The notes beneath the pieces are model-generated. The model saw only the letters and a program-made list of their open reading frames with translations. It made no database searches and had not been told where the DNA came from. 64,000 nucleotides of DNA, taken from Profundicola chukchiensis. GTDB taxonomy: Bacteria > Bacteroidota > Bacteroidia > Flavobacteriales > Weeksellaceae. How positions within the stretch are numbered: position 1 is the first letter of the stretch; the number at the start of each line of letters is the position of its first letter. The stretch lies in NCBI RefSeq assembly GCF_029664245.1, contig NZ_JANAIE010000001.1, positions 1-64,000 on the forward strand, written 5' to 3'. Positions 1 through 64,000 of the stretch are shown in pieces. The translations under genes were made by a program, and so were the position numbers.

Positions 1-154
1 TATAGAACTTTTATTTCTTCCCAAACAAAAGTTTTATTGATTTATTTTTAAAGTAATTTGCTACTTTCTTATTTACAATTACTTATGTCTTGAATTAATT
101 TTATCTACTGGATTTACTCCTCTATTTTGAGTGAATTTTTACTTTAATATTGGC

Positions 155-412
155 TCCAGAGTCGTGCGTCTTTCGCGTGAAGGATGGACAGGGCTTGGTC
201 TTCTGCTGGACTTAGTGTGAATTTCATGTGAGGCATGTTTAGTGACGTATTGGTTTTACCTGTTACTAAGTTGGTCCAGGCCAGCAGAAGACGGAACCCC
301 GAAACAGCCTGACCTTGTTGCCTATCTTCTTGTTTGTTTAATTAGAGGACTAACCTCGCAATCTGTGATGCTTCTTTAATCAAGGACCTAAGCCGGCAAC
401 AAGGGCACGCCC
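155..412 (-). repeat. Structured intergenic element, copy A (two long hairpin arms)
   Basis: No gene is visible in positions 1-469. Bases 198-209 pair perfectly with 281-292, and the stem continues with 210-216 against 265-271. A second arm pairs 313-322 with 395-404. Read on the minus strand the element opens with GGGCGTGCCC, then shows a GGTCAGGCTGTT-like segment after the first hairpin and ends near ATCCTTCACGC. That order resembles a structured element I recall in flavobacterial intergenic regions (GGGCGT, hairpin, GGTCGGGCT.TCC, hairpin, ATCCCTAACGC). Whether it is an RNA or a mobile sequence is unknown. Positions 1-154 show nothing recognisable. Confidence 0.5.
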
Positions 413-416
413 AAAT

Positions 417-446
417 AAAAAAAGGAGAGCTAATGCTCCCCTTTCT
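417..446 (-). terminator. Terminator of the endonuclease gene
   Basis: An imperfect GGAG-AGC/GCTCCCC hairpin lies 24 bp past the endonuclease stop codon. The A-rich side at 415-423 gives a U-rich tail on the minus strand. Confidence 0.55.
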
Positions 447-469
447 TTATATCTATATATGTAATAAGA

Positions 470-1510
470 TTATTTACGTATTACTTTATAACTATTCTTA
501 GCTCCCTGATCGGATGTGGTTATTATATACATACCTTTTTCTGGCAATGGAACCTCCTCTACTCCTTTATAAGTTTGGATTAACTGCCCCATACTATTAT
601 ATACGTTGATAATCGCTGTTGATGTTAAACCTGAAAGATTAACTGTTTCAGTGGTTGGGTTTGGATACACTTGAACCTTAGAAGAAGTAAGATTAACTGT
701 TCCTAAAGTTGTTGGCCAAGTATTTTCAGCAGCCGGTCCACCCCAAATAACTGTCGCCAAGAATGGATTGTCTATGAAAGGGTTTCTATTTCCTTGAACA
801 CCTTGAAGAATTGTGTTGCGACTGGTTTCAATTTCCGATACTGGATCCTCGGCGTTCCATTCCAAAAAAATATCTGGCATTTCGGAATGGTAAGAATTAG
901 CACCCGTTCCTGTGTAATTAGGATTCCACTGCTCGCCATAACGCAAATACATATACATAATAATACGTGCGACATCACCTTTCCAGTTTTCACCTGGATA
1001 GAAATCACCATTTGAATTGATGTAAGAAGGAACTCCTGATCCAAAACCGAAAGGTCTGTTTCCTCTTGAACCATTCATTTCAACATCTGACGGGCGCAAG
1101 TGATGCGGATCTGCTGTCGGGCCGTTATTATCTGAATTAGAGCCATCTAAACCTTTTGGAAACACATGTTCACGGTTCCATGTGGCATCAGTACAAGGAT
1201 TTCCGTTACCACAAGTCGCATCTTTGTCACGCGAATAATCGTCGTCGTCCTCAGCATTGTTATTATCCCAACCGTATATTAGAACAACCTCTGAGGAATT
1301 TTCTGGATTTTCATCGGTTTGTTTCAAAATACTCCACAATTCATTATATGTAACCGTATAATTATGAGTATTTGTGATTAATCCACTCAAAGCTTGCTTG
1401 AGTGCTTGGCCTTCTAAAGAAAGATCAACACTCTGATAGTATGGTGGTGCGGTTTGCGCATGGAGCAAAAAAGAGAACGAAAGAAATAAAAGATATAAAT
1501 AATTCTTCAT
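470..1510 (-). CDS. Secreted endonuclease I family nuclease with T9SS sorting tail
   Basis: This 346-residue secreted DNA/RNA endonuclease belongs to the endonuclease I (Bsn/EndA-like) family. A signal peptide (residues 1-18, ending LLHAQ) is followed by the nuclease domain, with family motifs WNREHVFPKG, ADPHHLRPSD and NGSRGNRPFG. The first His and the Asn/Arg residues match the beta-beta-alpha-metal active site. Residues about 275-346 form a type IX secretion C-terminal domain (VYPNPTTETVNLSG... YKVIRK). The enzyme is therefore probably exported by T9SS and attached outside or released, for nucleotide scavenging. It is divergent from tilS with 64 bp between starts. The ATG follows a TACATTTG -7 box. 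Confidence 0.93.
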   Translation of the reverse strand: MKNYLYLLFLSFSFLLHAQTAPPYYQSVDLSLEGQALKQALSGLITNTHNYTVTYNELWSILKQTDENPENSSEVVLIYGWDNNNAEDDDDYSRDKDATCGNGNPCTDATWNREHVFPKGLDGSNSDNNGPTADPHHLRPSDVEMNGSRGNRPFGFGSGVPSYINSNGDFYPGENWKGDVARIIMYMYLRYGEQWNPNYTGTGANSYHSEMPDIFLEWNAEDPVSEIETSRNTILQGVQGNRNPFIDNPFLATVIWGGPAAENTWPTTLGTVNLTSSKVQVYPNPTTETVNLSGLTSTAIINVYNSMGQLIQTYKGVEEVPLPEKGMYIITTSDQGAKNSYKVIRK

Positions 1511-1526
1511 TTGTAAATGGTATGTA

Positions 1527-1534
1527 TATTTTTG
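1527..1534 (+). promoter_or_regulatory. -7 box (TATTTTTG) for tilS-dsbD
   Basis: TATTTTTG matches the Bacteroidota TAnnTTTG -7 consensus 40 bp before the tilS ATG. No convincing -33 TTTG is seen at the usual distance. Confidence 0.4.
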
Positions 1535-1540
1535 TTAACA

Positions 1541-1548
1541 CAAATGTA
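1541..1548 (-). promoter_or_regulatory. -7 box (TACATTTG) for the endonuclease gene
   Basis: TACATTTG on the minus strand is a perfect TAnnTTTG match 31 bp upstream of the endonuclease ATG. It lies close to the tilS promoter, so the two divergent genes share a compact control region. Confidence 0.5.
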
Positions 1549-1574
1549 AGTAAAGTTTTCATTTTAAGTGAAAA

Positions 1575-2870
1575 ATGGATATTAAGGACAAGATTTATAA
1601 CGAGTTTCAATTTTTTGGAGTAGAAAGAAATTATCTTTTGGCCATGAGTGGTGGTATTGATAGTAGCGTTCTATTTAATCTAATGTTAGACCTAAACCTA
1701 AATTTTGGGGTTGCTCATGCTCAGTTTGGGTTAAGAGGCGAGGAATCTGAAAAAGACGAAGCTTTTGTGAGAGAGCTTTGCGCAGAAAATGAGATTCCAT
1801 ATTTCACGGAAAAATTCAATGTTCCGGAACATATGGAAAGTGAAGGCATCTCATTGCAGATGTCGGCGCGCGAATTAAGATATGAATGGTTTGAAAGATT
1901 ATTGGAACATGAGCAGTTTAATTATTTGGTTACTGCCCATCATTTAAATGATTCAATTGAAACATTTTTTATCAATTTAACGCGAGGCACAGGTTTAAGA
2001 GGTTTAACTGGCATTGATCATAATGAAAAAGTTATCCGTCCTATGCGCGGTGTTAGTTTAAAAGAAATTGAAAATTACGCCGATGACAACCAAATAAATT
2101 GGCGCGAAGATGCTACCAATGCCGAAGATCATTATTTAAGAAATAGAATTAGACATCATATAGTTCCGGCTTTGGAGGAGTTAGATGTGAATTTCAATCA
2201 GAGTTTTTCTAATAGCCTTGAACACCTGAAGCAGGATGTTGAGTTAATTTCTGATTATATAGATGAGCTAAGAAATCGATTATTTATTCGAGAACAGAAT
2301 CATATTAAAATCGAGGTTTCATCCTTAAAAGAGAAAAAGAACGCAAAAGCCATCTTCTATTTGTTTGAGCCCTTTGGTTTTAAGCATCCTAAAGCAGTCG
2401 AAAAATTATTGAATAGTCAAGAAAGTGCTGAAATTCGATCTGAAAATTATAGATTAATCAAAAATCGCTCACATCTGCTACTACAGGAAAAGTCTGAAAA
2501 ATCTTTAGAGAAATACGTTTTTCACAAAATTAATGATATTGAAAAACCGATTCGATTGCGATTTAAGAAAAAATTAACTCTCCCAGAGGATTTTTCGAGC
2601 CATTTGGACTTCGAAAAAATTAAATTTCCCATATCTTTACGGATTCGTGAAAATGGTGATAAGTTTCGCCCGAGTGGCATGGGAGGACAATCCAAAAAAG
2701 TGAGCAAATTTTTCAAAGATTTGAAGTTATCTAAAATTGAAAAAGAAAACACTTGGATTTTGTGTGATGCAGATGATAAAATCATTGGTATTCCTGGGCT
2801 ACGATGGGACGAAAGTTTTATCGCCGATAAAGAAACAAATATATGGTTACAGGTAGAAAAATTGGATTAA
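1575..2870 (+). CDS. tilS: tRNA(Ile)-lysidine synthetase
   Basis: TilS (431 aa) converts C34 of the CAU-anticodon isoleucine tRNA to lysidine using ATP and lysine, so that it reads AUA as Ile. The N-terminal PP-loop ATPase motif SGGIDSS is at residues 25-31. VTAHHLNDSIETFFINLTRGTGLRGLTG-type motifs follow near 115-140. The C-terminal TilS domain is clear (RPSGMGGQSKKVSKFF, then GIPGLRWDE). Length is normal for the family. Its stop lies 28 bp inside dsbD, so the two are probably co-transcribed. A candidate substrate tRNA lies at 48967-49040. Confidence 0.95.
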   Translation: MDIKDKIYNEFQFFGVERNYLLAMSGGIDSSVLFNLMLDLNLNFGVAHAQFGLRGEESEKDEAFVRELCAENEIPYFTEKFNVPEHMESEGISLQMSARELRYEWFERLLEHEQFNYLVTAHHLNDSIETFFINLTRGTGLRGLTGIDHNEKVIRPMRGVSLKEIENYADDNQINWREDATNAEDHYLRNRIRHHIVPALEELDVNFNQSFSNSLEHLKQDVELISDYIDELRNRLFIREQNHIKIEVSSLKEKKNAKAIFYLFEPFGFKHPKAVEKLLNSQESAEIRSENYRLIKNRSHLLLQEKSEKSLEKYVFHKINDIEKPIRLRFKKKLTLPEDFSSHLDFEKIKFPISLRIRENGDKFRPSGMGGQSKKVSKFFKDLKLSKIEKENTWILCDADDKIIGIPGLRWDESFIADKETNIWLQVEKLD

Positions 2871-4981
2871 CTCTATTATTAATTGTCCTTCATTTTTTCG
2901 CATTTTCCCAAATTCTGAATCCGATCAAGTGGACCTCGGAATCTAAACAAATCAACGACAACACTTTTGAGATTCACATGACAGCTATCCTAGAGGATAC
3001 TTGGCATGTTTACTCTACCAAACAGGGTGATGATTCTGGTGGTGTTGGGATCCCGACTTCATTTACATGGACGGATAACAAAGACATTAAGATTGTTGGT
3101 GAAATTCAAGAGAAGGGGAAATTATTAGATGTTTTCAACGAATTGATTAGTGCGCGTGAGCAGTATTATGGCGGTAAGGTTACATTTATTCAGAAAGTCG
3201 AAGTAGCTAAAACCACCAAGGCGGAGGTTGAAATTATGTTTCAAGTTTGTAATGATGAAGGTTGTTTAGCGCCAGACTATAAAACATTTAGCTTTGATCT
3301 TAAACCTAAAAAATCAACCACACAAAACAAAACACTTGACGCTGAAGAGGGAGATAGTTCGGAGGACAACAATGAATTGACTTCAACTACGGATGACAGT
3401 AATGATTCTTCTACAGAGGAAACAGATGCTGATGGGGCGGTAAATTTACCTGCACCAGATTTATCTTCGGCTAACCAAGATGTAGACAATACATCTGAGT
3501 CAGCAAGCGTTGAGACTAATGTTGACGTAAAAGAACCAAGCAATAAAGGAAACCGCACGTTTTGGGAGATCTTCATTTTTGGATTCTTAGGGGGATTTGC
3601 AGCTTTATTAATGCCTTGTATTTTCCCAATGATTCCATTGACGGTGAGTATGTTCACCAAGCAAAGTAAAACAAGAAGTAGCGGAATTACTAAAGCGCTT
3701 ATATATGGTATATCGATAATCGTAATTTATGTTGCTTTAGGACTAGTAATTACAGCTATTTTTGGTCCAGGTGCATTAAATGCTTTGGCAACCAATCCAT
3801 GGGTGAATATCGCATTCTTTGTATTATTCATCATTTTTGCTATTTCGTTCTTTGGAGCCTTTGAAATTACATTACCTTCTAAATGGGTAAACAAAGCAGA
3901 TAAAGGAGCTGACAAAGGAGGTTTAATTGGAATCTTCTTTATGGCATTGACTTTAACTCTAGTTTCGTTCTCTTGTACAGGACCAATTATTGGAACATTA
4001 TTAGTAGAGTCAGCTAACACAGGAGCTTTATTAGGACCTGCTATTGGAATGTTTGGGTTCTCATTGGCATTAGCTTTACCATTTACTTTGTTCGCAATCT
4101 TCCCAGGATGGTTGAATTCATTACCAAGTTCTGGTGGATGGTTAAACACGGTAAAAGTATCTTTAGGTTTTATCGAATTAGCCTTTGCACTTAAATTCTT
4201 ATCAAATGCTGATTTAGTTTGGCAAGCACACTGGTTAGAAAGAGAGATTTTCTTATCAATTTGGATTGGAATTTTCTTTGTGATGGGATTATATTTAATC
4301 AACGCATTCCGTTTATCATTAGATTCTGACGACAACAAAATTGGAGTTCCAAGATTGATGTTTGCGATCTTAACTTTTGTGTTCGTCTTCTATATGATTC
4401 CAGGTTTATGGGGAGCACCTCTTAAATTATTAAGTGGTTTAACGCCACCTAAAAACTATGCAGAATCTCCAACAGGATTCTTTGGCGGCGGAGGATTAAC
4501 AAACAATGCAACTCAATTACCAGAAAATGCACACTATGGTCCACACCAAATTCCTGCTTTCTATGATATTGACGATGCATTTGCATATGCTAAAGAAGTT
4601 GGAAAACCAGTTATGATTGACTTTACTGGAGACGCTTGTGCGAACTGTAGAAAAGTTGAAGATAATGTTTGGTCAGACCCAAGAGTTATGGCAAAACTAT
4701 CAGATGAAGTTGTTTTAGCTTCACTTTATGTAGATAGAATGATTGAATTACCAGAGGAAGAAAAGGTTTATTCGGAAGTAAAAGGAAGAAAACTAAGAAC
4801 GATTGGTGACAAGTGGTCAGCTTATCAAATCGAGAAATTCCAGTCAAATTCACAACCATTATATATAATTGTTGACGAAGATTTAACTCACTTCAACGAA
4901 CCGATGGGAACTGAGTTGAACATCGACACCTACCTACAATGGATGGATGAAGGAATTGAAAACTTCAATAAGAGTAATTAA
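2843..4981 (+). CDS. dsbD: Thiol:disulfide interchange protein DsbD
   Basis: DsbD (712 aa) moves reducing power from cytosolic thioredoxin across the inner membrane to periplasmic proteins. The order seen is: signal peptide (1-22), N-terminal periplasmic DsbD-alpha domain with VCNDEGC, and a long acidic Ser/Asp/Glu linker (about 160-230). Eight-odd membrane helices follow, carrying the redox cysteines C259 (MPCIFP) and C378 (SCTGP), then a C-terminal thioredoxin fold with CANC at 599-602. All six cysteines expected of DsbD are present. The chosen ATG overlaps the end of tilS by 28 bp and gives a good signal peptide. Confidence 0.95.
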   Translation: MVTGRKIGLTLLLIVLHFFAFSQILNPIKWTSESKQINDNTFEIHMTAILEDTWHVYSTKQGDDSGGVGIPTSFTWTDNKDIKIVGEIQEKGKLLDVFNELISAREQYYGGKVTFIQKVEVAKTTKAEVEIMFQVCNDEGCLAPDYKTFSFDLKPKKSTTQNKTLDAEEGDSSEDNNELTSTTDDSNDSSTEETDADGAVNLPAPDLSSANQDVDNTSESASVETNVDVKEPSNKGNRTFWEIFIFGFLGGFAALLMPCIFPMIPLTVSMFTKQSKTRSSGITKALIYGISIIVIYVALGLVITAIFGPGALNALATNPWVNIAFFVLFIIFAISFFGAFEITLPSKWVNKADKGADKGGLIGIFFMALTLTLVSFSCTGPIIGTLLVESANTGALLGPAIGMFGFSLALALPFTLFAIFPGWLNSLPSSGGWLNTVKVSLGFIELAFALKFLSNADLVWQAHWLEREIFLSIWIGIFFVMGLYLINAFRLSLDSDDNKIGVPRLMFAILTFVFVFYMIPGLWGAPLKLLSGLTPPKNYAESPTGFFGGGGLTNNATQLPENAHYGPHQIPAFYDIDDAFAYAKEVGKPVMIDFTGDACANCRKVEDNVWSDPRVMAKLSDEVVLASLYVDRMIELPEEEKVYSEVKGRKLRTIGDKWSAYQIEKFQSNSQPLYIIVDEDLTHFNEPMGTELNIDTYLQWMDEGIENFNKSN

Positions 4982-5000
4982 TCTTAAAGGATTTAAAAAT

Positions 5001-5035
5001 AAAAAAGGCAGTCAGAATTGGCTGCCTTTTTTTTT
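5001..5035. terminator. Bidirectional terminator between dsbD and the OmpA-like gene
   Basis: A GGCAG/CTGCC hairpin is flanked by six A on the left and nine T on the right. It can stop transcription from both convergent genes. Confidence 0.8.
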
Positions 5036-5055
5036 ATGGGTTAATGTTTTAAATT

Positions 5056-5991
5056 TTAATTCAATCGTCTAATCTCTACTCTCCTATTTTGCGCTCTACC
5101 CTCTTCGGTTTCATTGGTACGCAAAGGTCGAGTTAATCCAAAACCTTCGGTTTCTATACGACTTTCATCGATATTATTTTGGATTAAATAATTTTTCACG
5201 GCTTTGGCTCTACGTTTAGACAAATTAAGATTATAAGCAGCAGAAGCCACATTATCTGTGTGTCCAGAAACTTTGATTTTAATCTCAGGGAATTCTATTA
5301 ATTTTTCAATAACCTTATTTAAATCCACTGTTCCGCTATATTGAATTTGATCTTCATCGGTATCGAAATAAACATTCTCTAGAATTAATATTTCATCAGT
5401 TTTTTCTTCTTCAAAATACTCTTCTACTTGGTCCATTCCTACATATAATCTCTTGTTTGCACCCGGTAATGCGTGTACAGAAACCAAGTCAAAACCTGGC
5501 GATGCACATTTAACATCAAGGCCTACCACCTTTATGAATCTTACGGGTTTATCGAATCCAATATCAGCCAAGTCTAATTTATCTTGCCCACAATCATTAA
5601 CAACTCCCAAAAATGAAAACTCCTTACCATCGTTACTAACATAAATTTCTGCCCATTCATCACAACATCCGTGCTCCACAACTATAATATCGGGTTGATT
5701 GGGCGCATCTATAATTTCATTATCGGTAAACTCAAGTATGATATAGCTGTCTTTGGGCAAACTCACGAACCATTTTTCTTTGTTTTCTCCCAAAATCTTA
5801 TCGTGGTTCATTCGGATGGGAAAGTTCAAACCTTGTCCGCCATAAAGTTGTTCAAAAACATCGAAATAGCCAGAATAATAGGCTTCTACTACAATGTCTG
5901 GATATTTGGATTTATCCTCTTTTTGAGCCAAAGCAATGTTTGTTAACCCAAAGTATAGGATTAAAAATGAGATTAAGGGATAATATTTAAT
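5056..5991 (-). CDS. OmpA-family periplasmic/outer-membrane protein, apparent ATT start
   Basis: The C-terminal ~110 residues form an OmpA-like peptidoglycan-binding domain (VYFDTDEDQIQ, VSGHTDNVASAAYNLNLSKRRA, GFGLTRPLRTNETEEGRAQNRRVEI). The N-terminal ~170 residues are a beta-rich domain with cysteines in EHGCCDEW and VNDCGQ that I do not recognise. The first standard start codon (TTG at 5931) would begin inside a signal peptide. The open frame continues upstream and encodes (I/M)KYYPLISFLILYFGL TNIALA|Q, a textbook signal peptide. No ATG, GTG or other TTG exists between it and the in-frame stop at 6019-6021. ATT at 5989-5991 is the best start (311 aa). A point mutation or sequencing error in an ATG is the alternative. 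Confidence 0.8.
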   Translation of the reverse strand: MKYYPLISFLILYFGLTNIALAQKEDKSKYPDIVVEAYYSGYFDVFEQLYGGQGLNFPIRMNHDKILGENKEKWFVSLPKDSYIILEFTDNEIIDAPNQPDIIVVEHGCCDEWAEIYVSNDGKEFSFLGVVNDCGQDKLDLADIGFDKPVRFIKVVGLDVKCASPGFDLVSVHALPGANKRLYVGMDQVEEYFEEEKTDEILILENVYFDTDEDQIQYSGTVDLNKVIEKLIEFPEIKIKVSGHTDNVASAAYNLNLSKRRAKAVKNYLIQNNIDESRIETEGFGLTRPLRTNETEEGRAQNRRVEIRRLN

Positions 5992-6065
5992 ATGGACTAG
6001 GAAGATGAGTTTTGCTTTTTAATATTTTATCAAATTTAGTTATATTTCGCTTACTTCTAATCTTT

Positions 6066-6251
6066 ATGATAAAGCTTGCATTTCGTTTTATTTATTAGTT
6101 GCTGGGTTCGGCAATATTTTATTTTGTGGTTTATTATCCAGAATCGATAAATCAACCTCTACAATGGAGCCCACTATGGAAAAGTATGCTAGCAATGCTA
6201 CTTATTTTGATCATTGGAATTTATATGGATAATAAATTTAAAACCGAATGA
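6066..6251 (+). pseudogene. Small membrane-protein frame with an in-frame TAG
   Basis: An ATG at 6066 opens MIKLAFRFIY, then TAG at 6096-6098. The frame continues for 50 codons to TGA at 6249-6251 and encodes two hydrophobic stretches (LLGSAIFYFVVYY and MLAMLLILIIGIYM) with a charged end (DNKFKTE). It is either a ~60-aa membrane protein broken by one nonsense change (for example CAG to TAG), or a 50-aa protein starting at the TTG straight after the stop. It sits alone between the OmpA-like gene and mfd. No family is recognised. Confidence 0.35.
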
Positions 6252-6331
6252 TTATCCAGATGTAATTTTACATAAATTATTTTAAGACCATTATATCATT
6301 GAAAACAGATTCTGAATACAGGAAAATTACT

Positions 6332-6339
6332 TAATTTTG
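6332..6339 (+). promoter_or_regulatory. -7 box (TAATTTTG) directly before mfd
   Basis: This perfect TAnnTTTG ends 7 bp before the TTG start of mfd, so the transcript would begin at or almost at the start codon. No clear -33 TTTG is seen. Confidence 0.45.
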
Positions 6340-6346
6340 CCCTGTT

Positions 6347-9300
6347 TTGAACATTACTACACTTAAAGAAATAAAATCCTTACACAAATCAGCCGATTTT
6401 GTGCAGAAAGCTATTGCTTTTCATCAAGAAAACGCAGAAGGTAGTTTACAAATTAAAGGATTAATTGGTTCGTCTAAATCCTTTACTATTGCTAATTTAT
6501 TTGAAGAAATTAAGCAATCCATATTAGTAATCTATGATGATCCAGAAGAGGCATCCTATGCTCTAAATGAGTTAGAGGAAATCTATGATAAAAACACCGT
6601 GCTTTATTTCCCTCCCTCGCACCGTAGGCCTTACGAAATCGAGGAAGTTAATAATGCCAATGTGGTTTTAAGAACCGAAGTTTTAAATAAACTTTCATCT
6701 TCTAAGAAGCCACGCATAATTGTATCTAACTCGAATGCGATAACAGAAAAAGTAGTTACTAAAGCTACTCTATCGAATAAAACGCAAAGACTTAAGGTTG
6801 GCGAACAAATTTCTGTTGAGTTTTTAAATGAAGTTTTATTCGATTATGACTTTCATAGAGTTGACTTTGTAACAGAACCCGGTGAGTTTTCCGTTCGTGG
6901 AGGAATTATTGATATATTTTCATTTTCTGATGAAAACCCATATCGTATCTCTTTCTTTGGAGATGAAGTGGAAAGCATCCGAAAATTCGATATTGAGACC
7001 CAGCTTTCTATTGAGAAAGTGAATAAAATTACAATTGTAGCCAATGTCGAGAATAAATTAGTTTTTGAAAAAAGACAGAATTTCCTTGAATTCCTACCAA
7101 AGTCGACTTGCATTGTGGGGACAAATTTAATTTTAACTGCTAAGCATTTAGATGATACCTTTTCAAAAGCCAAAGATGCTTTTGAAGGTTTATCACAAGA
7201 TATCCAGCGTTCAGAACCAGAAGAAATATTTACTACAGAAACTGAATTAAAAAAAGAATTAGAAGCAAGATTTGTAGTTGAACTTTCAAATCAAACCTTG
7301 CTTACACCACATTATATTTACGAGAGCAATCAAACACCTCAACCTCCATTTCATAAGAAGTTTGATTTATTGATCGACGACCTACAAGAAAAGTCGGAGG
7401 ATGGTTATACCAATTATATTTTCTGTTCGGGAGAGAAACAGGTGCAGAGATTCAAAGATATTTTTGAGGACATTGGTAGAGAAGTTAAGTTTAACCCTAT
7501 CATCAGCACAATTCATTCAGGTTTTGTAGATAATGAATTAAAGATTACTTGCTATACCGATCATCAAATTTTTGAACGTTATCATAAATACAACTTAAGA
7601 AATAGCTTCTCTAAGAAAGAAAGTATTACGCTTAAGGAGCTTACAGGACTTCAAGTTGGAGATTATGTAACTCACATTGATCATGGTGTTGGAAAATTCG
7701 GTGGTTTAAAGCGAATCGATGTTAACGGAACTATGCAGGAGGCGATAAAATTGATTTATCGAGATAACGACATATTATATGTATCGATTCATTCCTTGCA
7801 CAAAGTCGCTAAATTTTCGGGCAAAGATGGGAAAGAGCCAACCATTAATAAATTAGGTTCGCCAGCTTGGAAAAATCTTAAAAATAAAACCAAGAAAAAA
7901 GTTAAGGAAGTTGCATTCGACTTAATTAAACTATATGCTAAACGAAAAATGGAAAAAGGATTCCAATTTTCTGAAGATGGCTATATGCAAAATGAGTTAG
8001 AAGCATCTTTTATGTATGAAGACACACCAGACCAATTAAAAGCCACAGAGGATGTGAAAGCCGATATGGAAAGTCCTTTGGTAATGGATCGATTGATTTG
8101 TGGTGATGTTGGATTCGGGAAAACCGAGGTTGCTATTCGTGCTGCATTCAAGGCGGCTACAGACGGAAAACAAGTGGCTGTTTTAGTTCCAACTACTATT
8201 TTAGCTTTCCAGCATTGGAGATCTTTTAAAGAAAGATTAGCTGATTTTCCAGTTAGAATTGAATACTTAAATAGATTTAAAACTGCCAAACAAAAGACAG
8301 AAATCTTAAAAGATTTAGCTGATGGTAAAATTGAAATTATCATCGGTACTCATCAGATTGTTAGTCAAAAAGTAAAATTCAAGGATTTAGGTTTATTGAT
8401 TGTAGATGAGGAACATAAATTTGGTGTTTCTGTCAAGGATAAACTAAAAACCCTTAGAGCACATTTAGATACGATTACATTAACGGCGACGCCAATTCCA
8501 AGAACGCTACAGTTCTCATTAATGGCAGCACGTGATTTATCTATCATAAAAACTCCACCACCTAACCGACAACCGGTTGAAACCAAATTGATTGGTTTAA
8601 ACGAAGAGGTGATTCGCGATGCTGTGTTTTATGAACTTCAGCGTGGCGGTCAAGTCTTTATAATTTTCAATCGTATTGCCGGATTAAAAGATATCGCGGG
8701 AATGGTTCAAAGATTGGTTCCAGAGGCAAAAATTGGAATCGGTCATGGCCAAATGGATGGGAAAAAACTAGAAAAAACCATGCTTGATTTTATGGCAGGT
8801 AAATTCGATGTTTTAGTTTCAACAACGATTGTAGAAAGTGGTGTTGACGTACCCAATGCCAATACCATGATTATTGTAGATGCTCAGAATTTTGGTTTGG
8901 CTGATATTCATCAAATGCGTGGTCGTGTTGGTAGAAGTAATCGAAAAGCATTTTGTTATTTAATTACTCCTCCACTAGTGACCCTAACCAGTGAAGCCCG
9001 AAAAAGACTTCAGGCCATTGAGCAATACAGTGATTTAGGTTCTGGATTCAACATTGCCATGAAGGATTTAGAAATTCGTGGAGCTGGAAATTTATTAGGT
9101 GCTGAGCAAAGTGGTTTTATGGCAGAAATGGGTTTTGAAACCTATCAGAAAATCTTAAATGAAGCTATTGAAGAATTGAAATATTCACCAGATTTCAAAG
9201 AGCTTTTTGAAGACGAACCAGAGAAAGATCACTACGTATCTGATTTTAATCTAGATTCTGATTTAGAGCTATTACTTCCATATGATTATGTAAACTCGGT

Positions 9301-9706
9301 CGAAGAAAGAATGTCCTTGTATCAAGAAATCACGCAGATTGAAAATGAAGAGCAGCTAGAATCTTTCAGACAAACTTTAATTGATAGGTTTGGTGATTTA
9401 CCAACTGAAGCCGTGGAGTTATTAAAGTCTATTGAATTAAAATGGTTAGCTCAAAAACTTGGTTTAGAGAAAATCATCATGAAAGGAAAAATTCTTTCTG
9501 GATATTTCATTAACAACACTCAATCGCCTTTTTATCAAGGAGAACAATTTCAACATATCATTCAATATTTAGCACAAAATCCAAATTTTGCTAGTTTAAA
9601 AGAAAGAACGGTTCGCGGTAGTGATTTACCTTCTTTAATCTTAAAAATTAAAGATGTTAGTTCCGTAGATGAAGCGCTAGAAGTTCTTGGCCGACTAAAA
9701 AAATAA
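6347..9706 (+). CDS. mfd: Transcription-repair coupling factor Mfd
   Basis: Mfd (1119 aa, typical length) removes RNA polymerase stalled at DNA damage and recruits UvrA. The N-terminal UvrB-like module keeps a degenerate Walker A (LIGSSKSFTI). The CarD/RID-like RNA polymerase binding domain is at about 445-510 (VGDYVTHIDHGVGKFGG). The RecG-like translocase has GDVGFGKTEVA at 586-596, DEEH at 687-690 and TATPIPRTL, followed by helicase motifs V/VI (MRGRVGRSNRKAFCYL) and a C-terminal TRCF domain. The start is TTG: the in-frame stop at 6332-6334 excludes any longer form and the next ATG is far inside. The -7 box right before it suggests a leaderless mRNA. Confidence 0.96.
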   Translation: MNITTLKEIKSLHKSADFVQKAIAFHQENAEGSLQIKGLIGSSKSFTIANLFEEIKQSILVIYDDPEEASYALNELEEIYDKNTVLYFPPSHRRPYEIEEVNNANVVLRTEVLNKLSSSKKPRIIVSNSNAITEKVVTKATLSNKTQRLKVGEQISVEFLNEVLFDYDFHRVDFVTEPGEFSVRGGIIDIFSFSDENPYRISFFGDEVESIRKFDIETQLSIEKVNKITIVANVENKLVFEKRQNFLEFLPKSTCIVGTNLILTAKHLDDTFSKAKDAFEGLSQDIQRSEPEEIFTTETELKKELEARFVVELSNQTLLTPHYIYESNQTPQPPFHKKFDLLIDDLQEKSEDGYTNYIFCSGEKQVQRFKDIFEDIGREVKFNPIISTIHSGFVDNELKITCYTDHQIFERYHKYNLRNSFSKKESITLKELTGLQVGDYVTHIDHGVGKFGGLKRIDVNGTMQEAIKLIYRDNDILYVSIHSLHKVAKFSGKDGKEPTINKLGSPAWKNLKNKTKKKVKEVAFDLIKLYAKRKMEKGFQFSEDGYMQNELEASFMYEDTPDQLKATEDVKADMESPLVMDRLICGDVGFGKTEVAIRAAFKAATDGKQVAVLVPTTILAFQHWRSFKERLADFPVRIEYLNRFKTAKQKTEILKDLADGKIEIIIGTHQIVSQKVKFKDLGLLIVDEEHKFGVSVKDKLKTLRAHLDTITLTATPIPRTLQFSLMAARDLSIIKTPPPNRQPVETKLIGLNEEVIRDAVFYELQRGGQVFIIFNRIAGLKDIAGMVQRLVPEAKIGIGHGQMDGKKLEKTMLDFMAGKFDVLVSTTIVESGVDVPNANTMIIVDAQNFGLADIHQMRGRVGRSNRKAFCYLITPPLVTLTSEARKRLQAIEQYSDLGSGFNIAMKDLEIRGAGNLLGAEQSGFMAEMGFETYQKILNEAIEELKYSPDFKELFEDEPEKDHYVSDFNLDSDLELLLPYDYVNSVEERMSLYQEITQIENEEQLESFRQTLIDRFGDLPTEAVELLKSIELKWLAQKLGLEKIIMKGKILSGYFINNTQSPFYQGEQFQHIIQYLAQNPNFASLKERTVRGSDLPSLILKIKDVSSVDEALEVLGRLKK

Positions 9707-9734
9707 ATTAATCCTATCTATTTTTAAAAATTTA

Positions 9735-9771
9735 AGCACTAAGTTTGAGATCTAAAATTGGACTTAGTGCT
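9735..9771 (+). terminator. Inverted repeat after mfd, possible terminator
   Basis: AGCACTAAGT (9735-9744) pairs perfectly with ACTTAGTGCT (9762-9771). No strong T run follows, so termination is uncertain. Confidence 0.4.
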
Positions 9772-9790
9772 CTCATTTACTTTAGATTCT

Positions 9791-9818
9791 AAAATTGTTA
9801 GATTGCTCTAACAATTTT
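9791..9818. promoter_or_regulatory. Palindromic operator of the metal ABC operon
   Basis: A perfect 12-bp inverted repeat, AAAATTGTTAGA / TCTAACAATTTT, is separated by TTGC. It abuts the -7 box TATATTTG (9821-9828) and covers the -33 zone, a repressor position. Its shape resembles DtxR/MntR-type operators (TTAGG...CCTAA). Regulation by a metal-sensing repressor is inferred, since none is shown to bind. Confidence 0.7.
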
Positions 9819-9820
9819 AT

Positions 9821-9828
9821 TATATTTG
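9821..9828 (+). promoter_or_regulatory. -7 box (TATATTTG) of the metal ABC operon
   Basis: A perfect TAnnTTTG match 19 bp before the first ATG of the operon, directly downstream of the palindromic operator. Confidence 0.65.
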
Positions 9829-9847
9829 CAGAATAACATTTAAATAA

Positions 9848-10777
9848 ATGAGAAAATACTGGATAAATTATTTAGTCATTATTTCTTGCTTCATGCTAAT
9901 TTTCAGCTGCCAAAAAAAGAAGAAAAGTGCTAAATTCAAGGTGGTAACTACTACCAACATGATTTCTGATTTATTACATCAGATTGGAGGAGATTCTATT
10001 GAAGTAGTTGGTTTAATGGGAGCTGGCGTAGATCCGCATTTATACAAAGCAAGCGAAGGAGACGTTACCAAACTTACTACAGCCGATGCTATCTTCTACA
10101 GTGGCCTTCATTTAGAAGGTAAAATGGTAGATGTTTTCGAGAAAATGAATAAATCTGGCTATAAAACATTTGCCTTGAGCGATGGTTTGCCTGAAAAAAA
10201 CAAAATTTCATCAGCAAATTTTGCAGGAAATCATGATCCACACATTTGGTTTTCTGTTGAGAATTGGAGACTTGCAGCTAAATATGTTACGAAACAGCTT
10301 TCCACCTTACAGCCACAGAATAAAAATTTTTTTGAAGAAAATTTAAGGACTTATGATTTAGAGTTAAAATCCTTGAAAGAAGATTTAAATGAAATTGCTT
10401 CTAAACTTCCTAAAGAAAAAAGAATTCTTGTTACAGCTCATGATGCTTTTTCATATTTCGGTAAAGAATTCAATTTTAAAGTGGTAGGGTTACAAGGTAT
10501 TTCTACTACGGCTGAAGCTGGAACCAAAGATATTTTAGACTTAGCGAATTTTATCGTTGAAAATGATGTACCCGCCATATTTGTAGAAAGTTCAGTTCCA
10601 GAACAAACTATTCTCGCATTAAAAAGTGCAGTAGAGTCAAAAGACAAAAATGTTGCTTTAGGCGGAACTTTATATTCAGATTCATTAGGTAATTCTGGCA
10701 CACCAGAAGGAACCTATCTTGGAATGTATATTTATAATATGTCAACCATTGTAAACGCATTAAATGTCACAGAATAA
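9848..10777 (+). CDS. Zn/Mn ABC transporter substrate-binding lipoprotein (ZnuA/TroA family)
   Basis: This 309-aa cluster A-I binding protein delivers a divalent metal (Mn or Zn) to the permease. The lipoprotein signal ends in the lipobox LIFSC (Cys about 21), followed by four to six lysines. Candidate metal ligands are the His of GVDPHLYKA, the His of NHDPHIWF, the Glu/Ser of VESSVPE and the Asp of LYSDSLG, which match the TroA four-ligand set. There is no long His/Asp loop of the ZnuA zinc type, which leans towards Mn. It is the first gene of a four-gene operon and overlaps the ATPase gene by 14 bp. Confidence 0.92.
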   Translation: MRKYWINYLVIISCFMLIFSCQKKKKSAKFKVVTTTNMISDLLHQIGGDSIEVVGLMGAGVDPHLYKASEGDVTKLTTADAIFYSGLHLEGKMVDVFEKMNKSGYKTFALSDGLPEKNKISSANFAGNHDPHIWFSVENWRLAAKYVTKQLSTLQPQNKNFFEENLRTYDLELKSLKEDLNEIASKLPKEKRILVTAHDAFSYFGKEFNFKVVGLQGISTTAEAGTKDILDLANFIVENDVPAIFVESSVPEQTILALKSAVESKDKNVALGGTLYSDSLGNSGTPEGTYLGMYIYNMSTIVNALNVTE

Positions 10778-11519
10778 ATTTGCCATAGAAGTAGACGATC
10801 TTACGGTTGCTTATCATCAAAAACCTGTACTGTGGGATATTGACTTAAAAATTCCTCATGGTGTGTTAATGGCGATAGTCGGGCCTAATGGAGCAGGAAA
10901 ATCCACTTTAATCAAGTCGATTATGAATTTAGTTGATCCATTGGCTGGAACTATTACTATTAATGGAGATTCATACGACAGTCAGAAGAAAAAAATCGCT
11001 TATGTACCTCAGCGTGGAAGTGTGGATTGGGACTTCCCAACAAAGGTGCTTGACGTAGTGATGATGGGAACTTATGGTAAATTAGGTTGGATTAAAAGAC
11101 CTGGAAAAAAGGAGAAAGACCAAGCGATTGACGCATTGCGCAAGTTAGAGATGTTAGATTTTAAGGATCGACAAATTTCTCAACTTTCAGGTGGGCAGCA
11201 ACAGCGAGTTTTCCTAGCACGTGCGCTAGTTCAAGATGCCGATATTTACTTTATGGACGAACCTTTTCAAGGTGTTGACGCTACTACCGAGGTAGCCATA
11301 ATTGCACTTTTAAAAGAATTAAAAGAACAAGGAAAAACCGTAGTGGTGGTTCATCATGATTTGGACACAGTTCCAGAGTATTTTAATTGGGTGTTGTTAT
11401 TAAACGTCAAAGTAATTGCTTGTGGTCCGATGGAATCAACTTTCACCACTGAAAATTTAAAAAAGGCTTACGGTAGCAAACATTCTTTTGCTTATTTACT
11501 TACAAATCCCGAAAACTAA
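10764..11519 (+). CDS. Metal ABC transporter ATPase (ZnuC/TroB family)
   Basis: This 251-aa ATP-binding subunit powers metal import. Walker A is GPNGAGKST (about 39-47), the Q-loop is YVPQRGSVDWDFP, the signature is LSGGQQQR, Walker B is DIYFMDEPFQGVD and the switch His is in VVVVHHDLD. The QRGSVDWDFP motif is characteristic of manganese/zinc/iron chelate ATPases. It overlaps the binding-protein gene by 14 bp and the next permease gene by 1 bp (TAATG), so translation is probably coupled. Confidence 0.95.
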   Translation: MSQNKFAIEVDDLTVAYHQKPVLWDIDLKIPHGVLMAIVGPNGAGKSTLIKSIMNLVDPLAGTITINGDSYDSQKKKIAYVPQRGSVDWDFPTKVLDVVMMGTYGKLGWIKRPGKKEKDQAIDALRKLEMLDFKDRQISQLSGGQQQRVFLARALVQDADIYFMDEPFQGVDATTEVAIIALLKELKEQGKTVVVVHHDLDTVPEYFNWVLLLNVKVIACGPMESTFTTENLKKAYGSKHSFAYLLTNPEN

Positions 11520-12400
11520 TGGAAGTTTTATTCGAAAGAACTTTTTGGATTATTGCGTTAGGAACGGGATTGTTAGGTGCGACAAGTGGCATTTTAGGAA
11601 GCTTTGCTGTTCTTAGAAATCAAAGTCTTTTAGGAGATGCTATTTCACACGCAGCATTGCCAGGAATTGTTTTGGCTTATTTAATAACTGGAGAAAAATC
11701 CAGTTTCGTTCTTTTATCTGGTGCCATTGTTTGTGGAATTTTGGGTTCTTATTTCGTGAATGATATAGTTAAAAACTCGAGATTGAAAACCGATACCGCA
11801 TTAGGAATCATACTTTCGGTTTTCTTCGGAATTGGAATGATGTTATTAACTTATGCTCAATCTTTAGACGATGCCAATCAAGCTGGTTTAGATAAATATT
11901 TATTTGGGCAAGCTTCAACTTTAATGCAAAAAGATGTGTTATTAATGTTAGGTTTCTTAATTCCATCTTTATTACTAGTATTCACTTTTTGGAAAGAAAT
12001 CAAAATATTCCTGTTCGACGCTGAATATGCTCAAACCTTAGATATTCCTGTTCAAAAAATAAATTTAATGTTGACTTTACTCATTGTCATCATTATCGTG
12101 ATGGGTTTACAAACCGTTGGGGTGGTTTTAATGAGTTCGCTTTTATTAGCACCTGCAGCCGCTGCAAGACAATGGACTAATTCCTTATCAAAAATGTTAG
12201 GAATTGCTGCTATAATTGGAGCATTTAGTGGAGTTTTCGGATCTTATATAAGTGCTACGGAATCCAATTTACCAACAGGGCCAGTGGTCGTTTTAATCGT
12301 GTCGGCAATCGTTTTCCTTTCTTTATTATTTGCACCTCAACGTGGTTTAATCGCCAAGTATTTAACAAATAAGGAAAAACAAAAACAGTATACAAAATGA
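11519..12400 (+). CDS. Metal ABC transporter permease 1 (ABC-3 family)
   Basis: This 293-aa inner-membrane permease of the ABC-3 (ZnuB/TroC/MntB) family has about eight hydrophobic segments. Family motifs seen are LLGDAISHAALPGIVLAYL near the N-terminus and VGVVLMSSLLLAPAAAARQWT, the usual EAA-like region contacting the ATPase. The TroCD-type arrangement, two different permeases in tandem, suggests that this one and the next form a heterodimer. The start overlaps the ATPase stop by 1 bp and its end overlaps the next gene by 4 bp (ATGA). Confidence 0.94.
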   Translation: MEVLFERTFWIIALGTGLLGATSGILGSFAVLRNQSLLGDAISHAALPGIVLAYLITGEKSSFVLLSGAIVCGILGSYFVNDIVKNSRLKTDTALGIILSVFFGIGMMLLTYAQSLDDANQAGLDKYLFGQASTLMQKDVLLMLGFLIPSLLLVFTFWKEIKIFLFDAEYAQTLDIPVQKINLMLTLLIVIIIVMGLQTVGVVLMSSLLLAPAAAARQWTNSLSKMLGIAAIIGAFSGVFGSYISATESNLPTGPVVVLIVSAIVFLSLLFAPQRGLIAKYLTNKEKQKQYTK

Positions 12401-13506
12401 GTCTTTCACAAGTAGAAATACAACTTATTGCTGTTCTAGTATCGCTTTGCTGTTCGATATTGGGTGTTTTCTTGGTATTAAGAAAAATCGCCATGATTTC
12501 AGATGCGATTAGCCATTCTATCCTACCAGGAATCGTTTTGGGATTCTTCATTACAGAGGATTTAAATTCTCCATTATTAATTTTAATGGCGGCTTTAATG
12601 GGCATGTTCACCGTGTTTTTAGTCGAATGGATTCAGAAAACCAAACTCGTAAAAGAAGATACATCTATTGGAATAGTATTCCCTGCCCTATTTAGTATTG
12701 GTATCATAATGATTACCCGGAGCGCCGGCGATGTACACTTAGACACTGACGCCGTTTTATTAGGGGAACTAGCTTTTGCTCCCTTTGATAGATTTTTCTT
12801 TAATGATATGAACTTAGGTCCTAAAGCTCTCTGGGTAATGGGAATTATTTTCGTCGTAATTATTTCACTTTTACTCTTATTCTACAAAGAGTTAAAAGTC
12901 TCGTCATTTGATGCAGGATTAGCGGCCACATTGGGCTTCTCTCCTATCATCATTCATTATTTACTGATGTTCTTATCCTCTGTCACTATAGTTGGGGCAT
13001 TCGACGCAGTTGGGTCTGTATTAGTTGTTGGATTTATGATTGTTCCAGCGGCAATAGCTTATTTACTTACGAATGACTTAAAACAAATGATAATCATCTC
13101 TATGATTTCAGGAGCTATTTCAGCTATTGCGGGTTATTGGTTAGCACATAGTTTAGATGCATCTATTGCCGGAAGCATGATGGCAGTTCTTGGCGTCATG
13201 TTTTTAATCGTTTACTTATTCTCGCCATTAGAAGGTAGGTTTACCAAGAAGATTCGTCATAAAAGAAAGCGTCAAGAGATTTCCCTTCTAACTTTACTGA
13301 TACATTTACAAAGTCATGAAGAAAAAAGTGAAAAAAGCGTAAATCATTTACAAGAACATATAAACTGGGACGAACTCAAAGCCAACAGAGTTCTTAAACT
13401 TGCTGTAAACAAGAACTTTGTAGACATAAATGAAGGTGTAATTCATATCACCGAAACAGGTCAAACATTCACTAGATTGAAGGTTAAAGAGTATTTAGAG
13501 GAGTAA
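12397..13506 (+). CDS. Metal ABC transporter permease 2 fused to a winged-helix domain
   Basis: Residues 1-285 are an ABC-3 permease (ISDAISHSILPGIVLGFF, then VGSVLVVGFMIVPAAIAYLL). Residues about 295-369 add a soluble domain (LLTLLIHLQSHEE, VNHLQEHINWDELKANRVLKL, VDINEGVIHITETGQTF). It reads as a winged helix like the N-terminal domain of DtxR/MntR iron-dependent repressors. The extension is ~75 aa beyond the normal ~285-aa permease. As a membrane-tethered metal sensor or DNA binder it could act on the palindrome at 9791-9818; this is inference. Last gene of the operon. Confidence 0.9.
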   Translation: MSLSQVEIQLIAVLVSLCCSILGVFLVLRKIAMISDAISHSILPGIVLGFFITEDLNSPLLILMAALMGMFTVFLVEWIQKTKLVKEDTSIGIVFPALFSIGIIMITRSAGDVHLDTDAVLLGELAFAPFDRFFFNDMNLGPKALWVMGIIFVVIISLLLLFYKELKVSSFDAGLAATLGFSPIIIHYLLMFLSSVTIVGAFDAVGSVLVVGFMIVPAAIAYLLTNDLKQMIIISMISGAISAIAGYWLAHSLDASIAGSMMAVLGVMFLIVYLFSPLEGRFTKKIRHKRKRQEISLLTLLIHLQSHEEKSEKSVNHLQEHINWDELKANRVLKLAVNKNFVDINEGVIHITETGQTFTRLKVKEYLEE

Positions 13507-13541
13507 AAAGCCGACTTTTATTAAACTTTTTTGAAGAAATG

Positions 13542-13572
13542 TTTGGTAGTTAAAAAATCGTTTGTATATTTG
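13542..13572 (+). promoter_or_regulatory. Promoter of the initiator tRNA
   Basis: TTTG (13542-13545), a 19-bp spacer and TATATTTG (13565-13572) make an ideal Bacteroidota -33/-7 promoter 12 bp before the mature tRNA. Confidence 0.85.
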
Positions 13573-13583
13573 CAGTCCAATAA

Positions 13584-13656
13584 CGCGGGATGGAGAAGTC
13601 GGTATCTCGTCGGGCTCATAACCCGAAGGTCGTTGGTTCGAGTCCAACTCCCGCTA
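13584..13656 (+). tRNA. Initiator tRNA-fMet (CAT)
   Basis: The 73-nt cloverleaf folds completely: acceptor CGCGGGA/TCCCGC, D stem GAGA/TCTC, anticodon arm TCGGG-CTCATAA-CCCGA and T arm GTTGG/CCAAC. Three consecutive G:C pairs next to the anticodon loop and the unpaired first base (C1 against T72) are initiator hallmarks. It resembles E. coli tRNA-fMet closely. The CCA end is not encoded. Confidence 0.95.
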
Positions 13657-13662
13657 CTAAGC

Positions 13663-13695
13663 AAAAGGTTTTACAGAAATGTAAAACCTTTTTTA
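13663..13695 (+). terminator. Terminator of the initiator tRNA
   Basis: AAAGGTTTTAC / GTAAAACCTTTTTT hairpin with T run, directly after the tRNA. Positions 13696-13876 show no further feature. Confidence 0.85.
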
Positions 13696-13876
13696 TTGCC
13701 TTTATTTAAGCTTTCTTAATCTAAGAACTTAAAACAATCCAATCATTCCAACACAAAATTATCTGAATAGCAGAACTATAGCTTTAGACTATTTTTATAA
13801 TTATTAATTAAAATTTGATTTGGTTTAATCCTAATAAACCATTCAAGTTTATTATATTTATTGAAAACCTAAAGAT

Positions 13877-15616
13877 ATGGCCAAGAAAATAGCAGATTTA
13901 TTAGTAGAAAATTTAGTTGATGCAGGCGTTAAGAGAATATATGCCGTTACTGGCGATAGCTTAAACCCCATCAACGATGCCGTTAGACGAGACGGAAGAC
14001 TGGAATGGATTCACGTGCGCCACGAAGAAGCTGGAGCTTATGCTGCTTCTATGGATGCCGAACTCGACGGAATAGGTTGTTGCATGGGAAGTAGTGGCCC
14101 AGGACATGTTCACTTAATCAACGGACTTTATGATGCTAATCGTTCTGGAAATCCTGTTATCGCGATTGCTTCTACCATTACAACGGATAAGTTTGGAATG
14201 GAAAATTTTCAAGAAACCAATATCGTAAAGCTCTTCGACGATTGTAGTAAATATTGCGTTATGGCTAATACACCTCAACAAGCTGCTAACGCATTTCAGT
14301 CTGCAATTCAACATGCGATTCAAATGAGAGGAGTTGCCGTGGTTGGTTTACCAGGAGATGTTTCGGAAGCTGAAGTAAAAGACATCACGGTTGCGAGTAA
14401 AAACTTTTACACCAATTCTATTGTAACTCCAGGAAAACAAGAGCTAGCTGAATTAGCTGAAGTCATTAACTCTAAAGAAAAAGTAATGTTATTCTGCGGC
14501 TACGGCTGTAAAGACGCTCAACAAGAAGTCATGCAACTAGCAGAGAAAATCAACTCCCCTATTGGATTTAGTTTCCGCGGTAAAATATTCTTTGATAAAA
14601 TTGACAATCCTTATGCAGTCGGTTTAAATGGACTTTTAGGAAGTAAATCTGGCTTCAAAACCATGCAGGAAGCTGATCTTGTAATTATGTTAGGTACAGA
14701 CTTCCCATACACTGACTTTTTACCAGAGGAAAATACCATGATTCAAATTGATGACAAACCTGAAAGAATTGGACGTCGTGCAAAAGTAGATTATGGTTAT
14801 GCAGGCAAGATTAAAGATACTTTAGAAGCTTTACTTCCTATGATTATCAAGAAATCGGATGATGAATTCTTGAAAGATATGCGTGAGCTACACGAGGATC
14901 AAGAGAAAAAATATGCTTCTTATGTAAATGAAAGATCGAAGGATAAGTTTATTCATCCAGAGTTTGTAGCATCCATAATTGATGAAGTAGCAACTGATGA
15001 TGCTATTTTCACTGTTGACACCGGAATGTCGGCTGTTTGGGCGGCAAGATATATCCGCGGGAAACGCAATCGTTATTTAACGGGGTCTTTTAACCACGGT
15101 TCGATGGCGAATGCAATGCCTATGGCTATTGGAGCTGGACTTTCTAGACCCGACCGACAAGTTATTGCTCTTTGTGGTGATGGTGGAATCAGTATGCTTT
15201 TAGGAGATATGATGACGATTAGTCAGTATAACATTCCTGTAAAAATGATAGTTTTCAATAATCGCTCTCTTGGAATGGTGAAGGTAGAAATGCTTGTTGC
15301 TGGATACCCAGATTGGCAAACAGACATGAAGAATCCGGATTTTGCTAAAGTTGCCGAAGCTATGGATATTAAAGCCTGGAATGTAGAAGAATGTGCAAAT
15401 GTTAAAGACATTATTCAAGAGGCTTTAAATCACGATGGACCAGCCTTAGTAAATATATTTACGGATCCAGATGCGCTTGCTATGCCTCCTAGAGTTGACT
15501 TTAATCAAATAAAAGGTTTTGCAAAAAGCATGGGTAAACTTATGCTAAATGGACAAACAGCAGACGTAATCGATTCAGCAAAATCAAATATGAAGTACTT
15601 AAAAGAGTTATTTTAA
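13877..15616 (+). CDS. poxB: Pyruvate dehydrogenase (quinone) / pyruvate oxidase
   Basis: This 579-aa thiamine-diphosphate flavoenzyme is highly similar to E. coli PoxB (572 aa), which oxidises pyruvate to acetate and CO2 and passes electrons to quinone at the inner membrane. The catalytic Glu is in VRHEEAGAY (about residue 50). The ThDP/Mg motif runs from CGDGGISMLLGDM to IVFNN (about 435-465). The start ATG-GCC-AAG fits the family N-terminus (AGVKRIYAVTGDSLN). It is a single gene with its own terminator. An acetolactate synthase was considered, but the colinearity with PoxB is stronger. Confidence 0.9.
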   Translation: MAKKIADLLVENLVDAGVKRIYAVTGDSLNPINDAVRRDGRLEWIHVRHEEAGAYAASMDAELDGIGCCMGSSGPGHVHLINGLYDANRSGNPVIAIASTITTDKFGMENFQETNIVKLFDDCSKYCVMANTPQQAANAFQSAIQHAIQMRGVAVVGLPGDVSEAEVKDITVASKNFYTNSIVTPGKQELAELAEVINSKEKVMLFCGYGCKDAQQEVMQLAEKINSPIGFSFRGKIFFDKIDNPYAVGLNGLLGSKSGFKTMQEADLVIMLGTDFPYTDFLPEENTMIQIDDKPERIGRRAKVDYGYAGKIKDTLEALLPMIIKKSDDEFLKDMRELHEDQEKKYASYVNERSKDKFIHPEFVASIIDEVATDDAIFTVDTGMSAVWAARYIRGKRNRYLTGSFNHGSMANAMPMAIGAGLSRPDRQVIALCGDGGISMLLGDMMTISQYNIPVKMIVFNNRSLGMVKVEMLVAGYPDWQTDMKNPDFAKVAEAMDIKAWNVEECANVKDIIQEALNHDGPALVNIFTDPDALAMPPRVDFNQIKGFAKSMGKLMLNGQTADVIDSAKSNMKYLKELF

Positions 15617-15642
15617 ATTAAACATAAAACACTTATTAATTC

Positions 15643-15674
15643 AAGACCGTTTTCTTAAAAAGCAAACGGTCTTT
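15643..15674 (+). terminator. Terminator of poxB
   Basis: AAGACCGTTT (15643-15652) pairs with AAACGGTCTT (15664-15673), and a T follows. It lies 26 bp after the stop. Confidence 0.75.
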
Positions 15675-15725
15675 ATGTTTACAAATATTTTCTACTAACT
15701 CAACCATTGAAATCAACCTCAACGA

Positions 15726-16277
15726 ATGGAATATTTCTTGTTGCTTTTTCATGAATTAAAAAACTCTTACATGACATTATATTCAGCCTTAATAATTATC
15801 TCTTCAGTTTTCGCCATTTTCGCTATCATGATCCTCTTTACGCGAATATTTGGTCTGCGCACTTTCGCTAAAATGAGTAGCATCGACTTCGCTTCTACTA
15901 TTGCTATTGGATCAATTTTAGCGAGTACGATTTTAAATAAAAATCAAAGTTTAGAACAAGGAGCCTTAGCCTTATTTTGCATTATTACTTTACAAACCAT
16001 CTTTTCCTTTTTGGTTAGAAAGAGTAAACTCTTTAAAAAGCTTCTTACAAACAAACCACAATTCTTAATGCTGGATGGCGAAATTATAGATGAAAACCTA
16101 AAAAAGTGTAATGTCAGTTTAGACGATTTATTAGGAAAACTGAGGGAAGCGAATGTAAAACAAATGAAAAATGTGAAAGCAGTTGTCTTCGAAAGCACAG
16201 GAGATATTTCTGTTTTGCATGGCAACGACAACACTGAAATAGATGATATCATTTTAAAGGATGTTGAGAAACTATAA
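15726..16277 (+). CDS. YetF/DUF421-family membrane protein
   Basis: This 183-aa protein has three N-terminal membrane helices (about 20-90), then a cytosolic YetF/DUF421 domain. The family signature is recognisable as TRIFGLRTFAKMSSIDFASTIAIGS (residues about 38-62), normally GKRELGQLTPFDLV-like, followed by the FLMLDGEIIDENLKK and LLGKLREANVKQMKNVKAVVFESTGDISV segments. The family function is not firmly known; B. subtilis YetF-type proteins are linked to spore germination or membrane homeostasis. It stands alone between poxB and the dehydrogenase gene. Confidence 0.8.
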   Translation: MEYFLLLFHELKNSYMTLYSALIIISSVFAIFAIMILFTRIFGLRTFAKMSSIDFASTIAIGSILASTILNKNQSLEQGALALFCIITLQTIFSFLVRKSKLFKKLLTNKPQFLMLDGEIIDENLKKCNVSLDDLLGKLREANVKQMKNVKAVVFESTGDISVLHGNDNTEIDDIILKDVEKL

Positions 16278-16398
16278 AAATCTATATTTTCACAAAACAA
16301 GCACTTAAAAACTCAATAATCACTAAAAAACACCGCTCAATTTTGGCATTTATTACACAAATTCACTAACTTTCTAAGAATTAAAATTTTAGCGAATT

Positions 16399-17472
16399 AT
16401 GATAAAAAAAATAGCAGTTTTAGGTCTTGGTAAAGTAGGAAGTTTAGTAGCGACCTTACTAAGTTCAAAATATGATGTAATAGGTGTTGATCAGGCAAAA
16501 AGTGAAGAAAACTTCCCTTTTGAACAAACTACAGGTGATGTTTCCGATGAAAGCTTTATGCGTGAGTTTTTAAAGGATAAAGATGCTGTCGTTTCTTGTT
16601 TACCTTTCTTTTTAAACATTAAAGTTGCAGAAATAGCCGTTGATTTGGGCGTTCACTATTTTGACCTAACAGAAGATGTTCCAACATTACACGCAATTCA
16701 GAAAATGGCTGATAAGAGTAATTCCGTCTTAGCACCACAATGTGGTTTAGCGCCAGGGTTTATTGGAATTATGGGCGCCGGACTTTATAAACAGTTTTCA
16801 GAAGTGCGCAGTGTAAAATTAAGAGTAGGTGCTTTACCTCTACATCCTATGGGACAACTTGGATATAGTTTTACTTGGAGCGCTGAAGGTGTAATCAACG
16901 AATATATTAATGACGCGGAAGTTATTCATAATGGAGAAAGAAAAATGCTAGCTTCTTTGGATGATGTTGAATCGATTAATATTAACGGAAGACAATACGA
17001 AGCATTTCTTACATCTGGTGGATTAGGAACTATGTGCGAAACTTTAGAAAACAAAGTAGATACTTTAAACTATAAAACCATTCGCTACCCAGGACATAGA
17101 GATGGGATGAAACTTCTTTTACATGATTTATTACTTAAAAACGACAGAAAGCTAGCAAAGGATATTCTAAATAACGCTCTGCCTATCGTTGATGAGGATA
17201 TTGTTTTGGTTTATGCAGCTGTGGAAGGTAAAATTGATGGAAAGCTATGTAGAAAAGAATTCTCTGAATCTTACCGTCGAATAACTTTAGACAATAAAGA
17301 ATGGAGAGCCATTAGCTGGACAACTGCTTGTAGTATTTCAGCGGTAGTTGATTTGGTTTCGGAAGGAAAACTTAAAGACAAAGGCTTTATTAAACAAGAA
17401 GAAATCCCATTTGATTTATTTATGGAATCACATTATGGCTCTATGTACGAGACTTATAAGGACCCAAAATAA
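16399..17472 (+). CDS. Saccharopine dehydrogenase-family NAD(P)-dependent enzyme
   Basis: This 357-aa oxidoreductase has an N-terminal Rossmann fold (VLGLGKVGSLVATLL, residues 6-20, GxGxxG) and a saccharopine dehydrogenase-type C-terminal domain (APQCGLAPGFIGIMGAGLY, FTSGG-like FLTSGGLGTMCETL, YKTIRYPGHRDGM). The HRDGM segment is typical of lysine-degrading or lysine-6-dehydrogenase-like members. The likely substrate is saccharopine or a related lysine-derived imine, but the sequence does not fix it. Monocistronic: flanked by 121 bp upstream and 182 bp downstream with no obvious hairpin. Confidence 0.85.
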   Translation: MIKKIAVLGLGKVGSLVATLLSSKYDVIGVDQAKSEENFPFEQTTGDVSDESFMREFLKDKDAVVSCLPFFLNIKVAEIAVDLGVHYFDLTEDVPTLHAIQKMADKSNSVLAPQCGLAPGFIGIMGAGLYKQFSEVRSVKLRVGALPLHPMGQLGYSFTWSAEGVINEYINDAEVIHNGERKMLASLDDVESININGRQYEAFLTSGGLGTMCETLENKVDTLNYKTIRYPGHRDGMKLLLHDLLLKNDRKLAKDILNNALPIVDEDIVLVYAAVEGKIDGKLCRKEFSESYRRITLDNKEWRAISWTTACSISAVVDLVSEGKLKDKGFIKQEEIPFDLFMESHYGSMYETYKDPK

Positions 17473-17654
17473 TTAGGATTAAGTTTTAATAAGCCCGCTT
17501 TTAAATTACAATCATTGTCGATTTAACCTTTATCTATTTCTTAAATAATTTAATAAAAATAAGCTCAACTTATTCATTATCATAAATATTTATTAAAATA
17601 GCTTTGGTAGGCTCACGTGATTTGTTAGATTGGCATTTCTGAAAAAAAAATTAC

Positions 17655-19769
17655 ATGAAAAACCCTATACATTTTAATAAATCGAGGATTCTAGCTTTAA
17701 TTTTCACATTTTTCTATGTTTTTAGCTTTTCTCAGCAAGTAGAAACCAATGCGTTGGAATTAGATATTGAGTTAATCAATCCATCTAAAGAGATTAATAA
17801 TGGTATTGCGAAAGCTAAAGTGGTTGGAGGAAAAGCTCCTTATCAGTATAAATGGACCAACCAAAGCACACCTTTAAATTCAGCAGAATCAAAGGGTTTG
17901 ATTGAAGGTATGCCCTATTCTCTTACTGTTACAGATGCCGATGGCAACAAAGCCACAAAAGAATTTGAACTCAAGGCTGAATCTATTACCGAGATATTTA
18001 ATAGTAATGTTCAGCCCGCAGTAGATATTTTAGGGGCCATTTTATTTTGGGATCCATTTGCTAGCCTTGGCATTTATGATCCTGTGGTTTATTCTTCTTA
18101 CCAAAACATAAACCTACCAAAGGAGATAATTGACGAAGAAACACAGAAATATTATCTTAAGGAATGGCTCGTAGCTAGCGGTGAACGTGTAGAAAAAGGT
18201 CAAGAGATTGCCATTATAGAAGATGAGAGCGGAAAAGAAACTTTGATTTCGGCCAAATCTAATGCGACTTTAAAACATTTATTAAAAGAAGGAGGTTTAA
18301 TTTCTTCTGAGTCTAAAGCGATTTCAACCACAGCTAAAAAGCTAGGAAAACTTGAATTTGACCAAGCTCGTCCAATATTACACCCGAATGGAGACAAGAA
18401 AAAAAGCAACATTCCATTCATTGTAATTTGGCTCATCTTGGGTAGTATCTTCTTTACTCTAAGACTAAAGTTTGTTAACATTCGTGGTTTTTTACACTCT
18501 ATTGATTTAGCTAAAGGTAAATATGATGACCCCAATGCGCCAGGAACTATTACCCATTTCCAAGCCATGGCAACTGCGGTTTCTGCAACTGTTGGATTAG
18601 GTAATATCGCCGGTGTGGCAGTAGCCATTTCCTTAGGAGGAGCTGGAGCAACTTTTTGGATGTTCTTAGCCGGATTCTTTGGAATGTCATTAAAATTCGC
18701 CGAGTGTGCCATGGGTGTAAAATATCGTTTCATTGATGATGATGGGCGTATTTTTGGTGGTCCGATGAACTACTTAAGACATGGATTGGAAAAAAGAAAC
18801 CTCACTAAATTAGGTAAATTCTTAGCTGCATTCTTTGCCTTTTTAGGAATTGGAGCATCTTTCGGAGGAGGAAACATGCTACAATCTAACCAAGCATTTA
18901 AGATTGTATCAGAACAGATTCCCATTCTACAAGGTCAAGGATTTTGGTTTGGAATTGGTTTCGCCTTATTAGTGGGTGCCGTAATTATTGGTGGAATTAA
19001 GAGTATCGCTAAAGTAACAGCCAAGGTTGTTCCTATTATGGCCTTACTATATATTATAGGTTGTCTGGTAGTTATTGGAACTAATGTTCAACATTTAGGA
19101 ACTGCATTTATGGCAATTGTAGATGGTGCTTTCTCAGCAGATGCATTAAAAGGTGGGTTTATTGGAGTTTTAATTGTTGGACTACAAAGAGCTGCCTTCT
19201 CTAGTGAAGCTGGTGTTGGATCTGCCGCAATTGCGCACAGTGCTTCAAAAACTAATCATCCGATAGCCGATGGTTTTACCGCTTTAGTAGAGCCTTTTAT
19301 TGACACCATGGTAGTTTGTACCATGACGGCATTGGTATTAATCTTTACAGGGATGCACGAATCTAGTCAAGGAATGGGTGGTGTTGAATTAACCGCAGAT
19401 GCCTTTGGTAGTGTAGTTTCATGGTTCCCAGTTGTATTAGCTATTGCTGTATTCCTTTTCGCATTTTCAACAATGGTTTCTTGGTCATATTATGGAATGC
19501 GTTCGTGGACTTATTTATTCGGTAGAAGTAAAAAAGGTGAGTTAGTGTATAAGTTGATGTACTTAGGCTTCGTAGTATTAGGAGCTTCTGTGAGTTTAGG
19601 CGCAGTTTTAAGTTTCGCAGATATGATGATTTTAGCGATGTCCTTCCCGAATATTATTGGTCTATATATTTTAGCTCCAGAAATTAATGCGGATATGAAA
19701 GCATATTGGAAGAAACTCAAGGAAGGGAAATTATACATCAATCCTAAATTCCTTAAAGCTAAATCTTAA
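17655..19769 (+). CDS. Alanine/glycine:cation symporter with SprB-like and lipoyl-like N-terminal domains
   Basis: The C-terminal ~450 residues are an AGCS (SAF/DagA) sodium-amino acid symporter, with THFQAMATAVSATVGLGNIAGVAVA, GGPMNYL and FSSEAGVGSAAIAHSASKTNHP motifs and about ten helices. The N-terminus is unusual: a signal peptide (1-27), a SprB-repeat-like beta domain (about 33-105: NNGIAKAKVVGGKAPYQYKW... YSLTVTDADGNKA), then a hammerhead fold (about 165-235: WLVASGERVEKGQEIAII... ISAKSNATLKHLLKEGG) like biotin/lipoyl domains but without the modified Lys motif. Total 704 aa against ~450-550 for ordinary AGCS proteins. Confidence 0.9.
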   Translation: MKNPIHFNKSRILALIFTFFYVFSFSQQVETNALELDIELINPSKEINNGIAKAKVVGGKAPYQYKWTNQSTPLNSAESKGLIEGMPYSLTVTDADGNKATKEFELKAESITEIFNSNVQPAVDILGAILFWDPFASLGIYDPVVYSSYQNINLPKEIIDEETQKYYLKEWLVASGERVEKGQEIAIIEDESGKETLISAKSNATLKHLLKEGGLISSESKAISTTAKKLGKLEFDQARPILHPNGDKKKSNIPFIVIWLILGSIFFTLRLKFVNIRGFLHSIDLAKGKYDDPNAPGTITHFQAMATAVSATVGLGNIAGVAVAISLGGAGATFWMFLAGFFGMSLKFAECAMGVKYRFIDDDGRIFGGPMNYLRHGLEKRNLTKLGKFLAAFFAFLGIGASFGGGNMLQSNQAFKIVSEQIPILQGQGFWFGIGFALLVGAVIIGGIKSIAKVTAKVVPIMALLYIIGCLVVIGTNVQHLGTAFMAIVDGAFSADALKGGFIGVLIVGLQRAAFSSEAGVGSAAIAHSASKTNHPIADGFTALVEPFIDTMVVCTMTALVLIFTGMHESSQGMGGVELTADAFGSVVSWFPVVLAIAVFLFAFSTMVSWSYYGMRSWTYLFGRSKKGELVYKLMYLGFVVLGASVSLGAVLSFADMMILAMSFPNIIGLYILAPEINADMKAYWKKLKEGKLYINPKFLKAKS

Positions 19770-19781
19770 AAACGCAGGAAT

Positions 19782-19997
19782 TTAATCTTCCCAACCACAA
19801 AGTGTTCTATTGAGTCTTCTAGCTTCGTCTTTTGTGACTTTATAAATCTTGGTTGAACAATTAGACAAACCTCTGCAATTGGGAGTCAGGTGATATTTCT
19901 TGCTTGATTTTCCGTTGCAGATATAAACCGTATTAAAAGAAACATCCTGAAAAGAAGTTGTTCCGAACCAAAGTAGACAAAGTAAGAATATGCGCAT
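19782..19997 (-). CDS. Small secreted Cys/His protein
   Basis: This 71-aa protein has an N-terminal signal peptide (MRIFLLCLLWFGTTSFQ). The mature part carries a motif of the form C-x9-H-x4-C-x5-C, seen as VYICNGKSSKKYHLTPNCRGL SNC, followed by VTKDEARRLNRTLCGWED. This pattern resembles the small metal-site modules (KYHxxxCxxL... A..xGxxPC) found at the ends of secreted nucleases. Metal binding is likely but unproven. It is convergent with the symporter gene, 12 bp apart, with no paired enzyme next to it. Confidence 0.7.
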   Translation of the reverse strand: MRIFLLCLLWFGTTSFQDVSFNTVYICNGKSSKKYHLTPNCRGLSNCSTKIYKVTKDEARRLNRTLCGWED

Positions 19998-20083
19998 TTG
20001 GTAAAAATAATGAATTTATTTAGCTTGTATAAAAGCTTTGTTTTAAAATTTACAAGTTTCCTTAATCAAAAATAATTTTACGT

Positions 20084-20091
20084 TACCTTTG
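20084..20091 (+). promoter_or_regulatory. -7 box (TACCTTTG) of rsmA-mgtE
   Basis: A perfect TAnnTTTG ends 5 bp before the rsmA ATG, so the mRNA would be leaderless or nearly so. Confidence 0.6.
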
Positions 20092-20096
20092 TCGCT

Positions 20097-20864
20097 ATGT
20101 CAGTTCGCGCAAAAAAACATTTAGGTCAACATTTTCTGAACGATAAAAATATCGCAGAGCAAATAGTCAATTCTCTAACTTGGGAGAACTATCATCAAGT
20201 TTTAGAAATAGGGCCTGGAATGGGTGTGTTGACAGAATTTTTATTAGAGCAAAAGCGTAATGTTTCTGTTGTAGAAATAGATCGAGATTCGATTGCTTAT
20301 CTTAAAGAAAAATATAATGGAATTAAAGAAGTTTTGCCTATTTATGAGGAAGATTTCTTAAAAATGGATTTGGCTTCAGAGTTTAAAGAAGATTTAGCGG
20401 TAGTAGGAAATTTCCCTTATAATATTTCTTCTCAGATTCTATTTAAAGTCATTGAACATAAAGATATGGTGCCAGAGGTGGTAGGTATGTTTCAAAAGGA
20501 AGTTGCAGAGAGAGTTGCTGCGCCTCATGGAAATAAAACTTATGGTGTGATTTCTGTATTAATTCAAGCTTATTATAAAGTTGAATATTTATTTACAGTT
20601 CACGAACATGTATTTACGCCACCCCCTAAAGTTAAATCTGGTGTTATTCGACTGAATCGATTTAGACAAGATTTAGAAGTAAATGACAAGAAATTTAAGC
20701 AAGTTGTAAAAGCTGGTTTTAGCCAGAGAAGAAAAACTTTACGTAATGCTCTAAAGCAATTAGGTATTCCTGAGTCGCAAAAGGATCACAAATTCTTTAG
20801 TATGCGCGCAGAACAATTATCTGTAGAAGACTTTATTGAACTAACTAAAATAATGACAGGATGA
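20097..20864 (+). CDS. rsmA: 16S rRNA dimethyladenosine transferase (KsgA)
   Basis: RsmA (255 aa) dimethylates A1518 and A1519 in the 3' helix of 16S rRNA during 30S maturation. The signature N-terminus KKHLGQHFLNDKNIAEQIV is present, with SAM motif I VLEIGPGMGVLTEFL (about 40-54), the catalytic NFPYNIS motif (about 104-110) and the C-terminal FSQRRKTLRNALK. Length is normal. Its stop overlaps the mgtE ATG by 4 bp, so the two are translationally coupled. Confidence 0.97.
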   Translation: MSVRAKKHLGQHFLNDKNIAEQIVNSLTWENYHQVLEIGPGMGVLTEFLLEQKRNVSVVEIDRDSIAYLKEKYNGIKEVLPIYEEDFLKMDLASEFKEDLAVVGNFPYNISSQILFKVIEHKDMVPEVVGMFQKEVAERVAAPHGNKTYGVISVLIQAYYKVEYLFTVHEHVFTPPPKVKSGVIRLNRFRQDLEVNDKKFKQVVKAGFSQRRKTLRNALKQLGIPESQKDHKFFSMRAEQLSVEDFIELTKIMTG

Positions 20865-22213
20865 ACGAATGGAACATGAATGAAATTTTAGATCAAATTC
20901 TTCCATTTATTGAAGAAAAAAACGCTAGAGCTACCCTTGAAATACTCGCGACATTACACAATGCCGATATTGCAGAGTTGTTTCCAGAGCTGGATCTAGA
21001 GTATCAACTATTCATTCTTTCCATTTTAGAAAACGAAGACTCGGCGGCAGTTCTACTTGAGCTTGACGAGGAATATCGTAGACGTTTATTAAAGAATTTA
21101 TCTTCAAAGCAAATTGCTGAAGAAGTTATTCAGGAGCTAGAATCGGATGACGCGGCCGACGTTATTTCCGAACTTTCTGATAGCAAGAAACAAGAGGTAA
21201 TTTCTGAGATCCTAGACGAAGAACACGCCAAGGATATTGTTGACCTTTTACGTTATGATGAAAACACCGCGGGTGGTATCATGAGTAAAGAGCTTGTGAA
21301 GGTTAATCATAACAAAAGTGTATTAGGTGCTATTCGCTCTATGCGTCGTCAAGCCGAAGAAATGGAAGAAGTTTATTCCATTTATGTGGTAGATGATAAT
21401 GATAAACTTCTCGGAACCTTAAGTCTTAAAAGTCTTTTAACCACTTCATCTAATACCAAGATTGCAGATGTTTATAATCCTAGATTTAACGCGGTAACCG
21501 TAACAGATCTTGCAGAAGATGTGGCTATTGACATCCAGAAGTATGACCTTTTTGAAATGCCAGTTTTAGATGAACGAGGACGCTTAGTCGGACATATTAC
21601 AGTCGATGACGTGTTAGACGTTATGAGAGATGAAGCAGAAAAGGATTACCAAATGGCTTCGGGTATTTCTGTGGACGTAGATATGCAAGATAATCTTTGG
21701 ACTAAAACCAAAGCACGACTACCATGGTTATTTATTGGTGTTGTGGGAAGTCTGGTGAGTTCAAGAATTCTAGATGGCAACTTAGGAGCTATGGAGAAAA
21801 TTCCGATGCTGATTCTATTCATCCCTTTGATTGCGGCAACTGCTGGAAATATGGGAGTTCAATCATCAGCGATTGTGGTTCAGTCTCTAGCCGGTGGAAC
21901 TATGAAAGGAAGTTTATGGGAGAATTTAGGCAAAGAAATCGGTATGGGACTCATCAGTGGCCTTGCTTTATCAGTACTTTTATTTGCTTTTAGCTATACC
22001 ATGTATGGAGATTTTTTAGCTGGAGTCACTATATCCATTTCATTATTTTCTGTTGTAATTGTAGCCGCGATTGTAGGAACAACGATTCCAATATTTTTAG
22101 ATAAAAGGGGTATCGACCCAGCTATTGCGACAGGTCCATTCATCACAACTAGTAATGATGTTATCGGAATTTCAATCTACTTTTTGGTAGCGAGACTATT
22201 TCTTGGGATTTAA
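20861..22213 (+). CDS. mgtE: Magnesium transporter MgtE
   Basis: MgtE (450 aa) is a homodimeric Mg2+ channel gated by cytosolic Mg2+. Visible are the N-terminal superhelical domain with repeated DAADVISELSD-type motifs (about 15-130), two CBS domains (about 135-260), a connecting helix and five C-terminal membrane helices with the pore motif IPLIAATAGNMGVQSSAIVVQSLA and the final AIATGPFITTSNDVIGISIYF. The first ATG gives the overlap with rsmA. A second Met five codons later (MNEWNMNEILDQ) is also possible. Confidence 0.95.
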   Translation: MNEWNMNEILDQILPFIEEKNARATLEILATLHNADIAELFPELDLEYQLFILSILENEDSAAVLLELDEEYRRRLLKNLSSKQIAEEVIQELESDDAADVISELSDSKKQEVISEILDEEHAKDIVDLLRYDENTAGGIMSKELVKVNHNKSVLGAIRSMRRQAEEMEEVYSIYVVDDNDKLLGTLSLKSLLTTSSNTKIADVYNPRFNAVTVTDLAEDVAIDIQKYDLFEMPVLDERGRLVGHITVDDVLDVMRDEAEKDYQMASGISVDVDMQDNLWTKTKARLPWLFIGVVGSLVSSRILDGNLGAMEKIPMLILFIPLIAATAGNMGVQSSAIVVQSLAGGTMKGSLWENLGKEIGMGLISGLALSVLLFAFSYTMYGDFLAGVTISISLFSVVIVAAIVGTTIPIFLDKRGIDPAIATGPFITTSNDVIGISIYFLVARLFLGI

Positions 22214-22239
22214 TTTAATAAATACTTAAGGCCTAAGAT

Positions 22240-23448
22240 TTAAACCTCATCATTATCCTGATTCTTTTTACCAAACCAAATATTCCAGATATTTTTAATT
22301 TTTTCTAAAATTGTTATGCGCGGAGCTTCTGGTTCTGCAGGCGTTAAACTAATCTCCGTCTTTCTTAAATCCACATGATCCGGAACATCGATATCATCTT
22401 CATATAGCTCCTCTCCCATTAATAAAGCTAGAGGCTGTAGCCCAGAAACATGTCTAAAGATTTTTTTAAGCATAGCTATAAATGGAATAGACAACACCAT
22501 TCCTGCAATTCCCCATATATATCCACCAGCGATTAAAGCAACAAAAGCGGTAAGAGCATTCACACTGGTATTGCTTCCAACAATTTTAGGTGTTAAAAAG
22601 TTACCTTCCACAACCTGAACGACAATAAATCCTATCAGAATCATAATAGCATGTGTCAAATCCATCGTTACCAAGGCGTATAAAATAGGTAGTGCCGCTC
22701 CAACATAGGTTCCGATATAAGGCACTATGATAAGTATCGCAGCCAAGCACCCAAACATAATAGCATAATCAACTCCGATAATTAAAAGCATAGTACTATT
22801 AATAACAGCCATTATCAGCATTACCGAGAATAGCCCTACAATATAATTCTTACCAACTCCTTGAACTTCATATAAAATCTCCTCTACTTTTTCTCTTTTT
22901 TCGATAGGAAAGAAAAATGTAATTCCTTTTTTAATCCCTTGTCGATACAATAACAATAAGAAAACATATACCGGAACTAAAAACACGTGCGCTACAAATG
23001 TAGAAGTCTGCGTAAACGTAGAAGATAATATCGAGCCTCCAGAACTTTCAAAGAAACCTAATACTTTCTGTCTCACAACACTCACATCAATCGGTGGCAA
23101 ATAGGTGAAAGTTGAGTTATATTTCTCGATTCCTTGACTCAGTAATTGAACAAAATTATCTCTGAAATTATTGAACTCCGAAATTAAATTTGCAATCTGA
23201 GATCCAAAAAAGAAGGACACACCGAAAATAGCTGCGATTACCACCACAAAAACCAATACAATGGAAAATACAGTGGGAATTCCTTTTCGCTCAAACCAAC
23301 GAACTAAAGGAACAAATATAAAAGCTAGTAATAAAGAGAAACTAAAAGGTATCAGAAAACTTTTACCATAATAAAGACATGCAATACTTAAAAATATTCC
23401 TGCTATGGTATAAAAGTAATTTTTCGGAGAAAATGTGAAGTTCAACAT
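22240..23448 (-). CDS. AI-2E family transporter (PerM/YhhT-like)
   Basis: This 402-aa polytopic membrane protein of the AI-2 exporter/PerM family has eight hydrophobic segments. Family landmarks are YYGKSFLIPFSFSLLLAFIFVPLVRWFERKGIPTVFSIVLV at the N-terminus, PVYVFLLLLYRQ, and the C-terminal IVPYIGTYVGAALPILYAL, VVEGNFLTPKIVGSNTSVNAL and GGYIWGIAGMVLSIPFIAMLK motifs. The substrate is unknown; members export AI-2 or act as Na+/H+ antiporters. A charged tail of ~45 residues (EDDIDVPDHVDLRKTE...) follows the last helix. Convergent with mgtE, 26 bp apart. Confidence 0.9.
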   Translation of the reverse strand: MLNFTFSPKNYFYTIAGIFLSIACLYYGKSFLIPFSFSLLLAFIFVPLVRWFERKGIPTVFSIVLVFVVVIAAIFGVSFFFGSQIANLISEFNNFRDNFVQLLSQGIEKYNSTFTYLPPIDVSVVRQKVLGFFESSGGSILSSTFTQTSTFVAHVFLVPVYVFLLLLYRQGIKKGITFFFPIEKREKVEEILYEVQGVGKNYIVGLFSVMLIMAVINSTMLLIIGVDYAIMFGCLAAILIIVPYIGTYVGAALPILYALVTMDLTHAIMILIGFIVVQVVEGNFLTPKIVGSNTSVNALTAFVALIAGGYIWGIAGMVLSIPFIAMLKKIFRHVSGLQPLALLMGEELYEDDIDVPDHVDLRKTEISLTPAEPEAPRITILEKIKNIWNIWFGKKNQDNDEV

Positions 23449-23608
23449 GGCCTTTCTATCTTTATGAGATACGTGTCAAATATAAACTTATTTTCTATAG
23501 CATTATTTATATCTAAATCAGATTTATAATTTTTAATTCTTAATAAACCCTCAGGCAAAACAGACAAAATGACAGATTATTAACCAAATTTTAATGCATC
23601 TTCAATTC

Positions 23609-23672
23609 TTAAGGCTCATTAATGCCTAATCTAGCCAAGAATCTTATAAAAGATGTTAAGGCTTGTTAAGGC
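23609..23672 (+). promoter_or_regulatory. Two direct-repeat operator-like sites upstream of the protease gene
   Basis: TTAAGGC occurs at 23609 and TTAATGC at 23619. TTAAGGC then occurs at 23656 and again at 23666. Each pair has 10-bp spacing, one helical turn, as for response-regulator dimers such as CpxR or PhoB, and the pairs lie 47 bp apart. The downstream pair ends 2 bp before the -33 TTG, a typical activator position. Confidence 0.55.
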
Positions 23673-23674
23673 CC

Positions 23675-23706
23675 TTGTATAGCTAATTGAATTGGTACTA
23701 AATTTG
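23675..23706 (+). promoter_or_regulatory. Promoter of the DegP/DegQ-like protease gene
   Basis: TTG (23675-23677), a 21-bp spacer and TAAATTTG (23699-23706), a perfect TAnnTTTG. The leader to the ATG at 23737 is about 25 nt. Confidence 0.6.
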
Positions 23707-23736
23707 TTCTTGTTGATTCAAATAAACAATATACAA

Positions 23737-25266
23737 ATGAAAAACATTCTAACTTATGCGTTCGTGGGTGTTTTAAGTGCGGGAACTACCTACGGCTTAA
23801 TTCAATATTCATCCGACAACAACTTGTTGAATGATTCTAATTCTATAATAACGCAAGCTGATCCTGAAGCCGAGGCCGATGGAAAATTTGCAACTTATAA
23901 TTACGCATCATCTGGTACTGTAATGCCGGATTTCACACAAGCTGCCGACAAATCAGTAAATGCGGTGGTTAGTATCAAAAACTTTGGTAACCCTTCTGCT
24001 AGTCAAAGAGGACAAAATCCATTTGATTTTTTTAACGATCCTTTCTTCGATCAGTTCTTTGATCAAAGAGGAAGAAGACCTCAAAGAGACGAAAACACAC
24101 CTAGCGGCGCTGGTTCTGGAGTAATTATCTCTACAGATGGTTACATTGTCACAAACAACCACGTGATTGCTAATGCAGATAAATTAGAGGTTACATTAAA
24201 CAATCAACAAACTTATACCGCCAAATTAATCGGTACCGACCCTAATACAGATATCGCTTTGATTAAGATTGATGAAGATAACTTACCTCATTTATCTTTC
24301 TATAACTCAGACCAAATTAAGGTTGGAGAATGGGTACTAGCGATTGGAAACCCTTTTGGACTTAATTCTACAGTAACTGCAGGAATTGTGAGTGCTAAAG
24401 GAAGAGGTATTGGAATTTTAAGTCAAAACGGAGATCATCCTATTGAATCATTTATTCAAACTGATGCCGCCATTAATCCAGGAAACTCGGGTGGTGCTTT
24501 GGTAAACACCTATGGACATTTAGTGGGAATTAACACTGCTATATACTCTAAAACAGGTTCTAACGCTGGATACGGTTTTGCTGTTCCTTCTAACTTAGTT
24601 AAAAAAGTAGTTGACGACATCAAAACTTACGGAATGGTTCAGCGTGGCTATATTGGTATTCAAGGTATCGACTTAACCAATGAAGCTGCTGTTAGAGACT
24701 ACAACCGCATTAACAAAACAGAACTTAAAACTACACAAGGTGTAATGGTTGCTGAGCTTTCTGAAAACGGTGGAGCTATCGAAGCTGGAATCGAGGAAGG
24801 TGATATCATTAGAGAAGTGGATGGCAAGAAAGTAACAACTTTCAACGCACTTTCAGTTGCTGTTGGTTCTAAAAAACCAGGAGACATCGTTGATGTAAAA
24901 GTTGAACGCAATGGTAAAATGAGAACTTATAAAGTTAAACTTAAAGACCTTCAAGGTAACGACACGGTTCGTTCTTTAGATGACTTAACTATTACAGAGA
25001 AAATGGGTGCTAAATTTGAGCCTTTAACTAACAAACAAAAAGTTCAATACGGCATCGAGAGTGGAGTCTTAGTAACTGATGTTAATAGAACTGGAATCTT
25101 ACAAGAAATTGGAGTTCAAAATGGATATATCATTCTTAAGATTAATGGAAAAGAAGTTAATTCGGGAGATGATATCGAGAAAATCCTTAAGAAACATAAA
25201 GGTAATGTGTCTGTAAACTTTGTAGACCGCTATGGAAGAATTTACACCAAAGGATTTAAAATGTAA
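23737..25266 (+). CDS. Do/DegP/DegQ family periplasmic serine endopeptidase
   Basis: This 509-aa HtrA-type protease-chaperone degrades misfolded envelope proteins. It has an N-terminal membrane/signal segment (MKNILTYAFVGVLSAG), a trypsin-like domain with catalytic His in VTNNHVIAN, Asp in TDIALIKID and Ser in INPGNSGGALV, then two PDZ domains (about 285-380 and 415-505). I chose ATG at 23737. The open frame extends back to a TTG at 23692, but that lies upstream of the -7 box and would spoil the signal peptide. Control by the direct repeats upstream would parallel envelope-stress control of degP in E. coli; this is inference. Confidence 0.93.
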   Translation: MKNILTYAFVGVLSAGTTYGLIQYSSDNNLLNDSNSIITQADPEAEADGKFATYNYASSGTVMPDFTQAADKSVNAVVSIKNFGNPSASQRGQNPFDFFNDPFFDQFFDQRGRRPQRDENTPSGAGSGVIISTDGYIVTNNHVIANADKLEVTLNNQQTYTAKLIGTDPNTDIALIKIDEDNLPHLSFYNSDQIKVGEWVLAIGNPFGLNSTVTAGIVSAKGRGIGILSQNGDHPIESFIQTDAAINPGNSGGALVNTYGHLVGINTAIYSKTGSNAGYGFAVPSNLVKKVVDDIKTYGMVQRGYIGIQGIDLTNEAAVRDYNRINKTELKTTQGVMVAELSENGGAIEAGIEEGDIIREVDGKKVTTFNALSVAVGSKKPGDIVDVKVERNGKMRTYKVKLKDLQGNDTVRSLDDLTITEKMGAKFEPLTNKQKVQYGIESGVLVTDVNRTGILQEIGVQNGYIILKINGKEVNSGDDIEKILKKHKGNVSVNFVDRYGRIYTKGFKM

Positions 25267-25289
25267 TTAAAACCTATAGGTTGAAAAAC

Positions 25290-25322
25290 AAAACCCTGAA
25301 ATCATTGATTTCAGGGTTTTTA
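25290..25322. terminator. Terminator between the protease gene and the helicase gene
   Basis: AAAACCCTGAAATC / GATTTCAGGGTTTT perfect 14-bp stem with ATT loop. It works for both convergent genes. Confidence 0.9.
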
Positions 25323-25342
25323 TATTAATATAAAATTGTAAT

Positions 25343-27655
25343 TTAATTCTTGCTGAGAACTCTAAGTTTTGCAAACTTTAATAATAATTTCTTCTCGCCA
25401 CTATTATCAAACAATATCTTAGCTTTCACATTATCGGGCTCACCCTCTAAAGAAAGAACTTTTCCTTTACCAAATCTATCATGAACCACTGTGTAACCTT
25501 CTTCTATGGTTTGATGATCTGCATCACCAGGATTTACTTGAGCTTGTTTAAGCGGTCTTAAAGTTTGAGTAGTATTCGTCAACTTCTTCTTAATCGGCTG
25601 AGATTTCTTTTTAAACCTAGGAACTGGTTTATCACCAAATAAATCTCCTGACAAGCCACTGTTATTAACCGGTAACATAGGCGTTGGGTTTTCCCAATCA
25701 AGGTATTTATCATCCATTTCCTCTAAGAATCTACTTGGCTCAGCATCTATAATCTTACCCCATCTCTGTCGAGAAACTGAATAAGAAAGAATAGCTTGTT
25801 TTTCAGCCCTTGTTAAAGCCACATAAAACAACCTGCGCTCCTCTTCTAACTCTAAACGCGTATTCAAGTTCATCATAGAAGGGAATAAATTCTCTTCTAA
25901 TCCTGGAATGAAAACAATCGGAAACTCAAGACCTTTCGCCAAGTGTACTGTCATCAGCGCCACTTTATCAGCATCTTCGTCTTCGTTATCCATATCAGTA
26001 GCCAAAGCAACATCTTCTAAAAAGTTAGCCAAAGATGGATCTCCTTCATCTAATTGTTGCTGCTCTTCAACAAATCCTTGTAAACTGTTCAACAACTCTT
26101 GAATATTCTCTAATCTAGAGATTCCTTCTGGAGTATCATCATCTCTTAACTCCTTCAACAAGCCTGTTTGCTTAGCTACTTCAAGTGCTACCTCAAAAAC
26201 ATCATGAGTTTTTAATTTAACCTGAAAGCTTTGTAGCATCGTAATGAAGTTATGAAGCTTATTCAAAGTCCCACCATTCAATCCTGTTCTAGGACCATGT
26301 AGAGGTAAGTTTTCTAAAACTTCGTATAAAGTCATTTTTTGCTCATCCGCAAATACAGTCAACTTTTGAATCGTCGTTAAACCAATTCCACGTTTTGGAT
26401 AATTAATTACTCTTAATAAAGCTTCCTCGTCATTGGTATTGATTAGCAACCTTAAATAAGAAATTAAATCCTTAACCTCTTTTCTTTGGTAGAACGAAAT
26501 CCCACCAAAAATACGATAAGGAATATTCTTTTTCCTTAAAGCCTCCTCTATCGCTCTAGATTGAGCATTGGTTCTATATAAAACAGCAAAATCATTATTA
26601 TTTAATTGATCTCGCATTTTGATTTCAAAAATTCTAGAAGCAATAAATCTCGCTTCATCGATATCCGTCAAGGCACGATATACTGGAATAGTCTTTCCCT
26701 CATCATTACTTGTCCAAACATCTTTTTTCAGCTGATCTTTATTTTTAGCAATTATGTCGTTGGCCGCATTTACAATATTTTGTGTCGAACGGTAATTCTG
26801 CTCTAAAGCAAAACTCTTAGCATCTGGATAATCCTTTTGAAAACCTAAAATATTACGAATATTAGCACCACGGAAAGCATAGATACTTTGTGCATCATCA
26901 CCCACCACACATAAATTCTCGAATCTTGAAGCCAAAGCCTTTACGATTAAATACTGAGAATGGTTGGTATCTTGGTACTCATCCACCATAATATACCTAA
27001 ATCGATCTTGGTATTTCGCTAACACTTCTGGGAAACGTGTAAGCACCTCATTGGTTCTTAGCAATAAATCGTCGAAGTCCATAGCACCAGATTTATAACA
27101 ACGCTCTACATAGGCTCTATAAACCTCACCTGTCTTAGGTTTCATAGCTGCCTCGTCGGCTTCTATAAGCTCTGGATTATTCAAGTAAGCTCTTACAGTA
27201 ATCAAATTATTCTTGAACTGAGAAATTCGATTAAGCATCTGTTTAGGCTTATAAATATCTTTGTCCAACTGCAAATCTGTAATCACTTTACGCATTACCG
27301 ACAAAGCATCTTGCTGATCGTAGATAGTAAAGTTAGATGGATAACCTAATAAAGGCGCCTCAACCCTTAGGATTCTAGCAAAAATGGAGTGAAAAGTTCC
27401 CATCCATAAGTTTTTTGCTTCTGAATGCCCTACAACTTTGGCAATACGCTCCTTCATTTCACGTGCCGCCTTGTTGGTAAAGGTTAGTGCAAGTATATTA
27501 AATGAATCCACTCCATTATTCATTAAATGAGCGATTCGATAGGTTAAAACACGCGTTTTACCAGATCCAGCACCGGCAATTACCATCACAGGACCTTCTA
27601 ACGCCTCGACAGCCTGACGTTGAACATCGTTTAATTCTGATAAGTATGTTGACAT
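25343..27655 (-). CDS. uvrD: UvrD/PcrA-type ATP-dependent 3'-5' DNA helicase
   Basis: This superfamily 1A helicase acts in repair and in clearing replication obstacles. It shows the Q motif LNDVQRQAVEA, Walker A AGAGSGKTRVLTYR, motif II VDEYQDTNHSQY, motif III VGDDAQSIYAFRGA, motif IV EQNYRST, motifs V/VI (LMTVHLAKGLEFPIVF, YVALTRAEK) and a C-terminal Tudor-like segment VVHDRFGKGKVLSLEG that binds RNA polymerase in PcrA/UvrD. I place the start at 27655 (MSTYLSELNDVQ, 770 aa). The frame opens at 27697, but a TATCTTTA -7-like box lies between. UvrD and PcrA cannot be told apart here. Confidence 0.93.
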   Translation of the reverse strand: MSTYLSELNDVQRQAVEALEGPVMVIAGAGSGKTRVLTYRIAHLMNNGVDSFNILALTFTNKAAREMKERIAKVVGHSEAKNLWMGTFHSIFARILRVEAPLLGYPSNFTIYDQQDALSVMRKVITDLQLDKDIYKPKQMLNRISQFKNNLITVRAYLNNPELIEADEAAMKPKTGEVYRAYVERCYKSGAMDFDDLLLRTNEVLTRFPEVLAKYQDRFRYIMVDEYQDTNHSQYLIVKALASRFENLCVVGDDAQSIYAFRGANIRNILGFQKDYPDAKSFALEQNYRSTQNIVNAANDIIAKNKDQLKKDVWTSNDEGKTIPVYRALTDIDEARFIASRIFEIKMRDQLNNNDFAVLYRTNAQSRAIEEALRKKNIPYRIFGGISFYQRKEVKDLISYLRLLINTNDEEALLRVINYPKRGIGLTTIQKLTVFADEQKMTLYEVLENLPLHGPRTGLNGGTLNKLHNFITMLQSFQVKLKTHDVFEVALEVAKQTGLLKELRDDDTPEGISRLENIQELLNSLQGFVEEQQQLDEGDPSLANFLEDVALATDMDNEDEDADKVALMTVHLAKGLEFPIVFIPGLEENLFPSMMNLNTRLELEEERRLFYVALTRAEKQAILSYSVSRQRWGKIIDAEPSRFLEEMDDKYLDWENPTPMLPVNNSGLSGDLFGDKPVPRFKKKSQPIKKKLTNTTQTLRPLKQAQVNPGDADHQTIEEGYTVVHDRFGKGKVLSLEGEPDNVKAKILFDNSGEKKLLLKFAKLRVLSKN

Positions 27656-27891
27656 GGCGATAAAGATACAAAGGATTCTTTTTACAAAAGAATTCATTTA
27701 AAATACTATGCTATAAAAACAATCTAAATGTTATTCTTGCATTATTCTTTTAGTTTTACTATTGTCATTTTATCAAAATAAGCAATAAAACTTTTTAGTT
27801 TAACAAAATTTTAATTTACTATTCATTGATTTGAATTTTAGACAATTAACTTATTTAATCTTTTAAACTTTAAGATTAATATTAAATTTTA

Positions 27892-28015
27892 TTTGTATAT
27901 CTAATTATATCTTGACATATTTGTAGGGATTAAAAAATAATTTTTTTTTCATAGGTTTAGGTTGATTAGTTAGGGTTTACCTCTCCACTGCGGTGGAGAG
28001 GTTTTCTTTTTTTAG
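27892..28015 (+). ncRNA. Candidate short RNA with promoter and strong terminator, upstream of the FKBP gene
   Basis: The 407-bp gap between the helicase and FKBP genes holds TTTG (27892-27895), a 20-bp spacer and CATATTTG (27916-27923, one mismatch to TAnnTTTG), giving a start near 27930. A 10-bp stem ACCTCTCCAC / GTGGAGAGGT (27979-28002) with a TTTTCTTTTTTT tail ends it by about 28015. The ~85-nt product has no open frame. It may be a small RNA or a leader attenuator for the FKBP gene 48 bp on. Confidence 0.5.
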
Positions 28016-28035
28016 GAAGTCAAGCCAAAAGTTCG

Positions 28036-28043
28036 TAAAATTG
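28036..28043 (+). promoter_or_regulatory. Possible -7 box (TAAAATTG) of the FKBP gene
   Basis: One mismatch to TAnnTTTG, 19 bp before the ATG and after the terminator hairpin. It would give the FKBP gene its own start site. Confidence 0.3.
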
Positions 28044-28062
28044 TATAAAAATTTATAGTTAA

Positions 28063-28995
28063 ATGAAGAAAATAATCTTAACAGCCGCTTTAGGTATCAT
28101 CGTTTTTTCTTGTAAGAAAGAAGGAGATGCTGTCGTTTCTGGTGTTGATGCTAAAGGCGAAAAAGTAGAGCTATCTGAACTAGATATGAAAGCATCTTAC
28201 GCCTATGGAGTTTCTCTAGGTCAAAACACTGAGCGCTACAACCAAAACCCTCAACTTCAAGATTCTCTAGACATTGATCAAGTTAAAAAAGGAATTCAAG
28301 ATTTCCTTAAAGACTCCAAAACATTAGACTCATACGGCTATGGTCTTAATATTGGTAAACAAATTAAAGGAGCTTTAGAAAACAATGTAATCCAAGGTCA
28401 CTTAGACACAGATGAGATCTTAGTTGGAATGATGGATTATTTAAAGAAAAATAACCTAAAAGTTTCTGTAGACTCAGTTGCTATGGTAATGGACGAGTTC
28501 TATCAAACTCAATTAGCTAATTCGGCTGCAGCCAACAAACAAAAAGGATTAGACTTTTTAGCAGCAAAGAAAAAAGAAGAAGGTGTTAAAACTACAGAAA
28601 GTGGACTTGCTTATAAAGTAATTAATGAAGGTAGCGGACCAAAAGTTAAAGAAGGTGATAAAATTAAAGTTAAGTATAAAGGAACTTTAATCGATGGAGA
28701 CGTTTTCGACAGCACAGACTTAAACAACAATGGCGAGCCTGTAGAATTCACCTTACAATCAGGTGGTTTAATCCCAGGATGGGTAGAAGGAATGCAACTT
28801 ATGTCTAAAGGAGCTAAGTATGAATTCTACATCCCTTCAGACTTAGGATACGGCGACATGGGAAGTGGTAAAATCGGACCAGGTGATGCTTTAGTATTTG
28901 ATATCGAGTTAATTGATATTTCAGAAGGAGTTGGTGCTAATAGAGCTCCAGGTCAACCAGGCGTTAACATCGAAGCTGTTAAACCAGGTAACTAA
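28063..28995 (+). CDS. FKBP-type peptidyl-prolyl isomerase lipoprotein (FkpA/Mip-like)
   Basis: This 310-aa isomerase helps envelope proteins fold. The lipoprotein signal ends in FSC (Cys about 17). An FKBP_N dimerisation region with two YAYG/YGYG LN(I)GKQ-like helical repeats (about 45-155) is followed by a C-terminal FKBP domain (about 190-288): KVKEGDKIKVKYKGTLIDGDVFDST, GGLIPGWVEGMQLM, and YEFYIPSDLGYGDMG, with the conserved Asp, Trp and Tyr of the active site. A ~20-residue Pro-rich tail follows. It has its own terminator. Confidence 0.93.
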   Translation: MKKIILTAALGIIVFSCKKEGDAVVSGVDAKGEKVELSELDMKASYAYGVSLGQNTERYNQNPQLQDSLDIDQVKKGIQDFLKDSKTLDSYGYGLNIGKQIKGALENNVIQGHLDTDEILVGMMDYLKKNNLKVSVDSVAMVMDEFYQTQLANSAAANKQKGLDFLAAKKKEEGVKTTESGLAYKVINEGSGPKVKEGDKIKVKYKGTLIDGDVFDSTDLNNNGEPVEFTLQSGGLIPGWVEGMQLMSKGAKYEFYIPSDLGYGDMGSGKIGPGDALVFDIELIDISEGVGANRAPGQPGVNIEAVKPGN

Positions 28996-29027
28996 AAATA
29001 TTCGTCAAATAATTATTTGACTTAATT

Positions 29028-29067
29028 ATGTCCCAAGATTCAATGCTGAATTTTGGGACATTTTTAT
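29028..29067 (+). terminator. Terminator of the FKBP gene
   Basis: ATGTCCCAA ... TTGGGACAT stem with TTTTT tail. Confidence 0.85.
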
Positions 29068-29104
29068 TTTAATCCTATTAGAACTCCACGCAAAACTTAA
29101 ACAC

Positions 29105-29139
29105 AAAAAAAGAGGAAGACCATTGGCCTTCCTCTTTTT
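29105..29139 (-). terminator. Terminator of rpoD
   Basis: AAAAAGAGGAAG / CTTCCTCTTTTT stem 20 bp past the rpoD stop. The A run gives a U tail on the minus strand. Confidence 0.85.
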
Positions 29140-29158
29140 ATATAATTTATAAACTAAA

Positions 29159-30025
29159 TTATCTAGCTAAATAAGTCTTTAAGATTTTACTTCTAGATGT
29201 ATGTTTCAATCTGCGAATTGCTTTCTCTTTAATCTGTCTTACTCTCTCTCTAGTTAAGTCAAATGTTTCACCAATTTCCTCTAAAGTCATTGGGTGATTT
29301 CCATTTAAACCAAAGTATAAACGAATCAAATCAGCTTCTCTAGGCGTCAATGTTTGTAAAGATCTTTCAATCTCAACGCGCAATGATTCAATCATCAATT
29401 CCTTATCTGGATTTGGCGACTCACCCGAACGCAATACATCGTATAAGTTAGAATCCTCTCCTTCAACCAACGGAGCATCCATAGATACGTGACGACCACT
29501 ATTCTTCATAGATTCTTTCACGTCTTCCTCCGTCATATCCAACTGATCCGAAATCTCCTCGGCAGAAGGCGCACGCTCATGCTCTTGCTCTAAAGATGCG
29601 TAAGCTTTATTAATTTTATTAATCGAACCAATCTTGTTCAATGGCAAACGTACAATTCTCGATTGTTCCGCTAATGCTTGCAAAATCGACTGTCTAATCC
29701 ACCAAACTGCATAAGAAATAAACTTAAATCCTCTAGTTTCATCAAATCTTTGAGCAGCTTTAATCAATCCCAAGTTACCCTCGTTAATCAAATCCGGCAA
29801 ACTCAAACCTTGGTTTTGGTATTGCTTAGCAACCGATACAACAAATCGCAAGTTAGCTTTGGTCAGCTTCTCTAGCGCAACCTTGTCCCCAGCCTTAATA
29901 CGCTGTGCTAATTCAACTTCCTCCTCTGCTGTAATTAGGTCAACCTTTCCAATCTCCTGTAGATATTTATCTAAGGAAGCCGTTTCACGATTAGTTACCT
30001 GCTTTGTAATTTTTAACTGACGCAT
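29159..30025 (-). CDS. rpoD: Primary RNA polymerase sigma factor (sigma-70 / SigA)
   Basis: This is the housekeeping sigma factor of Bacteroidota, 288 aa and lacking region 1.1. Region 1.2 is [16 protein letters not shown]. Region 2 has [33 protein letters not shown] and the -7 reading helix [22 protein letters not shown]. Region 3 follows (about 110-180), and region 4 has [28 protein letters not shown] for the -33 box. It recognises the TTTG/TAnnTTTG promoters noted throughout this window. A ~150-nt leader precedes it. Confidence 0.96.
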
Positions 30026-30182
30026 ATTATATGTTCTCTATTTTCAGGGTTAATATTTACGAAAAGGCACACGACTATCTGCTGCAGATATTGCAGAAAA
30101 AATTCTAATAAAAATAGGATTATATACTTGGTAGCGTATTCATTCTCGTATCTATATATACGGATGTACTCTAGGAATGTTA

Positions 30183-30213
30183 CAAAACTAAATTGTTAAA
30201 CTTTTGTTAACAA
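30183..30213 (-). promoter_or_regulatory. Promoter of rpoD
   Basis: Minus-strand TTG (30213-30211), a 20-bp spacer and TAGTTTTG (30190-30183). The leader to the ATG is about 150 nt and contains two small hairpins (CTGCA/TGCAG near 30080-30094 and CGTAT/ATACG near 30150). Confidence 0.6.
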
Positions 30214-30334
30214 GATTCCTTTTCACGTTAATTGCCCTCCCGACATCAAAAATAAAGCGTAAATTAACACTCTTTTTCACCAAAAGATCAGCCAACTTTA
30301 GGCTAAAATCCTATACAACAACACTTTAATTTCT

Positions 30335-30496
30335 TGGGCGGCTTTTCACGCTATTCGTTGCAATCTTTTCTACAATAGCCAACAAAAAATCTCGTAGAAG
30401 GAGTTTGTTTCATAACGACACTCTTCTACTTCGTTTTTTGTAAATGTCTTTTGTAAAAAAGGATTTCCACTGCTATCGTGGCCGCACTACGACTAC
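30335..30496 (+). repeat. Structured intergenic element, copy B
   Basis: This lies in the 474-bp gap between rpoD and gldG. It has TTGGGCGGC at the left, CACGCTATTCGTTGCAATC, then an interrupted hairpin (ACAAAAAA 30382-30389 with TTTTTTGT 30434-30441; GTAGAAG 30394-30400 with CTTCTAC 30423-30429), then GGATTTCCACTGCTATCGTGG. The order matches copy A (minus strand, 412-155) and the recalled flavobacterial motif. It ends at the gldG stop codon. Confidence 0.5.
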
Positions 30497-30499
30497 GAT

Positions 30500-32173
30500 T
30501 TAACTATAAAGTCTCTTGCGAATAAACATTCCTACCAAGCCAATTAACCAAATAAAGATGAGAGGAAAAACAATGTTATACCATCTCCAGGTTTTTTGAT
30601 CGGCTGCTACGGTATTCTTATCTAAAATATGAAGCTTTCGTTGTTTCTCATTCAGCTGAATCATCATATCATCCCCCGTTAAATAATCAAGAGAATTAAT
30701 CAAGAAAGCAGCATTATCATATATCACTGTAGCTTGATCAGAAACATCTGGTCGCATACTATACTTATCAGCTCCTAGTGCTAAAGGCTCACCTCTAAAG
30801 ATATGATTCTTAGCAAAATCACCATCTGAGATAACAATCATTTCATTCAAATCTGATTTTGACTTGAAATTAGCAACTTCTTGAGATTCAATTCTACCCT
30901 TATAAGCCGAATCAAAATAACCTTCTAATAAAACCGCCATCGGATAAACTCCTGGCTGCTCCGGATAGTTCTCTGGTTTTACCTGCTCAATTTCCCCGAA
31001 ATCAATATAAGTCATCGGTTTCTGCAATTGAACGTGTCTAGATGTTGTTAACAACACCTCAGCGTTCACAGAGTCTCTTGGTAATATCTCAATTGGATTC
31101 GCAAACTCAAAACGAATAGGATTAGCTATTTTTCTATTAATCGTGTGATTCTGTTTAGAAATGCTCAACGGGAAATACGGCCACGGAAATTGCTCATAAG
31201 CTGTATTGTTCCCTGCTTGACCAATTGCTAAAGTAATATAACTAGATTGTAAATCTTTAACAACAGAAGGCATTAAACGAACACCATAAGCAAACATCAA
31301 ATCCGTAAGATTTGTATTTCTTGGGAAGGCAACAATTTTCTCCGACCTAAATAAACTATCCATTTCGGCGTCCACGTCCTCTATCATCCACAAAGTCTTC
31401 CCTCCATTCATAATATATTGATCCATGACCAATTTATCTTTATCACTGAAGGGTTTTATTGGCTTTGCGATAATCAGTGCATCAAACTTACTTAAACTAT
31501 CTAAATCAGATAATTGCAAACTACCTGTTCCATTTTGTAATGGACTCGTAAAAGGTGTTACATCATAATCCTTAGCTGCTACTCTAAACAAACCATCTAA
31601 GTAGTTTGGCAACAACTCATCATGATGAACAATTAAACCAATTTGTTTACGCTCCTTAAAACTCAAGCGATAAATTTCCTTTACAAAATTGCCTTCTAGG
31701 ATATCAACAGATGCCAAGGCTCTCTCCTCAATAGGAATCTTCTTATTTGACAATAAAGGAACACTTGCTGTCTTGCCTTTGGTATCTACCGTAGCAAAAG
31801 GAAAAACGCGTAGAATCTTATCTTGTGTCGGTACCGACATGTCCATTACTCCTCTCGAACGCAGGGAATCAATATTTAAATTCGCGCTTATCGGGTTTAT
31901 AAATTCATATTGAACTTGTGGATTCCTACGACTAATTTCATTTAATAAAAATCGGATTTCATTCTGTAGAACTCTAAAATTACCAGTTAAATCCCCTTCT
32001 AAATAAACATTAACCTTAACTGGATCTTCAATATTTTCTAATAAGCTAAGCGTTCCTTCAGAAAAAGAATAACGCTTATCTTCGGTTACATCCCATCTTT
32101 CATAAACAAAAAGAGACAACAACCAAACGCTGAGCAATACTAAAACTCCTATAATCGCACGATACTTTTTCAT
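30500..32173 (-). CDS. gldG: Gliding motility ABC transporter auxiliary protein GldG
   Basis: GldG (557 aa) is the periplasmic-facing partner of the GldAFG ABC transporter, needed for gliding in some flavobacteria. It has an N-terminal membrane anchor (IIGVLVLLSVWLLSLFVYERWD), a large extracytoplasmic domain of the ABC-type_uncharacterised/DUF4350-like kind (VKVNVYLEGDLTGNFRVLQNEIRFLLNEISRRNP; LIIAKPIKPFSDKDKLVMDQYIMNGGKTLWMIEDV) and a C-terminal helix (WRWYNIVFPLIFIWLIGLVGMFIRKRLY). It overlaps gldF by 4 bp. gldA is not in the window. Confidence 0.92.
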   Translation of the reverse strand: MKKYRAIIGVLVLLSVWLLSLFVYERWDVTEDKRYSFSEGTLSLLENIEDPVKVNVYLEGDLTGNFRVLQNEIRFLLNEISRRNPQVQYEFINPISANLNIDSLRSRGVMDMSVPTQDKILRVFPFATVDTKGKTASVPLLSNKKIPIEERALASVDILEGNFVKEIYRLSFKERKQIGLIVHHDELLPNYLDGLFRVAAKDYDVTPFTSPLQNGTGSLQLSDLDSLSKFDALIIAKPIKPFSDKDKLVMDQYIMNGGKTLWMIEDVDAEMDSLFRSEKIVAFPRNTNLTDLMFAYGVRLMPSVVKDLQSSYITLAIGQAGNNTAYEQFPWPYFPLSISKQNHTINRKIANPIRFEFANPIEILPRDSVNAEVLLTTSRHVQLQKPMTYIDFGEIEQVKPENYPEQPGVYPMAVLLEGYFDSAYKGRIESQEVANFKSKSDLNEMIVISDGDFAKNHIFRGEPLALGADKYSMRPDVSDQATVIYDNAAFLINSLDYLTGDDMMIQLNEKQRKLHILDKNTVAADQKTWRWYNIVFPLIFIWLIGLVGMFIRKRLYS

Positions 32174-32901
32174 TGTCTTTGGAGTTGTTGTAATGTGAAA
32201 TAGGTGAAATATAAAAACAGCCCAGAAAACCCTAAGAAATAGATTACATCTCGACTATCTATGATTCCCTTTAAAAAGGAATTGTAATGAAATTCTGCAC
32301 CAATTTGCTGCATGTAATAATCTGCATTTCCTAATAAATTATAAGACGCCAATCCTTGGAATCCATAAAATAAAACAAAACAGATAAAAACACTTGCAAC
32401 ATAAGCCACTACCTGATTTTCAGTAATAGAAGACATCGCAAAGCCTATCGCCGAAAACAAAGTCCCTAATAAAAATAGACCTAAATATCCCGAAACAATG
32501 GCACCTATATCTGCCTGTCCATCAATACTAAAATGTTGTAAGCTGCTAATATAAATCAAGGTTGGAATTAGCATAAATAAGATTAAAACCAAAACCGAGA
32601 AAAACTTACCAAAAATGATATGGTGTATTTTAATAGGCTGAGTCATCAACCAATCTAGCGTTCCCATTTGCTTTTCTTCCGACAATTGACGCATCGTTAA
32701 GGCTGGAACTAAAAATAACATAGCCCAAGGCGCAATAAAGAAAAACGTACTTAGCGAAGCATTTCCAAGATTGAAAATATTATATTGATTGTCAAAAAAC
32801 CAAAGAAACAACGAGCAAATCAGCACAAAAATACTGGCTACGATATATGCCCCTGGCGAACAAAAAAAACTTCTTATTTCTTTTTTAAAGATTGTAAACA
32901 T
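32170..32901 (-). CDS. gldF: Gliding motility ABC transporter permease GldF
   Basis: This 243-aa ABC-2-type permease has six hydrophobic segments. The N-terminus MFTIFKKEIRSFFCSPGAYIVASIFVLI is characteristic of GldF, as are MRQLSEEKQMGTLDWLMTQPIKIHHIIFGKF and the following helices. It is translationally coupled to gldG (4-bp overlap). Together with a GldA ATPase encoded elsewhere it should form the transporter. Length is typical. Confidence 0.93.
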   Translation of the reverse strand: MFTIFKKEIRSFFCSPGAYIVASIFVLICSLFLWFFDNQYNIFNLGNASLSTFFFIAPWAMLFLVPALTMRQLSEEKQMGTLDWLMTQPIKIHHIIFGKFFSVLVLILFMLIPTLIYISSLQHFSIDGQADIGAIVSGYLGLFLLGTLFSAIGFAMSSITENQVVAYVASVFICFVLFYGFQGLASYNLLGNADYYMQQIGAEFHYNSFLKGIIDSRDVIYFLGFSGLFLYFTYFTLQQLQRQ

Positions 32902-32952
32902 GCAGAATTCCTAACCACAAAATTAAACATTTATTGTTGGATAAAACCATTT

Positions 32953-33498
32953 TTAGGCTTTCTTACCTCGATTAACTATTTTCACAACAAGCATAATAAA
33001 AATACCCATCGCTACAAATGAAATCAACGCCCAAAACCAATTGGCTATAAACATGGTTTTCAGCACTACAGCAAAAACAACCACGAATAAAATCAAAGTC
33101 GCCACCTCATTCATCATTCTTAACTGAGTAGATGACATCCCTGTTTTCGCTTGATGTAATTGCTTTAAAGTCCTCCAACTCCAAAAATGATAGACGAATA
33201 AAATGAGAATAAAACTTAGTTTGACGTGCATCCAACCTTGTTCTAGATAAGCCCAATTCCCAAGATAGAGCATATAAGTTCCCGAGAGAATCATAATGAT
33301 AAATGCAGGAACCGTAATAATATTCCACAGTCGTTCTTCCATGAATGAAAATTGCTCATGAAGAATATCTTTCTTAGGCCCATCTTGATCTAGAAGTGCT
33401 TCGGTGTGATAAATAAACAACCTAACGATATAGAACAAGCCTGCGAAATAACTCACCACAAAAATGATGTGAATAGCTCTTATAATTGAATATTCCAT
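32953..33498 (-). CDS. hemJ: Protoporphyrinogen IX oxidase HemJ-like protein
   Basis: This 181-aa membrane protein of the HemJ/UPF0093 family oxidises protoporphyrinogen IX to protoporphyrin IX in haem synthesis. The signatures IRAIHIIFVVSYFAGLFYIVRLFIYH (His near residue 10) and WMHVKLSFILILFVYHFWSW fit the conserved haem-ligating His and Lys. Five helices are predicted by eye. It starts exactly at the stop codon of the SAM-hydrolase gene (0-bp gap), so co-transcription is likely. Confidence 0.87.
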   Translation of the reverse strand: MEYSIIRAIHIIFVVSYFAGLFYIVRLFIYHTEALLDQDGPKKDILHEQFSFMEERLWNIITVPAFIIMILSGTYMLYLGNWAYLEQGWMHVKLSFILILFVYHFWSWRTLKQLHQAKTGMSSTQLRMMNEVATLILFVVVFAVVLKTMFIANWFWALISFVAMGIFIMLVVKIVNRGKKA

Positions 33499-34323
33499 TT
33501 AACTAAATTCTACGCTAATTACATCTCCAACACTCAAACCAAGCAAACTGCTTGCTCCACCAAAACTATTAGGATTTCCTTTATAAACTGCTACCTCTAA
33601 ATAACCAGCAGAATTAAACAAAACCATCTTTTCTCCATGAGAGTCCACTTCATTATCAAAATCCTTAACCGCATCGGCATAGCGATCTAAGATTTTCTCA
33701 AAAGGCAAATGCCTCACTTGAATAACGAAATTTCTACCTCGTCTCTTTTCCTCAAATAATTTCTTCTGAATATTGGTTACGACATTTCCATAATTGTCGA
33801 TATGGATAACATTTCCCATGATATTATCATCACCATGAACCACTGGGCGAATGGTATTCAACTCTTTATAAGTTTCAGTATAATTTCCAATCACCTCAAG
33901 CTTACCTCCTCTTAATAAGTGACAAGCCACCGGAACAAATATATCTCGCGTTGGGAAATTACTAAACTCATGGAACCTACCTAAGGTAATCTCTACCATA
34001 TTCTCTGGTCTTTGCTCCGCAAGAATAAGTGATAAAATCCCATTATCTGCTGCAATAAAATAATGACCATCGATCTTAGCCGCAAGTAATTTGGTGACTT
34101 TATTAGGTAAAGAATCAACACCAATTATATGCACTGTCCCATCGGGAAAATCCTTATAGACATTACGAATTAAAAAAGCAGCCTCAGCTATATTAAAAGG
34201 TTCAACCTCGTGAGTTATGTCTACCAAACAGGCATTTTCAAACTCTTTTAGGATTGCACCTTTAATGCTGGCTACCATATAGCCTCTATTTCCGAAATCT
34301 GTTGTTAAAGTAATTACTGACAT
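33499..34323 (-). CDS. SAM hydrolase / SAM-dependent hydroxide adenosyltransferase (DUF62)
   Basis: This 274-aa protein splits S-adenosylmethionine to adenosine and methionine, judging by the family. Motifs are ITLTTDFGNRGYMVASIKGAIL, ISHE-like VDITHEVEPFNIAEAAFLIRNVYKDFPDGTVHIIGVD, FIAADNGILSLIL, and RDIFVPVACHLLRGG. I place the start at ATG 34323 (MSVITLTTDFG). A GTG at 34335 is in frame, but it coincides with the -7 box TATATTTG (34342-34335) and so would lie upstream of the transcript. Confidence 0.88.
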   Translation of the reverse strand: MSVITLTTDFGNRGYMVASIKGAILKEFENACLVDITHEVEPFNIAEAAFLIRNVYKDFPDGTVHIIGVDSLPNKVTKLLAAKIDGHYFIAADNGILSLILAEQRPENMVEITLGRFHEFSNFPTRDIFVPVACHLLRGGKLEVIGNYTETYKELNTIRPVVHGDDNIMGNVIHIDNYGNVVTNIQKKLFEEKRRGRNFVIQVRHLPFEKILDRYADAVKDFDNEVDSHGEKMVLFNSAGYLEVAVYKGNPNSFGGASSLLGLSVGDVISVEFS

Positions 34324-34334
34324 CTGTGAATGCA

Positions 34335-34342
34335 CAAATATA
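34335..34342 (-). promoter_or_regulatory. -7 box (TATATTTG) for the SAM-hydrolase-hemJ unit
   Basis: A perfect TAnnTTTG ends 11 bp before the chosen ATG. Initiation near 34328 leaves a leader of about 5 nt. Confidence 0.6.
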
Positions 34343-34381
34343 TTCCTTATTTTTGTCTTAAATAACTAAAATATAAATCAT

Positions 34382-35359
34382 TTGCACGAAAGATTAATCG
34401 AACTCAAAGATATTAATATTCAAGATTTTTATGGAAGTCAAAATAAGAACCTTGAATATATTACTTCACACTTTCCTAAACTTAAAATCGTTGCGCGCGG
34501 TAGAAATGTTGCAGCGGTTGGTAGTACTGAAGAATTAGACGTTTTTCAGGAGAAAGTAGAAGAAATCATCCAGCATATTCAACATTATAATCGTTTAAAT
34601 CAAACTGATTTAGATTTAATATTATTGGAAAACGCTCCCAAAAAGATGAATCCCAAAGATGAAGTCTTAGTGCATGGCGTAAGCGGAATTTTAGTCAAAG
34701 CCATTACACCCAACCAACGAAAAATGGTGGATGAAATGGCGAAGAATGACATGATGTTCGCCACTGGTCCTGCCGGTACCGGAAAAACCTACACCAGTGT
34801 TGCTCTTGCGGTTAGAGCTTTAAAAAACAAAGAAGTTAAAAGAATTGTTTTAACTCGACCTGCTGTAGAAGCTGGAGAAAGTTTAGGCTTTTTACCTGGT
34901 GATTTAAAGGAAAAACTAGATCCTTACCTACAACCTTTATATGACGCTTTGCGTGACATGATTCATTATGAGAAATTAGAAAACTACATAGAGCGTGGCG
35001 TTATCGAAGTGGCTCCATTGGCTTTTATGCGTGGTAGAACTTTGGATAATGCTTTTGTTATCTTAGATGAAGCTCAAAACACAACACACTCTCAAATGAA
35101 AATGTTCTTAACCCGAATGGGAAAAAGAGCTAAGTTCATTATCACAGGAGATCCTGGACAAGTTGATTTACCACCAAGACAAAAATCTGGCTTAATCGAA
35201 GCTATGCACATCCTAAAAGATGTAAACGATATCTCTTTTGTTCATTTAGATGGGAAAGATGTTGTTCGACACAAATTAGTGAAGAAGATTATCGATGCTT
35301 ATGATGAGGAAGATGGAAGAACGCATCAACCAAAACAGCAACCTACTATCACCAAATAA
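34382..35359 (+). CDS. phoH: PhoH family ATPase
   Basis: This 325-aa protein of the PhoH/PhoL family is a cytosolic ATPase with RNA-helicase-like features linked to phosphate stress and RNA metabolism. An N-terminal KH-like region (LKIVARGRNVAAVGSTEELDVFQEKV) precedes the PhoH domain, with TPNQRKMVDEMAKNDMMFATGPAGTGKTYTSVALA (Walker A about residues 133-140), RPAVEAGESLGFLPGDLKEKLDPYLQPLYDAL and VILDEAQNTTHSQMKMFLTRMG (Walker B). The start is TTG: an in-frame TAA at 34367-34369 excludes longer forms, and MHERLIELKDIN matches the family N-terminus. Confidence 0.94.
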   Translation: MHERLIELKDINIQDFYGSQNKNLEYITSHFPKLKIVARGRNVAAVGSTEELDVFQEKVEEIIQHIQHYNRLNQTDLDLILLENAPKKMNPKDEVLVHGVSGILVKAITPNQRKMVDEMAKNDMMFATGPAGTGKTYTSVALAVRALKNKEVKRIVLTRPAVEAGESLGFLPGDLKEKLDPYLQPLYDALRDMIHYEKLENYIERGVIEVAPLAFMRGRTLDNAFVILDEAQNTTHSQMKMFLTRMGKRAKFIITGDPGQVDLPPRQKSGLIEAMHILKDVNDISFVHLDGKDVVRHKLVKKIIDAYDEEDGRTHQPKQQPTITK

Positions 35360-36983
35360 AGTGATTTCAAAAACCACCTACATTGTTCTCTACTTACTTT
35401 TAGGCGTAGCACTTGGCTATGGCCTTATGTTGCCTTTAATGGAAAACGACAGTGCGCAACATGCCACCATGGCTATGCAAATGGCACAGTCTAATCATTA
35501 TTGGGAAATACTAAAAGGTGGTGGAGATTATTTAGACAAACCTCATATGCACTTTTGGTTATCGGCTTTTAGCTTCGAGCTTTTTGGCTACGAAGTTTGG
35601 GCCTATCGCCTACCCGCTTTGGTGTTGACGCTTTTGGCTGGTTTTGGAACTTTTAAGTTAGCAGATTTACTGTATCAAAATAAAAATACAGCTCGTCTTA
35701 GCGCTTTAATGTTTTTGACAGCCCAAGCGATTATACTGAGTCTACACGACGTTAGAACTGATGCTGTTTTAACTTCCTTCACGATTTTGGCTATTTGGCA
35801 ATGGACTTATTTCTTGAAGAAAAAAGCTTTGCTAGGCGCTATTTTGGGAGGACTTTTCACAGCTTTCGCCTATTCAACCAAAGGAATTATAGCCATTGCA
35901 GTGATTGGAGCTTTTCTGTTTTTCATGGTGTTGTACAAAAACTATTGGCAACGTCTTTTAAGCTGGAAATTAGCTCTAGGTTTAGTTGCTTTCATATTGG
36001 GTTCAACTCCGATGCTTTATGCTTATTATTTGCAATTCGGCATGGAAGGAATAGAATTCATCACCTATGGACAAGCGACCGGCCGTTTTAGTGGCGAGGA
36101 CTTTGGTGGCGCAAGTAAAAACGATTATTTTTTCTATTTCCACACCTTATTATGGGCGTTTTTACCATGGAGTTTATGGTTTTATATGTCCTCATATCTC
36201 AAGATTAAAAACTGGAACAAACCCAAGTGGGTTGAAGTTTCAAGTTTGGGAGCTACCTTGCTTTTTATTGTTGCTATGAATTTCTCTCAATTCAAGCTTC
36301 CGCATTATTTGAATATCGTTTTCCCATTAATGGCCATATTCACAGCGAGTTCGATTGTTGAGATTTTTCAAAATTATAGAAGTAGAATCCCTAAAGCTTT
36401 TCAAATTACACAATATAGCATTGCGGCTTTAGGCTTAGTTTTATTAGCGTTTTTAGGTTTAATTGCTTTTCCTCTTGAAAGTATTCCAGTAATTGGAATT
36501 TTACTTTTAACTCTTCTTCTATTGATCGTATTATTTATTAGAAGCAACACAAGATTAGAGCGCACCGTTGTAGTAAGTGCCGGTTTTATTTTATTTACTA
36601 ATATTTATTTAAACACAACTTTTTACCCACAACTCATCGAATATCAAGCTGGTGAAAAACTAGGTAAAGTTGCTGCTAGAAATGAAATTAAAGCTAAGGA
36701 TCTATATATGATCGATGGTCAATATAGCTGGGCGATGGACTGGCATATTCAAGGGACTACGCAGAAAACAAGTTTGATGGAGCTTCGTAGCAAAACAGAA
36801 CCATTTTGGGTGATGGTTTATGATAAACACCCAAATGACATTAAAGCCGCCAATTGGTCTATCGGCAAATCATATCGTGTAGATAATTATAGAATTACAA
36901 GATTAAACAAAGATTTCATCAATCCATTATCCCGTCCCGAAGTCTTAAGCGATGCTTGGCTAATTCAATTTATTCCTGAATAA
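35313..36983 (+). CDS. GT39 (ArnT/PMT-like) membrane glycosyltransferase
   Basis: This 556-aa polyprenyl-phosphate-sugar-dependent glycosyltransferase has about 12 helices. The first periplasmic loop holds the acidic catalytic motif (LPLMENDSAQHATMAMQM), then GGDYLDKPHMHFWLSAFSFELFG and YRLPALV, typical of GT39/ArnT proteins that add a sugar to lipid A or a protein. The acceptor is unknown. The frame is open from 35295; I chose ATG 35313 (MEERINQNS), which overlaps phoH by 47 bp. Starts at 35295, 35301 and 35304 are also possible. Confidence 0.85.
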   Translation: MEERINQNSNLLSPNKVISKTTYIVLYLLLGVALGYGLMLPLMENDSAQHATMAMQMAQSNHYWEILKGGGDYLDKPHMHFWLSAFSFELFGYEVWAYRLPALVLTLLAGFGTFKLADLLYQNKNTARLSALMFLTAQAIILSLHDVRTDAVLTSFTILAIWQWTYFLKKKALLGAILGGLFTAFAYSTKGIIAIAVIGAFLFFMVLYKNYWQRLLSWKLALGLVAFILGSTPMLYAYYLQFGMEGIEFITYGQATGRFSGEDFGGASKNDYFFYFHTLLWAFLPWSLWFYMSSYLKIKNWNKPKWVEVSSLGATLLFIVAMNFSQFKLPHYLNIVFPLMAIFTASSIVEIFQNYRSRIPKAFQITQYSIAALGLVLLAFLGLIAFPLESIPVIGILLLTLLLLIVLFIRSNTRLERTVVVSAGFILFTNIYLNTTFYPQLIEYQAGEKLGKVAARNEIKAKDLYMIDGQYSWAMDWHIQGTTQKTSLMELRSKTEPFWVMVYDKHPNDIKAANWSIGKSYRVDNYRITRLNKDFINPLSRPEVLSDAWLIQFIPE

Positions 36984-37058
36984 ACGAATGCATTCGGCCT
37001 TAAAAATCATTAAAAAATAAATTTCACAAGATTTATAGTCGGCCTAGTGTAGTTTCCT

Positions 37059-37088
37059 TTTGGCTTAATAGGAATGTCAGTATATTTG
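37059..37088 (+). promoter_or_regulatory. Promoter of the ABC-F gene
   Basis: TTTG (37059-37062), an 18-bp spacer and TATATTTG (37081-37088). The ATG follows only 4 bp later, which implies a leaderless transcript. Confidence 0.7.
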
Positions 37089-37092
37089 CCAA

Positions 37093-38979
37093 ATGTTACA
37101 AGCACAAAAAGTTGGAGTTCATTTTGCGGGAAATTATCTATTCGATAATGTTTCTTTTAGAATTAATAAAGGAGATAGAATTGGTTTGGCCGGAAAAAAT
37201 GGAGCCGGAAAATCAACCTTATTACAAATTTTAGCTAAAGCTCAACCTGCCACCGAAGGAGATGTGGTACACGAAGGTGAGGTTAGCGTTGGTTATCTTT
37301 CTCAAGATATTGATTTTGAAGAAGGTCGCACGATTTGGGATGAAGCTTCACAGGCTTATGTTGAGTTAAATAAAATTCAAGCAAGAATAGATGAAATCAA
37401 TCATCAGCTAAGTACGCGCACAGATTACGAAAGCGATGAGTACAGCAAATTGATTGAAGACATCAGCCATTACACCGATCGATTCACTGTTTTGGGTGGA
37501 TATAGTAAGGATGCGGACATGGAAAAAGTGCTAAAAGGCTTAGGCTTTAAGGAATCTGATTTCCCTCGTCTTACTTCTGAGTTTTCAGGAGGTTGGAGAA
37601 TGCGTGTTGAATTGGCAAAATTATTACTTAAGCATCATGATATTTTACTTCTTGATGAGCCAACTAACCACTTGGACATAGATTCCATTGTTTGGTTAGA
37701 GGAATTTTTAAGTGGCTATCCTGGAGCAGTAGTGTTGGTTTCTCACGATAAGTTATTCTTAGATAACATTACCAACAGAACCCTTGAAATCGCCAACAAA
37801 CAAGTGCATGATTACAAAGCGAACTATTCTAAATATCTCCAATTGCGTGAAGAAAGAAGAGAAAAGTTAGAATCTGCGAAAAAGAATCAAGAAAACTACA
37901 TTAAACACACCGAACAACTGATCGATAAGTTTAGAGCGAAGGCATCTAAAGCTTCTACAGCTAAGTCTTTGCAGAAAAAACTTAACCGAATGGAGGTGAT
38001 TGAAGTTGAGAACGAAGATGTTCACTCTATGAATATCAGGTTTGCGCCATCACAACGTTCGGGTAAAGTGATTTTCACTTTAGAGGATGTTTCTAAATCA
38101 TTTGGTGATAACACAATTTTCTCTGGCGTTAACTTAGAAGTAGTACGTGGTGAAAAAGTAGCATTCGTGGGACAAAACGGACAAGGTAAAACAACTTTGG
38201 CGCGTTGTATTGTAGGAGAACTCGATTATGAGGGAAAAATTCAACATGGACATAATGTTGAAGTAGGTTATTTTGCTCAAAATCAACATCATGTTCTTAA
38301 AGACGAAAGAACAGTCCTAGAAGAGGCAGAATATGCTGCAACCGAACAAACTAGACTTAAGGTTCGTGATATCTTAGGTGCATTCTTATTCAGTGGAGAG
38401 GCTGCAGAAAAGAAAGTGAAGGTTTTATCCGGAGGGGAGAGAAACCGTTTGGCATTAGCTAAATTACTTCTACATCCATCGAACGTGTTGATTATGGATG
38501 AGCCGACTAACCACTTAGACATTCAATCAAAGGAAATCTTGAAAAATGCTTTAAACAGCTACGAAGGAACTTTGATTTTGGTTTCTCACGATAGAGAATT
38601 CTTATCTGGTTTAGCTCAGAAAATCGTTGAATTTAAAGATGGAGAAGTAAAAGAATTTTTAGGAGGCATCGACGATTACTTAGTTTATCGCAAAGCAGAA
38701 AACATGCGAGAAATTGAGAAGGTTGAAAAGACTAAAGCTGCTCCAGTTCCTAAAGAAGCTCCTAAAACTCAAACCGATGAAGCTGAGATTAAAAAAATTA
38801 AAAATAAAATTAGTCAAGTTGAATCAGAGATTACTGAGATAGAAACGGAGATGGAAAAAATGGAGAAATCATTTGCAGAACATAACCCAAGCGAGGAGGA
38901 ATTAGCTAAATACGCTGAGCTACAAGAGTCTCTAGAAGATAAAATGCAAACTTGGGAAGAACTTGCTGCTCAAGTTTAA
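37093..38979 (+). CDS. ABC-F family ATPase (translation factor type)
   Basis: This 628-aa soluble protein has two ABC cassettes and no membrane part. Cassette 1 has GKNGAGKSTL (about 35-44), a FSGGWRMRVELAKLL signature and LLLDEPTNHLDIDS. The linker (about 240-315) is Lys/Arg/Glu-rich. Cassette 2 has GQNGQGKTTL, LSGGERNRLALAKLLL and MDEPTNHLDIQS. The Asp-Glu-Pro-Thr-Asn-His-Leu-Asp motifs are diagnostic of ABC-F proteins acting at the ribosomal E site. The C-terminal ~65 residues form a coiled coil (IKKIKNKISQVESEITEIETEMEKMEK), as in Uup-type members. Confidence 0.94.
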   Translation: MLQAQKVGVHFAGNYLFDNVSFRINKGDRIGLAGKNGAGKSTLLQILAKAQPATEGDVVHEGEVSVGYLSQDIDFEEGRTIWDEASQAYVELNKIQARIDEINHQLSTRTDYESDEYSKLIEDISHYTDRFTVLGGYSKDADMEKVLKGLGFKESDFPRLTSEFSGGWRMRVELAKLLLKHHDILLLDEPTNHLDIDSIVWLEEFLSGYPGAVVLVSHDKLFLDNITNRTLEIANKQVHDYKANYSKYLQLREERREKLESAKKNQENYIKHTEQLIDKFRAKASKASTAKSLQKKLNRMEVIEVENEDVHSMNIRFAPSQRSGKVIFTLEDVSKSFGDNTIFSGVNLEVVRGEKVAFVGQNGQGKTTLARCIVGELDYEGKIQHGHNVEVGYFAQNQHHVLKDERTVLEEAEYAATEQTRLKVRDILGAFLFSGEAAEKKVKVLSGGERNRLALAKLLLHPSNVLIMDEPTNHLDIQSKEILKNALNSYEGTLILVSHDREFLSGLAQKIVEFKDGEVKEFLGGIDDYLVYRKAENMREIEKVEKTKAAPVPKEAPKTQTDEAEIKKIKNKISQVESEITEIETEMEKMEKSFAEHNPSEEELAKYAELQESLEDKMQTWEELAAQV

Positions 38980-39054
38980 AACCTTAAAAACTAATACTTT
39001 AAATCAAAAAATTGCTTTTCTCTAGTTTTATGGGAATAAATCAAGTAAACTCAT

Positions 39055-39091
39055 TAAATTTGTGTTAAGCGTGGTTGAGCCCACAACTTAA
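39055..39091 (+). promoter_or_regulatory. -7 box (TAAATTTG) and leader hairpin of the TerB-like gene
   Basis: TAAATTTG at 39055-39062 is followed in the leader by an interrupted hairpin, TTAAG-GTGG (39065-39074) against CCAC-CTTAA (39081-39091), 11 bp before the ATG. Confidence 0.4.
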
Positions 39092-39102
39092 ATTTCAATC
39101 AT

Positions 39103-39477
39103 ATGAAGAAATCAAATAAAATCATTGCTGGCTATCACTTGTTGACGATGTTGGCAACTGCAGAAGGACATTTAGACGCTAAAAGCGATGATGTGATTCG
39201 TGAGTACTTATCTGTTGAGTCATTAATTCGACTTAATCTAGATGATGAATTAGATCAAATCATCACCTTAACTGAGTCTAGTTTCGATGAGCATTTTGCT
39301 AATAAAGCTCGTGATTTTTATGATGATTCATCTTATGAGGAAAGAGAAGAATTTATATTATTTGCTAAAGATTTAATTCGTGCAGATGATGAGATTACCG
39401 ACGAAGAAAACTCTTTATATAGACTATTATTAAAGACTTGGCGTAGCAGAGAAGAGGAATTAAAAGCAAATTCATAA
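39103..39477 (+). CDS. TerB-like protein
   Basis: This 124-aa, mainly helical acidic protein of the tellurite-resistance TerB/co-chaperone DjlA N-terminal superfamily carries the repeated pattern of acidic metal-binding-like helices (MLATAEGHLDAKSDDVIREYL; FAKDLIRADDEITDEENSLYRLLLKTW). The two EGHLDxxE/ADDEITxEE motifs are the diagnostic feature. Its exact role is unknown. It ends 2 bp before coaD, so the two are almost surely co-transcribed. Confidence 0.75.
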   Translation: MKKSNKIIAGYHLLTMLATAEGHLDAKSDDVIREYLSVESLIRLNLDDELDQIITLTESSFDEHFANKARDFYDDSSYEEREEFILFAKDLIRADDEITDEENSLYRLLLKTWRSREEELKANS

Positions 39478-39479
39478 GC

Positions 39480-39947
39480 ATGGAAAGAATTGCCGTATTC
39501 CCAGGATCTTTTGACCCTATCACTTTAGGACACCAAGACATTATAGAAAGAGCTTTACCGCTTTTTGATAAAATCATTGTGGCTATCGGTCATAATGCAT
39601 CAAAAAAATACATGTTTACTCTTGAGCAAAGAATTGAGTTTTTAGAGAAAACCTTTGCTTCTCACGATAAAGTTGAAGTTGATACTTACAAAGGATTGAC
39701 TGTAGACTATGTGATGTCTAAAAATGCTCAATTTATCTTAAGAGGTTTGAGAAACCCTGCCGATTTTGAGTTTGAGAAAGCCATTGCTCACACCAATCGA
39801 GCTATGACAAATAAAGAGATTGAGACTGTATTTTTACTTACCTCATCAGGTAAATCCTACATCAGTTCAAGTATTGTGCGTGATGTAATGCGCAATGGAG
39901 GTGATTACACCATGTTAGTTCCAGATACGGTTAGATATCCTTTTTAA
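39480..39947 (+). CDS. coaD: Phosphopantetheine adenylyltransferase
   Basis: CoaD (155 aa) makes dephospho-CoA from 4'-phosphopantetheine and ATP, the penultimate step of coenzyme A synthesis. The nucleotidyltransferase motif [16 protein letters not shown] (T/HxGH type, residues about 6-21) and the C-terminal [13 protein letters not shown] (ISSS motif) are clear, as is [13 protein letters not shown]. Length is typical. It overlaps the end of the convergent rnhB gene by 17 bp. Confidence 0.96.
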
Positions 39948-40539
39948 ATTCGATTTCGATTTGAGGGGAAATTAAATTAAAACTCATGCGATGATATTTG
40001 CATGGGCCATTTTCTTTGATTCCTAATCTGTGTGCTTTGGTAGGGTAACCCTTGTTTTTATCCCATTGATAATATGGGAATTCCTCGTGAATCTCTTTCA
40101 TATAATCATCTCGATAAGTTTTAGCCAAAACAGATGCTGCTGCAATATTTAAATATTTTGCATCGCCTTTCACCACACACTGATGTTTTACTCTTTTATA
40201 AGGTGTAAAACGATTGCCATCAACCGCAATAAAATCAGGCGAAAGTCTTAAGCCATCTAGGGCTCGGTGCATGGCCAAGAAACTTGCATTTAAAATATTG
40301 ATTTCATCAATTTCTTCGGGAGAAACATATCCCACCGCCCAACAAACAGCTTCGTGCTCAATTCTAGTGCGTAATTCATAACGCTGTTTCTCGCTCAATT
40401 GCTTAGAATCATTGAGCTCACCTGGATTAAAATCATGTGCTAATATCACCGCAGCAGCGACCACAGGCCCCGCTAAACATCCGCGTCCTGCCTCATCGCA
40501 TCCGGCTTCTAAAAATTCAGTCTGAAAGGTGAGTTGCAT
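39931..40539 (-). CDS. rnhB: Ribonuclease HII
   Basis: RNase HII (202 aa) cuts RNA in RNA:DNA hybrids and at single ribonucleotides in DNA. The active-site Asp-Glu of [18 protein letters not shown] is D15/E16. Further conserved segments are [23 protein letters not shown] and [23 protein letters not shown] (Asp and Lys). The C-terminus ([23 protein letters not shown]) is typical. Tail-to-tail with coaD, overlapping by 17 bp with no terminator between. Confidence 0.96.
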
Positions 40540-40614
40540 ATGGGCGCAAGTTAAGAATTATTTAAAAATTAAAAATCCCTAGCTTATATGAATGGAGCTT
40601 AAATAAAGTTATGA

Positions 40615-41340
40615 TTAAGGTTGTAAGCTTTTGTTCTCTAAACGTTTTGCGCTTTCTGTAATTAAATCTGCATTTTCTAAGGTCCAATCTCTAGCCATAA
40701 GAAGTTCTTTTAATACCAACTCAATTTGCTCAGCAGCAGTTTGAGGTAAATGACTCTTCATAGCGGCAATTCTGATCTGATTTTTTCCTTCTCTCTGAAT
40801 ATTAGCTAAATCTTCTTTACTAAAAAGATTATAAAACTGCTCCTCTATGTTATAATACTCATAATCTGTATCCAAGGAAAGTAATTCAGGCTCTGGAAAA
40901 TGAATTAATTTTATTTTCTTGTTGTCTTCGTCTATTTCCCATTTAGCTTTAGCAAAGTCATAGCCTAAGTGAACCTTACCTTTGATAATAACCAAAGCTT
41001 TTTTAGTAGAAGGAATAAATTTAAACAATTTAGAAGTTTCCTTATAGTCGTAAATCTCGTTGAAGTGACCTTCTGCAGTTACAATTTTAAACACCTTTTG
41101 CATGCTCTCCATCACCGTGTGTGAAGATTCTGTTCTAAGTGTTGGGGCTGCATCTTTTCTATCTTTATTAAGAATGATTACCAACAATGCTCCTAAAATC
41201 AACCCGAGAATTAAAAACGCCACCATCAAAAGTGTTGGGTCTTGATTTTTTTGAAGATTATAAACAATATACGCGATGTCTACTAGCAAGAAAAAGCTCA
41301 GTGTCCAAAGCGCAGCACGGTGTTTTAAAAATCCTAACAT
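40615..41340 (-). CDS. DUF4230 domain-containing membrane-anchored protein
   Basis: This 241-aa protein has two N-terminal membrane helices (about 10-30 and 38-60), then a DUF4230 domain: VFKIVTAEGHFNEIYDYKETSKLFKFIPSTKKALVIIKGKVHLGYDFAKAKWEID, then LIHFPEPELLSLDTDYEYYNIEEQFYNLFSKEDL. This domain is widespread in Bacteroidota and its function is unknown. It sits 68 bp downstream of sufS on the same strand and could be read through from the suf operon. Confidence 0.8.
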   Translation of the reverse strand: MLGFLKHRAALWTLSFFLLVDIAYIVYNLQKNQDPTLLMVAFLILGLILGALLVIILNKDRKDAAPTLRTESSHTVMESMQKVFKIVTAEGHFNEIYDYKETSKLFKFIPSTKKALVIIKGKVHLGYDFAKAKWEIDEDNKKIKLIHFPEPELLSLDTDYEYYNIEEQFYNLFSKEDLANIQREGKNQIRIAAMKSHLPQTAAEQIELVLKELLMARDWTLENADLITESAKRLENKSLQP

Positions 41341-41408
41341 TCAATTTATTTTGTTAAAAGATTAACGAAAATCGTTCCATTGTTAAAGATAAGATATCCT
41401 CTAAACTA

Positions 41409-42629
41409 TTAGGCAAGCATTTGAACTGCCATTTTAAGACCTTTAATGAGCTCATCTACTTCTTCTTTGGTATTATAAACCGCAAAACTCGCTCTCACCG
41501 TACCAGGAATCTCAAACTTACTCATGATAGGTTGACAACAATGATGTCCCGTTCTAACCGCAATACCTAATTTATCTAAGATCATTCCTACATCGGATGA
41601 ATGCACTCCTTCTCTTTGAATATTAAAAGAAACAGCTCCCGAACCTGGGGCATCTTTTGCATACACAACAATTTCTGGAATAGTAGCCAGTTGCTCTCTG
41701 GTATATTTAATCAGTTCTTGCTCGTGTTCATAAATAAAATCAATACCGATTTCATTCATAAAATCAACTGCTTTTCCTAAAACTATATTACCAGCAATAT
41801 TAGGCGTTCCTGCTTCAAACTTAAAGGGTAAACCAGCATAAGTGGATTTCTCCATGCTCACCGTATCGATCATCTCTCCTCCTCCGCGATAGGGATTGAG
41901 CTGATTTAGGATTTCTTCTTTTCCATAAAGAATTCCAGTTCCGGTTGGTCCGTACATCTTATGTCCTGAGAATGCATAAAAATCTGCATCTAAAGCTTGT
42001 ACATCAACTTTCTTATGTGGGATTGCTTGTGCTCCATCTAATAAAACCCAAGCGCCCACAGCATGTGCTCCTGCTATAATATCTTCAACTGGATTAACCA
42101 CTCCTAATGCATTTGATACATGGTTAACTGAAACCAGTTTGGTCTTATCAGATAACAAGTTTTTATAAACTTGCATATCCAATGTTCCATCTTCTTTAAG
42201 TGGAATATATTTTAAAATTGCTCCCGATTTCTGACATAGCATTTGCCAAGGAACAATATTAGAGTGATGCTCTAACTCAGAAATTATGATTTCATCACCT
42301 TTTTTAATAATTCCTTCTAATCCTCTTGCAACAAGATTAATTGAATCTGTAGTTCCATAGGTGAAAATTACCTCATAATCATGTTTAGCATTAATAAATG
42401 CCTGAATTTTCTTACGGCTATTTTCCATAGCATCTGTAGCTTCCTGACTTAGCGTATGGATTCCACGATGCACATTGGCGTTGATGCTTGTATAATAATC
42501 TACAATAGCATCATTCACCGATTTCGGGTTCTGCGACGTAGCTCCATTGTCTAAATAAACCAATGGTTTTCCGTTCACCCTGCATTCTAAGATGGGAAAT
42601 TGATTTCTTATGTGAGATACGTCTTTCAT
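41409..42629 (-). CDS. sufS: Cysteine desulfurase SufS
   Basis: SufS (406 aa with this start) is a PLP enzyme that removes sulfur from cysteine for Fe-S cluster assembly. The PLP-binding Lys is in YAFSGHKMYGPTG and the catalytic Cys region is RTGHHCCQPIM near the C-terminus. Group II features (NVHRGIHTLSQEATDAME, YRGGGEMI) are present. The frame is open to 42674, but MKDVSHIRNQFPILE at 42629 fits the family. The upstream part runs through a 13-bp inverted repeat. Third gene of sufC-sufD-sufS. Confidence 0.96.
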   Translation of the reverse strand: MKDVSHIRNQFPILECRVNGKPLVYLDNGATSQNPKSVNDAIVDYYTSINANVHRGIHTLSQEATDAMENSRKKIQAFINAKHDYEVIFTYGTTDSINLVARGLEGIIKKGDEIIISELEHHSNIVPWQMLCQKSGAILKYIPLKEDGTLDMQVYKNLLSDKTKLVSVNHVSNALGVVNPVEDIIAGAHAVGAWVLLDGAQAIPHKKVDVQALDADFYAFSGHKMYGPTGTGILYGKEEILNQLNPYRGGGEMIDTVSMEKSTYAGLPFKFEAGTPNIAGNIVLGKAVDFMNEIGIDFIYEHEQELIKYTREQLATIPEIVVYAKDAPGSGAVSFNIQREGVHSSDVGMILDKLGIAVRTGHHCCQPIMSKFEIPGTVRASFAVYNTKEEVDELIKGLKMAVQMLA

Positions 42630-42646
42630 ATAAAATGATTGTAAAA

Positions 42647-42674
42647 ATGAATAGCTCAAAATTGAGCTATTCAT
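42647..42674 (-). promoter_or_regulatory. 13-bp perfect inverted repeat between sufD and sufS
   Basis: ATGAATAGCTCAA (42647-42659) and TTGAGCTATTCAT (42662-42674) with a 2-bp spacer, 17 bp upstream of the chosen sufS start. In the mRNA it would form an intercistronic hairpin that could affect sufS translation or mRNA ends. Confidence 0.55.
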
Positions 42675-42690
42675 ATGTAATTATTAATTT

Positions 42691-44007
42691 TTAAAAACTT
42701 AAGTCAACGCCCAATTTTTTGGCGATAATGACTGAAATTTTGTTTTTCAATTCTGGGATATCAATTGTTTCCATTACGTCGGCACAGAAAGCAAATAACA
42801 TCATTGCTTTGGCTTCTTTGTCTGGAATACCTCTTGATTTTAAATAGAACATCGCTTCATCATCTAACTGACCTACTGTACAACCATGTGAACATTTCAC
42901 ATCATCTGCGAAAATCTCTAATTGAGGCTTGGTATCTACACCAGCGTTAGGAGATAAAAGAATATTATTGTTTTGCTGGAATGCATCAATTTTCTGTGCA
43001 TCTGCATCAACTAATACTTTCCCGTTGAATACTCCTTTTGAATTATCATTCATTACAGTTCTGTACAACTCATGGCTTTCGCAATTTGGGCTCATGTGCT
43101 CTACAAATGTATGGTGGTCGATCAACTGATCTCCTTCACCTAAGGTAATTGCCTTCAAAATTGAATTACAATTAACTCCATTTTGAATAAAGTTCAAGGA
43201 GTTTCTAGTGATATTTCCTCCTAATGAGAAAGTATGTACGCTAGAAGTTGCATCTCTTTCTTGTGTAGAATAAGTGCTATCTACTAGAGAAGCCGCGAAA
43301 TCATCATTTTGAATTTTATAATAATCCAAGTGGGCGTTTTTACTCACGTGAATCTCAGTCACTGAGTTAGAGAAATTCTCTAAACCATTCAGCGTTTGAT
43401 GTCTTTCGATAATTTTGGCGCTAGAGTTATCTCCTAAAACTACTAAGTTTCTTGGGTGTGAAATCAACTTTTCATCTCCCGTTGTGAAATAAGTAATTTG
43501 AATAGGTCGAGATAAAATCACATTATTTGGAATGTGAATATAAGCTCCGTCTCTTGTATAAGCTGTATTTAAAGCAACAAAATGCTCCTTATTATCAGCG
43601 ATTTTGTTGTAATAATTCTCAATAACTGGCTGATATTTACCTTGTCTCATTGCGCTTGACAAAACACAAATATCTGCTTCGTCGTGCGTTGTAGTTGATA
43701 AATAGCTTGAATAAACACCATTGATGAACACCAAATTATAACTATCGATATTATGTACCATGTACTTTTTAATATCAGAATAGTTTAATGGGATGTCTTT
43801 GGTTTCTGAGAATATTTTATACTCGTCTTTTAAGACTGAACGCATATTGGTGTATTTCCAATCTTCTAATTTAGTCGTTGGAAAACCTAATTGTTCAAAA
43901 TTCTTTATGGCTTCTTCTCTCAACTTTTCCATCACCGTAGGTTGCTTACTGCCTCTACGATCGAATAGAATATGTTCTGAGATAAGTTTTTCTTGTAATT
44001 CTTTCAT
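42691..44007 (-). CDS. sufD: Fe-S cluster assembly scaffold protein SufD
   Basis: SufD (438 aa) forms the SufBC2D scaffold on which Fe-S clusters are built. The beta-helix core has family motifs FPTTKLEDWKYTNMR near the N-terminus and LLSPNAGVDTKPQLEIFADDVKCSHGCTVGQLDDEAMFYLKSRGIP near the C-terminus, with the Cys-His-Gly-Cys segment typical of SufB/SufD. SufB itself has a different N-terminal part, so this is SufD. It begins 1 bp after the sufC stop and is followed by sufS. Confidence 0.95.
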   Translation of the reverse strand: MKELQEKLISEHILFDRRGSKQPTVMEKLREEAIKNFEQLGFPTTKLEDWKYTNMRSVLKDEYKIFSETKDIPLNYSDIKKYMVHNIDSYNLVFINGVYSSYLSTTTHDEADICVLSSAMRQGKYQPVIENYYNKIADNKEHFVALNTAYTRDGAYIHIPNNVILSRPIQITYFTTGDEKLISHPRNLVVLGDNSSAKIIERHQTLNGLENFSNSVTEIHVSKNAHLDYYKIQNDDFAASLVDSTYSTQERDATSSVHTFSLGGNITRNSLNFIQNGVNCNSILKAITLGEGDQLIDHHTFVEHMSPNCESHELYRTVMNDNSKGVFNGKVLVDADAQKIDAFQQNNNILLSPNAGVDTKPQLEIFADDVKCSHGCTVGQLDDEAMFYLKSRGIPDKEAKAMMLFAFCADVMETIDIPELKNKISVIIAKKLGVDLSF

Positions 44008-44008
44008 T

Positions 44009-44755
44009 TTAAGCTTCTTCTTTTACCCAATCATAACCTTTGCTCTCTAACTCTAAGGCTAATGATTTATCTCCAGATTTAATGATTTTACCGTCTGAAA
44101 GAACATGTACAAAATCTGGTTTAATGTAGTCTAACAATCTTTGGTAGTGAGTAATTAATAAAACTGCATTATTTTCATTTCTGAATTTATTAACTCCCTC
44201 TGCCACGATACGTAATGCATCGATATCTAATCCACTATCGGTTTCGTCTAGAATAGCCAATTTTGGATCTAACATCAACATTTGGAAGATTTCGTTTCTC
44301 TTTTTCTCACCTCCAGAGAATCCCTCGTTTAGTGATCTAGAAAGAAAATCTCTTCTAATTCCTAATAAATCCGATTTTTCACGAATCATTTTCAACATTT
44401 CAGCTGCAGGCATTTCTTCCTGTCCTCTAGCTTTTCTAACTTCGTTTATAGATGTTTTGATGAAATTCGTTACCGAAACACCTGGAATTTCAATTGGATA
44501 TTGGAAAGAAAGGAAAATTCCTCTGTGAGCTCTCTCGTCTGGTCCAAGCTCCATAATGTTTTCATTCTCCATTTCAATACTACCCTCAGAAACCTCGTAA
44601 TTCTCGTTTCCAGCAATTACAGATGACAAAGTCGATTTACCAGAACCGTTTGGCCCCATGATAGCGTGAACTTCACCTGGTTTAATATCTAAGTTAATTC
44701 CTTTTAATATTTCATTACCCTCAATACCGGCATGAAGATTTTTTATCTTTAGCAT
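44009..44755 (-). CDS. sufC: Fe-S cluster assembly ATPase SufC
   Basis: SufC (248 aa) is the ABC-type ATPase of the SufBC2D complex. Walker A is [16 protein letters not shown], the family Q-loop is [15 protein letters not shown], the signature is [15 protein letters not shown], Walker B is [16 protein letters not shown] and the switch is [10 protein letters not shown]. The Asp-Glu-Thr-Asp-Ser-Gly-Leu-Asp motif is SufC-specific. The frame opens at 44776, but that TTG lies within the -7 box, so ATG 44755 ([10 protein letters not shown]) is the start. sufB is not next to it. Confidence 0.96.
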
Positions 44756-44773
44756 AATCAATTTATTGTGGTA

Positions 44774-44781
44774 CAAAAGTA
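44774..44781 (-). promoter_or_regulatory. -7 box (TACTTTTG) of sufCDS
   Basis: A perfect TAnnTTTG on the minus strand, 18 bp before the chosen sufC ATG. Nothing else recognisable lies in 44782-45031. Confidence 0.55.
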
Positions 44782-45031
44782 GTGAATTTAAACGCTATTT
44801 AAAATTAACCTAAATAAAAATTAGTTATCTGCTTATATCGAAAATGATATCAGTTAAAAATAAACTCTAAAACACGTCCATATCCACTATTTGCGCAAAT
44901 TGCTCTACCTAAAGTTGATTTTAATCATGCCTGAGCAAAATCCAGATAACATAAAGCGTGATTGATGACGCAACTTTCATCTTGGCGGTTTTATATTTTT
45001 AGTATCTTTAAAACTTAAATTTAAATAATTA

Positions 45032-45445
45032 ATGAGAAAAATAGAGCATTTAGGCATAGCAGTTAATAACTTAGAGGAAGCCAATGAACTTTACACCAAA
45101 TTACTAGGTGTAGAGCCTTATAAGCAGGAAAGCGTAGAAAGAGAGGGCGTTACAACTTCCTTTTTTAAGATTGGTGAAAGTAAAATAGAATTATTAGAAG
45201 CTAGCAATCCAGAAAGTCCTATCGCTAAATTTTTAGAAAAACGCGGACAAGGAATTCATCATATCGCTTATGCTGTAGATGACATCAAGGCAGAGATGAA
45301 GCGTTTACAAGACGAAGGATTTGTTTTACTTTCAGATGAGCCCAAACCTGGAGCAGATGGGAAAGTTGTAGTTTTCTTACACCCTAAAAGCTCGGGAGGA
45401 GTTTTGGTAGAGTTGTGTATGGATCAGGATAAATATGAGGCATAA
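45032..45445 (+). CDS. mce: Methylmalonyl-CoA epimerase
   Basis: This 137-aa vicinal-oxygen-chelate protein should interconvert (R)- and (S)-methylmalonyl-CoA in propionate/succinate metabolism. Family motifs are IEHLGIAVNNLEEA (metal His), GQGIHHIAYAVDDI (second His) and GVLVELCMD (metal Glu). Length is normal. It is a single gene with its own terminator. Other VOC enzymes such as glyoxalase I are less likely, given the pattern IELLEA...SPIAKFLEKRGQGIHHIAY. Confidence 0.92.
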   Translation: MRKIEHLGIAVNNLEEANELYTKLLGVEPYKQESVEREGVTTSFFKIGESKIELLEASNPESPIAKFLEKRGQGIHHIAYAVDDIKAEMKRLQDEGFVLLSDEPKPGADGKVVVFLHPKSSGGVLVELCMDQDKYEA

Positions 45446-45446
45446 G

Positions 45447-45478
45447 AAAAAGTCCCAAGCACAGCTTGGGACTTTTTA
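45447..45478 (+). terminator. Terminator of mce
   Basis: AAAAAGTCCCAAGC / GCTTGGGACTTTTT perfect stem with ACA loop. The A side may also serve the convergent gene at 45502. Confidence 0.92.
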
Positions 45479-45501
45479 ATTTTTAACTTCGTAAGAAATA
45501 G

Positions 45502-46722
45502 TTATCTAGTTGCTACTACCTCATAATCGGTACCATTTGATTTCAACTTGACAGATTTATAACCAGACCCCAATACAAATGTATTATTTGTACTTCCAGT
45601 TCCTACTATTGATCCAGCACCGTTTACCTCTAGTGTAAAGGATTGTGTTCCATCTCCATCATACACAAACACTATCTCCTGCCCATACATGTGCTCGATT
45701 GTCGGCGTTATTAACTTAATATTTCCAGCAACAAACACTTTCCTATCCGTTCTAGCGGTCAATTCATTATTAAATAACTTCACAAACTCAACTGCATCTG
45801 GATTTTCTAAATTTGTTTCACTTATAACATACCATCTATCTAAATACTGCAAAGTATAGCTAGGCGTGTTTCTACTTAATACCAATTCGTTTGTAGTATA
45901 TGCATGATGTTTGATAACTCCCGAAGCCGGAACAATCTTTTGAATACCCGGATGTTGCGTATCAAACACTACATTTATCACTTTGCCAACATACTCATCC
46001 CCTACAGGTAAAGTTAATGTAGTTCCATGTGTTCCTCTAGTTAGAAAGCTGTAATCATCAGGTCCAACTGTTATTACATCACCCAATTCAGCCTTTCTGA
46101 TTGGCATATATGTTAAATTCATTTCTTCATCGGCTCCATTGACTTCATATCCTCCTACAACAAACCATTTAGAACCATCGGATTGCAATGTGTATCCAAC
46201 ATTTATATCATTAATAGGTAAGCTATTAATCAAATATCCTTTATATTTCATTGGGCCAGTAATAGTATAACTTAATTCAGTTTGAGAATCATAAACTAAA
46301 TTAATCATTTTACCAACAAACTGATCTCCCGTCGGAAGAGTGATGTCTCCTCTAACTAAAATTGTATAATCCATTTCATCAATTTCTCGATAACCTATAA
46401 AAGGAAGAATAGATGGTCTTGCTGGAAGATAAGTGAACGCCCATCGCTTCATATGATTTACCTTACCATCGGAAGCATTCTGAACCAAGATATTTTGACT
46501 TTGTAATTCATTAAATCCCAATAAAGGATTAGAAGATGCAAGAGTCGTTTTTTCCACTCCCGGGTATTCCAAAATCATACCTCCATTGGTATAATCAGAG
46601 TTTGAGTTGTTGGAGTCTTTACTTACATGTAATGTCGCTTCTGGAGTATCGGTATTGATACCTACCTGAGCGAAGACTAAGGAAGAAAACAGCAGAGCTG
46701 TTATAAAATAAATTTTTCTCAT
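45502..46722 (-). CDS. Secreted surface protein with three internal repeats
   Basis: This 406-aa protein has a signal peptide (MRKIYFITALLFSSLVFAQ), then GINTDTPEATLHV, an opening common in flavobacterial tail-fibre-like surface proteins. I see three ~85-residue repeats at about 115-200, 215-300 and 315-405. Each runs as (D)Y-x-[IF]-L-x-[RA]-G ... [IL]-T-L-P-x-G-D-x-[FY]-V-G-K-x-I-N-[LV]-V-[FY]-D ... Y-T-L-Q-x-x-x-[KR]-W-[FY]-V-[VI]. The third is the most divergent. The role is unknown; a beta-rich extracellular adhesin-like protein is likely. It has no T9SS tail. Confidence 0.7.
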   Translation of the reverse strand: MRKIYFITALLFSSLVFAQVGINTDTPEATLHVSKDSNNSNSDYTNGGMILEYPGVEKTTLASSNPLLGFNELQSQNILVQNASDGKVNHMKRWAFTYLPARPSILPFIGYREIDEMDYTILVRGDITLPTGDQFVGKMINLVYDSQTELSYTITGPMKYKGYLINSLPINDINVGYTLQSDGSKWFVVGGYEVNGADEEMNLTYMPIRKAELGDVITVGPDDYSFLTRGTHGTTLTLPVGDEYVGKVINVVFDTQHPGIQKIVPASGVIKHHAYTTNELVLSRNTPSYTLQYLDRWYVISETNLENPDAVEFVKLFNNELTARTDRKVFVAGNIKLITPTIEHMYGQEIVFVYDGDGTQSFTLEVNGAGSIVGTGSTNNTFVLGSGYKSVKLKSNGTDYEVVATR

Positions 46723-46890
46723 TTTTAATGCTTTTAGTTTAGTGTTTTCAAATATACATTATTTTTCCATATCATATCATCAAGAAATAAATGATTTTAT
46801 TGATGCTTTTTAATTTGCAAAGATTTCAGCATATATCTTATTTTAGAAAATAAAATTTAACACTTATATATAATTTAAGTTTTTTTTAAC

Positions 46891-46994
46891 TATATTTGAA
46901 GTGAGCAAAAGAATGATTTGAGCTTCTTTTTGCTCATAATAAAGTTAGTTAGTTAGATATTGATTTGATAAAGTCAAAAAAAAACTTTATCAAA
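46891..46994 (+). promoter_or_regulatory. -7 box and two hairpins in the gap before the regulator-like gene
   Basis: The 521-bp gap 46723-47243 holds TATATTTG (46891-46898). It is followed by an inverted repeat GAGCAAAAGAA (46903-46913) / TTCTTTTTGCTC (46924-46935) and another, TTTGATAAAGT (46964-46974) / ACTTTATCAAA (46984-46994). A further palindrome, TATTATCA-GTTT-TGATAATA, is at 47160-47179. They may form a structured leader. No open frame is seen. Confidence 0.35.
46941..46956 (+). repeat. 16-bp repeat AAAGTTAGTTAGTTAG, inverted partner at 48593-48608
   Basis: An exact reverse complement (CTAACTAACTAACTTT) occurs at 48593-48608, so the pair brackets the gene at 47244-48497. Confidence 0.6.
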
Positions 46995-47243
46995 ATAAAA
47001 ATTGGTTGTCACTATGGATCACATCTAGTTAAACATAATTTAATTAGAAGGCGATTCTGTACATGTAAAATCACCTAAAAATTTGAGTAGAGGTATTCAG
47101 CTTACGCAAAAGAATCCTCCTTAGCAGTATGTTTATATTTTTTAGTAAATAAAAATCTATATTATCAGTTTTGATAATAGTAAAAAGTGCACTCAAATTT
47201 TAATCTCTAACTATCATGTTTATTGTAGTAAGATTGAAGAACT

Positions 47244-48497
47244 ATGACCAAAAACATTGATACTAAGAGTAAAAATAGTATAAACTCAAAGGCTAAATCA
47301 GCCTTAGAAAAACTCATTCGTGAAACTTATGGTAAGCCCATAAATTCCATCAATAGTTTCAAAGAATTATCTGAAACTACTCAACTGAGTGTTCAAACCC
47401 TAAGACGCTTTTTTGGAAAGATTGAAAAAAATAAAAATGTAAGTAAATCCAGTCTTACTATACTTTGTAGATATGTTGGATATGCCGATTGGGACAGCTT
47501 TGTAACCGAACTTAATACTGAAAAGCAGCTAGATGCAAAAGATAAAATCTATATCGAGAGCATGAAGCCCTTTTTTGCGAGTGGAGAGAAGTACTTCGTT
47601 AAATATTCTCAAGACACTGTTTCTGTAGACACTCTAAACGCCTATGTAAATGTAATCTATAAGAATATTGAAAACATAAAGTATTTTCACAAACTCTACA
47701 AGAAAAACAACTGGGCTTGTGATTACATCTATGCTTGGCTACCGAATTACAACTATTTTGGCAATACAGAATTTAGGAAATTATTATCCGAAAGAGTTAA
47801 GTCTACACCTTCTAAAAAAGTAAAATTAGCTTTATGTAATTTCTTGTATTTCGGTGAGTTTTTGAGTGCGAAGGAATGTCAGTATACTCCAGACATTTCA
47901 GTTATTAAAAAACATTACGCAGCTTATAAAAAAGAACATCCTTATATGGCCTATCATGAAATGCGATATACTAGCATTTTATTGATGGACGCTAAAATAG
48001 AAAATAATAAGGAGGCTTTTCAAGAAATTTTGGGCAATTATTTATTTCAACTTGAACAAGCTGAATTAAGCGAATTCAATAAAATAGAAATTCTCATTTT
48101 CTTTAGTAATACCCTGATTTGGTTAGAAGAATATAAATTGGCTTACAGCCTTCTGAAGGACAAAACTAGTTTTATTAAGGATTTCATTGACCAAAAACCT
48201 AATAAAAACCCTCTCCATTTTTATGGGATTAATTTAGCTTTTGTCAAGACAACTTTTCTTATAACTTGGGTTACCAATGGACTACCTCCTTTGAAGGATT
48301 TCGCTTTGTCAGATAAGGACTTTAAATCCCCAACAGGATTATTATATAAGGACTACATTAGACTAATGTACCTATTAGCTTATATACTTAAAGAAACCAA
48401 GTCAAAAGAAATTGAATTTTCGACACAAGAACTGGACAAATTAGTAAATAAAACCGGCTACAAAAGAACCTTAAACATCTCAAAACAAGATAGTTAA
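47244..48497 (+). CDS. Hypothetical helical protein with N-terminal HTH-like domain
   Basis: This 417-aa protein belongs to no family I can name. Residues about 35-80 (FKELSETTQLSVQTLRRFFGKIEKNKNVSKSSLTILCRYVGYADWDSFV) look like a helix-turn-helix: ELSETTQ-LSVQTLRRFF has the helix-turn-helix spacing, and the TLRRFFG...LCRYVGY.DW pattern recurs in Bacteroidota proteins. Residues 90-410 are alpha-helical, rich in Tyr, Phe and Lys, and resemble a tetratricopeptide-like repeat region. It could be a regulator that senses a partner protein. Isolated gene, bracketed by 16-bp inverted repeats. Confidence 0.65.
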   Translation: MTKNIDTKSKNSINSKAKSALEKLIRETYGKPINSINSFKELSETTQLSVQTLRRFFGKIEKNKNVSKSSLTILCRYVGYADWDSFVTELNTEKQLDAKDKIYIESMKPFFASGEKYFVKYSQDTVSVDTLNAYVNVIYKNIENIKYFHKLYKKNNWACDYIYAWLPNYNYFGNTEFRKLLSERVKSTPSKKVKLALCNFLYFGEFLSAKECQYTPDISVIKKHYAAYKKEHPYMAYHEMRYTSILLMDAKIENNKEAFQEILGNYLFQLEQAELSEFNKIEILIFFSNTLIWLEEYKLAYSLLKDKTSFIKDFIDQKPNKNPLHFYGINLAFVKTTFLITWVTNGLPPLKDFALSDKDFKSPTGLLYKDYIRLMYLLAYILKETKSKEIEFSTQELDKLVNKTGYKRTLNISKQDS

Positions 48498-48561
48498 AGA
48501 CAAACTAATAATAGACATCAAATTGGACAATTTTGGACTTTTTATTCTTTTCTATTGACTT

Positions 48562-48725
48562 TATCTTTGTCTCAGCGAATAGAGGTGAATCGCTAACTAA
48601 CTAACTTTAACCAAATGTTGCAATAACAGGTAATCAAGGTTTACTTGGACAATCTAAATGCTTTAGTCGATCCATTATAACTTCTCAAAAAGTCCTTGAA
48701 ACCTGTAATTGCACATTTTTTATTC
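48562..48725 (+). ncRNA. Candidate structured RNA downstream of the regulator-like gene
   Basis: The gap 48498-48966 has a -7 box TATCTTTG (48562-48569). About 50 nt later comes a long imperfect stem, 48619-48638 (TGCAATAACAGG...CAAGG) with 48694-48713 (CCTTG...CCTGTAATTGCA), followed at once by CATTTTTTATT, which looks like a terminator. Inside the loop 48656-48666 can pair with 48725-48735 across the stem. There is no open frame. It could be a small RNA, a decayed element or a terminator with a large loop. Confidence 0.4.
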
Positions 48726-48936
48726 TAAGCATTTCAAAACTTTTTGTACGAGGTTTTGCGAACAAGTTTTGCGTCTACCTTATTACTTGCACAATATACT
48801 TCACAGATAATTTTACAAAAACTATCATTTAATTTTTGGTACCCAAATTTCCCATAGTATCAAAAGGGTATCAAAAAAATGGTTTATTGTGGAGACTACA
48901 CAAAGTCTAAATCGCTGATATAAACCCTTTTAAACT

Positions 48937-48964
48937 AAAAAAAGCACCCATAAAGAGTGCTTTT
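48937..48964 (-). terminator. Terminator of the CAU tRNA
   Basis: AAAAGCAC / GTGCTTTT hairpin with an A run that gives a U tail on the minus strand. It begins 3 bp after the tRNA end. Confidence 0.85.
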
Positions 48965-48966
48965 GG

Positions 48967-49040
48967 TGGTCCCACCTGGGCTCGAACCAGGGACCACTTG
49001 ATTATGAGTCAAGTGCTCTAACCACCTGAGCTATAGGACC
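48967..49040 (-). tRNA. tRNA with CAT anticodon, probably tRNA-Ile2 (lysidine type)
   Basis: The 74-nt cloverleaf is complete: GGTCCTA/TGGGACC acceptor, GCTC/GAGC D stem, CTTGA-CTCATAA-TCAAG anticodon arm, CCTGG/CCAGG T arm and discriminator A; CCA is not encoded. C4-G69 and C5-G68 in the acceptor, and GACTCATAATC in the anticodon arm, match TilS-recognised tRNA-Ile2. Elongator tRNA-Met is the alternative. The initiator is the separate gene at 13584. Confidence 0.85.
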
Positions 49041-49078
49041 TTTCCTTCTTTATGGCATTTAAGCCATATTCCGGACGG

Positions 49079-49110
49079 CAAATGTAATAATTTTAGATTA
49101 ATTGTCACAA
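49079..49110 (-). promoter_or_regulatory. Promoter of the CAU tRNA
   Basis: Minus-strand TTG (49110-49108), a 21-bp spacer and TACATTTG (49086-49079). It lies 39 bp before the mature 5' end. Confidence 0.6.
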
Positions 49111-49240
49111 CAATAATACACTATTTTTTAGAAATATCCTCATCACTATTAAATGCAGTTGAACGTATATACAGCCTAAGCAAGATTTAAATATTAATCG
49201 GAAGAAACATCTGCTTAGAAATCTTTACCTTTAATTCATT

Positions 49241-49759
49241 ATGAAATCATCGCCAGAAGACAAAACACAGATTCCACTTAATAATATCGAGATTGAACGT
49301 AAATACAAAGTTCAGATCTTGATAGATGAACTAAATTTACCCTACCATGAGGTTGAAATCTACCAAACTTATCTAACAACACAGGACGATAATATAGAAG
49401 AACGCGTAAGAAAGATAATCGACGATCAGGAGATTAAATATGTTCATACCATCAAAAAACCTATTTCTGATACAGAAAGAATTGAAGATGAAAAGACCAT
49501 TAGTGAACTAGAATACAATGCTTTTCTTAAACGCAAAAATTCAGTAAGTCAGACCATTCACAAAAAGAGAAAAACCTTTAACTACAAAGGTCAAAACTTT
49601 GAGCTTGACACCTACTTTTCTCCTCAACTTTCGTTTTTAATATTAGAACTTGAAGGAATAAAAAATCATCAGGACATTGATTTCCCTCCATTTATAGAAG
49701 CTTTAGAAGATGTTACAGGTAATAAAGCATATAGCAATCACTCCTTGAGTTTAAAGTAA
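49241..49759 (+). CDS. CYTH domain protein
   Basis: This 172-aa protein has the CYTH (adenylate cyclase class IV / thiamine triphosphatase) signature EIERKYKV at about residues 17-24, followed by YQTYLT, EERVRKI, YVHTIKKPI and FELDTYFSPQLSFLILELE. These supply the ExExK metal/triphosphate site and the alternating charged residues of the tunnel fold. It probably hydrolyses an organic or inorganic triphosphate; the substrate cannot be told. Its own terminator follows. Confidence 0.82.
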   Translation: MKSSPEDKTQIPLNNIEIERKYKVQILIDELNLPYHEVEIYQTYLTTQDDNIEERVRKIIDDQEIKYVHTIKKPISDTERIEDEKTISELEYNAFLKRKNSVSQTIHKKRKTFNYKGQNFELDTYFSPQLSFLILELEGIKNHQDIDFPPFIEALEDVTGNKAYSNHSLSLK

Positions 49760-49805
49760 TTTCTATTTCACACACAGCGACTTTAGTCAGCTAAACTTGA
49801 ACGCA

Positions 49806-49842
49806 TAAAAAAACCACCTACAATCTGTAAGTGGTTTTTATT
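49806..49842. terminator. Terminator between the CYTH gene and the beta-barrel receptor gene
   Basis: AAAAACCAC-TAC / GTA-GTGGTTTTT hairpin, flanked by A and T runs. It serves both convergent genes. Confidence 0.88.
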
Positions 49843-49863
49843 ATTTTTAAATTCTCTTGTGAA

Positions 49864-52293
49864 TTAGAATTCCATTCCTTCAGCTTCGTCTACTCCACCG
49901 TTCATTCCTCTTTCACGTTTCTTTTTCTGATTAATTCTATAAGCGAAGTTCAGCGTAAACTGTCTTCCTCTCCATTGCATATCCATGTTAGACTCATAAC
50001 CAGGACCAAAGTTAAACACCTTTCTTCTACGTGTTTCGAATAAGTCTCTTACGTTGAAAGATAGAGTTCCTGCACCAGCTAAGATATCTTTACTTAAAGC
50101 TAAATCAACTCCATACATTGGATCTCTTTCACTTTGTGCATTTTTAGATCCACCATAGTAGAATCCACTCACTTGCATATCTATCTTAGATGGCAATGAG
50201 AAAGTATTCGACATTCTACCAAACCAGCTAAATCCATCTCCACTTAAGTCATAAGTAGTATCTGAAATAGGATCATAATAACTTCCATTAGCATCATACC
50301 CATAGAAATTCACGTTACCAAAGGCTCTCCACCAAGAAGTAAATTGCGTTGCAGCTACTAACTCCGCTCCATATCTTACCTCGTCACCAGCGTTTACAGG
50401 CTGAGAAATAAAGATTTGATTTCCATTAAACTCAGCTCTACGACGGAAAACATTCATATTATCCGTACTCTTTTGGTAGTAAACAGAAGGCGTAATAGAT
50501 GTCTTGCCGATTTGAGTAATATAAGCCATTTCAAATGCATTAGTAAATACAGGATCCAAATCAGGGTTACCCATAAAAGTGTTTCTATCGTCAGAGAAGT
50601 TTCTGAATGGCGTTAACCATCTACTCCAAGGTCTACGAATTCTTTTACTATAACTTACCTGTAATTGATTTCTATCGTCCTCGTCAAACGAATAGTTTAA
50701 TGTTGCTGATGGGAAGAAATTAGTATAATTCTTTTTGTCATCACTTCCTAAACCATCATTAGCATTTGCCGATTGAATTCTAATATCTGAATTCTCCATT
50801 CTTAAACCTAACAAGTAAGAGAATTTACCCATTTTGTTTCCGTATTGTGTATACAACGCATTAACATTCTGATCGTAATCAATAACATCTGTAAAGAAAG
50901 GATTCTCTATAAACTCTCCATTTTCTCTTTGCATCACCGTAAAGTCATTCATATTAGATGCAAATTGTCCCTTATATCCTAACTCAAATCTTGCGCTTTC
51001 TCCGTGTGGATAAACATAATCAGCTTGCAACAAATATCTTGTTTGCTCCTCGTAGTTAGAAGTTTTATCATGACCATTTTCTCCATTCCCCATATAGGTT
51101 CTTTCAATAATATCTGAAAACTCATCCTCTTTAGCAAATGAAGCACTCGTTTCAATTCTCAACTCATGTCCTTTATCGTCAAACTCAAGTCTATAGCCCA
51201 CATTAGCTTCTATACTTTCATCTGTCTCATCCTCTATCTCTTGTCTACTACTTTTACCAAATAATGTATTACCTGCATAGTCATTATAGTTCAAGGTATT
51301 TTCGTTCTCTCCAGTAGACCTTCTTAGGTTAACAGAAGCCGTAAGCGTATTTCTATCATCAATGAATCTCTCGAATCCTATCCCTGTACCGTAGTTAAAT
51401 CTTTTTCTAATTCTATCACCATCCTGAGTTTCAATGGTGTCTGGTTGAAATTGAGAGTAAAATCTATTCTTAAATGAAGAAGATCCCTCTGATCTTCCAT
51501 ATCGTACGTAAGGTGAAATAAAGAAATTCCACTTATCTGTCTTGTAGTTTAAATTCGCATTAACTCCTGTCTGAAAAGGAATACCAACATTGGTATTGAA
51601 ACTTGCGTTAAATCCTTGATTAGTTCCTTTTTTCATGATAATGTTGATAATTCCACCTGTTCCAGCAGCATCATATCTAGCCGAAGGATTTGTAATTACC
51701 TCTACTCGCTGAACAGCATCTGCTTGAATATTCTTTAATGCATCTGCAATATTAGAAATACCTGTCATCGCCGATGGTTTACCATCAATCAATACTGTGA
51801 TACTTTCACTTCCTCTCAAAGTAACCGTACCATCACCATCTACCGTTACAGAAGGTACGTTATTCAATGCATCCGATAAATTCGCTCCTTTAATGGTAGG
51901 GTCACGATCCATATCATAAACTCTTTTATCAAGTTCGAGTCTATATAGAGGTCTCTCCGCTACAGCTACAGTAGACGCAAGCTGAATCGCTTCTGACAAT
52001 CTTATAATTCCTAAATCAGTATCTTTTGTAAAAGTTTCAATTCTTTCGGTAATGGATCCAGTGGTAGGTTGAATAATGATATCATACTTACCTGCTGGAA
52101 TATGGACCATAAAACTTCCATCTCCTTCGGTATAGATTTGCTCGAATATATCATTGTCTAACCCATCAAACGTGATTGATGTGTAGGCTAATGGTAAGTC
52201 CGAATTATCCTGAACCGTTCCAGTTACCGTAATTTCTTGTGCTAGAGTCAAAACTCCCACTAAAACCATTGCAATGGCTAATAAATTCCTCAT
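49864..52293 (-). CDS. Outer-membrane beta-barrel (TonB-dependent receptor-like) protein
   Basis: This 809-aa protein has a signal peptide (to LTLAQ) and a carboxypeptidase-regulatory-like beta-sandwich (about 20-100: ITVTGTVQDNSDLPLAYTSITF). The plug domain spans about 120-225 (LSDALNNVPSVTVDGDGTVTLRGSESITVLIDGKPSAM; ARYDAAGTGGIINIIMKKG). A 22-strand-type barrel of the outer-membrane beta-barrel family 3 follows. It would take up a substrate with TonB energy, but the barrel does not reveal which. No SusD partner is adjacent. The C-terminus is short and charged (RGMNGGVDEAEGMEF). Confidence 0.9.
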   Translation of the reverse strand: MRNLLAIAMVLVGVLTLAQEITVTGTVQDNSDLPLAYTSITFDGLDNDIFEQIYTEGDGSFMVHIPAGKYDIIIQPTTGSITERIETFTKDTDLGIIRLSEAIQLASTVAVAERPLYRLELDKRVYDMDRDPTIKGANLSDALNNVPSVTVDGDGTVTLRGSESITVLIDGKPSAMTGISNIADALKNIQADAVQRVEVITNPSARYDAAGTGGIINIIMKKGTNQGFNASFNTNVGIPFQTGVNANLNYKTDKWNFFISPYVRYGRSEGSSSFKNRFYSQFQPDTIETQDGDRIRKRFNYGTGIGFERFIDDRNTLTASVNLRRSTGENENTLNYNDYAGNTLFGKSSRQEIEDETDESIEANVGYRLEFDDKGHELRIETSASFAKEDEFSDIIERTYMGNGENGHDKTSNYEEQTRYLLQADYVYPHGESARFELGYKGQFASNMNDFTVMQRENGEFIENPFFTDVIDYDQNVNALYTQYGNKMGKFSYLLGLRMENSDIRIQSANANDGLGSDDKKNYTNFFPSATLNYSFDEDDRNQLQVSYSKRIRRPWSRWLTPFRNFSDDRNTFMGNPDLDPVFTNAFEMAYITQIGKTSITPSVYYQKSTDNMNVFRRRAEFNGNQIFISQPVNAGDEVRYGAELVAATQFTSWWRAFGNVNFYGYDANGSYYDPISDTTYDLSGDGFSWFGRMSNTFSLPSKIDMQVSGFYYGGSKNAQSERDPMYGVDLALSKDILAGAGTLSFNVRDLFETRRRKVFNFGPGYESNMDMQWRGRQFTLNFAYRINQKKKRERGMNGGVDEAEGMEF

Positions 52294-52462
52294 AATTGTC
52301 CTCTATAAATTTGGGGTGCAAAATTAGTATTAAAATTGTTAGACAAAGACTAAATCAAAAGGTTTAATATAAGATTATGAATTTCTTAAAAATAAGTTTA
52401 CTTTTTAATCCCCAAAAGCTCTTAACACCTATCCCCTAATCACGACGCAAATTCTTATAAAA

Positions 52463-52490
52463 AAAGGACTTAATCTAAATTAAGTCCTTT
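52463..52490 (-). terminator. Terminator of purK
   Basis: AAAGGACTTAAT / ATTAAGTCCTTT perfect 12-bp stem with a preceding A run (52458-52463) for the minus strand. Confidence 0.88.
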
Positions 52491-52523
52491 ATAATTAACC
52501 ATCTATAAATTTAATAATTACTT

Positions 52524-53612
52524 CTAAGTAGTGGATTTAAGAACAGGTTTCACCTCATCTATCTGCTTAATGATTTCCTCATAAGTTTGTGCAGTAAAAG
52601 TAGCGTGTCCCATTTTTCTACCTGGTTTCGTAATTTTCTTACCATACCAATGCATCGCCGCACCAGGAATTTTCATTAAATCATCTAATCCCTCTACTTT
52701 TGCATTTCCTTCGTGACCTTCTGCACCAATTATATTAAGGATAGCTGCTTTAGATGTCATTTCAGTTGAACCTAATGGAAGATTTAGTAATACTCTCAAC
52801 ATCATATCAAACTGAGAAGAAGCCGATGCTTCTATGGTAGCATGCCCACTATTGTGAACTCTTGGCGCTGTTTCATTAACCCAAATAGAATTATCATTAT
52901 TTAAGAACAACTCAACAGCATAGATTCCAGGCTCATCAAAAGCATCAACCACTTGCAACGCAACTTCTTTAGCTCTTTCAGCTATGTCATCATTTATTCT
53001 AGCCGGAATTAATAAATACTCTAATAAATTATAAGTTGGATTCACCACCTGCTCCACTACGGGATAAATCGCGGTTTCACCAGCAGCATTTCTAGCAATA
53101 ATTACGGCTAACTCTAATTTAATGTCGGCTAAAGTTTCAAAAACAGAATCTTCGCTCCACTTTTTATCTTTGTTTTCCTCAGTTAAAACCTGAACACCTT
53201 TACCATCGTAGCCACCTCTACAAAGTTTTTGCACTACAGGAAATGTATTTTCATCCTGAACAGGCGCTGTTGGAATATTATGTTTTAAATAAAAATCTTT
53301 TTGAATTCCTTTATCTTGAATGATTTCTAAAACTTCTGGATCTGGAATTACGGTTTTCCCTTGAGCTTTTAACTTTTTAAGCGCTTCTAGATTTACGTGC
53401 TCAATCTCTATCCCAACAATATCTACATCTTTAGCAAAGTCAAGCACAGTTTGTTCATCATTAAAATCGCCTACCACAAATCGATGCGCAAAATTCGCAC
53501 AACTCGCCTCTGGATTGGGATCTAATATATGTATTTCGATAGGATAGCTCAATGCATTTTGCACAAACATTAAACCTAATTGACCGCCGCCTAAAATTCC
53601 AACTTTTAACAT
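52524..53612 (-). CDS. purK: N5-carboxyaminoimidazole ribonucleotide synthase
   Basis: PurK (362 aa) uses ATP and bicarbonate to convert AIR to N5-CAIR in purine synthesis. The N-terminus is KVGILGGGQLGLMFVQNA. The ATP-grasp core includes GYDGKGVQVL, ELAVIIARNAAGETAIYPVVE and the Mg site WVNETAPRVHNSGHATIEAS, followed by the C-terminal domain with MHWYGKKITKPGRKMGHATF. Length is typical. purE is not in the window. Confidence 0.95.
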   Translation of the reverse strand: MLKVGILGGGQLGLMFVQNALSYPIEIHILDPNPEASCANFAHRFVVGDFNDEQTVLDFAKDVDIVGIEIEHVNLEALKKLKAQGKTVIPDPEVLEIIQDKGIQKDFYLKHNIPTAPVQDENTFPVVQKLCRGGYDGKGVQVLTEENKDKKWSEDSVFETLADIKLELAVIIARNAAGETAIYPVVEQVVNPTYNLLEYLLIPARINDDIAERAKEVALQVVDAFDEPGIYAVELFLNNDNSIWVNETAPRVHNSGHATIEASASSQFDMMLRVLLNLPLGSTEMTSKAAILNIIGAEGHEGNAKVEGLDDLMKIPGAAMHWYGKKITKPGRKMGHATFTAQTYEEIIKQIDEVKPVLKSTT

Positions 53613-53778
53613 GTTATTGAAGAAATAAAGATTTTTAAATAATATTTTGTTATTAAAGGGTGCAAAGTAAAAATTTTAATTTAAAATTGCATTGCAAATA
53701 GAATGGATTGTAATAAGTAATCACAAATTCTTGGATTACTTATTTTTTCTTTAACTTCAATCGATAATTTATTTTGAA

Positions 53779-55191
53779 ATGAAATTAAAATACCGCGACT
53801 TAATAGATCAGACCTATTATTTTCCACAAGATGAATTCGATACCAAGGGAAGTAACCTAACTTTTCATGGTATAGAAGTAATGGATTTGGTAAATAAATA
53901 TGGTGCACCTTTGAAATTCACCTATCTACCCAAGATTTCGGAGAATATTCAGAAGGCCAAAAATTGGTTCAGAGAAGCCATGGAAAAACATGATTATGAG
54001 GCTACTTATAATTATTGCTATTGCACCAAGAGTTCGCATTTTTCATTTGTATTAGATGAAGCGCTTAAGAATAAAATCCATATTGAAACTAGCTCTGCCT
54101 ACGACATCAATATTGTTGAGATTCTTAAAAAAGAAGGAAAACTAAGCAACAAAAGCTGGATTCTTTGTAATGGTTTTAAACGCGATCAATACATAGACAA
54201 CATAGCTAGATTAGTAAACGGTGGTCACAAAAAGTGTATCCCAATTTTAGATAATGCAGAAGAATTAGATCTTTTATCAGAAAATATCAACGGTAAATTC
54301 GATATTGGAATCCGTATTGCCTCTGAAGAGGAACCAAAATTTGAGTTCTATACTTCTCGTTTGGGAATAGGGTATCGAGACATTGTGCCTTTCTATAAAA
54401 GCAAGGTGAAAGAAGATCCAAAAGCAAGCTTAAAAATGCTTCACTTCTTTATTAATACAGGAATTAGAGACACTGCTTATTATTGGAACGAGCTACATAA
54501 ATGTTTAAAGGTTTATGTTAATCTTAAAAAGATTTGCCCAACATTAGATTCATTAAATATTGGTGGAGGATTCCCGATCAAGAATTCATTGGCTTTTGAG
54601 TATGATTATGCTTATATCATCGACGAGATCATCAACCAAATCAAAGTAGTTTGTCAAGATGCCGGAGTAGAAGTTCCTAATATTTTCACAGAATTCGGTT
54701 CATTTACGGTTGGAGAAAGCGGTGGTGCGGTATATGAAGTTTTACACCAAAAACAACAAAACGACCGTGAAAAATGGAACATGATTAACTCATCTTTCAT
54801 TACTACCCTGCCAGACTCTTGGGCGATTAACAAACGATTTGTTTTATTATCTGTTAACCGTTGGGACGACGAATACGAAAGAGTTTTATTAGGTGGTTTA
54901 ACTTGCGATAGTGATGATTACTATAACAGTGAGCAAAACTTAAACGCTATTTATCTTCCTAAGTTCAAAAAAGACAAACCATTATATATAGGTTTCTTCA
55001 ACACAGGAGCATATCAAGAGAGCATTGGAGGTTTTGGTGGAATTCAGCATTGTTTGATTCCTACGCCAAAACATATCCTGATCAACAGAGACGAGAATGG
55101 AATTATTTTCACCAAAGTTTTTGCTGAGCAACAATCACACGATAATATGTTGCGCACCTTAGGATACAATGTAGACGAAGAGAATAAATAA
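53779..55191 (+). CDS. speA: Arginine decarboxylase (fold III PLP enzyme)
   Basis: This 470-aa alanine-racemase-fold decarboxylase converts arginine to agmatine. It is the short Bacteroidota form, without the long inserts of E. coli SpeA (~660 aa). The PLP Lys is K84 in YCTKSSHFSFV. ETSSAYDINIVEIL, NIGGGFPIKNS and the C-terminal FFNTGAYQESIGGFGG-type region are conserved. Diaminopimelate or another diamino-acid decarboxylase of the fold is the alternative. The gene for the DHS-like protein follows 125 bp on the same strand. Confidence 0.85.
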   Translation: MKLKYRDLIDQTYYFPQDEFDTKGSNLTFHGIEVMDLVNKYGAPLKFTYLPKISENIQKAKNWFREAMEKHDYEATYNYCYCTKSSHFSFVLDEALKNKIHIETSSAYDINIVEILKKEGKLSNKSWILCNGFKRDQYIDNIARLVNGGHKKCIPILDNAEELDLLSENINGKFDIGIRIASEEEPKFEFYTSRLGIGYRDIVPFYKSKVKEDPKASLKMLHFFINTGIRDTAYYWNELHKCLKVYVNLKKICPTLDSLNIGGGFPIKNSLAFEYDYAYIIDEIINQIKVVCQDAGVEVPNIFTEFGSFTVGESGGAVYEVLHQKQQNDREKWNMINSSFITTLPDSWAINKRFVLLSVNRWDDEYERVLLGGLTCDSDDYYNSEQNLNAIYLPKFKKDKPLYIGFFNTGAYQESIGGFGGIQHCLIPTPKHILINRDENGIIFTKVFAEQQSHDNMLRTLGYNVDEENK

Positions 55192-55316
55192 ATCTTAAAT
55201 TGTTTGGAGATTTTGGAATATATCATTTAGTTTGCTCTAATAATTCAAGCCAAAGCTTCAATCACATTGAAACAATTTTGAATATAAGTTTTTAACAATA
55301 ACATAAAAAAATATAA

Positions 55317-56285
55317 ATGAAAGGGCCTATATCTAATTTTATAGAAAAATATTATCTTCATTTTAATTCTGCTGCTTTAGTGGATGCTGCTAAAGCTTAT
55401 GAGCAGCAATTAGCACAAGGTTCTAAAATGATGGTTACCTTGGCTGGAGCCATGTCAACCGCCGAATTAGGGAAGATTTTTGCTGAAATGATTCGCCAAG
55501 ACAAAGTGCAAATCATTTCTTGTACAGGTGCCAACCTAGAGGAGGATATCATGAACTTGGTAGCTCACTCACACTACAAAAGAATTCCAGAGTATAGAGA
55601 TTTAACACCTCAAGAAGAATGGGATTTAATGGAGAAAGGCTTGAACCGCGTTACGGATACTTGTATTCCAGAAGAGGAAGCATTCAGAAGATTACAACAA
55701 CATATCGTAAAAATCTGGAAGGATGCAGAAGCTGCAGGTGAGCGCTATTTCCCACACGAATTTATGTACAAAATGTTGCTTTCTGGTGTTTTAGAAGAAT
55801 ACTACGAAATCGACTTAAAAGACAGCTGGATGTACGCTGCAGCAGAAAAGAATTTACCAATTGTAGTTCCAGGATGGGAAGACAGTACCATGGGTAATAT
55901 TTTCGCAAGTTATGTGATTAAAGGTGAATTAAAAGCCACCACCATGAAATCAGGAATTGAGTACATGGCTTGGTTAGCTGATTGGTACACAGAAAACTCT
56001 AAAGACGGAGTAGGATTCTTCCAAATTGGAGGTGGAATCGCGGGAGATTTCCCAATTTGTGTAGTTCCGATGTTATACCAAGATTTAGAAAGAGAAGACA
56101 CACCTTTCTGGAGTTATTTCTGTCAGATTTCTGACTCAACTACAAGTTATGGTAGTTATTCAGGAGCTGTACCGAATGAGAAAATCACTTGGGGAAAACT
56201 AAGTGTAGACACTCCTAAATTTATTATTGAATCAGATGCAACTATTGTTGCTCCATTGATATTCGCCTATTTATTAGACTATTAA
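55317..56285 (+). CDS. Deoxyhypusine synthase-like protein
   Basis: This 322-aa NAD-dependent enzyme has the deoxyhypusine synthase fold. Family motifs are MMVTLAGAMSTAELGKIFAEMIR, CTGANLEEDIMNL, VVPGWEDSTMGNIF and the catalytic lysine motif ITWGKL (K294). Bacteria lack eIF5A, so hypusine formation is not expected. The homologous bacterial enzymes transfer an aminobutyl or similar group between polyamines (for example homospermidine synthase). With speA upstream, a role in making a polyamine from agmatine or putrescine is the best inference. Confidence 0.87.
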   Translation: MKGPISNFIEKYYLHFNSAALVDAAKAYEQQLAQGSKMMVTLAGAMSTAELGKIFAEMIRQDKVQIISCTGANLEEDIMNLVAHSHYKRIPEYRDLTPQEEWDLMEKGLNRVTDTCIPEEEAFRRLQQHIVKIWKDAEAAGERYFPHEFMYKMLLSGVLEEYYEIDLKDSWMYAAAEKNLPIVVPGWEDSTMGNIFASYVIKGELKATTMKSGIEYMAWLADWYTENSKDGVGFFQIGGGIAGDFPICVVPMLYQDLEREDTPFWSYFCQISDSTTSYGSYSGAVPNEKITWGKLSVDTPKFIIESDATIVAPLIFAYLLDY

Positions 56286-56300
56286 AAACTTAACTTAAAA

Positions 56301-56603
56301 ATGAAAAAGCCAACACCAAAAAGAAGAGTTATCGTAGATTTCAAGAAATTGAACGACGAGATATTAACTTTACTCGTTGAGAAATATCCAGATGGCTATA
56401 GTGATAAAGATGTAATCGTTTTCAAAAATGCTAAAGGAGAAACTGTTGAAGCCGTTGAGGTTCAGACAGAAGATAGCAGCTATTTAGTTAAAATTAGCCA
56501 GCGTCTAGAAAACGTTATGGAAATGTTTGAGGAGGATGAAGATTATTCATTCGACGACGACGTAAGCTTCGACGAGCCAGATCCAAGCGCTCTAGAAGAT
56601 TAA
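56301..56603 (+). CDS. Conserved small acidic hypothetical protein
   Basis: This 100-aa protein starts 15 bp after the DHS-like gene, probably in the same transcript. The N-terminal half (VDFKKLNDEILTLLVEKYPDGYSDKDVIVFKNAKGETVEAVEVQTEDSSYLVKI) looks like a compact alpha/beta domain. The last 30 residues are strongly acidic (EMFEEDEDYSFDDDVSFDEPDPSALED). I do not recognise the family. The acidic tail could mimic nucleic acid or bind a basic partner. Real coding is supported by codon pattern, position and the terminator after it. Confidence 0.75.
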   Translation: MKKPTPKRRVIVDFKKLNDEILTLLVEKYPDGYSDKDVIVFKNAKGETVEAVEVQTEDSSYLVKISQRLENVMEMFEEDEDYSFDDDVSFDEPDPSALED

Positions 56604-56624
56604 GAGATTGCATTTACAAAATAT

Positions 56625-56659
56625 AAAAGACGAGACTTTTGAGTTTCGTCTTTTTTTTG
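56625..56659 (+). terminator. Terminator of the speA-DHS-56301 unit
   Basis: AAAAGACGAGAC / GTTTCGTCTTTTTTTT hairpin with T run. Confidence 0.9.
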
Positions 56660-56751
56660 TTTTAAGAATAGTAGTCCTTAGTAGTTAGTAATTGGTTTAG
56701 GGTGTAGAGTGTAGGGTTTAGAGTTTTCATTTAACGAAATAAAAAGGCTCA

Positions 56752-56831
56752 TGTCATGCTGAACTTGATTCAGCATCTAGCGCAATAATCGGTTATAGCT
56801 TAAAAGATTCCGCATCGAGTGCGGAATGACG
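56752..56831 (+). repeat. Element A (~80 bp, terminal inverted repeats), first of eight copies
   Basis: The left end TGTCATGCTGAACTTG and the right end CAAGTGCGGAATGACG are imperfect inverted repeats, each itself containing a short palindrome. Similar full copies start at about 57183, 57481, 57596, 58678, 62003, 62118 and 62836. Right-end-only copies lie near 57421, 58991, 59172, 59252, 63354 and 63547. A variant palindrome with CCGGGCTTGACCCGG is at 56865-56894. Confidence 0.85.
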
Positions 56832-57182
56832 CTCTGGGTTTAATTTAACGAAAAGCCAAAACGCTTGTCATTCCGGGCTTGACCCGGAATCTAGTTTTAG
56901 CTATTCGAAGAAAACTTTTACATCTTATCTCGAAAGTTAGGAGCGAAGAAACTGCTCCTCTTTTAAGGGGAGCTGTCCGCAGGACTGAGGGGTTCTACAT
57001 TAGTATATAGTAATGAATAGTTAGTACCTAGTAGTCAGTAATTAGTTTTGGATGTAGAGTGTAAGGTGTAGAGTTTTCTGTCTCATGGAGGAGGATTTTT
57101 CCTTAGAAAAATTTGTATCGAAATGTCGACAGAAAAGAGGCTTAACCTACTTCGCTTTTCATTTAACGAAATAACAAGGCGC

Positions 57183-57417
57183 ATGTCATGCTAAACTTGA
57201 TTCTGCATCTAGCACAATGATCGGTTAAAGCTTAAAAGATTCCGCATCGAGTGCGGAATGTCGCTTCGGGGTTGTTTAGTTTTGAGTGTAGGGTTTAGAG
57301 AATTACTGCTATACAGCATGCAGAATAATTCAAAATTTATAATTTAAAATTCATCATTTCCTTCGTGTCTTAGGCTTCGATACAATTTTGTTTCACAAAA
57401 TCACTCAGCCTGACAAG
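57183..57417 (+). repeat. Composite A-D-E-B repeat, first of six
   Basis: The order A, D (GT-rich TTTAGGGTGTAG tract), E and B recurs at 57183-57417, 58678-58920, 58991-59169 (right half of A only), 62118-62367, 62836-63078 and 63354-63543 (right half of A only). The fixed order shows that these modules spread as a unit of about 180-250 bp. Confidence 0.8.
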
Positions 57418-57823
57418 AAAGACTCTGAATCGAGTTCAGAGTGACGCTTCGGGTTTTCATTTAACGAAAAGCCAAGCCGCATGTCATGCTGAACTTGATT
57501 CAGCATCTAACATAATGATCGGCTAAAGCTTAAAAGATTCCGCATCAAGTGCGGAATGACGCTTCGGGATTTCATTTATCGAAAAGTCAAAGCGTATGTC
57601 ATGCTGAACTTGATTCAGCATCTAGCGCAATGATCGGCTAAAGCTTAAAAGATTCCGCATCAAGAACGGAATGACACGCTAGATTAAATCACCTTTAAAC
57701 ACTAATAGCGTCCGCAAGCCCCTGAAATACAACAACTAGGAAAAACCGCGAGTAAACTCTTCATTTTCTCCTGGGATGCTTATCTTAAACTTCTTAATTT
57801 AGCTATGATTCAAATGATCACAC

Positions 57824-58111
57824 ATGAAAAGCCTAAGCAACATCCTATATCCGAACTTCTTAACAAATAAATTTATTAGTTTCATTTCATCTATTCTCAT
57901 ATATTTCAAATTAACTGAACTGATATCAGAATTTCTTCTGGCGAATAATCAACTTGAAATCTCTAAACATATTAAGGTTCAGCAAACACTGAACTTCTCA
58001 CTAACTCAAATTCAAAAAGAAAAGAATTACACGCAATCATATTTTAGTATTTCTTCTAAATTCTCTTATGCTCACTCCCCCTTAGGCTTAAGATTTTATA
58101 ATCTCATTTAG
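57824..58111 (+). CDS. Doubtful 95-aa open frame inside the repeat field
   Basis: This is the only frame of note in the non-repeated island 57680-58440. It has a hydrophobic N-terminal third (FLTNKFISFISSILIYFKLTELISEFLL), then a polar Gln/Ser/Tyr-rich part ending HSPLGLRFYNLI. A plus-strand terminator hairpin follows 33 bp after the stop, which is the best argument that something is transcribed. No -7 box is evident, no family is recognised and the composition is ordinary for AT-rich non-coding DNA. It may be spurious. Confidence 0.25.
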   Translation: MKSLSNILYPNFLTNKFISFISSILIYFKLTELISEFLLANNQLEISKHIKVQQTLNFSLTQIQKEKNYTQSYFSISSKFSYAHSPLGLRFYNLI

Positions 58112-58143
58112 CTTACTTATAGAGGTAAATCATAATATTCAAA

Positions 58144-58176
58144 CAGCCTGAAATTTCATTTCAGGCTGGTTTTTTG
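58144..58176 (+). terminator. Terminator hairpin before the 22-bp array
   Basis: CAGCCTGAAAT (58144-58154) / ATTTCAGGCTG (58158-58168) perfect stem followed by GTTTTTTGG. Confidence 0.75.
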
Positions 58177-58185
58177 GTTAAAATC

Positions 58186-58302
58186 ATGCGTATCTTTTAC
58201 TAAAAAGATGCGCATCTTCTACAAATTTCATCCGCATAAAGTTGTTTCATCATGCGCATAAAGTGTTTTGATCATGCGGATGAAATAAATTTTCATGCGG
58301 AT
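58186..58302 (+). repeat. Iteron-like array: six octamers with 22-bp period
   Basis: Octamers ATGCGTAT (58186), ATGCGCAT (58208), ATCCGCAT (58230, the reverse complement of ATGCGGAT), ATGCGCAT (58252), ATGCGGAT (58274) and ATGCGGAT (58295) are spaced 22, 22, 22, 22 and 21 bp. The spacers are AT-rich with A or T tracts. The period is not a multiple of three, so this is not a coding repeat. Spacing of about two helical turns puts all cores on one DNA face. Confidence 0.85.
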
Positions 58303-58478
58303 GAAGTTATTTTTACTCAAAATCATAGATTTTAAGGCTCTTTATCGGGTGAAATGGTTGTATATATCTAGCATTTTCACGCTGTTTTAATGCCCATTTT
58401 GTGGCTTTTAACTGGTGTTTTTTGAGGATTTTAAGGGGAATTCAGTTTAGGGTGTAGGGTTTAGAGTGTAGAGCTTTC

Positions 58479-58612
58479 TGTCACATTGAGTGTTTTTCTC
58501 CTTAGAGAAAAATGTATCGAAATGTCGACAGAAAAGAGGCTTGACGTACTTCGTTCTTCTCTTGTCTTAGGCTTCGATACAATTTTGTTTCACAAAATCA
58601 CTCAGCCTGACA
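58479..58612 (+). repeat. Element C-B (134 bp, terminal inverted repeats), first of four full copies
   Basis: The left end TGTCACATTGAGTG and the right end CACTCAGCCTGACA are inverted repeats. The interior has a hairpin around CTCCTTAGAGAAA and a GTCGAC site. Full copies are at 58479-58612, 62430-62563, 62636-62770 and 63147-63280, all 134-135 bp. B halves alone occur at about 57367, 58869, 59119, 62316, 63026 and 63491, and a C half at about 57079. Confidence 0.85.
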
Positions 58613-59335
58613 AGAAAGACTCTGAATCGAGTTCAGAGTGTCACTTCGGGGTTTCATTTAACGGAAAGCCAAGGCGCATGTCATGCTGAACTTGATTCAG
58701 CATCTAGCGCAATGATCGGTTATAGCTTAAAAGATTCCGCATCAAGTGCGGAATGACGCTCCGGGTTATATTAGTGTAGGGTATAGAGCGTAGTGTTTAG
58801 AGAATTACTGCTATACGGCATGCAGAATAATTCAAAATTTATAATTTAAAATTCATCATTTCATCCCTGTCTTAGGCTTCGATACAATTTTGCTGCGCAA
58901 AATCACTCAGCCTGACAAGAGATGCTCTGCATTAAACAACCTTTAAACAATTTAAACTACTTTTAAACCACCTTTAACCCACTTGAGCATGAGATTCCGC
59001 ATCAAGTGCGGAATGACGCCCCGGGTTTCTTTAGTTTAGGGTGTAGGGTTTAGAGAGTTGCTACTCTGCTGCAAGAATAATTCAACATTTATAACTTAAA
59101 ATTCATCATTTCATCCCTGTCTTAGGCTTCGATACAATTTTGCTGCGCAAAATCACTCAGCCTGACAAGAAAGACTCTGAATCAAGTTCAGAGTGACGTT
59201 TCGGGTTAAACTATTTAAACTACTTTTAAACCACCTTTAATCCACTTGAGCATGAGATTCCGCATCAAGTGCGGAATGACGCTTCGGGTTAAACCACCTT
59301 TAATCCACCTTAACCCTACCTTATCATCAAAAGAA

Positions 59336-59369
59336 AAGCCCCTTAAAATCTTGCGATTTTAAGGGGCTT
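59336..59369 (-). terminator. Terminator of the lectin operon
   Basis: AAGCCCCTTAAAATC / GATTTTAAGGGGCTT perfect 15-bp stem with TTGC loop. The A-rich side is oriented for the minus-strand operon. Confidence 0.92.
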
Positions 59370-59403
59370 AATTGTTTTTAATTTAGATTAATCTCTAAAC
59401 CTA

Positions 59404-59934
59404 TTAATTCCAGAAGCTCCAAACTTGGCCGTTGTAAATAGCTAAAGATTGACTGTTTCTATCATATACGATCGTACCTGCTTGTGGAGATGGTAATTGG
59501 GTAACGTCTGCTACATTAGGTAAAACCATTGCTTTATCACTTGCATTTAAAGATAAAACACTATCTGGTGTTTCCATTCCACCTATAGTGAATCCAGTAG
59601 TAATAGCAACTCCCTCTGCATTCAATTCAGCAAAATCAGGATTAGTGTAAACTGCAAAACCATTATATGGATGTGACAATCTCACCCACTCTGATCCATT
59701 ATAATATTCTACTTGCTTTTTAGCTTGATTGTATGCCAAAGAACCTGCTGCTGCATTAGCAACATTAACTGTGTTTAACAATCTTGGTAATAAAATTCCT
59801 CCTTTTGTATTTTCAGCATCTATTGGAAAGTCTAATATAGCACTTCCTCTTACGTCTTCACGATCTATAGCTACTTGAGCACTCATCGCTCCTAAGCCTA
59901 AAACTAATGTTATAGTTAAAAATATATTTTTCAT
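59404..59934 (-). CDS. Small secreted protein with two LP...YNGxxW modules
   Basis: This 176-aa protein has a signal peptide (MKNIFLTITLVLGLGAMSAQ). It contains two ~42-residue modules of the same plan: GGILLPRLLNTVNVANAAAGSLAYNQAKKQVEYYNGSEWVRL and KAMVLPNVADVTQLPSPQAGTIVYDRNSQSLAIYNGQVWSFW. This plan (LP..., P..G..vY....., YNG..W) is common in flavobacterial surface and tail-fibre-like proteins. It follows the lectin gene by 21 bp and shares the module with the lectin C-terminus. It probably accompanies the lectin on the cell surface. A paralogue is at 63673. Confidence 0.75.
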   Translation of the reverse strand: MKNIFLTITLVLGLGAMSAQVAIDREDVRGSAILDFPIDAENTKGGILLPRLLNTVNVANAAAGSLAYNQAKKQVEYYNGSEWVRLSHPYNGFAVYTNPDFAELNAEGVAITTGFTIGGMETPDSVLSLNASDKAMVLPNVADVTQLPSPQAGTIVYDRNSQSLAIYNGQVWSFWN

Positions 59935-59955
59935 TGTATTATTTCTTTAAGTTAA

Positions 59956-61740
59956 TTATTGATTTGTTCTTAACACAGGTTTGTTACATCCTTCTCTCAG
60001 CGTACTCCACCCTGATGCTTTGTAAAGCTTCAAACTTCTTGTGCTAGTTTCCCAAACCAACATTCCCTCTACTGGTTCAGTTATATTAGAAACATTAACT
60101 ACTCTTGTAATTACAAATGGCTTAGTAGATGACTCCAATACTAAGTTCACTCCCTGGTTTACATCTTCTAACCAAGTATTAGAATTTCTATTCAAGGTTG
60201 TAATACCTGTAGACGCAACTAGAGCTGGTACGCTTGTGTTTCCTTCTACAGTACAAACACAGTGCTCAACATTAACTGTAATTGTTGCTGGCAATGAACG
60301 ATAATCGTCTCCATCATAAGGAGAAGTTCTACCTATAATACTATACTGAATGCTTGCCTCTCCCTCAAAGCCTTCTTCCTTTGTGAAAGTAACTAGCCCT
60401 GTATCTGAATCATAAGACCAAACACCTACTCCATCTTGAATATAAGAATTTGTATAGACATTACCATTCTCAGCAATAAAATTAAATTTAGTTTTATCTA
60501 TGTATTCACTAGATGCAACAGCAGGAATACCCTCGTAAGCAAAATCATTCTCTAACACAGCAATCTCAACTGATTCTTCACAAGATAGACTCGCCAAATC
60601 GTCTTCTGCTTCTGCAGCAAATAACTTCTCTACTTTAAGATTTCTAATTAAATGGATATTTGTTTCACCACCTGTTGAAGCACCAAAACCAATTTTAAAA
60701 TTATCCGGGATCGAAGCGTCTAAAGTATGTTTAGAATCATCACTTCTTTCTCCTCCTAGAATATTTCCTTCTCTATTATCTCTAGCATTTGCATTCTCTG
60801 TATAACGCAAAGATTCTTTATAATGATAATTTTCGATTATAGTGGAAATTGTATTGCCATGTTGAATTTTAACGGTAACTAAGTATCCATTTGGTGATGC
60901 AGGTACCAATTCAATGATAGCCTTTCTATAATTTTGATCAGATGGATTGTCTCCAAATGATTGAGTATTCAATGTAAAACCTGTTGGATTATTAACAGCT
61001 GTAATATCAAAATCACCATTATTTTTTAGAATAACTTTTTTCTGATCACCACTATTGGTTGGTTCTGATATCAAAACAGGATAGCCATGATACCCTTCCG
61101 TTCTACCATTATAACCATAAACATTTGGATCCGGCAAATCCCCTTTTCCAAATGCTCCTCTTAGTGTAACATGGTTCTTAATAAATTCTTCCCCAATATC
61201 CTCCGTGCGCACTCCATTCTTTCTTTTATCATTAAAATAAGCTTGTTCCTTAAATTTACCCCAAGCATCTAAACCAATACCTAAATAAGCTCCAGATAAT
61301 CCTTTTTTTCTATCCCCAAGATTCCCAATGCTTTTAGCTCGATTGTACATATAAGCCAATCCTTCACCCTTAGCTCCTATTTCAAAATTGTCATTATCTG
61401 CTTCTGCATCAAATAAAAATACAGAAATACCATCAGCTCCAGATCCGCCGTACATTCCATATTCAAATTCAATCTTTAGCCCTTCGTTCGAAGCAAATGT
61501 TGCTCCTGCTAAAATAGCAGCACCAAATTTACTATTCTCTGCCGGTGTCAGTCGTAACCCTAACCCATCAACAAATTGAGCATCATTGTACAACCTAATT
61601 TCGCTAGGATCTACCGCAGTTGTAAGATTTTGAGAGTAAGGAAAAGAGACTTGCGCCAATAAAGGCTGTAATAAAAAACCACTAAGAAGCAACAGACTCC
61701 AATGGGTTTTACTTAAATAGTAAGTTAGTTTTTTGTTCAT
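59956..61740 (-). CDS. Secreted L-type lectin-like surface protein
   Basis: This 594-aa protein has a signal peptide (to LLAQ), then an L-type (legume-like) lectin beta-sandwich at about 30-370 with GSGADGISVFLFDAEADNDNFEIGAKGEGLAY and SGAYLGIGLDAWGKF, the usual Asp/Gly metal and sugar loops. Next is a cadherin-like/tandem beta domain (about 380-490: VEIAVLENDFAYEG... GLVTFTKEEGFEGEASIQYSIIGRT). A C-terminal LP/P..G/W module follows (VITRVVNVSNITEPVEGMLVWETSTRSLKLYKASGW). The T9SS signature is not obvious. It probably binds glycans outside the cell. First gene of a two-gene operon. Confidence 0.8.
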   Translation of the reverse strand: MNKKLTYYLSKTHWSLLLLSGFLLQPLLAQVSFPYSQNLTTAVDPSEIRLYNDAQFVDGLGLRLTPAENSKFGAAILAGATFASNEGLKIEFEYGMYGGSGADGISVFLFDAEADNDNFEIGAKGEGLAYMYNRAKSIGNLGDRKKGLSGAYLGIGLDAWGKFKEQAYFNDKRKNGVRTEDIGEEFIKNHVTLRGAFGKGDLPDPNVYGYNGRTEGYHGYPVLISEPTNSGDQKKVILKNNGDFDITAVNNPTGFTLNTQSFGDNPSDQNYRKAIIELVPASPNGYLVTVKIQHGNTISTIIENYHYKESLRYTENANARDNREGNILGGERSDDSKHTLDASIPDNFKIGFGASTGGETNIHLIRNLKVEKLFAAEAEDDLASLSCEESVEIAVLENDFAYEGIPAVASSEYIDKTKFNFIAENGNVYTNSYIQDGVGVWSYDSDTGLVTFTKEEGFEGEASIQYSIIGRTSPYDGDDYRSLPATITVNVEHCVCTVEGNTSVPALVASTGITTLNRNSNTWLEDVNQGVNLVLESSTKPFVITRVVNVSNITEPVEGMLVWETSTRSLKLYKASGWSTLREGCNKPVLRTNQ

Positions 61741-61984
61741 AATCTAATGTTTAGTTTGATATATTATTTTCTTAATTTGGTTTGTTGTTGGATACTGGTT
61801 TTAAGATAAATTGAGTTAAAACCTAACAATCTGCAAAGTTAATACACTTTTAACATTATAAAAAGCTTTACTATACTAATTATTCATAATATGATAAATA
61901 TTTTGTATAACCAGTCTTTCATAAGTTCTTAATTTATAGGTTTTTTAAGACCTATTTGTAACAGAGATTAAACAATTTCTCAGT

Positions 61985-63610
61985 TTATTAATAACAAAGC
62001 GCATGTCATGCTGAACTTGATTCAGCATCTAGCGCAATGCTCGTTTAAAGCTTAAAAGATTCCGCATCAAGTTCGGAGTAAAACTTCGGGTTTTCATTTA
62101 ACGAAATAGCTAGGCGCATGTCATGCTGAACTTGATTCAGCATCTAGCACAATGCTCGGTTATAGCTTAAAAGATTCCGCATCAAGTGCGGAATGACGCT
62201 TCGGGTTATATTAGTTTAGGGTGTAGGGTTTAGAGTGTAGTGTTTAGAGAATTACTGCTTTACGGGATGCAAAATAATTCAAAATTTATAATTTAAAATT
62301 CATCATTTCATCCTTGTCTTAGGCTTCGATACAATTTTGCTGCACAAAATCACTCAGCCTGACAAGAGGATGCTCTAGTCGAAAGTAGAAGGTAGAAAGG
62401 AGAAAATAGTGAAGAGTGTAACGTTTTTCTGTCACATTGAGTGAATTTTTCCTTAGAAAAATTTGTATCGAAATGTCGACAGAAAAACAGCTTGACGTAC
62501 TTCGTTCTTCTCTTGCCCTAGGCTTCGATACAATTTTGCTATGCAAAATCACTCAGCCTGACAAGAGTATGTTCTAGTCGAAAGCATAAAGTAGAAGGTA
62601 GAAAGGAGAAAATAGTGAAGAGTGTAACGTTTTTCTGTCACATGGAGGAGGATTTTTCCTTAGAAAAATTTGTATCGAAATGTCGACAGAAAAACAGCTT
62701 GACGTACTTCGTTCTTCTCTTGCCCTAGGCTTCGATACAATTTTACTCCACAAAATCACTCAGCCTGACAAGAGAGGTTCCGCATCAAGCTCAGAGTAAC
62801 GTTTCGGGTTTTCATTTAACGAAATAACAAGCCGTGTGTCATGCTGAACTTGATTCAGCATCTAGCACAATGTTCGGTTAAAACTTAAAAGATTCCGCAT
62901 CAAGTGCGGAATGACGCTTCGGAATATATTAGTTTAGGGTGTAGAGTGTAGTGTTTAAAGAATTACTGCTATACGGCATGCAGAATAATTCAAAATTTAT
63001 TATTTAAAATTCAACATTTAACTCTTGTCTTAGGCTTCGATACAATTTTGTTTCACAAAATCACTCAGCCTGACAAGAGGATGCTCTAGTCGAAAGCATA
63101 AAGTAGAAGGTAGAAGGAAGGAAATAGTGTAGAGTTTAGAGCTTTCTGTCACATTGAGTGTTTTTCTCCTTAGAGAAAAATGTATCGAAATGTCGACAGA
63201 AAAACAGCTTGACGTACTTCGTTCTTCTCTTGCCCTAGGCTTCGATACAATTTTGCAGCGCAAAATCACTCAGCCTGACAAGAGAGACTTTAGGTTAAAC
63301 AACCTTTAAACTATTTAAACTACCTTTAAACCACCTTTAACCCACTTGAGCATGAGATTCCGCATCAAGTGCGGAATGACGCTTCGGATTTGATTAGTTT
63401 AGGGTGTAGGGTGTAAGGTTTAAGGATTCCTAGTGTTGCAATATGAAGAGTAATTCAAAGTTTAGAATTTAATATTCATCATTTCATCCTTGCCTTAGGC
63501 TTCGATACAATTTTGCTACGCAAAATCACTCAGCCTGACAAGAGGAACTCTGAATCAAGTGCGGAATGACGCTTCGCGTTAAACAGCCTTTAATCAGTCT
63601 TCGTCACAAC
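61985..63610 (+). repeat. Second field of interspersed palindromic repeats
   Basis: This region is built from the same modules as 56690-59330 and in the same orientation: A at 62003, 62118 and 62836; C-B at 62430, 62636 and 63147; and A-D-E-B composites at 62118, 62836 and 63354. It has no gene. The short minus-strand frames inside it are repeat artefacts. Positions 61741-61984 between the lectin gene and this field are AT-rich, with no other feature seen. Confidence 0.9.
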
Positions 63611-63624
63611 TTATTAGCAATAAA

Positions 63625-63650
63625 AAAGCCGACTCTAATGAGTCGGCTTT
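63625..63650 (-). terminator. Terminator of the last gene
   Basis: AAAGCCGACTC / GAGTCGGCTTT perfect stem with TAAT loop and an A run for the minus strand. Confidence 0.9.
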
Positions 63651-63672
63651 CTTTATGAATGTGTTAATTGAA

Positions 63673-64000
63673 TTAATTCCAAAAATGCCATAGGCTACCA
63701 TTGAATACGGCTATGGATTTACTTTTTAAATCATAAACCAAAGCACCTGGCTGTGGATTAACTACCTCTTCGATTCCATTAACTCTTGGCAGGACTAATG
63801 CCTTGTCTTTACTATTTAATTTTAGAACCGCTGGAGCATCAGCTGTAACCTCTGCTGATTCTGTAAATGTACCATCCGTAATCTCAACACCTGCGTTATC
63901 CTGAGTGCTTCCTTGAACTTCATTAGAAACCTCTTCAGTTCCAGCCTCTGTAAGATCTACCCAAACATCGCCCTCCTTTAAAAGCTTTACTTTTTTGTCT
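63673..64000 (-). CDS. Secreted-protein paralogue of the 59404 gene (5' part beyond the window)
   Basis: The frame is open from the window edge to TAA at 63675-63673 (109 codons visible). The C-terminal module KDKALVLPRVNGIEEVVNPQPGALVYDLKSKSIAVFNGSLWHFWN aligns residue by residue with the end of the 59404 protein (KAMVLPNV... GTIVYDRNSQSLAIYNGQVWSFWN). The end of a preceding module (KVKLLKEGDVWVDL) is also visible. An acidic, Thr/Glu-rich linker lies between. It has the same strand, the same terminator arrangement and the same flanking repeats, so it is a second member of a surface-protein array. Confidence 0.8.
   Translation of the reverse strand, partial: DKKVKLLKEGDVWVDLTEAGTEEVSNEVQGSTQDNAGVEITDGTFTESAEVTADAPAVLKLNSKDKALVLPRVNGIEEVVNPQPGALVYDLKSKSIAVFNGSLWHFWN

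Follow-up and report, generated by a model that had tools for sequence, protein, structure and literature searches.

22-bp-phased repeat arrays linked to HU-HIG genes in Bacteroidota and an orphan array in Profundicola chukchiensis

Related repeat systems

HU is the textbook non-specific nucleoid protein and IHF is sequence-specific; both are dimers that bend DNA. The HU-HIG clade, which shares the fold of IHF and canonical HU, is reportedly the subject of a comparative paper by Burroughs et al. from 2017. The iterons of the plasmids R6K and RK2 are units of about 22 bp adjoining the gene of their binding protein, and ParR/parC and other centromere arrays are likewise phased and adjoin a binding protein. 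In REP elements, the RAYT transposase gene is flanked by its own repeat, and orphan copies of the repeat are dispersed. The REP325 repeat and the HU gene of E. coli are not known to be a linked pair, and the HU involved there is the general one. The available part of the report on REP325 and naRNA4 gives HU and this extragenic palindromic repeat a role in the E. coli nucleoid, with the repeat-encoded RNA as the agent (PMC6907758). BrickBuilt, a minisatellite MITE of Porphyromonas gingivalis, consists of 23-nt bricks with a leader, a tail and IS5-like ends, according to the available part of its description (PMC4596501).

The DNA analysed here, called the window, comprises bases 1-64000 of contig C21 in the 2.62-Mb draft genome of Profundicola chukchiensis (G000). 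It holds a 22-bp-phased array homologous to one that is linked to an HU-HIG gene elsewhere in the genome. Like the iterons of R6K and RK2, the HU-HIG arrays consist of units of about 22 bp beside the gene of a probable binding protein; they differ from iterons in that no Rep was found, in lying mostly downstream of the gene, in their dispersed chromosomal orphans and in their hypervariable core. They resemble ParR/parC in being phased beside a putative binder, but no motor gene was found among the scanned neighbours. With REP/RAYT they share the gene-flanking repeat and the orphans, whereas the HU-HIG protein matched only HU/IHF-type domains and the step is fixed at 22 bp. BrickBuilt and the HU-HIG arrays are both intergenic tandem repeats of Bacteroidota, some of them near terminators, but the available part of the BrickBuilt description contains no HU partner (PMC4596501), and on this description BrickBuilt was rejected as a match for the window array. 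REP325/naRNA4 with HU is, as far as the available part of its report goes, the nearest functional precedent.

The HU-HIG family is known, and the array shows no tested defining feature of iterons, partition sites or REP/RAYT. The pairing of HU-HIG with gene-specific phased arrays appears to be new. This assessment rests on the failed membership tests and on the open-access literature searched, which held no account of HU-HIG-linked 22-bp arrays; a description elsewhere is possible.

The window array and its copies in the genome

The array had been described in an earlier note as six cores at an exact 22-bp period (Table 1). All six core coordinates were borne out, as were the two palindromes, the single core in minus orientation and the terminator hairpin to the left. 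The period is exact for the first four steps but not for the last one. The same note suggested that a protein could bind all cores on one face of the helix. Because a 22-bp step at 10.5 bp per turn rotates by about 34 degrees per unit, the six sites are not strictly aligned on relaxed DNA. The spacers, which were said not to be conserved, do differ between units within one array, but they are about 70% identical by position among five homologous arrays.

Core matches in the 64-kb window number 14 against 6.3 expected, each palindrome being counted once per strand. Cores spaced by 21-23 bp form a run of up to six; among 300 simulated windows (first-order Markov model) the longest such run was a single core. 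Genome-wide, a three-core pattern gave five matches per strand and a backwards control pattern none. These checks reject chance. A CRISPR was rejected on inspection, as the cores span 8 bp and long identical repeats are absent.

Table 1. Features of the window array, its surroundings and the arrays of the same genome
Feature	Position	Strand	Description
Six-unit array	58186..58302	.	ATGCGNAT cores; steps 22, 22, 22, 22, 21
Core 1	58186		ATGCGTAT
Core 2	58208		ATGCGCAT, palindrome
Core 3	58230	minus	ATGCGGAT
Core 4	58252		ATGCGCAT, palindrome
Cores 5 and 6	58274 and 58295		ATGCGGAT each
Terminator-like hairpin	58145..58175	+	AGCCTGAAA..TTTCAGGCT; hairpin 58145-58167, T run 58170-58175; accompanies the array in all five homologous copies
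Leader motif	57734..57759	+	AACTAGGAAAAACnnnGAGTAAA; recurs at other array loci, with one copy upstream of the C54 HU-HIG gene
Orphan element, probable extent	57734..58310	+	Leader, region without HU-HIG, hairpin, array; ends drawn where homology of the copies stops; search for an empty site negative
Doubtful gene, 95-aa open frame	57824..58111	+	Position matches HU-HIG in the intact C54 copy
Arrays with this core in the genome	C21:58k (window), C54:217k, C65:117k, C76:144k, C87:5k, C87:156k, C21:420k, C32:150k
Other core words in the genome			ACTCAC..GTGAGT; AGTCCGTGAA..TTCACGGACT (by eye)

The same core was found again in the own genome, and the 22-bp period in other genomes. The three-core pattern gave six clusters in the own genome and a two-core pattern two more places, which makes eight arrays with this core. 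The window query gave no array in the two same-genus genomes among the 40 of 90-99 candidates scored. Five arrays (C21:58k, C54, C65, C76 and C87:5k) align over the hairpin and over 117 bp of array without an indel, with mean pairwise identities of 0.83 in the cores, 0.70 in the spacers and 0.87 in the hairpin. The variation in their four left-hand cores is mostly a C/G switch at the third base. The exact hairpin pattern occurs at five genome sites, four of them at arrays, and a variant of the hairpin precedes the C87:5k array. The leader AACTAGGAAAAA was found at window position 57734 and at L030 4584, L031 4524 and L029 3928; C87:5k has a variant, and the exact form is absent from the remaining own-genome loci searched. 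At C87:156k, C21:420k and C32:150k (L033, L014 and L015), AAGCTCTTGnnnTTTT units, also in 22-bp steps by eye, directly precede the ATGCGCAT units, so that one array holds two kinds of core.

Six of the eight arrays are orphans. The other two, C54:217k and C21:420k, lie directly downstream of HU-HIG genes (PF18291/HU_rel) with no gene in between. The products of these genes score 96.9 bits (C54) and 92.7 bits (C21:420k) against PF18291, with a cut-off of 26.2, and 68.9 and 78.6 against TIGR01201, with a cut-off of 68.6. The model of the linked HU-HIG protein has a mean pLDDT of 92.7, and its best Foldseek match is 4fmr, followed by HU and IHF chains. By profile scores, model and Foldseek, the linked protein is an HU-HIG member with the HU/IHF fold, and only HU/IHF-type domains were matched in it. 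The genome has five HU-HIG matches, one of which is cut by a contig end. The other three genes are followed, by eye, by a hairpin and then by periodic units with other core words; at the two intact ones lag 22 or 43-44 leads. Two of the other array types of the own genome were used as queries and no orphan arrays of them were found there.

The window array is an orphan, although it has the 22-bp step and is homologous to the array linked to the HU-HIG gene at C54. Upstream, the window and C54 copies have the leader motif in common, and downstream the hairpin and array. No HU-HIG match at E<=0.01 was obtained anywhere in the window. The 95-aa frame in the place of the gene has no Pfam match and, by eye, is not clearly homologous to the open frames that occupy this place in C65 and C76. 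Because leader, hairpin and array are common to both copies but the gene is absent, the window copy looks like an element that lost its HU-HIG gene or was copied without it. The C65 and C76 orphans are identical at 146 of 168 positions of hairpin and array, at 300 of 400 upstream and at 202 of 448 columns downstream, and the flanks are likewise free of indels for some 600 bp. The comparison suggests selection on an orphan array, one pair being thin evidence.

The seven longer genes near the window array are ordinary. They encode a TonB receptor, PurK, an arginine-decarboxylase-type enzyme, a deoxyhypusine-synthase family protein and others without a firm match. The stretches 56690-58800 and 61995-63600 of the window are dense in dispersed intergenic repeats, some with units about 115 or 207 bp long, others 14-mers resembling TAGGGTGTAGAGTG. 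A 6.25-kb window query had 121 matches in the own genome, a number that counts the query and the arrays; in the two same-genus genomes it gave only short repeat matches among the 40 of 90-99 candidates scored. A PF02784 decarboxylase lies near the window array (53779-55191) and another directly behind a Riemerella HU-HIG array (L089 5516-6979), which may be a coincidence.

HU-HIG genes and 22-bp arrays in other genomes

HU-HIG matches at E<=1e-8 were found in 20 of 60 genomes of the same family, the own included; one genome has 19 matches, and both same-genus genomes have none. Over the phylum, 17 of 247 genomes have an HU-HIG Pfam match at E<=1e-15. Of the 58 flanks of the first 29 placed loci (four of these from the own genome), 19 had lag 22 as the strongest lag between 10 and 60; the runner-up lag led in six. 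A scan of GTDB genomes gave 124 relatives, of which 80 loci were kept; by title, two lie in Lactococcus reticulitermitis and all others in Bacteroidota. The loci gave 150 near flanks, and in 52 of them lag 22 ranked first. A strong array signal, defined as lag-22 z>3, was present in 50 of the 150 near flanks against 1 of 367 distal windows 1.5-4.5 kb away. Since coding sequence could suppress the signal in the distal windows, the test was repeated on non-coding gaps only. The signal was then found in 32 of 76 gaps adjoining HU-HIG and in 3 of 99 elsewhere, and two of these three are Lactococcus HU-HIG arrays misassigned by the 60-bp distance rule. A further non-coding gap with lag 22, in Riemerella (L096 7764-8396), lies more than 2 kb from the HU-HIG gene and is a possible orphan array.

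Counted by locus, the strong signal is present at 49 of the 80 HU-HIG loci (z rounded), at 12 of 24 in a separate phylum-wide draw by Pfam profile and at 7 of 15 placed loci (of 19) in the genome G050. Canonical HU genes, which are without the N-terminal extension and the gene-specific linked core of HU-HIG, showed it at 0 of 24 loci. The loci without strong signal (31 of 80, 12 of 24 and 8 of 15) include some where the contig is cut just behind the gene or the steps are mixed 21/22; others look like plain misses. These counts support a genetic link of the HU-HIG family to such arrays in Bacteroidota.

Of the 49 strong arrays in the 80-locus set, 46 are downstream of the HU-HIG gene and three upstream; several upstream arrays occur in the other sets. 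The best 88-bp window begins a median of 19 bp behind the stop codon, and at 15 of the 46 downstream arrays the next open frame is convergent. Most units are palindromes bordered by A/T tracts, for example AAACATGCGCATGTTT, AAACCTGCGCAGGTTT, AAAGGTGCGCACCTTT and AAAACGTACGTACGTTTT.

The core differs from gene to gene and tracks the protein only over short distances. Among 76 loci compared at a unit similarity threshold of at least 0.77, similar units were found in 7 of 8 pairs with at least 90% protein identity, 6 of 11 at 85-90%, 7 of 44 at 80-85%, 9 of 101 at 75-80% and 3 of 1891 below 60%. The Mantel correlation of core and protein is 0.15, with 4 of 999 permutations as high (79 loci, three duplicates included). 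One genome has paralogues of about 80% identity whose arrays have three cores unrelated to one another. As proteins this similar can have unrelated arrays, either a change of few residues must suffice to alter specificity or the link is a loose one. A residue-level scan brought 1 of 83 alignment columns past the multiple-testing line (95%), which we do not treat as shown. The protein regions were also compared in pairs of 75-93% identity, 103 with different and 24 with the same core. Relative to the protein mean, differences in the N-terminal arm (residues 8-22) amount to 1.53 in different-core and 0.97 in same-core pairs, and those in the beta-arm to 1.82 and 1.81, with no excess in different-core pairs. 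The N-arm excess was matched by 4 of 138 usable permutations, and the two groups of pairs differ in mean identity (0.784 against 0.825). The N-terminal arm as the seat of specificity may be taken as a lead only.

In L. reticulitermitis (G060; termite-gut), two HU-HIG genes are intact and a third copy is frameshifted; there is also one weak match besides. By eye, the three copies show a common promoter-like stretch, then three different arrays, then the gene. The array can thus also sit where regulation of its own gene would be possible. Orphan copies of the array of one of these genes were found at eight further places, with 2 to 8 recognised units at 22-bp steps; five of them are flanked by convergent genes and none by divergent ones, open frames shorter than 80 aa being ignored. 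Here as in the window's genome, the distance from an orphan to the nearest HU-HIG gene is kilobases or more. Two orphan arrays (L260 and L263) have, by eye, a common flank of about 90 bp including a hairpin, an arrangement that resembles the hairpin-plus-array cassette of the window genome. The left flank of the HU-HIG locus with the recurring array matches in all of 11 other Lactococcus genomes and the right flank in 10, while array and HU-HIG gene of that locus have no match there. Three intervals examined in other Lactococcus genomes hold other sequence, and a clean empty site was not found. Eight other arrays queried over three genomes gave three orphan-like matches, only in Lactococcus, one of which overlaps an array of another type. 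Four G050 array types queried in G050 gave no orphan arrays.

HU-HIG relatives are present on 17 plasmid and 6 phage records, and four of these 23 were examined for arrays. By eye, an array lies upstream of the HU-HIG gene on a Treponema plasmid, with mixed 21/22 steps and a lag-22 z of 2.7, below the z>3 line. No array was found at two Bacteroides/Parabacteroides plasmid genes or on one phage contig. On these Parabacteroides and Bacteroides plasmids (L293 and L294), the HU-family gene is followed by a small protein and then by a carboxypeptidase-family or amidase gene, a different setting for HU-HIG.

Clustering of the 272 neighbour proteins from the 80 loci gave only small groups, of nine members at most. 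Of the 75 immediate neighbours (at least 100 aa) at 49 array loci, 30 were scanned with profiles and the remaining 45 were clustered only. The scanned proteins include malic enzyme, PriA, ABC transporters, peptidases, aldehyde dehydrogenase and a DarT-like protein; nine have no match. Mostly they are metabolic, secreted or of unknown kind, with no dominant family. Since no neighbour family recurs at most array loci, gene and array together seem to be a stand-alone unit. No Rep, ParA/ParM or transposase family was found among the 30 of 75 scanned neighbours or the seven window neighbours.

Proposed role and alternative explanations

It is quite likely that the array is specifically bound by an HU-HIG protein. 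We propose that the window array is an orphan copy of a phased binding-site array cognate to HU-HIG, a reading we hold probable up to and including cooperative binding. An HU-HIG dimer would read each palindrome, perhaps via its N-terminal arm, and dimers on successive 22-bp units would cooperate, bending or wrapping the DNA into a compact nucleoprotein complex. One dimer per palindrome and cooperation over 22 bp are suggested by the anatomy of the array and by the bending of DNA by HU and IHF dimers. Less certainly, the dispersed arrays would be structural sites filled in trans by the protein of the gene at C54:217188 or C21:420257, and such a protein may bring them together as a private nucleoid-organising system. 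Among the three options offered in the earlier note, a nucleoid or chromosome-domain site fits best, with binding and function predicted from the DNA. A chromosome-organising role can be put forward only tentatively. The same caution applies to the broader conjecture of a horizontally mobile class of sequence-specific chromosome architects, in which each gene would have a private 22-bp-phased address array, diversified against cross-talk, with copies spread for bridging or marking. With such address diversity, many paralogues, as in the genome with 19 HU-HIG matches, could coexist without cross-talk. If true, a widespread HU branch tied to gene-specific phased arrays would be a natural source of orthogonal DNA-architecture parts, and it would become testable how specificity evolves in the HU family and what many HU paralogues per genome do.

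We regard it as rather unlikely that the array is a selfish or hitch-hiking repeat of the MITE or REP kind, for which HU-HIG would serve the spread or simply be carried, with no cellular role. The hairpin-plus-array cassette at five places agrees with this explanation, as do the common hairpin-bearing flank of the two Lactococcus orphans, the preference of the orphans there for convergent gene ends, the lack of HU-HIG in both same-genus genomes and its occurrence in Lactococcus and on a Treponema plasmid. However, the 30 scanned neighbours include neither a transposase nor a dominant family, the cores are better conserved than the spacers, and neither a target-site duplication nor a clean empty site was shown. 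REP/RAYT itself was rejected, as no TnpA-REP transposase was found beside the repeat among the same neighbours and HU-HIG has HU-type domains only.

Transcription operators, through which the array would regulate the HU-HIG gene or the next gene and orphans their neighbours, are an unlikely explanation. It would suit the three Lactococcus arrays just upstream of the HU-HIG start, the three upstream arrays among the 49 strong ones, several in the other sets and the C54 array between HU-HIG and a BREX operon. It is at odds with the downstream position of 46 of those 49 arrays, 15 of which precede a convergent frame, and with the convergent setting of the Lactococcus orphans; the window array, too, follows a hairpin, and the gene after it is convergent. 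A structural role is preferred over a promoter role because arrays sit behind hairpins and between convergent genes. Under the proposed binding by HU-HIG, any autoregulation by an array in a promoter region would be incidental.

Very unlikely is an RNA element, in which the palindromes would act as RNA hairpins, either as tandem terminators or as HU-chaperoned nucleoid-associated RNA like naRNA4 from REP325. Many downstream arrays begin near the stop codon and may be transcribed, a T run ends some last units, and several arrays consist of alternating inverted units able to pair. Yet the five homologous arrays sit behind a terminator-like hairpin, although transcription from the other side is possible; a fixed 22-bp step is expected of DNA and not of RNA hairpins, and some arrays look like direct repeats (L058, by eye).

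It is most improbable that the array serves an integrated plasmid as replication iterons or as a partition (centromere) site, two of the functions suggested in the earlier note. The iteron-like step and the relatives on 17 plasmid records, one with an array by eye, would agree with it, but neither a Rep family nor an adjacent motor of the ParA, ParM or TubZ type was found among the seven window and 30 of 75 array-locus neighbours, copies are dispersed on the chromosome, both same-genus genomes have homologues of the left-hand genes of the window, and two Bacteroides/Parabacteroides plasmid loci are without array.

The BREX operon beside the C54 array encodes BrxA, BrxB, BrxC, PglX, a HEC-06/Orf5-like protein, PglZ and BrxL. 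It lies at C54:217000-235000 (L327) between two HU-HIG-plus-array units, both of which point inwards.
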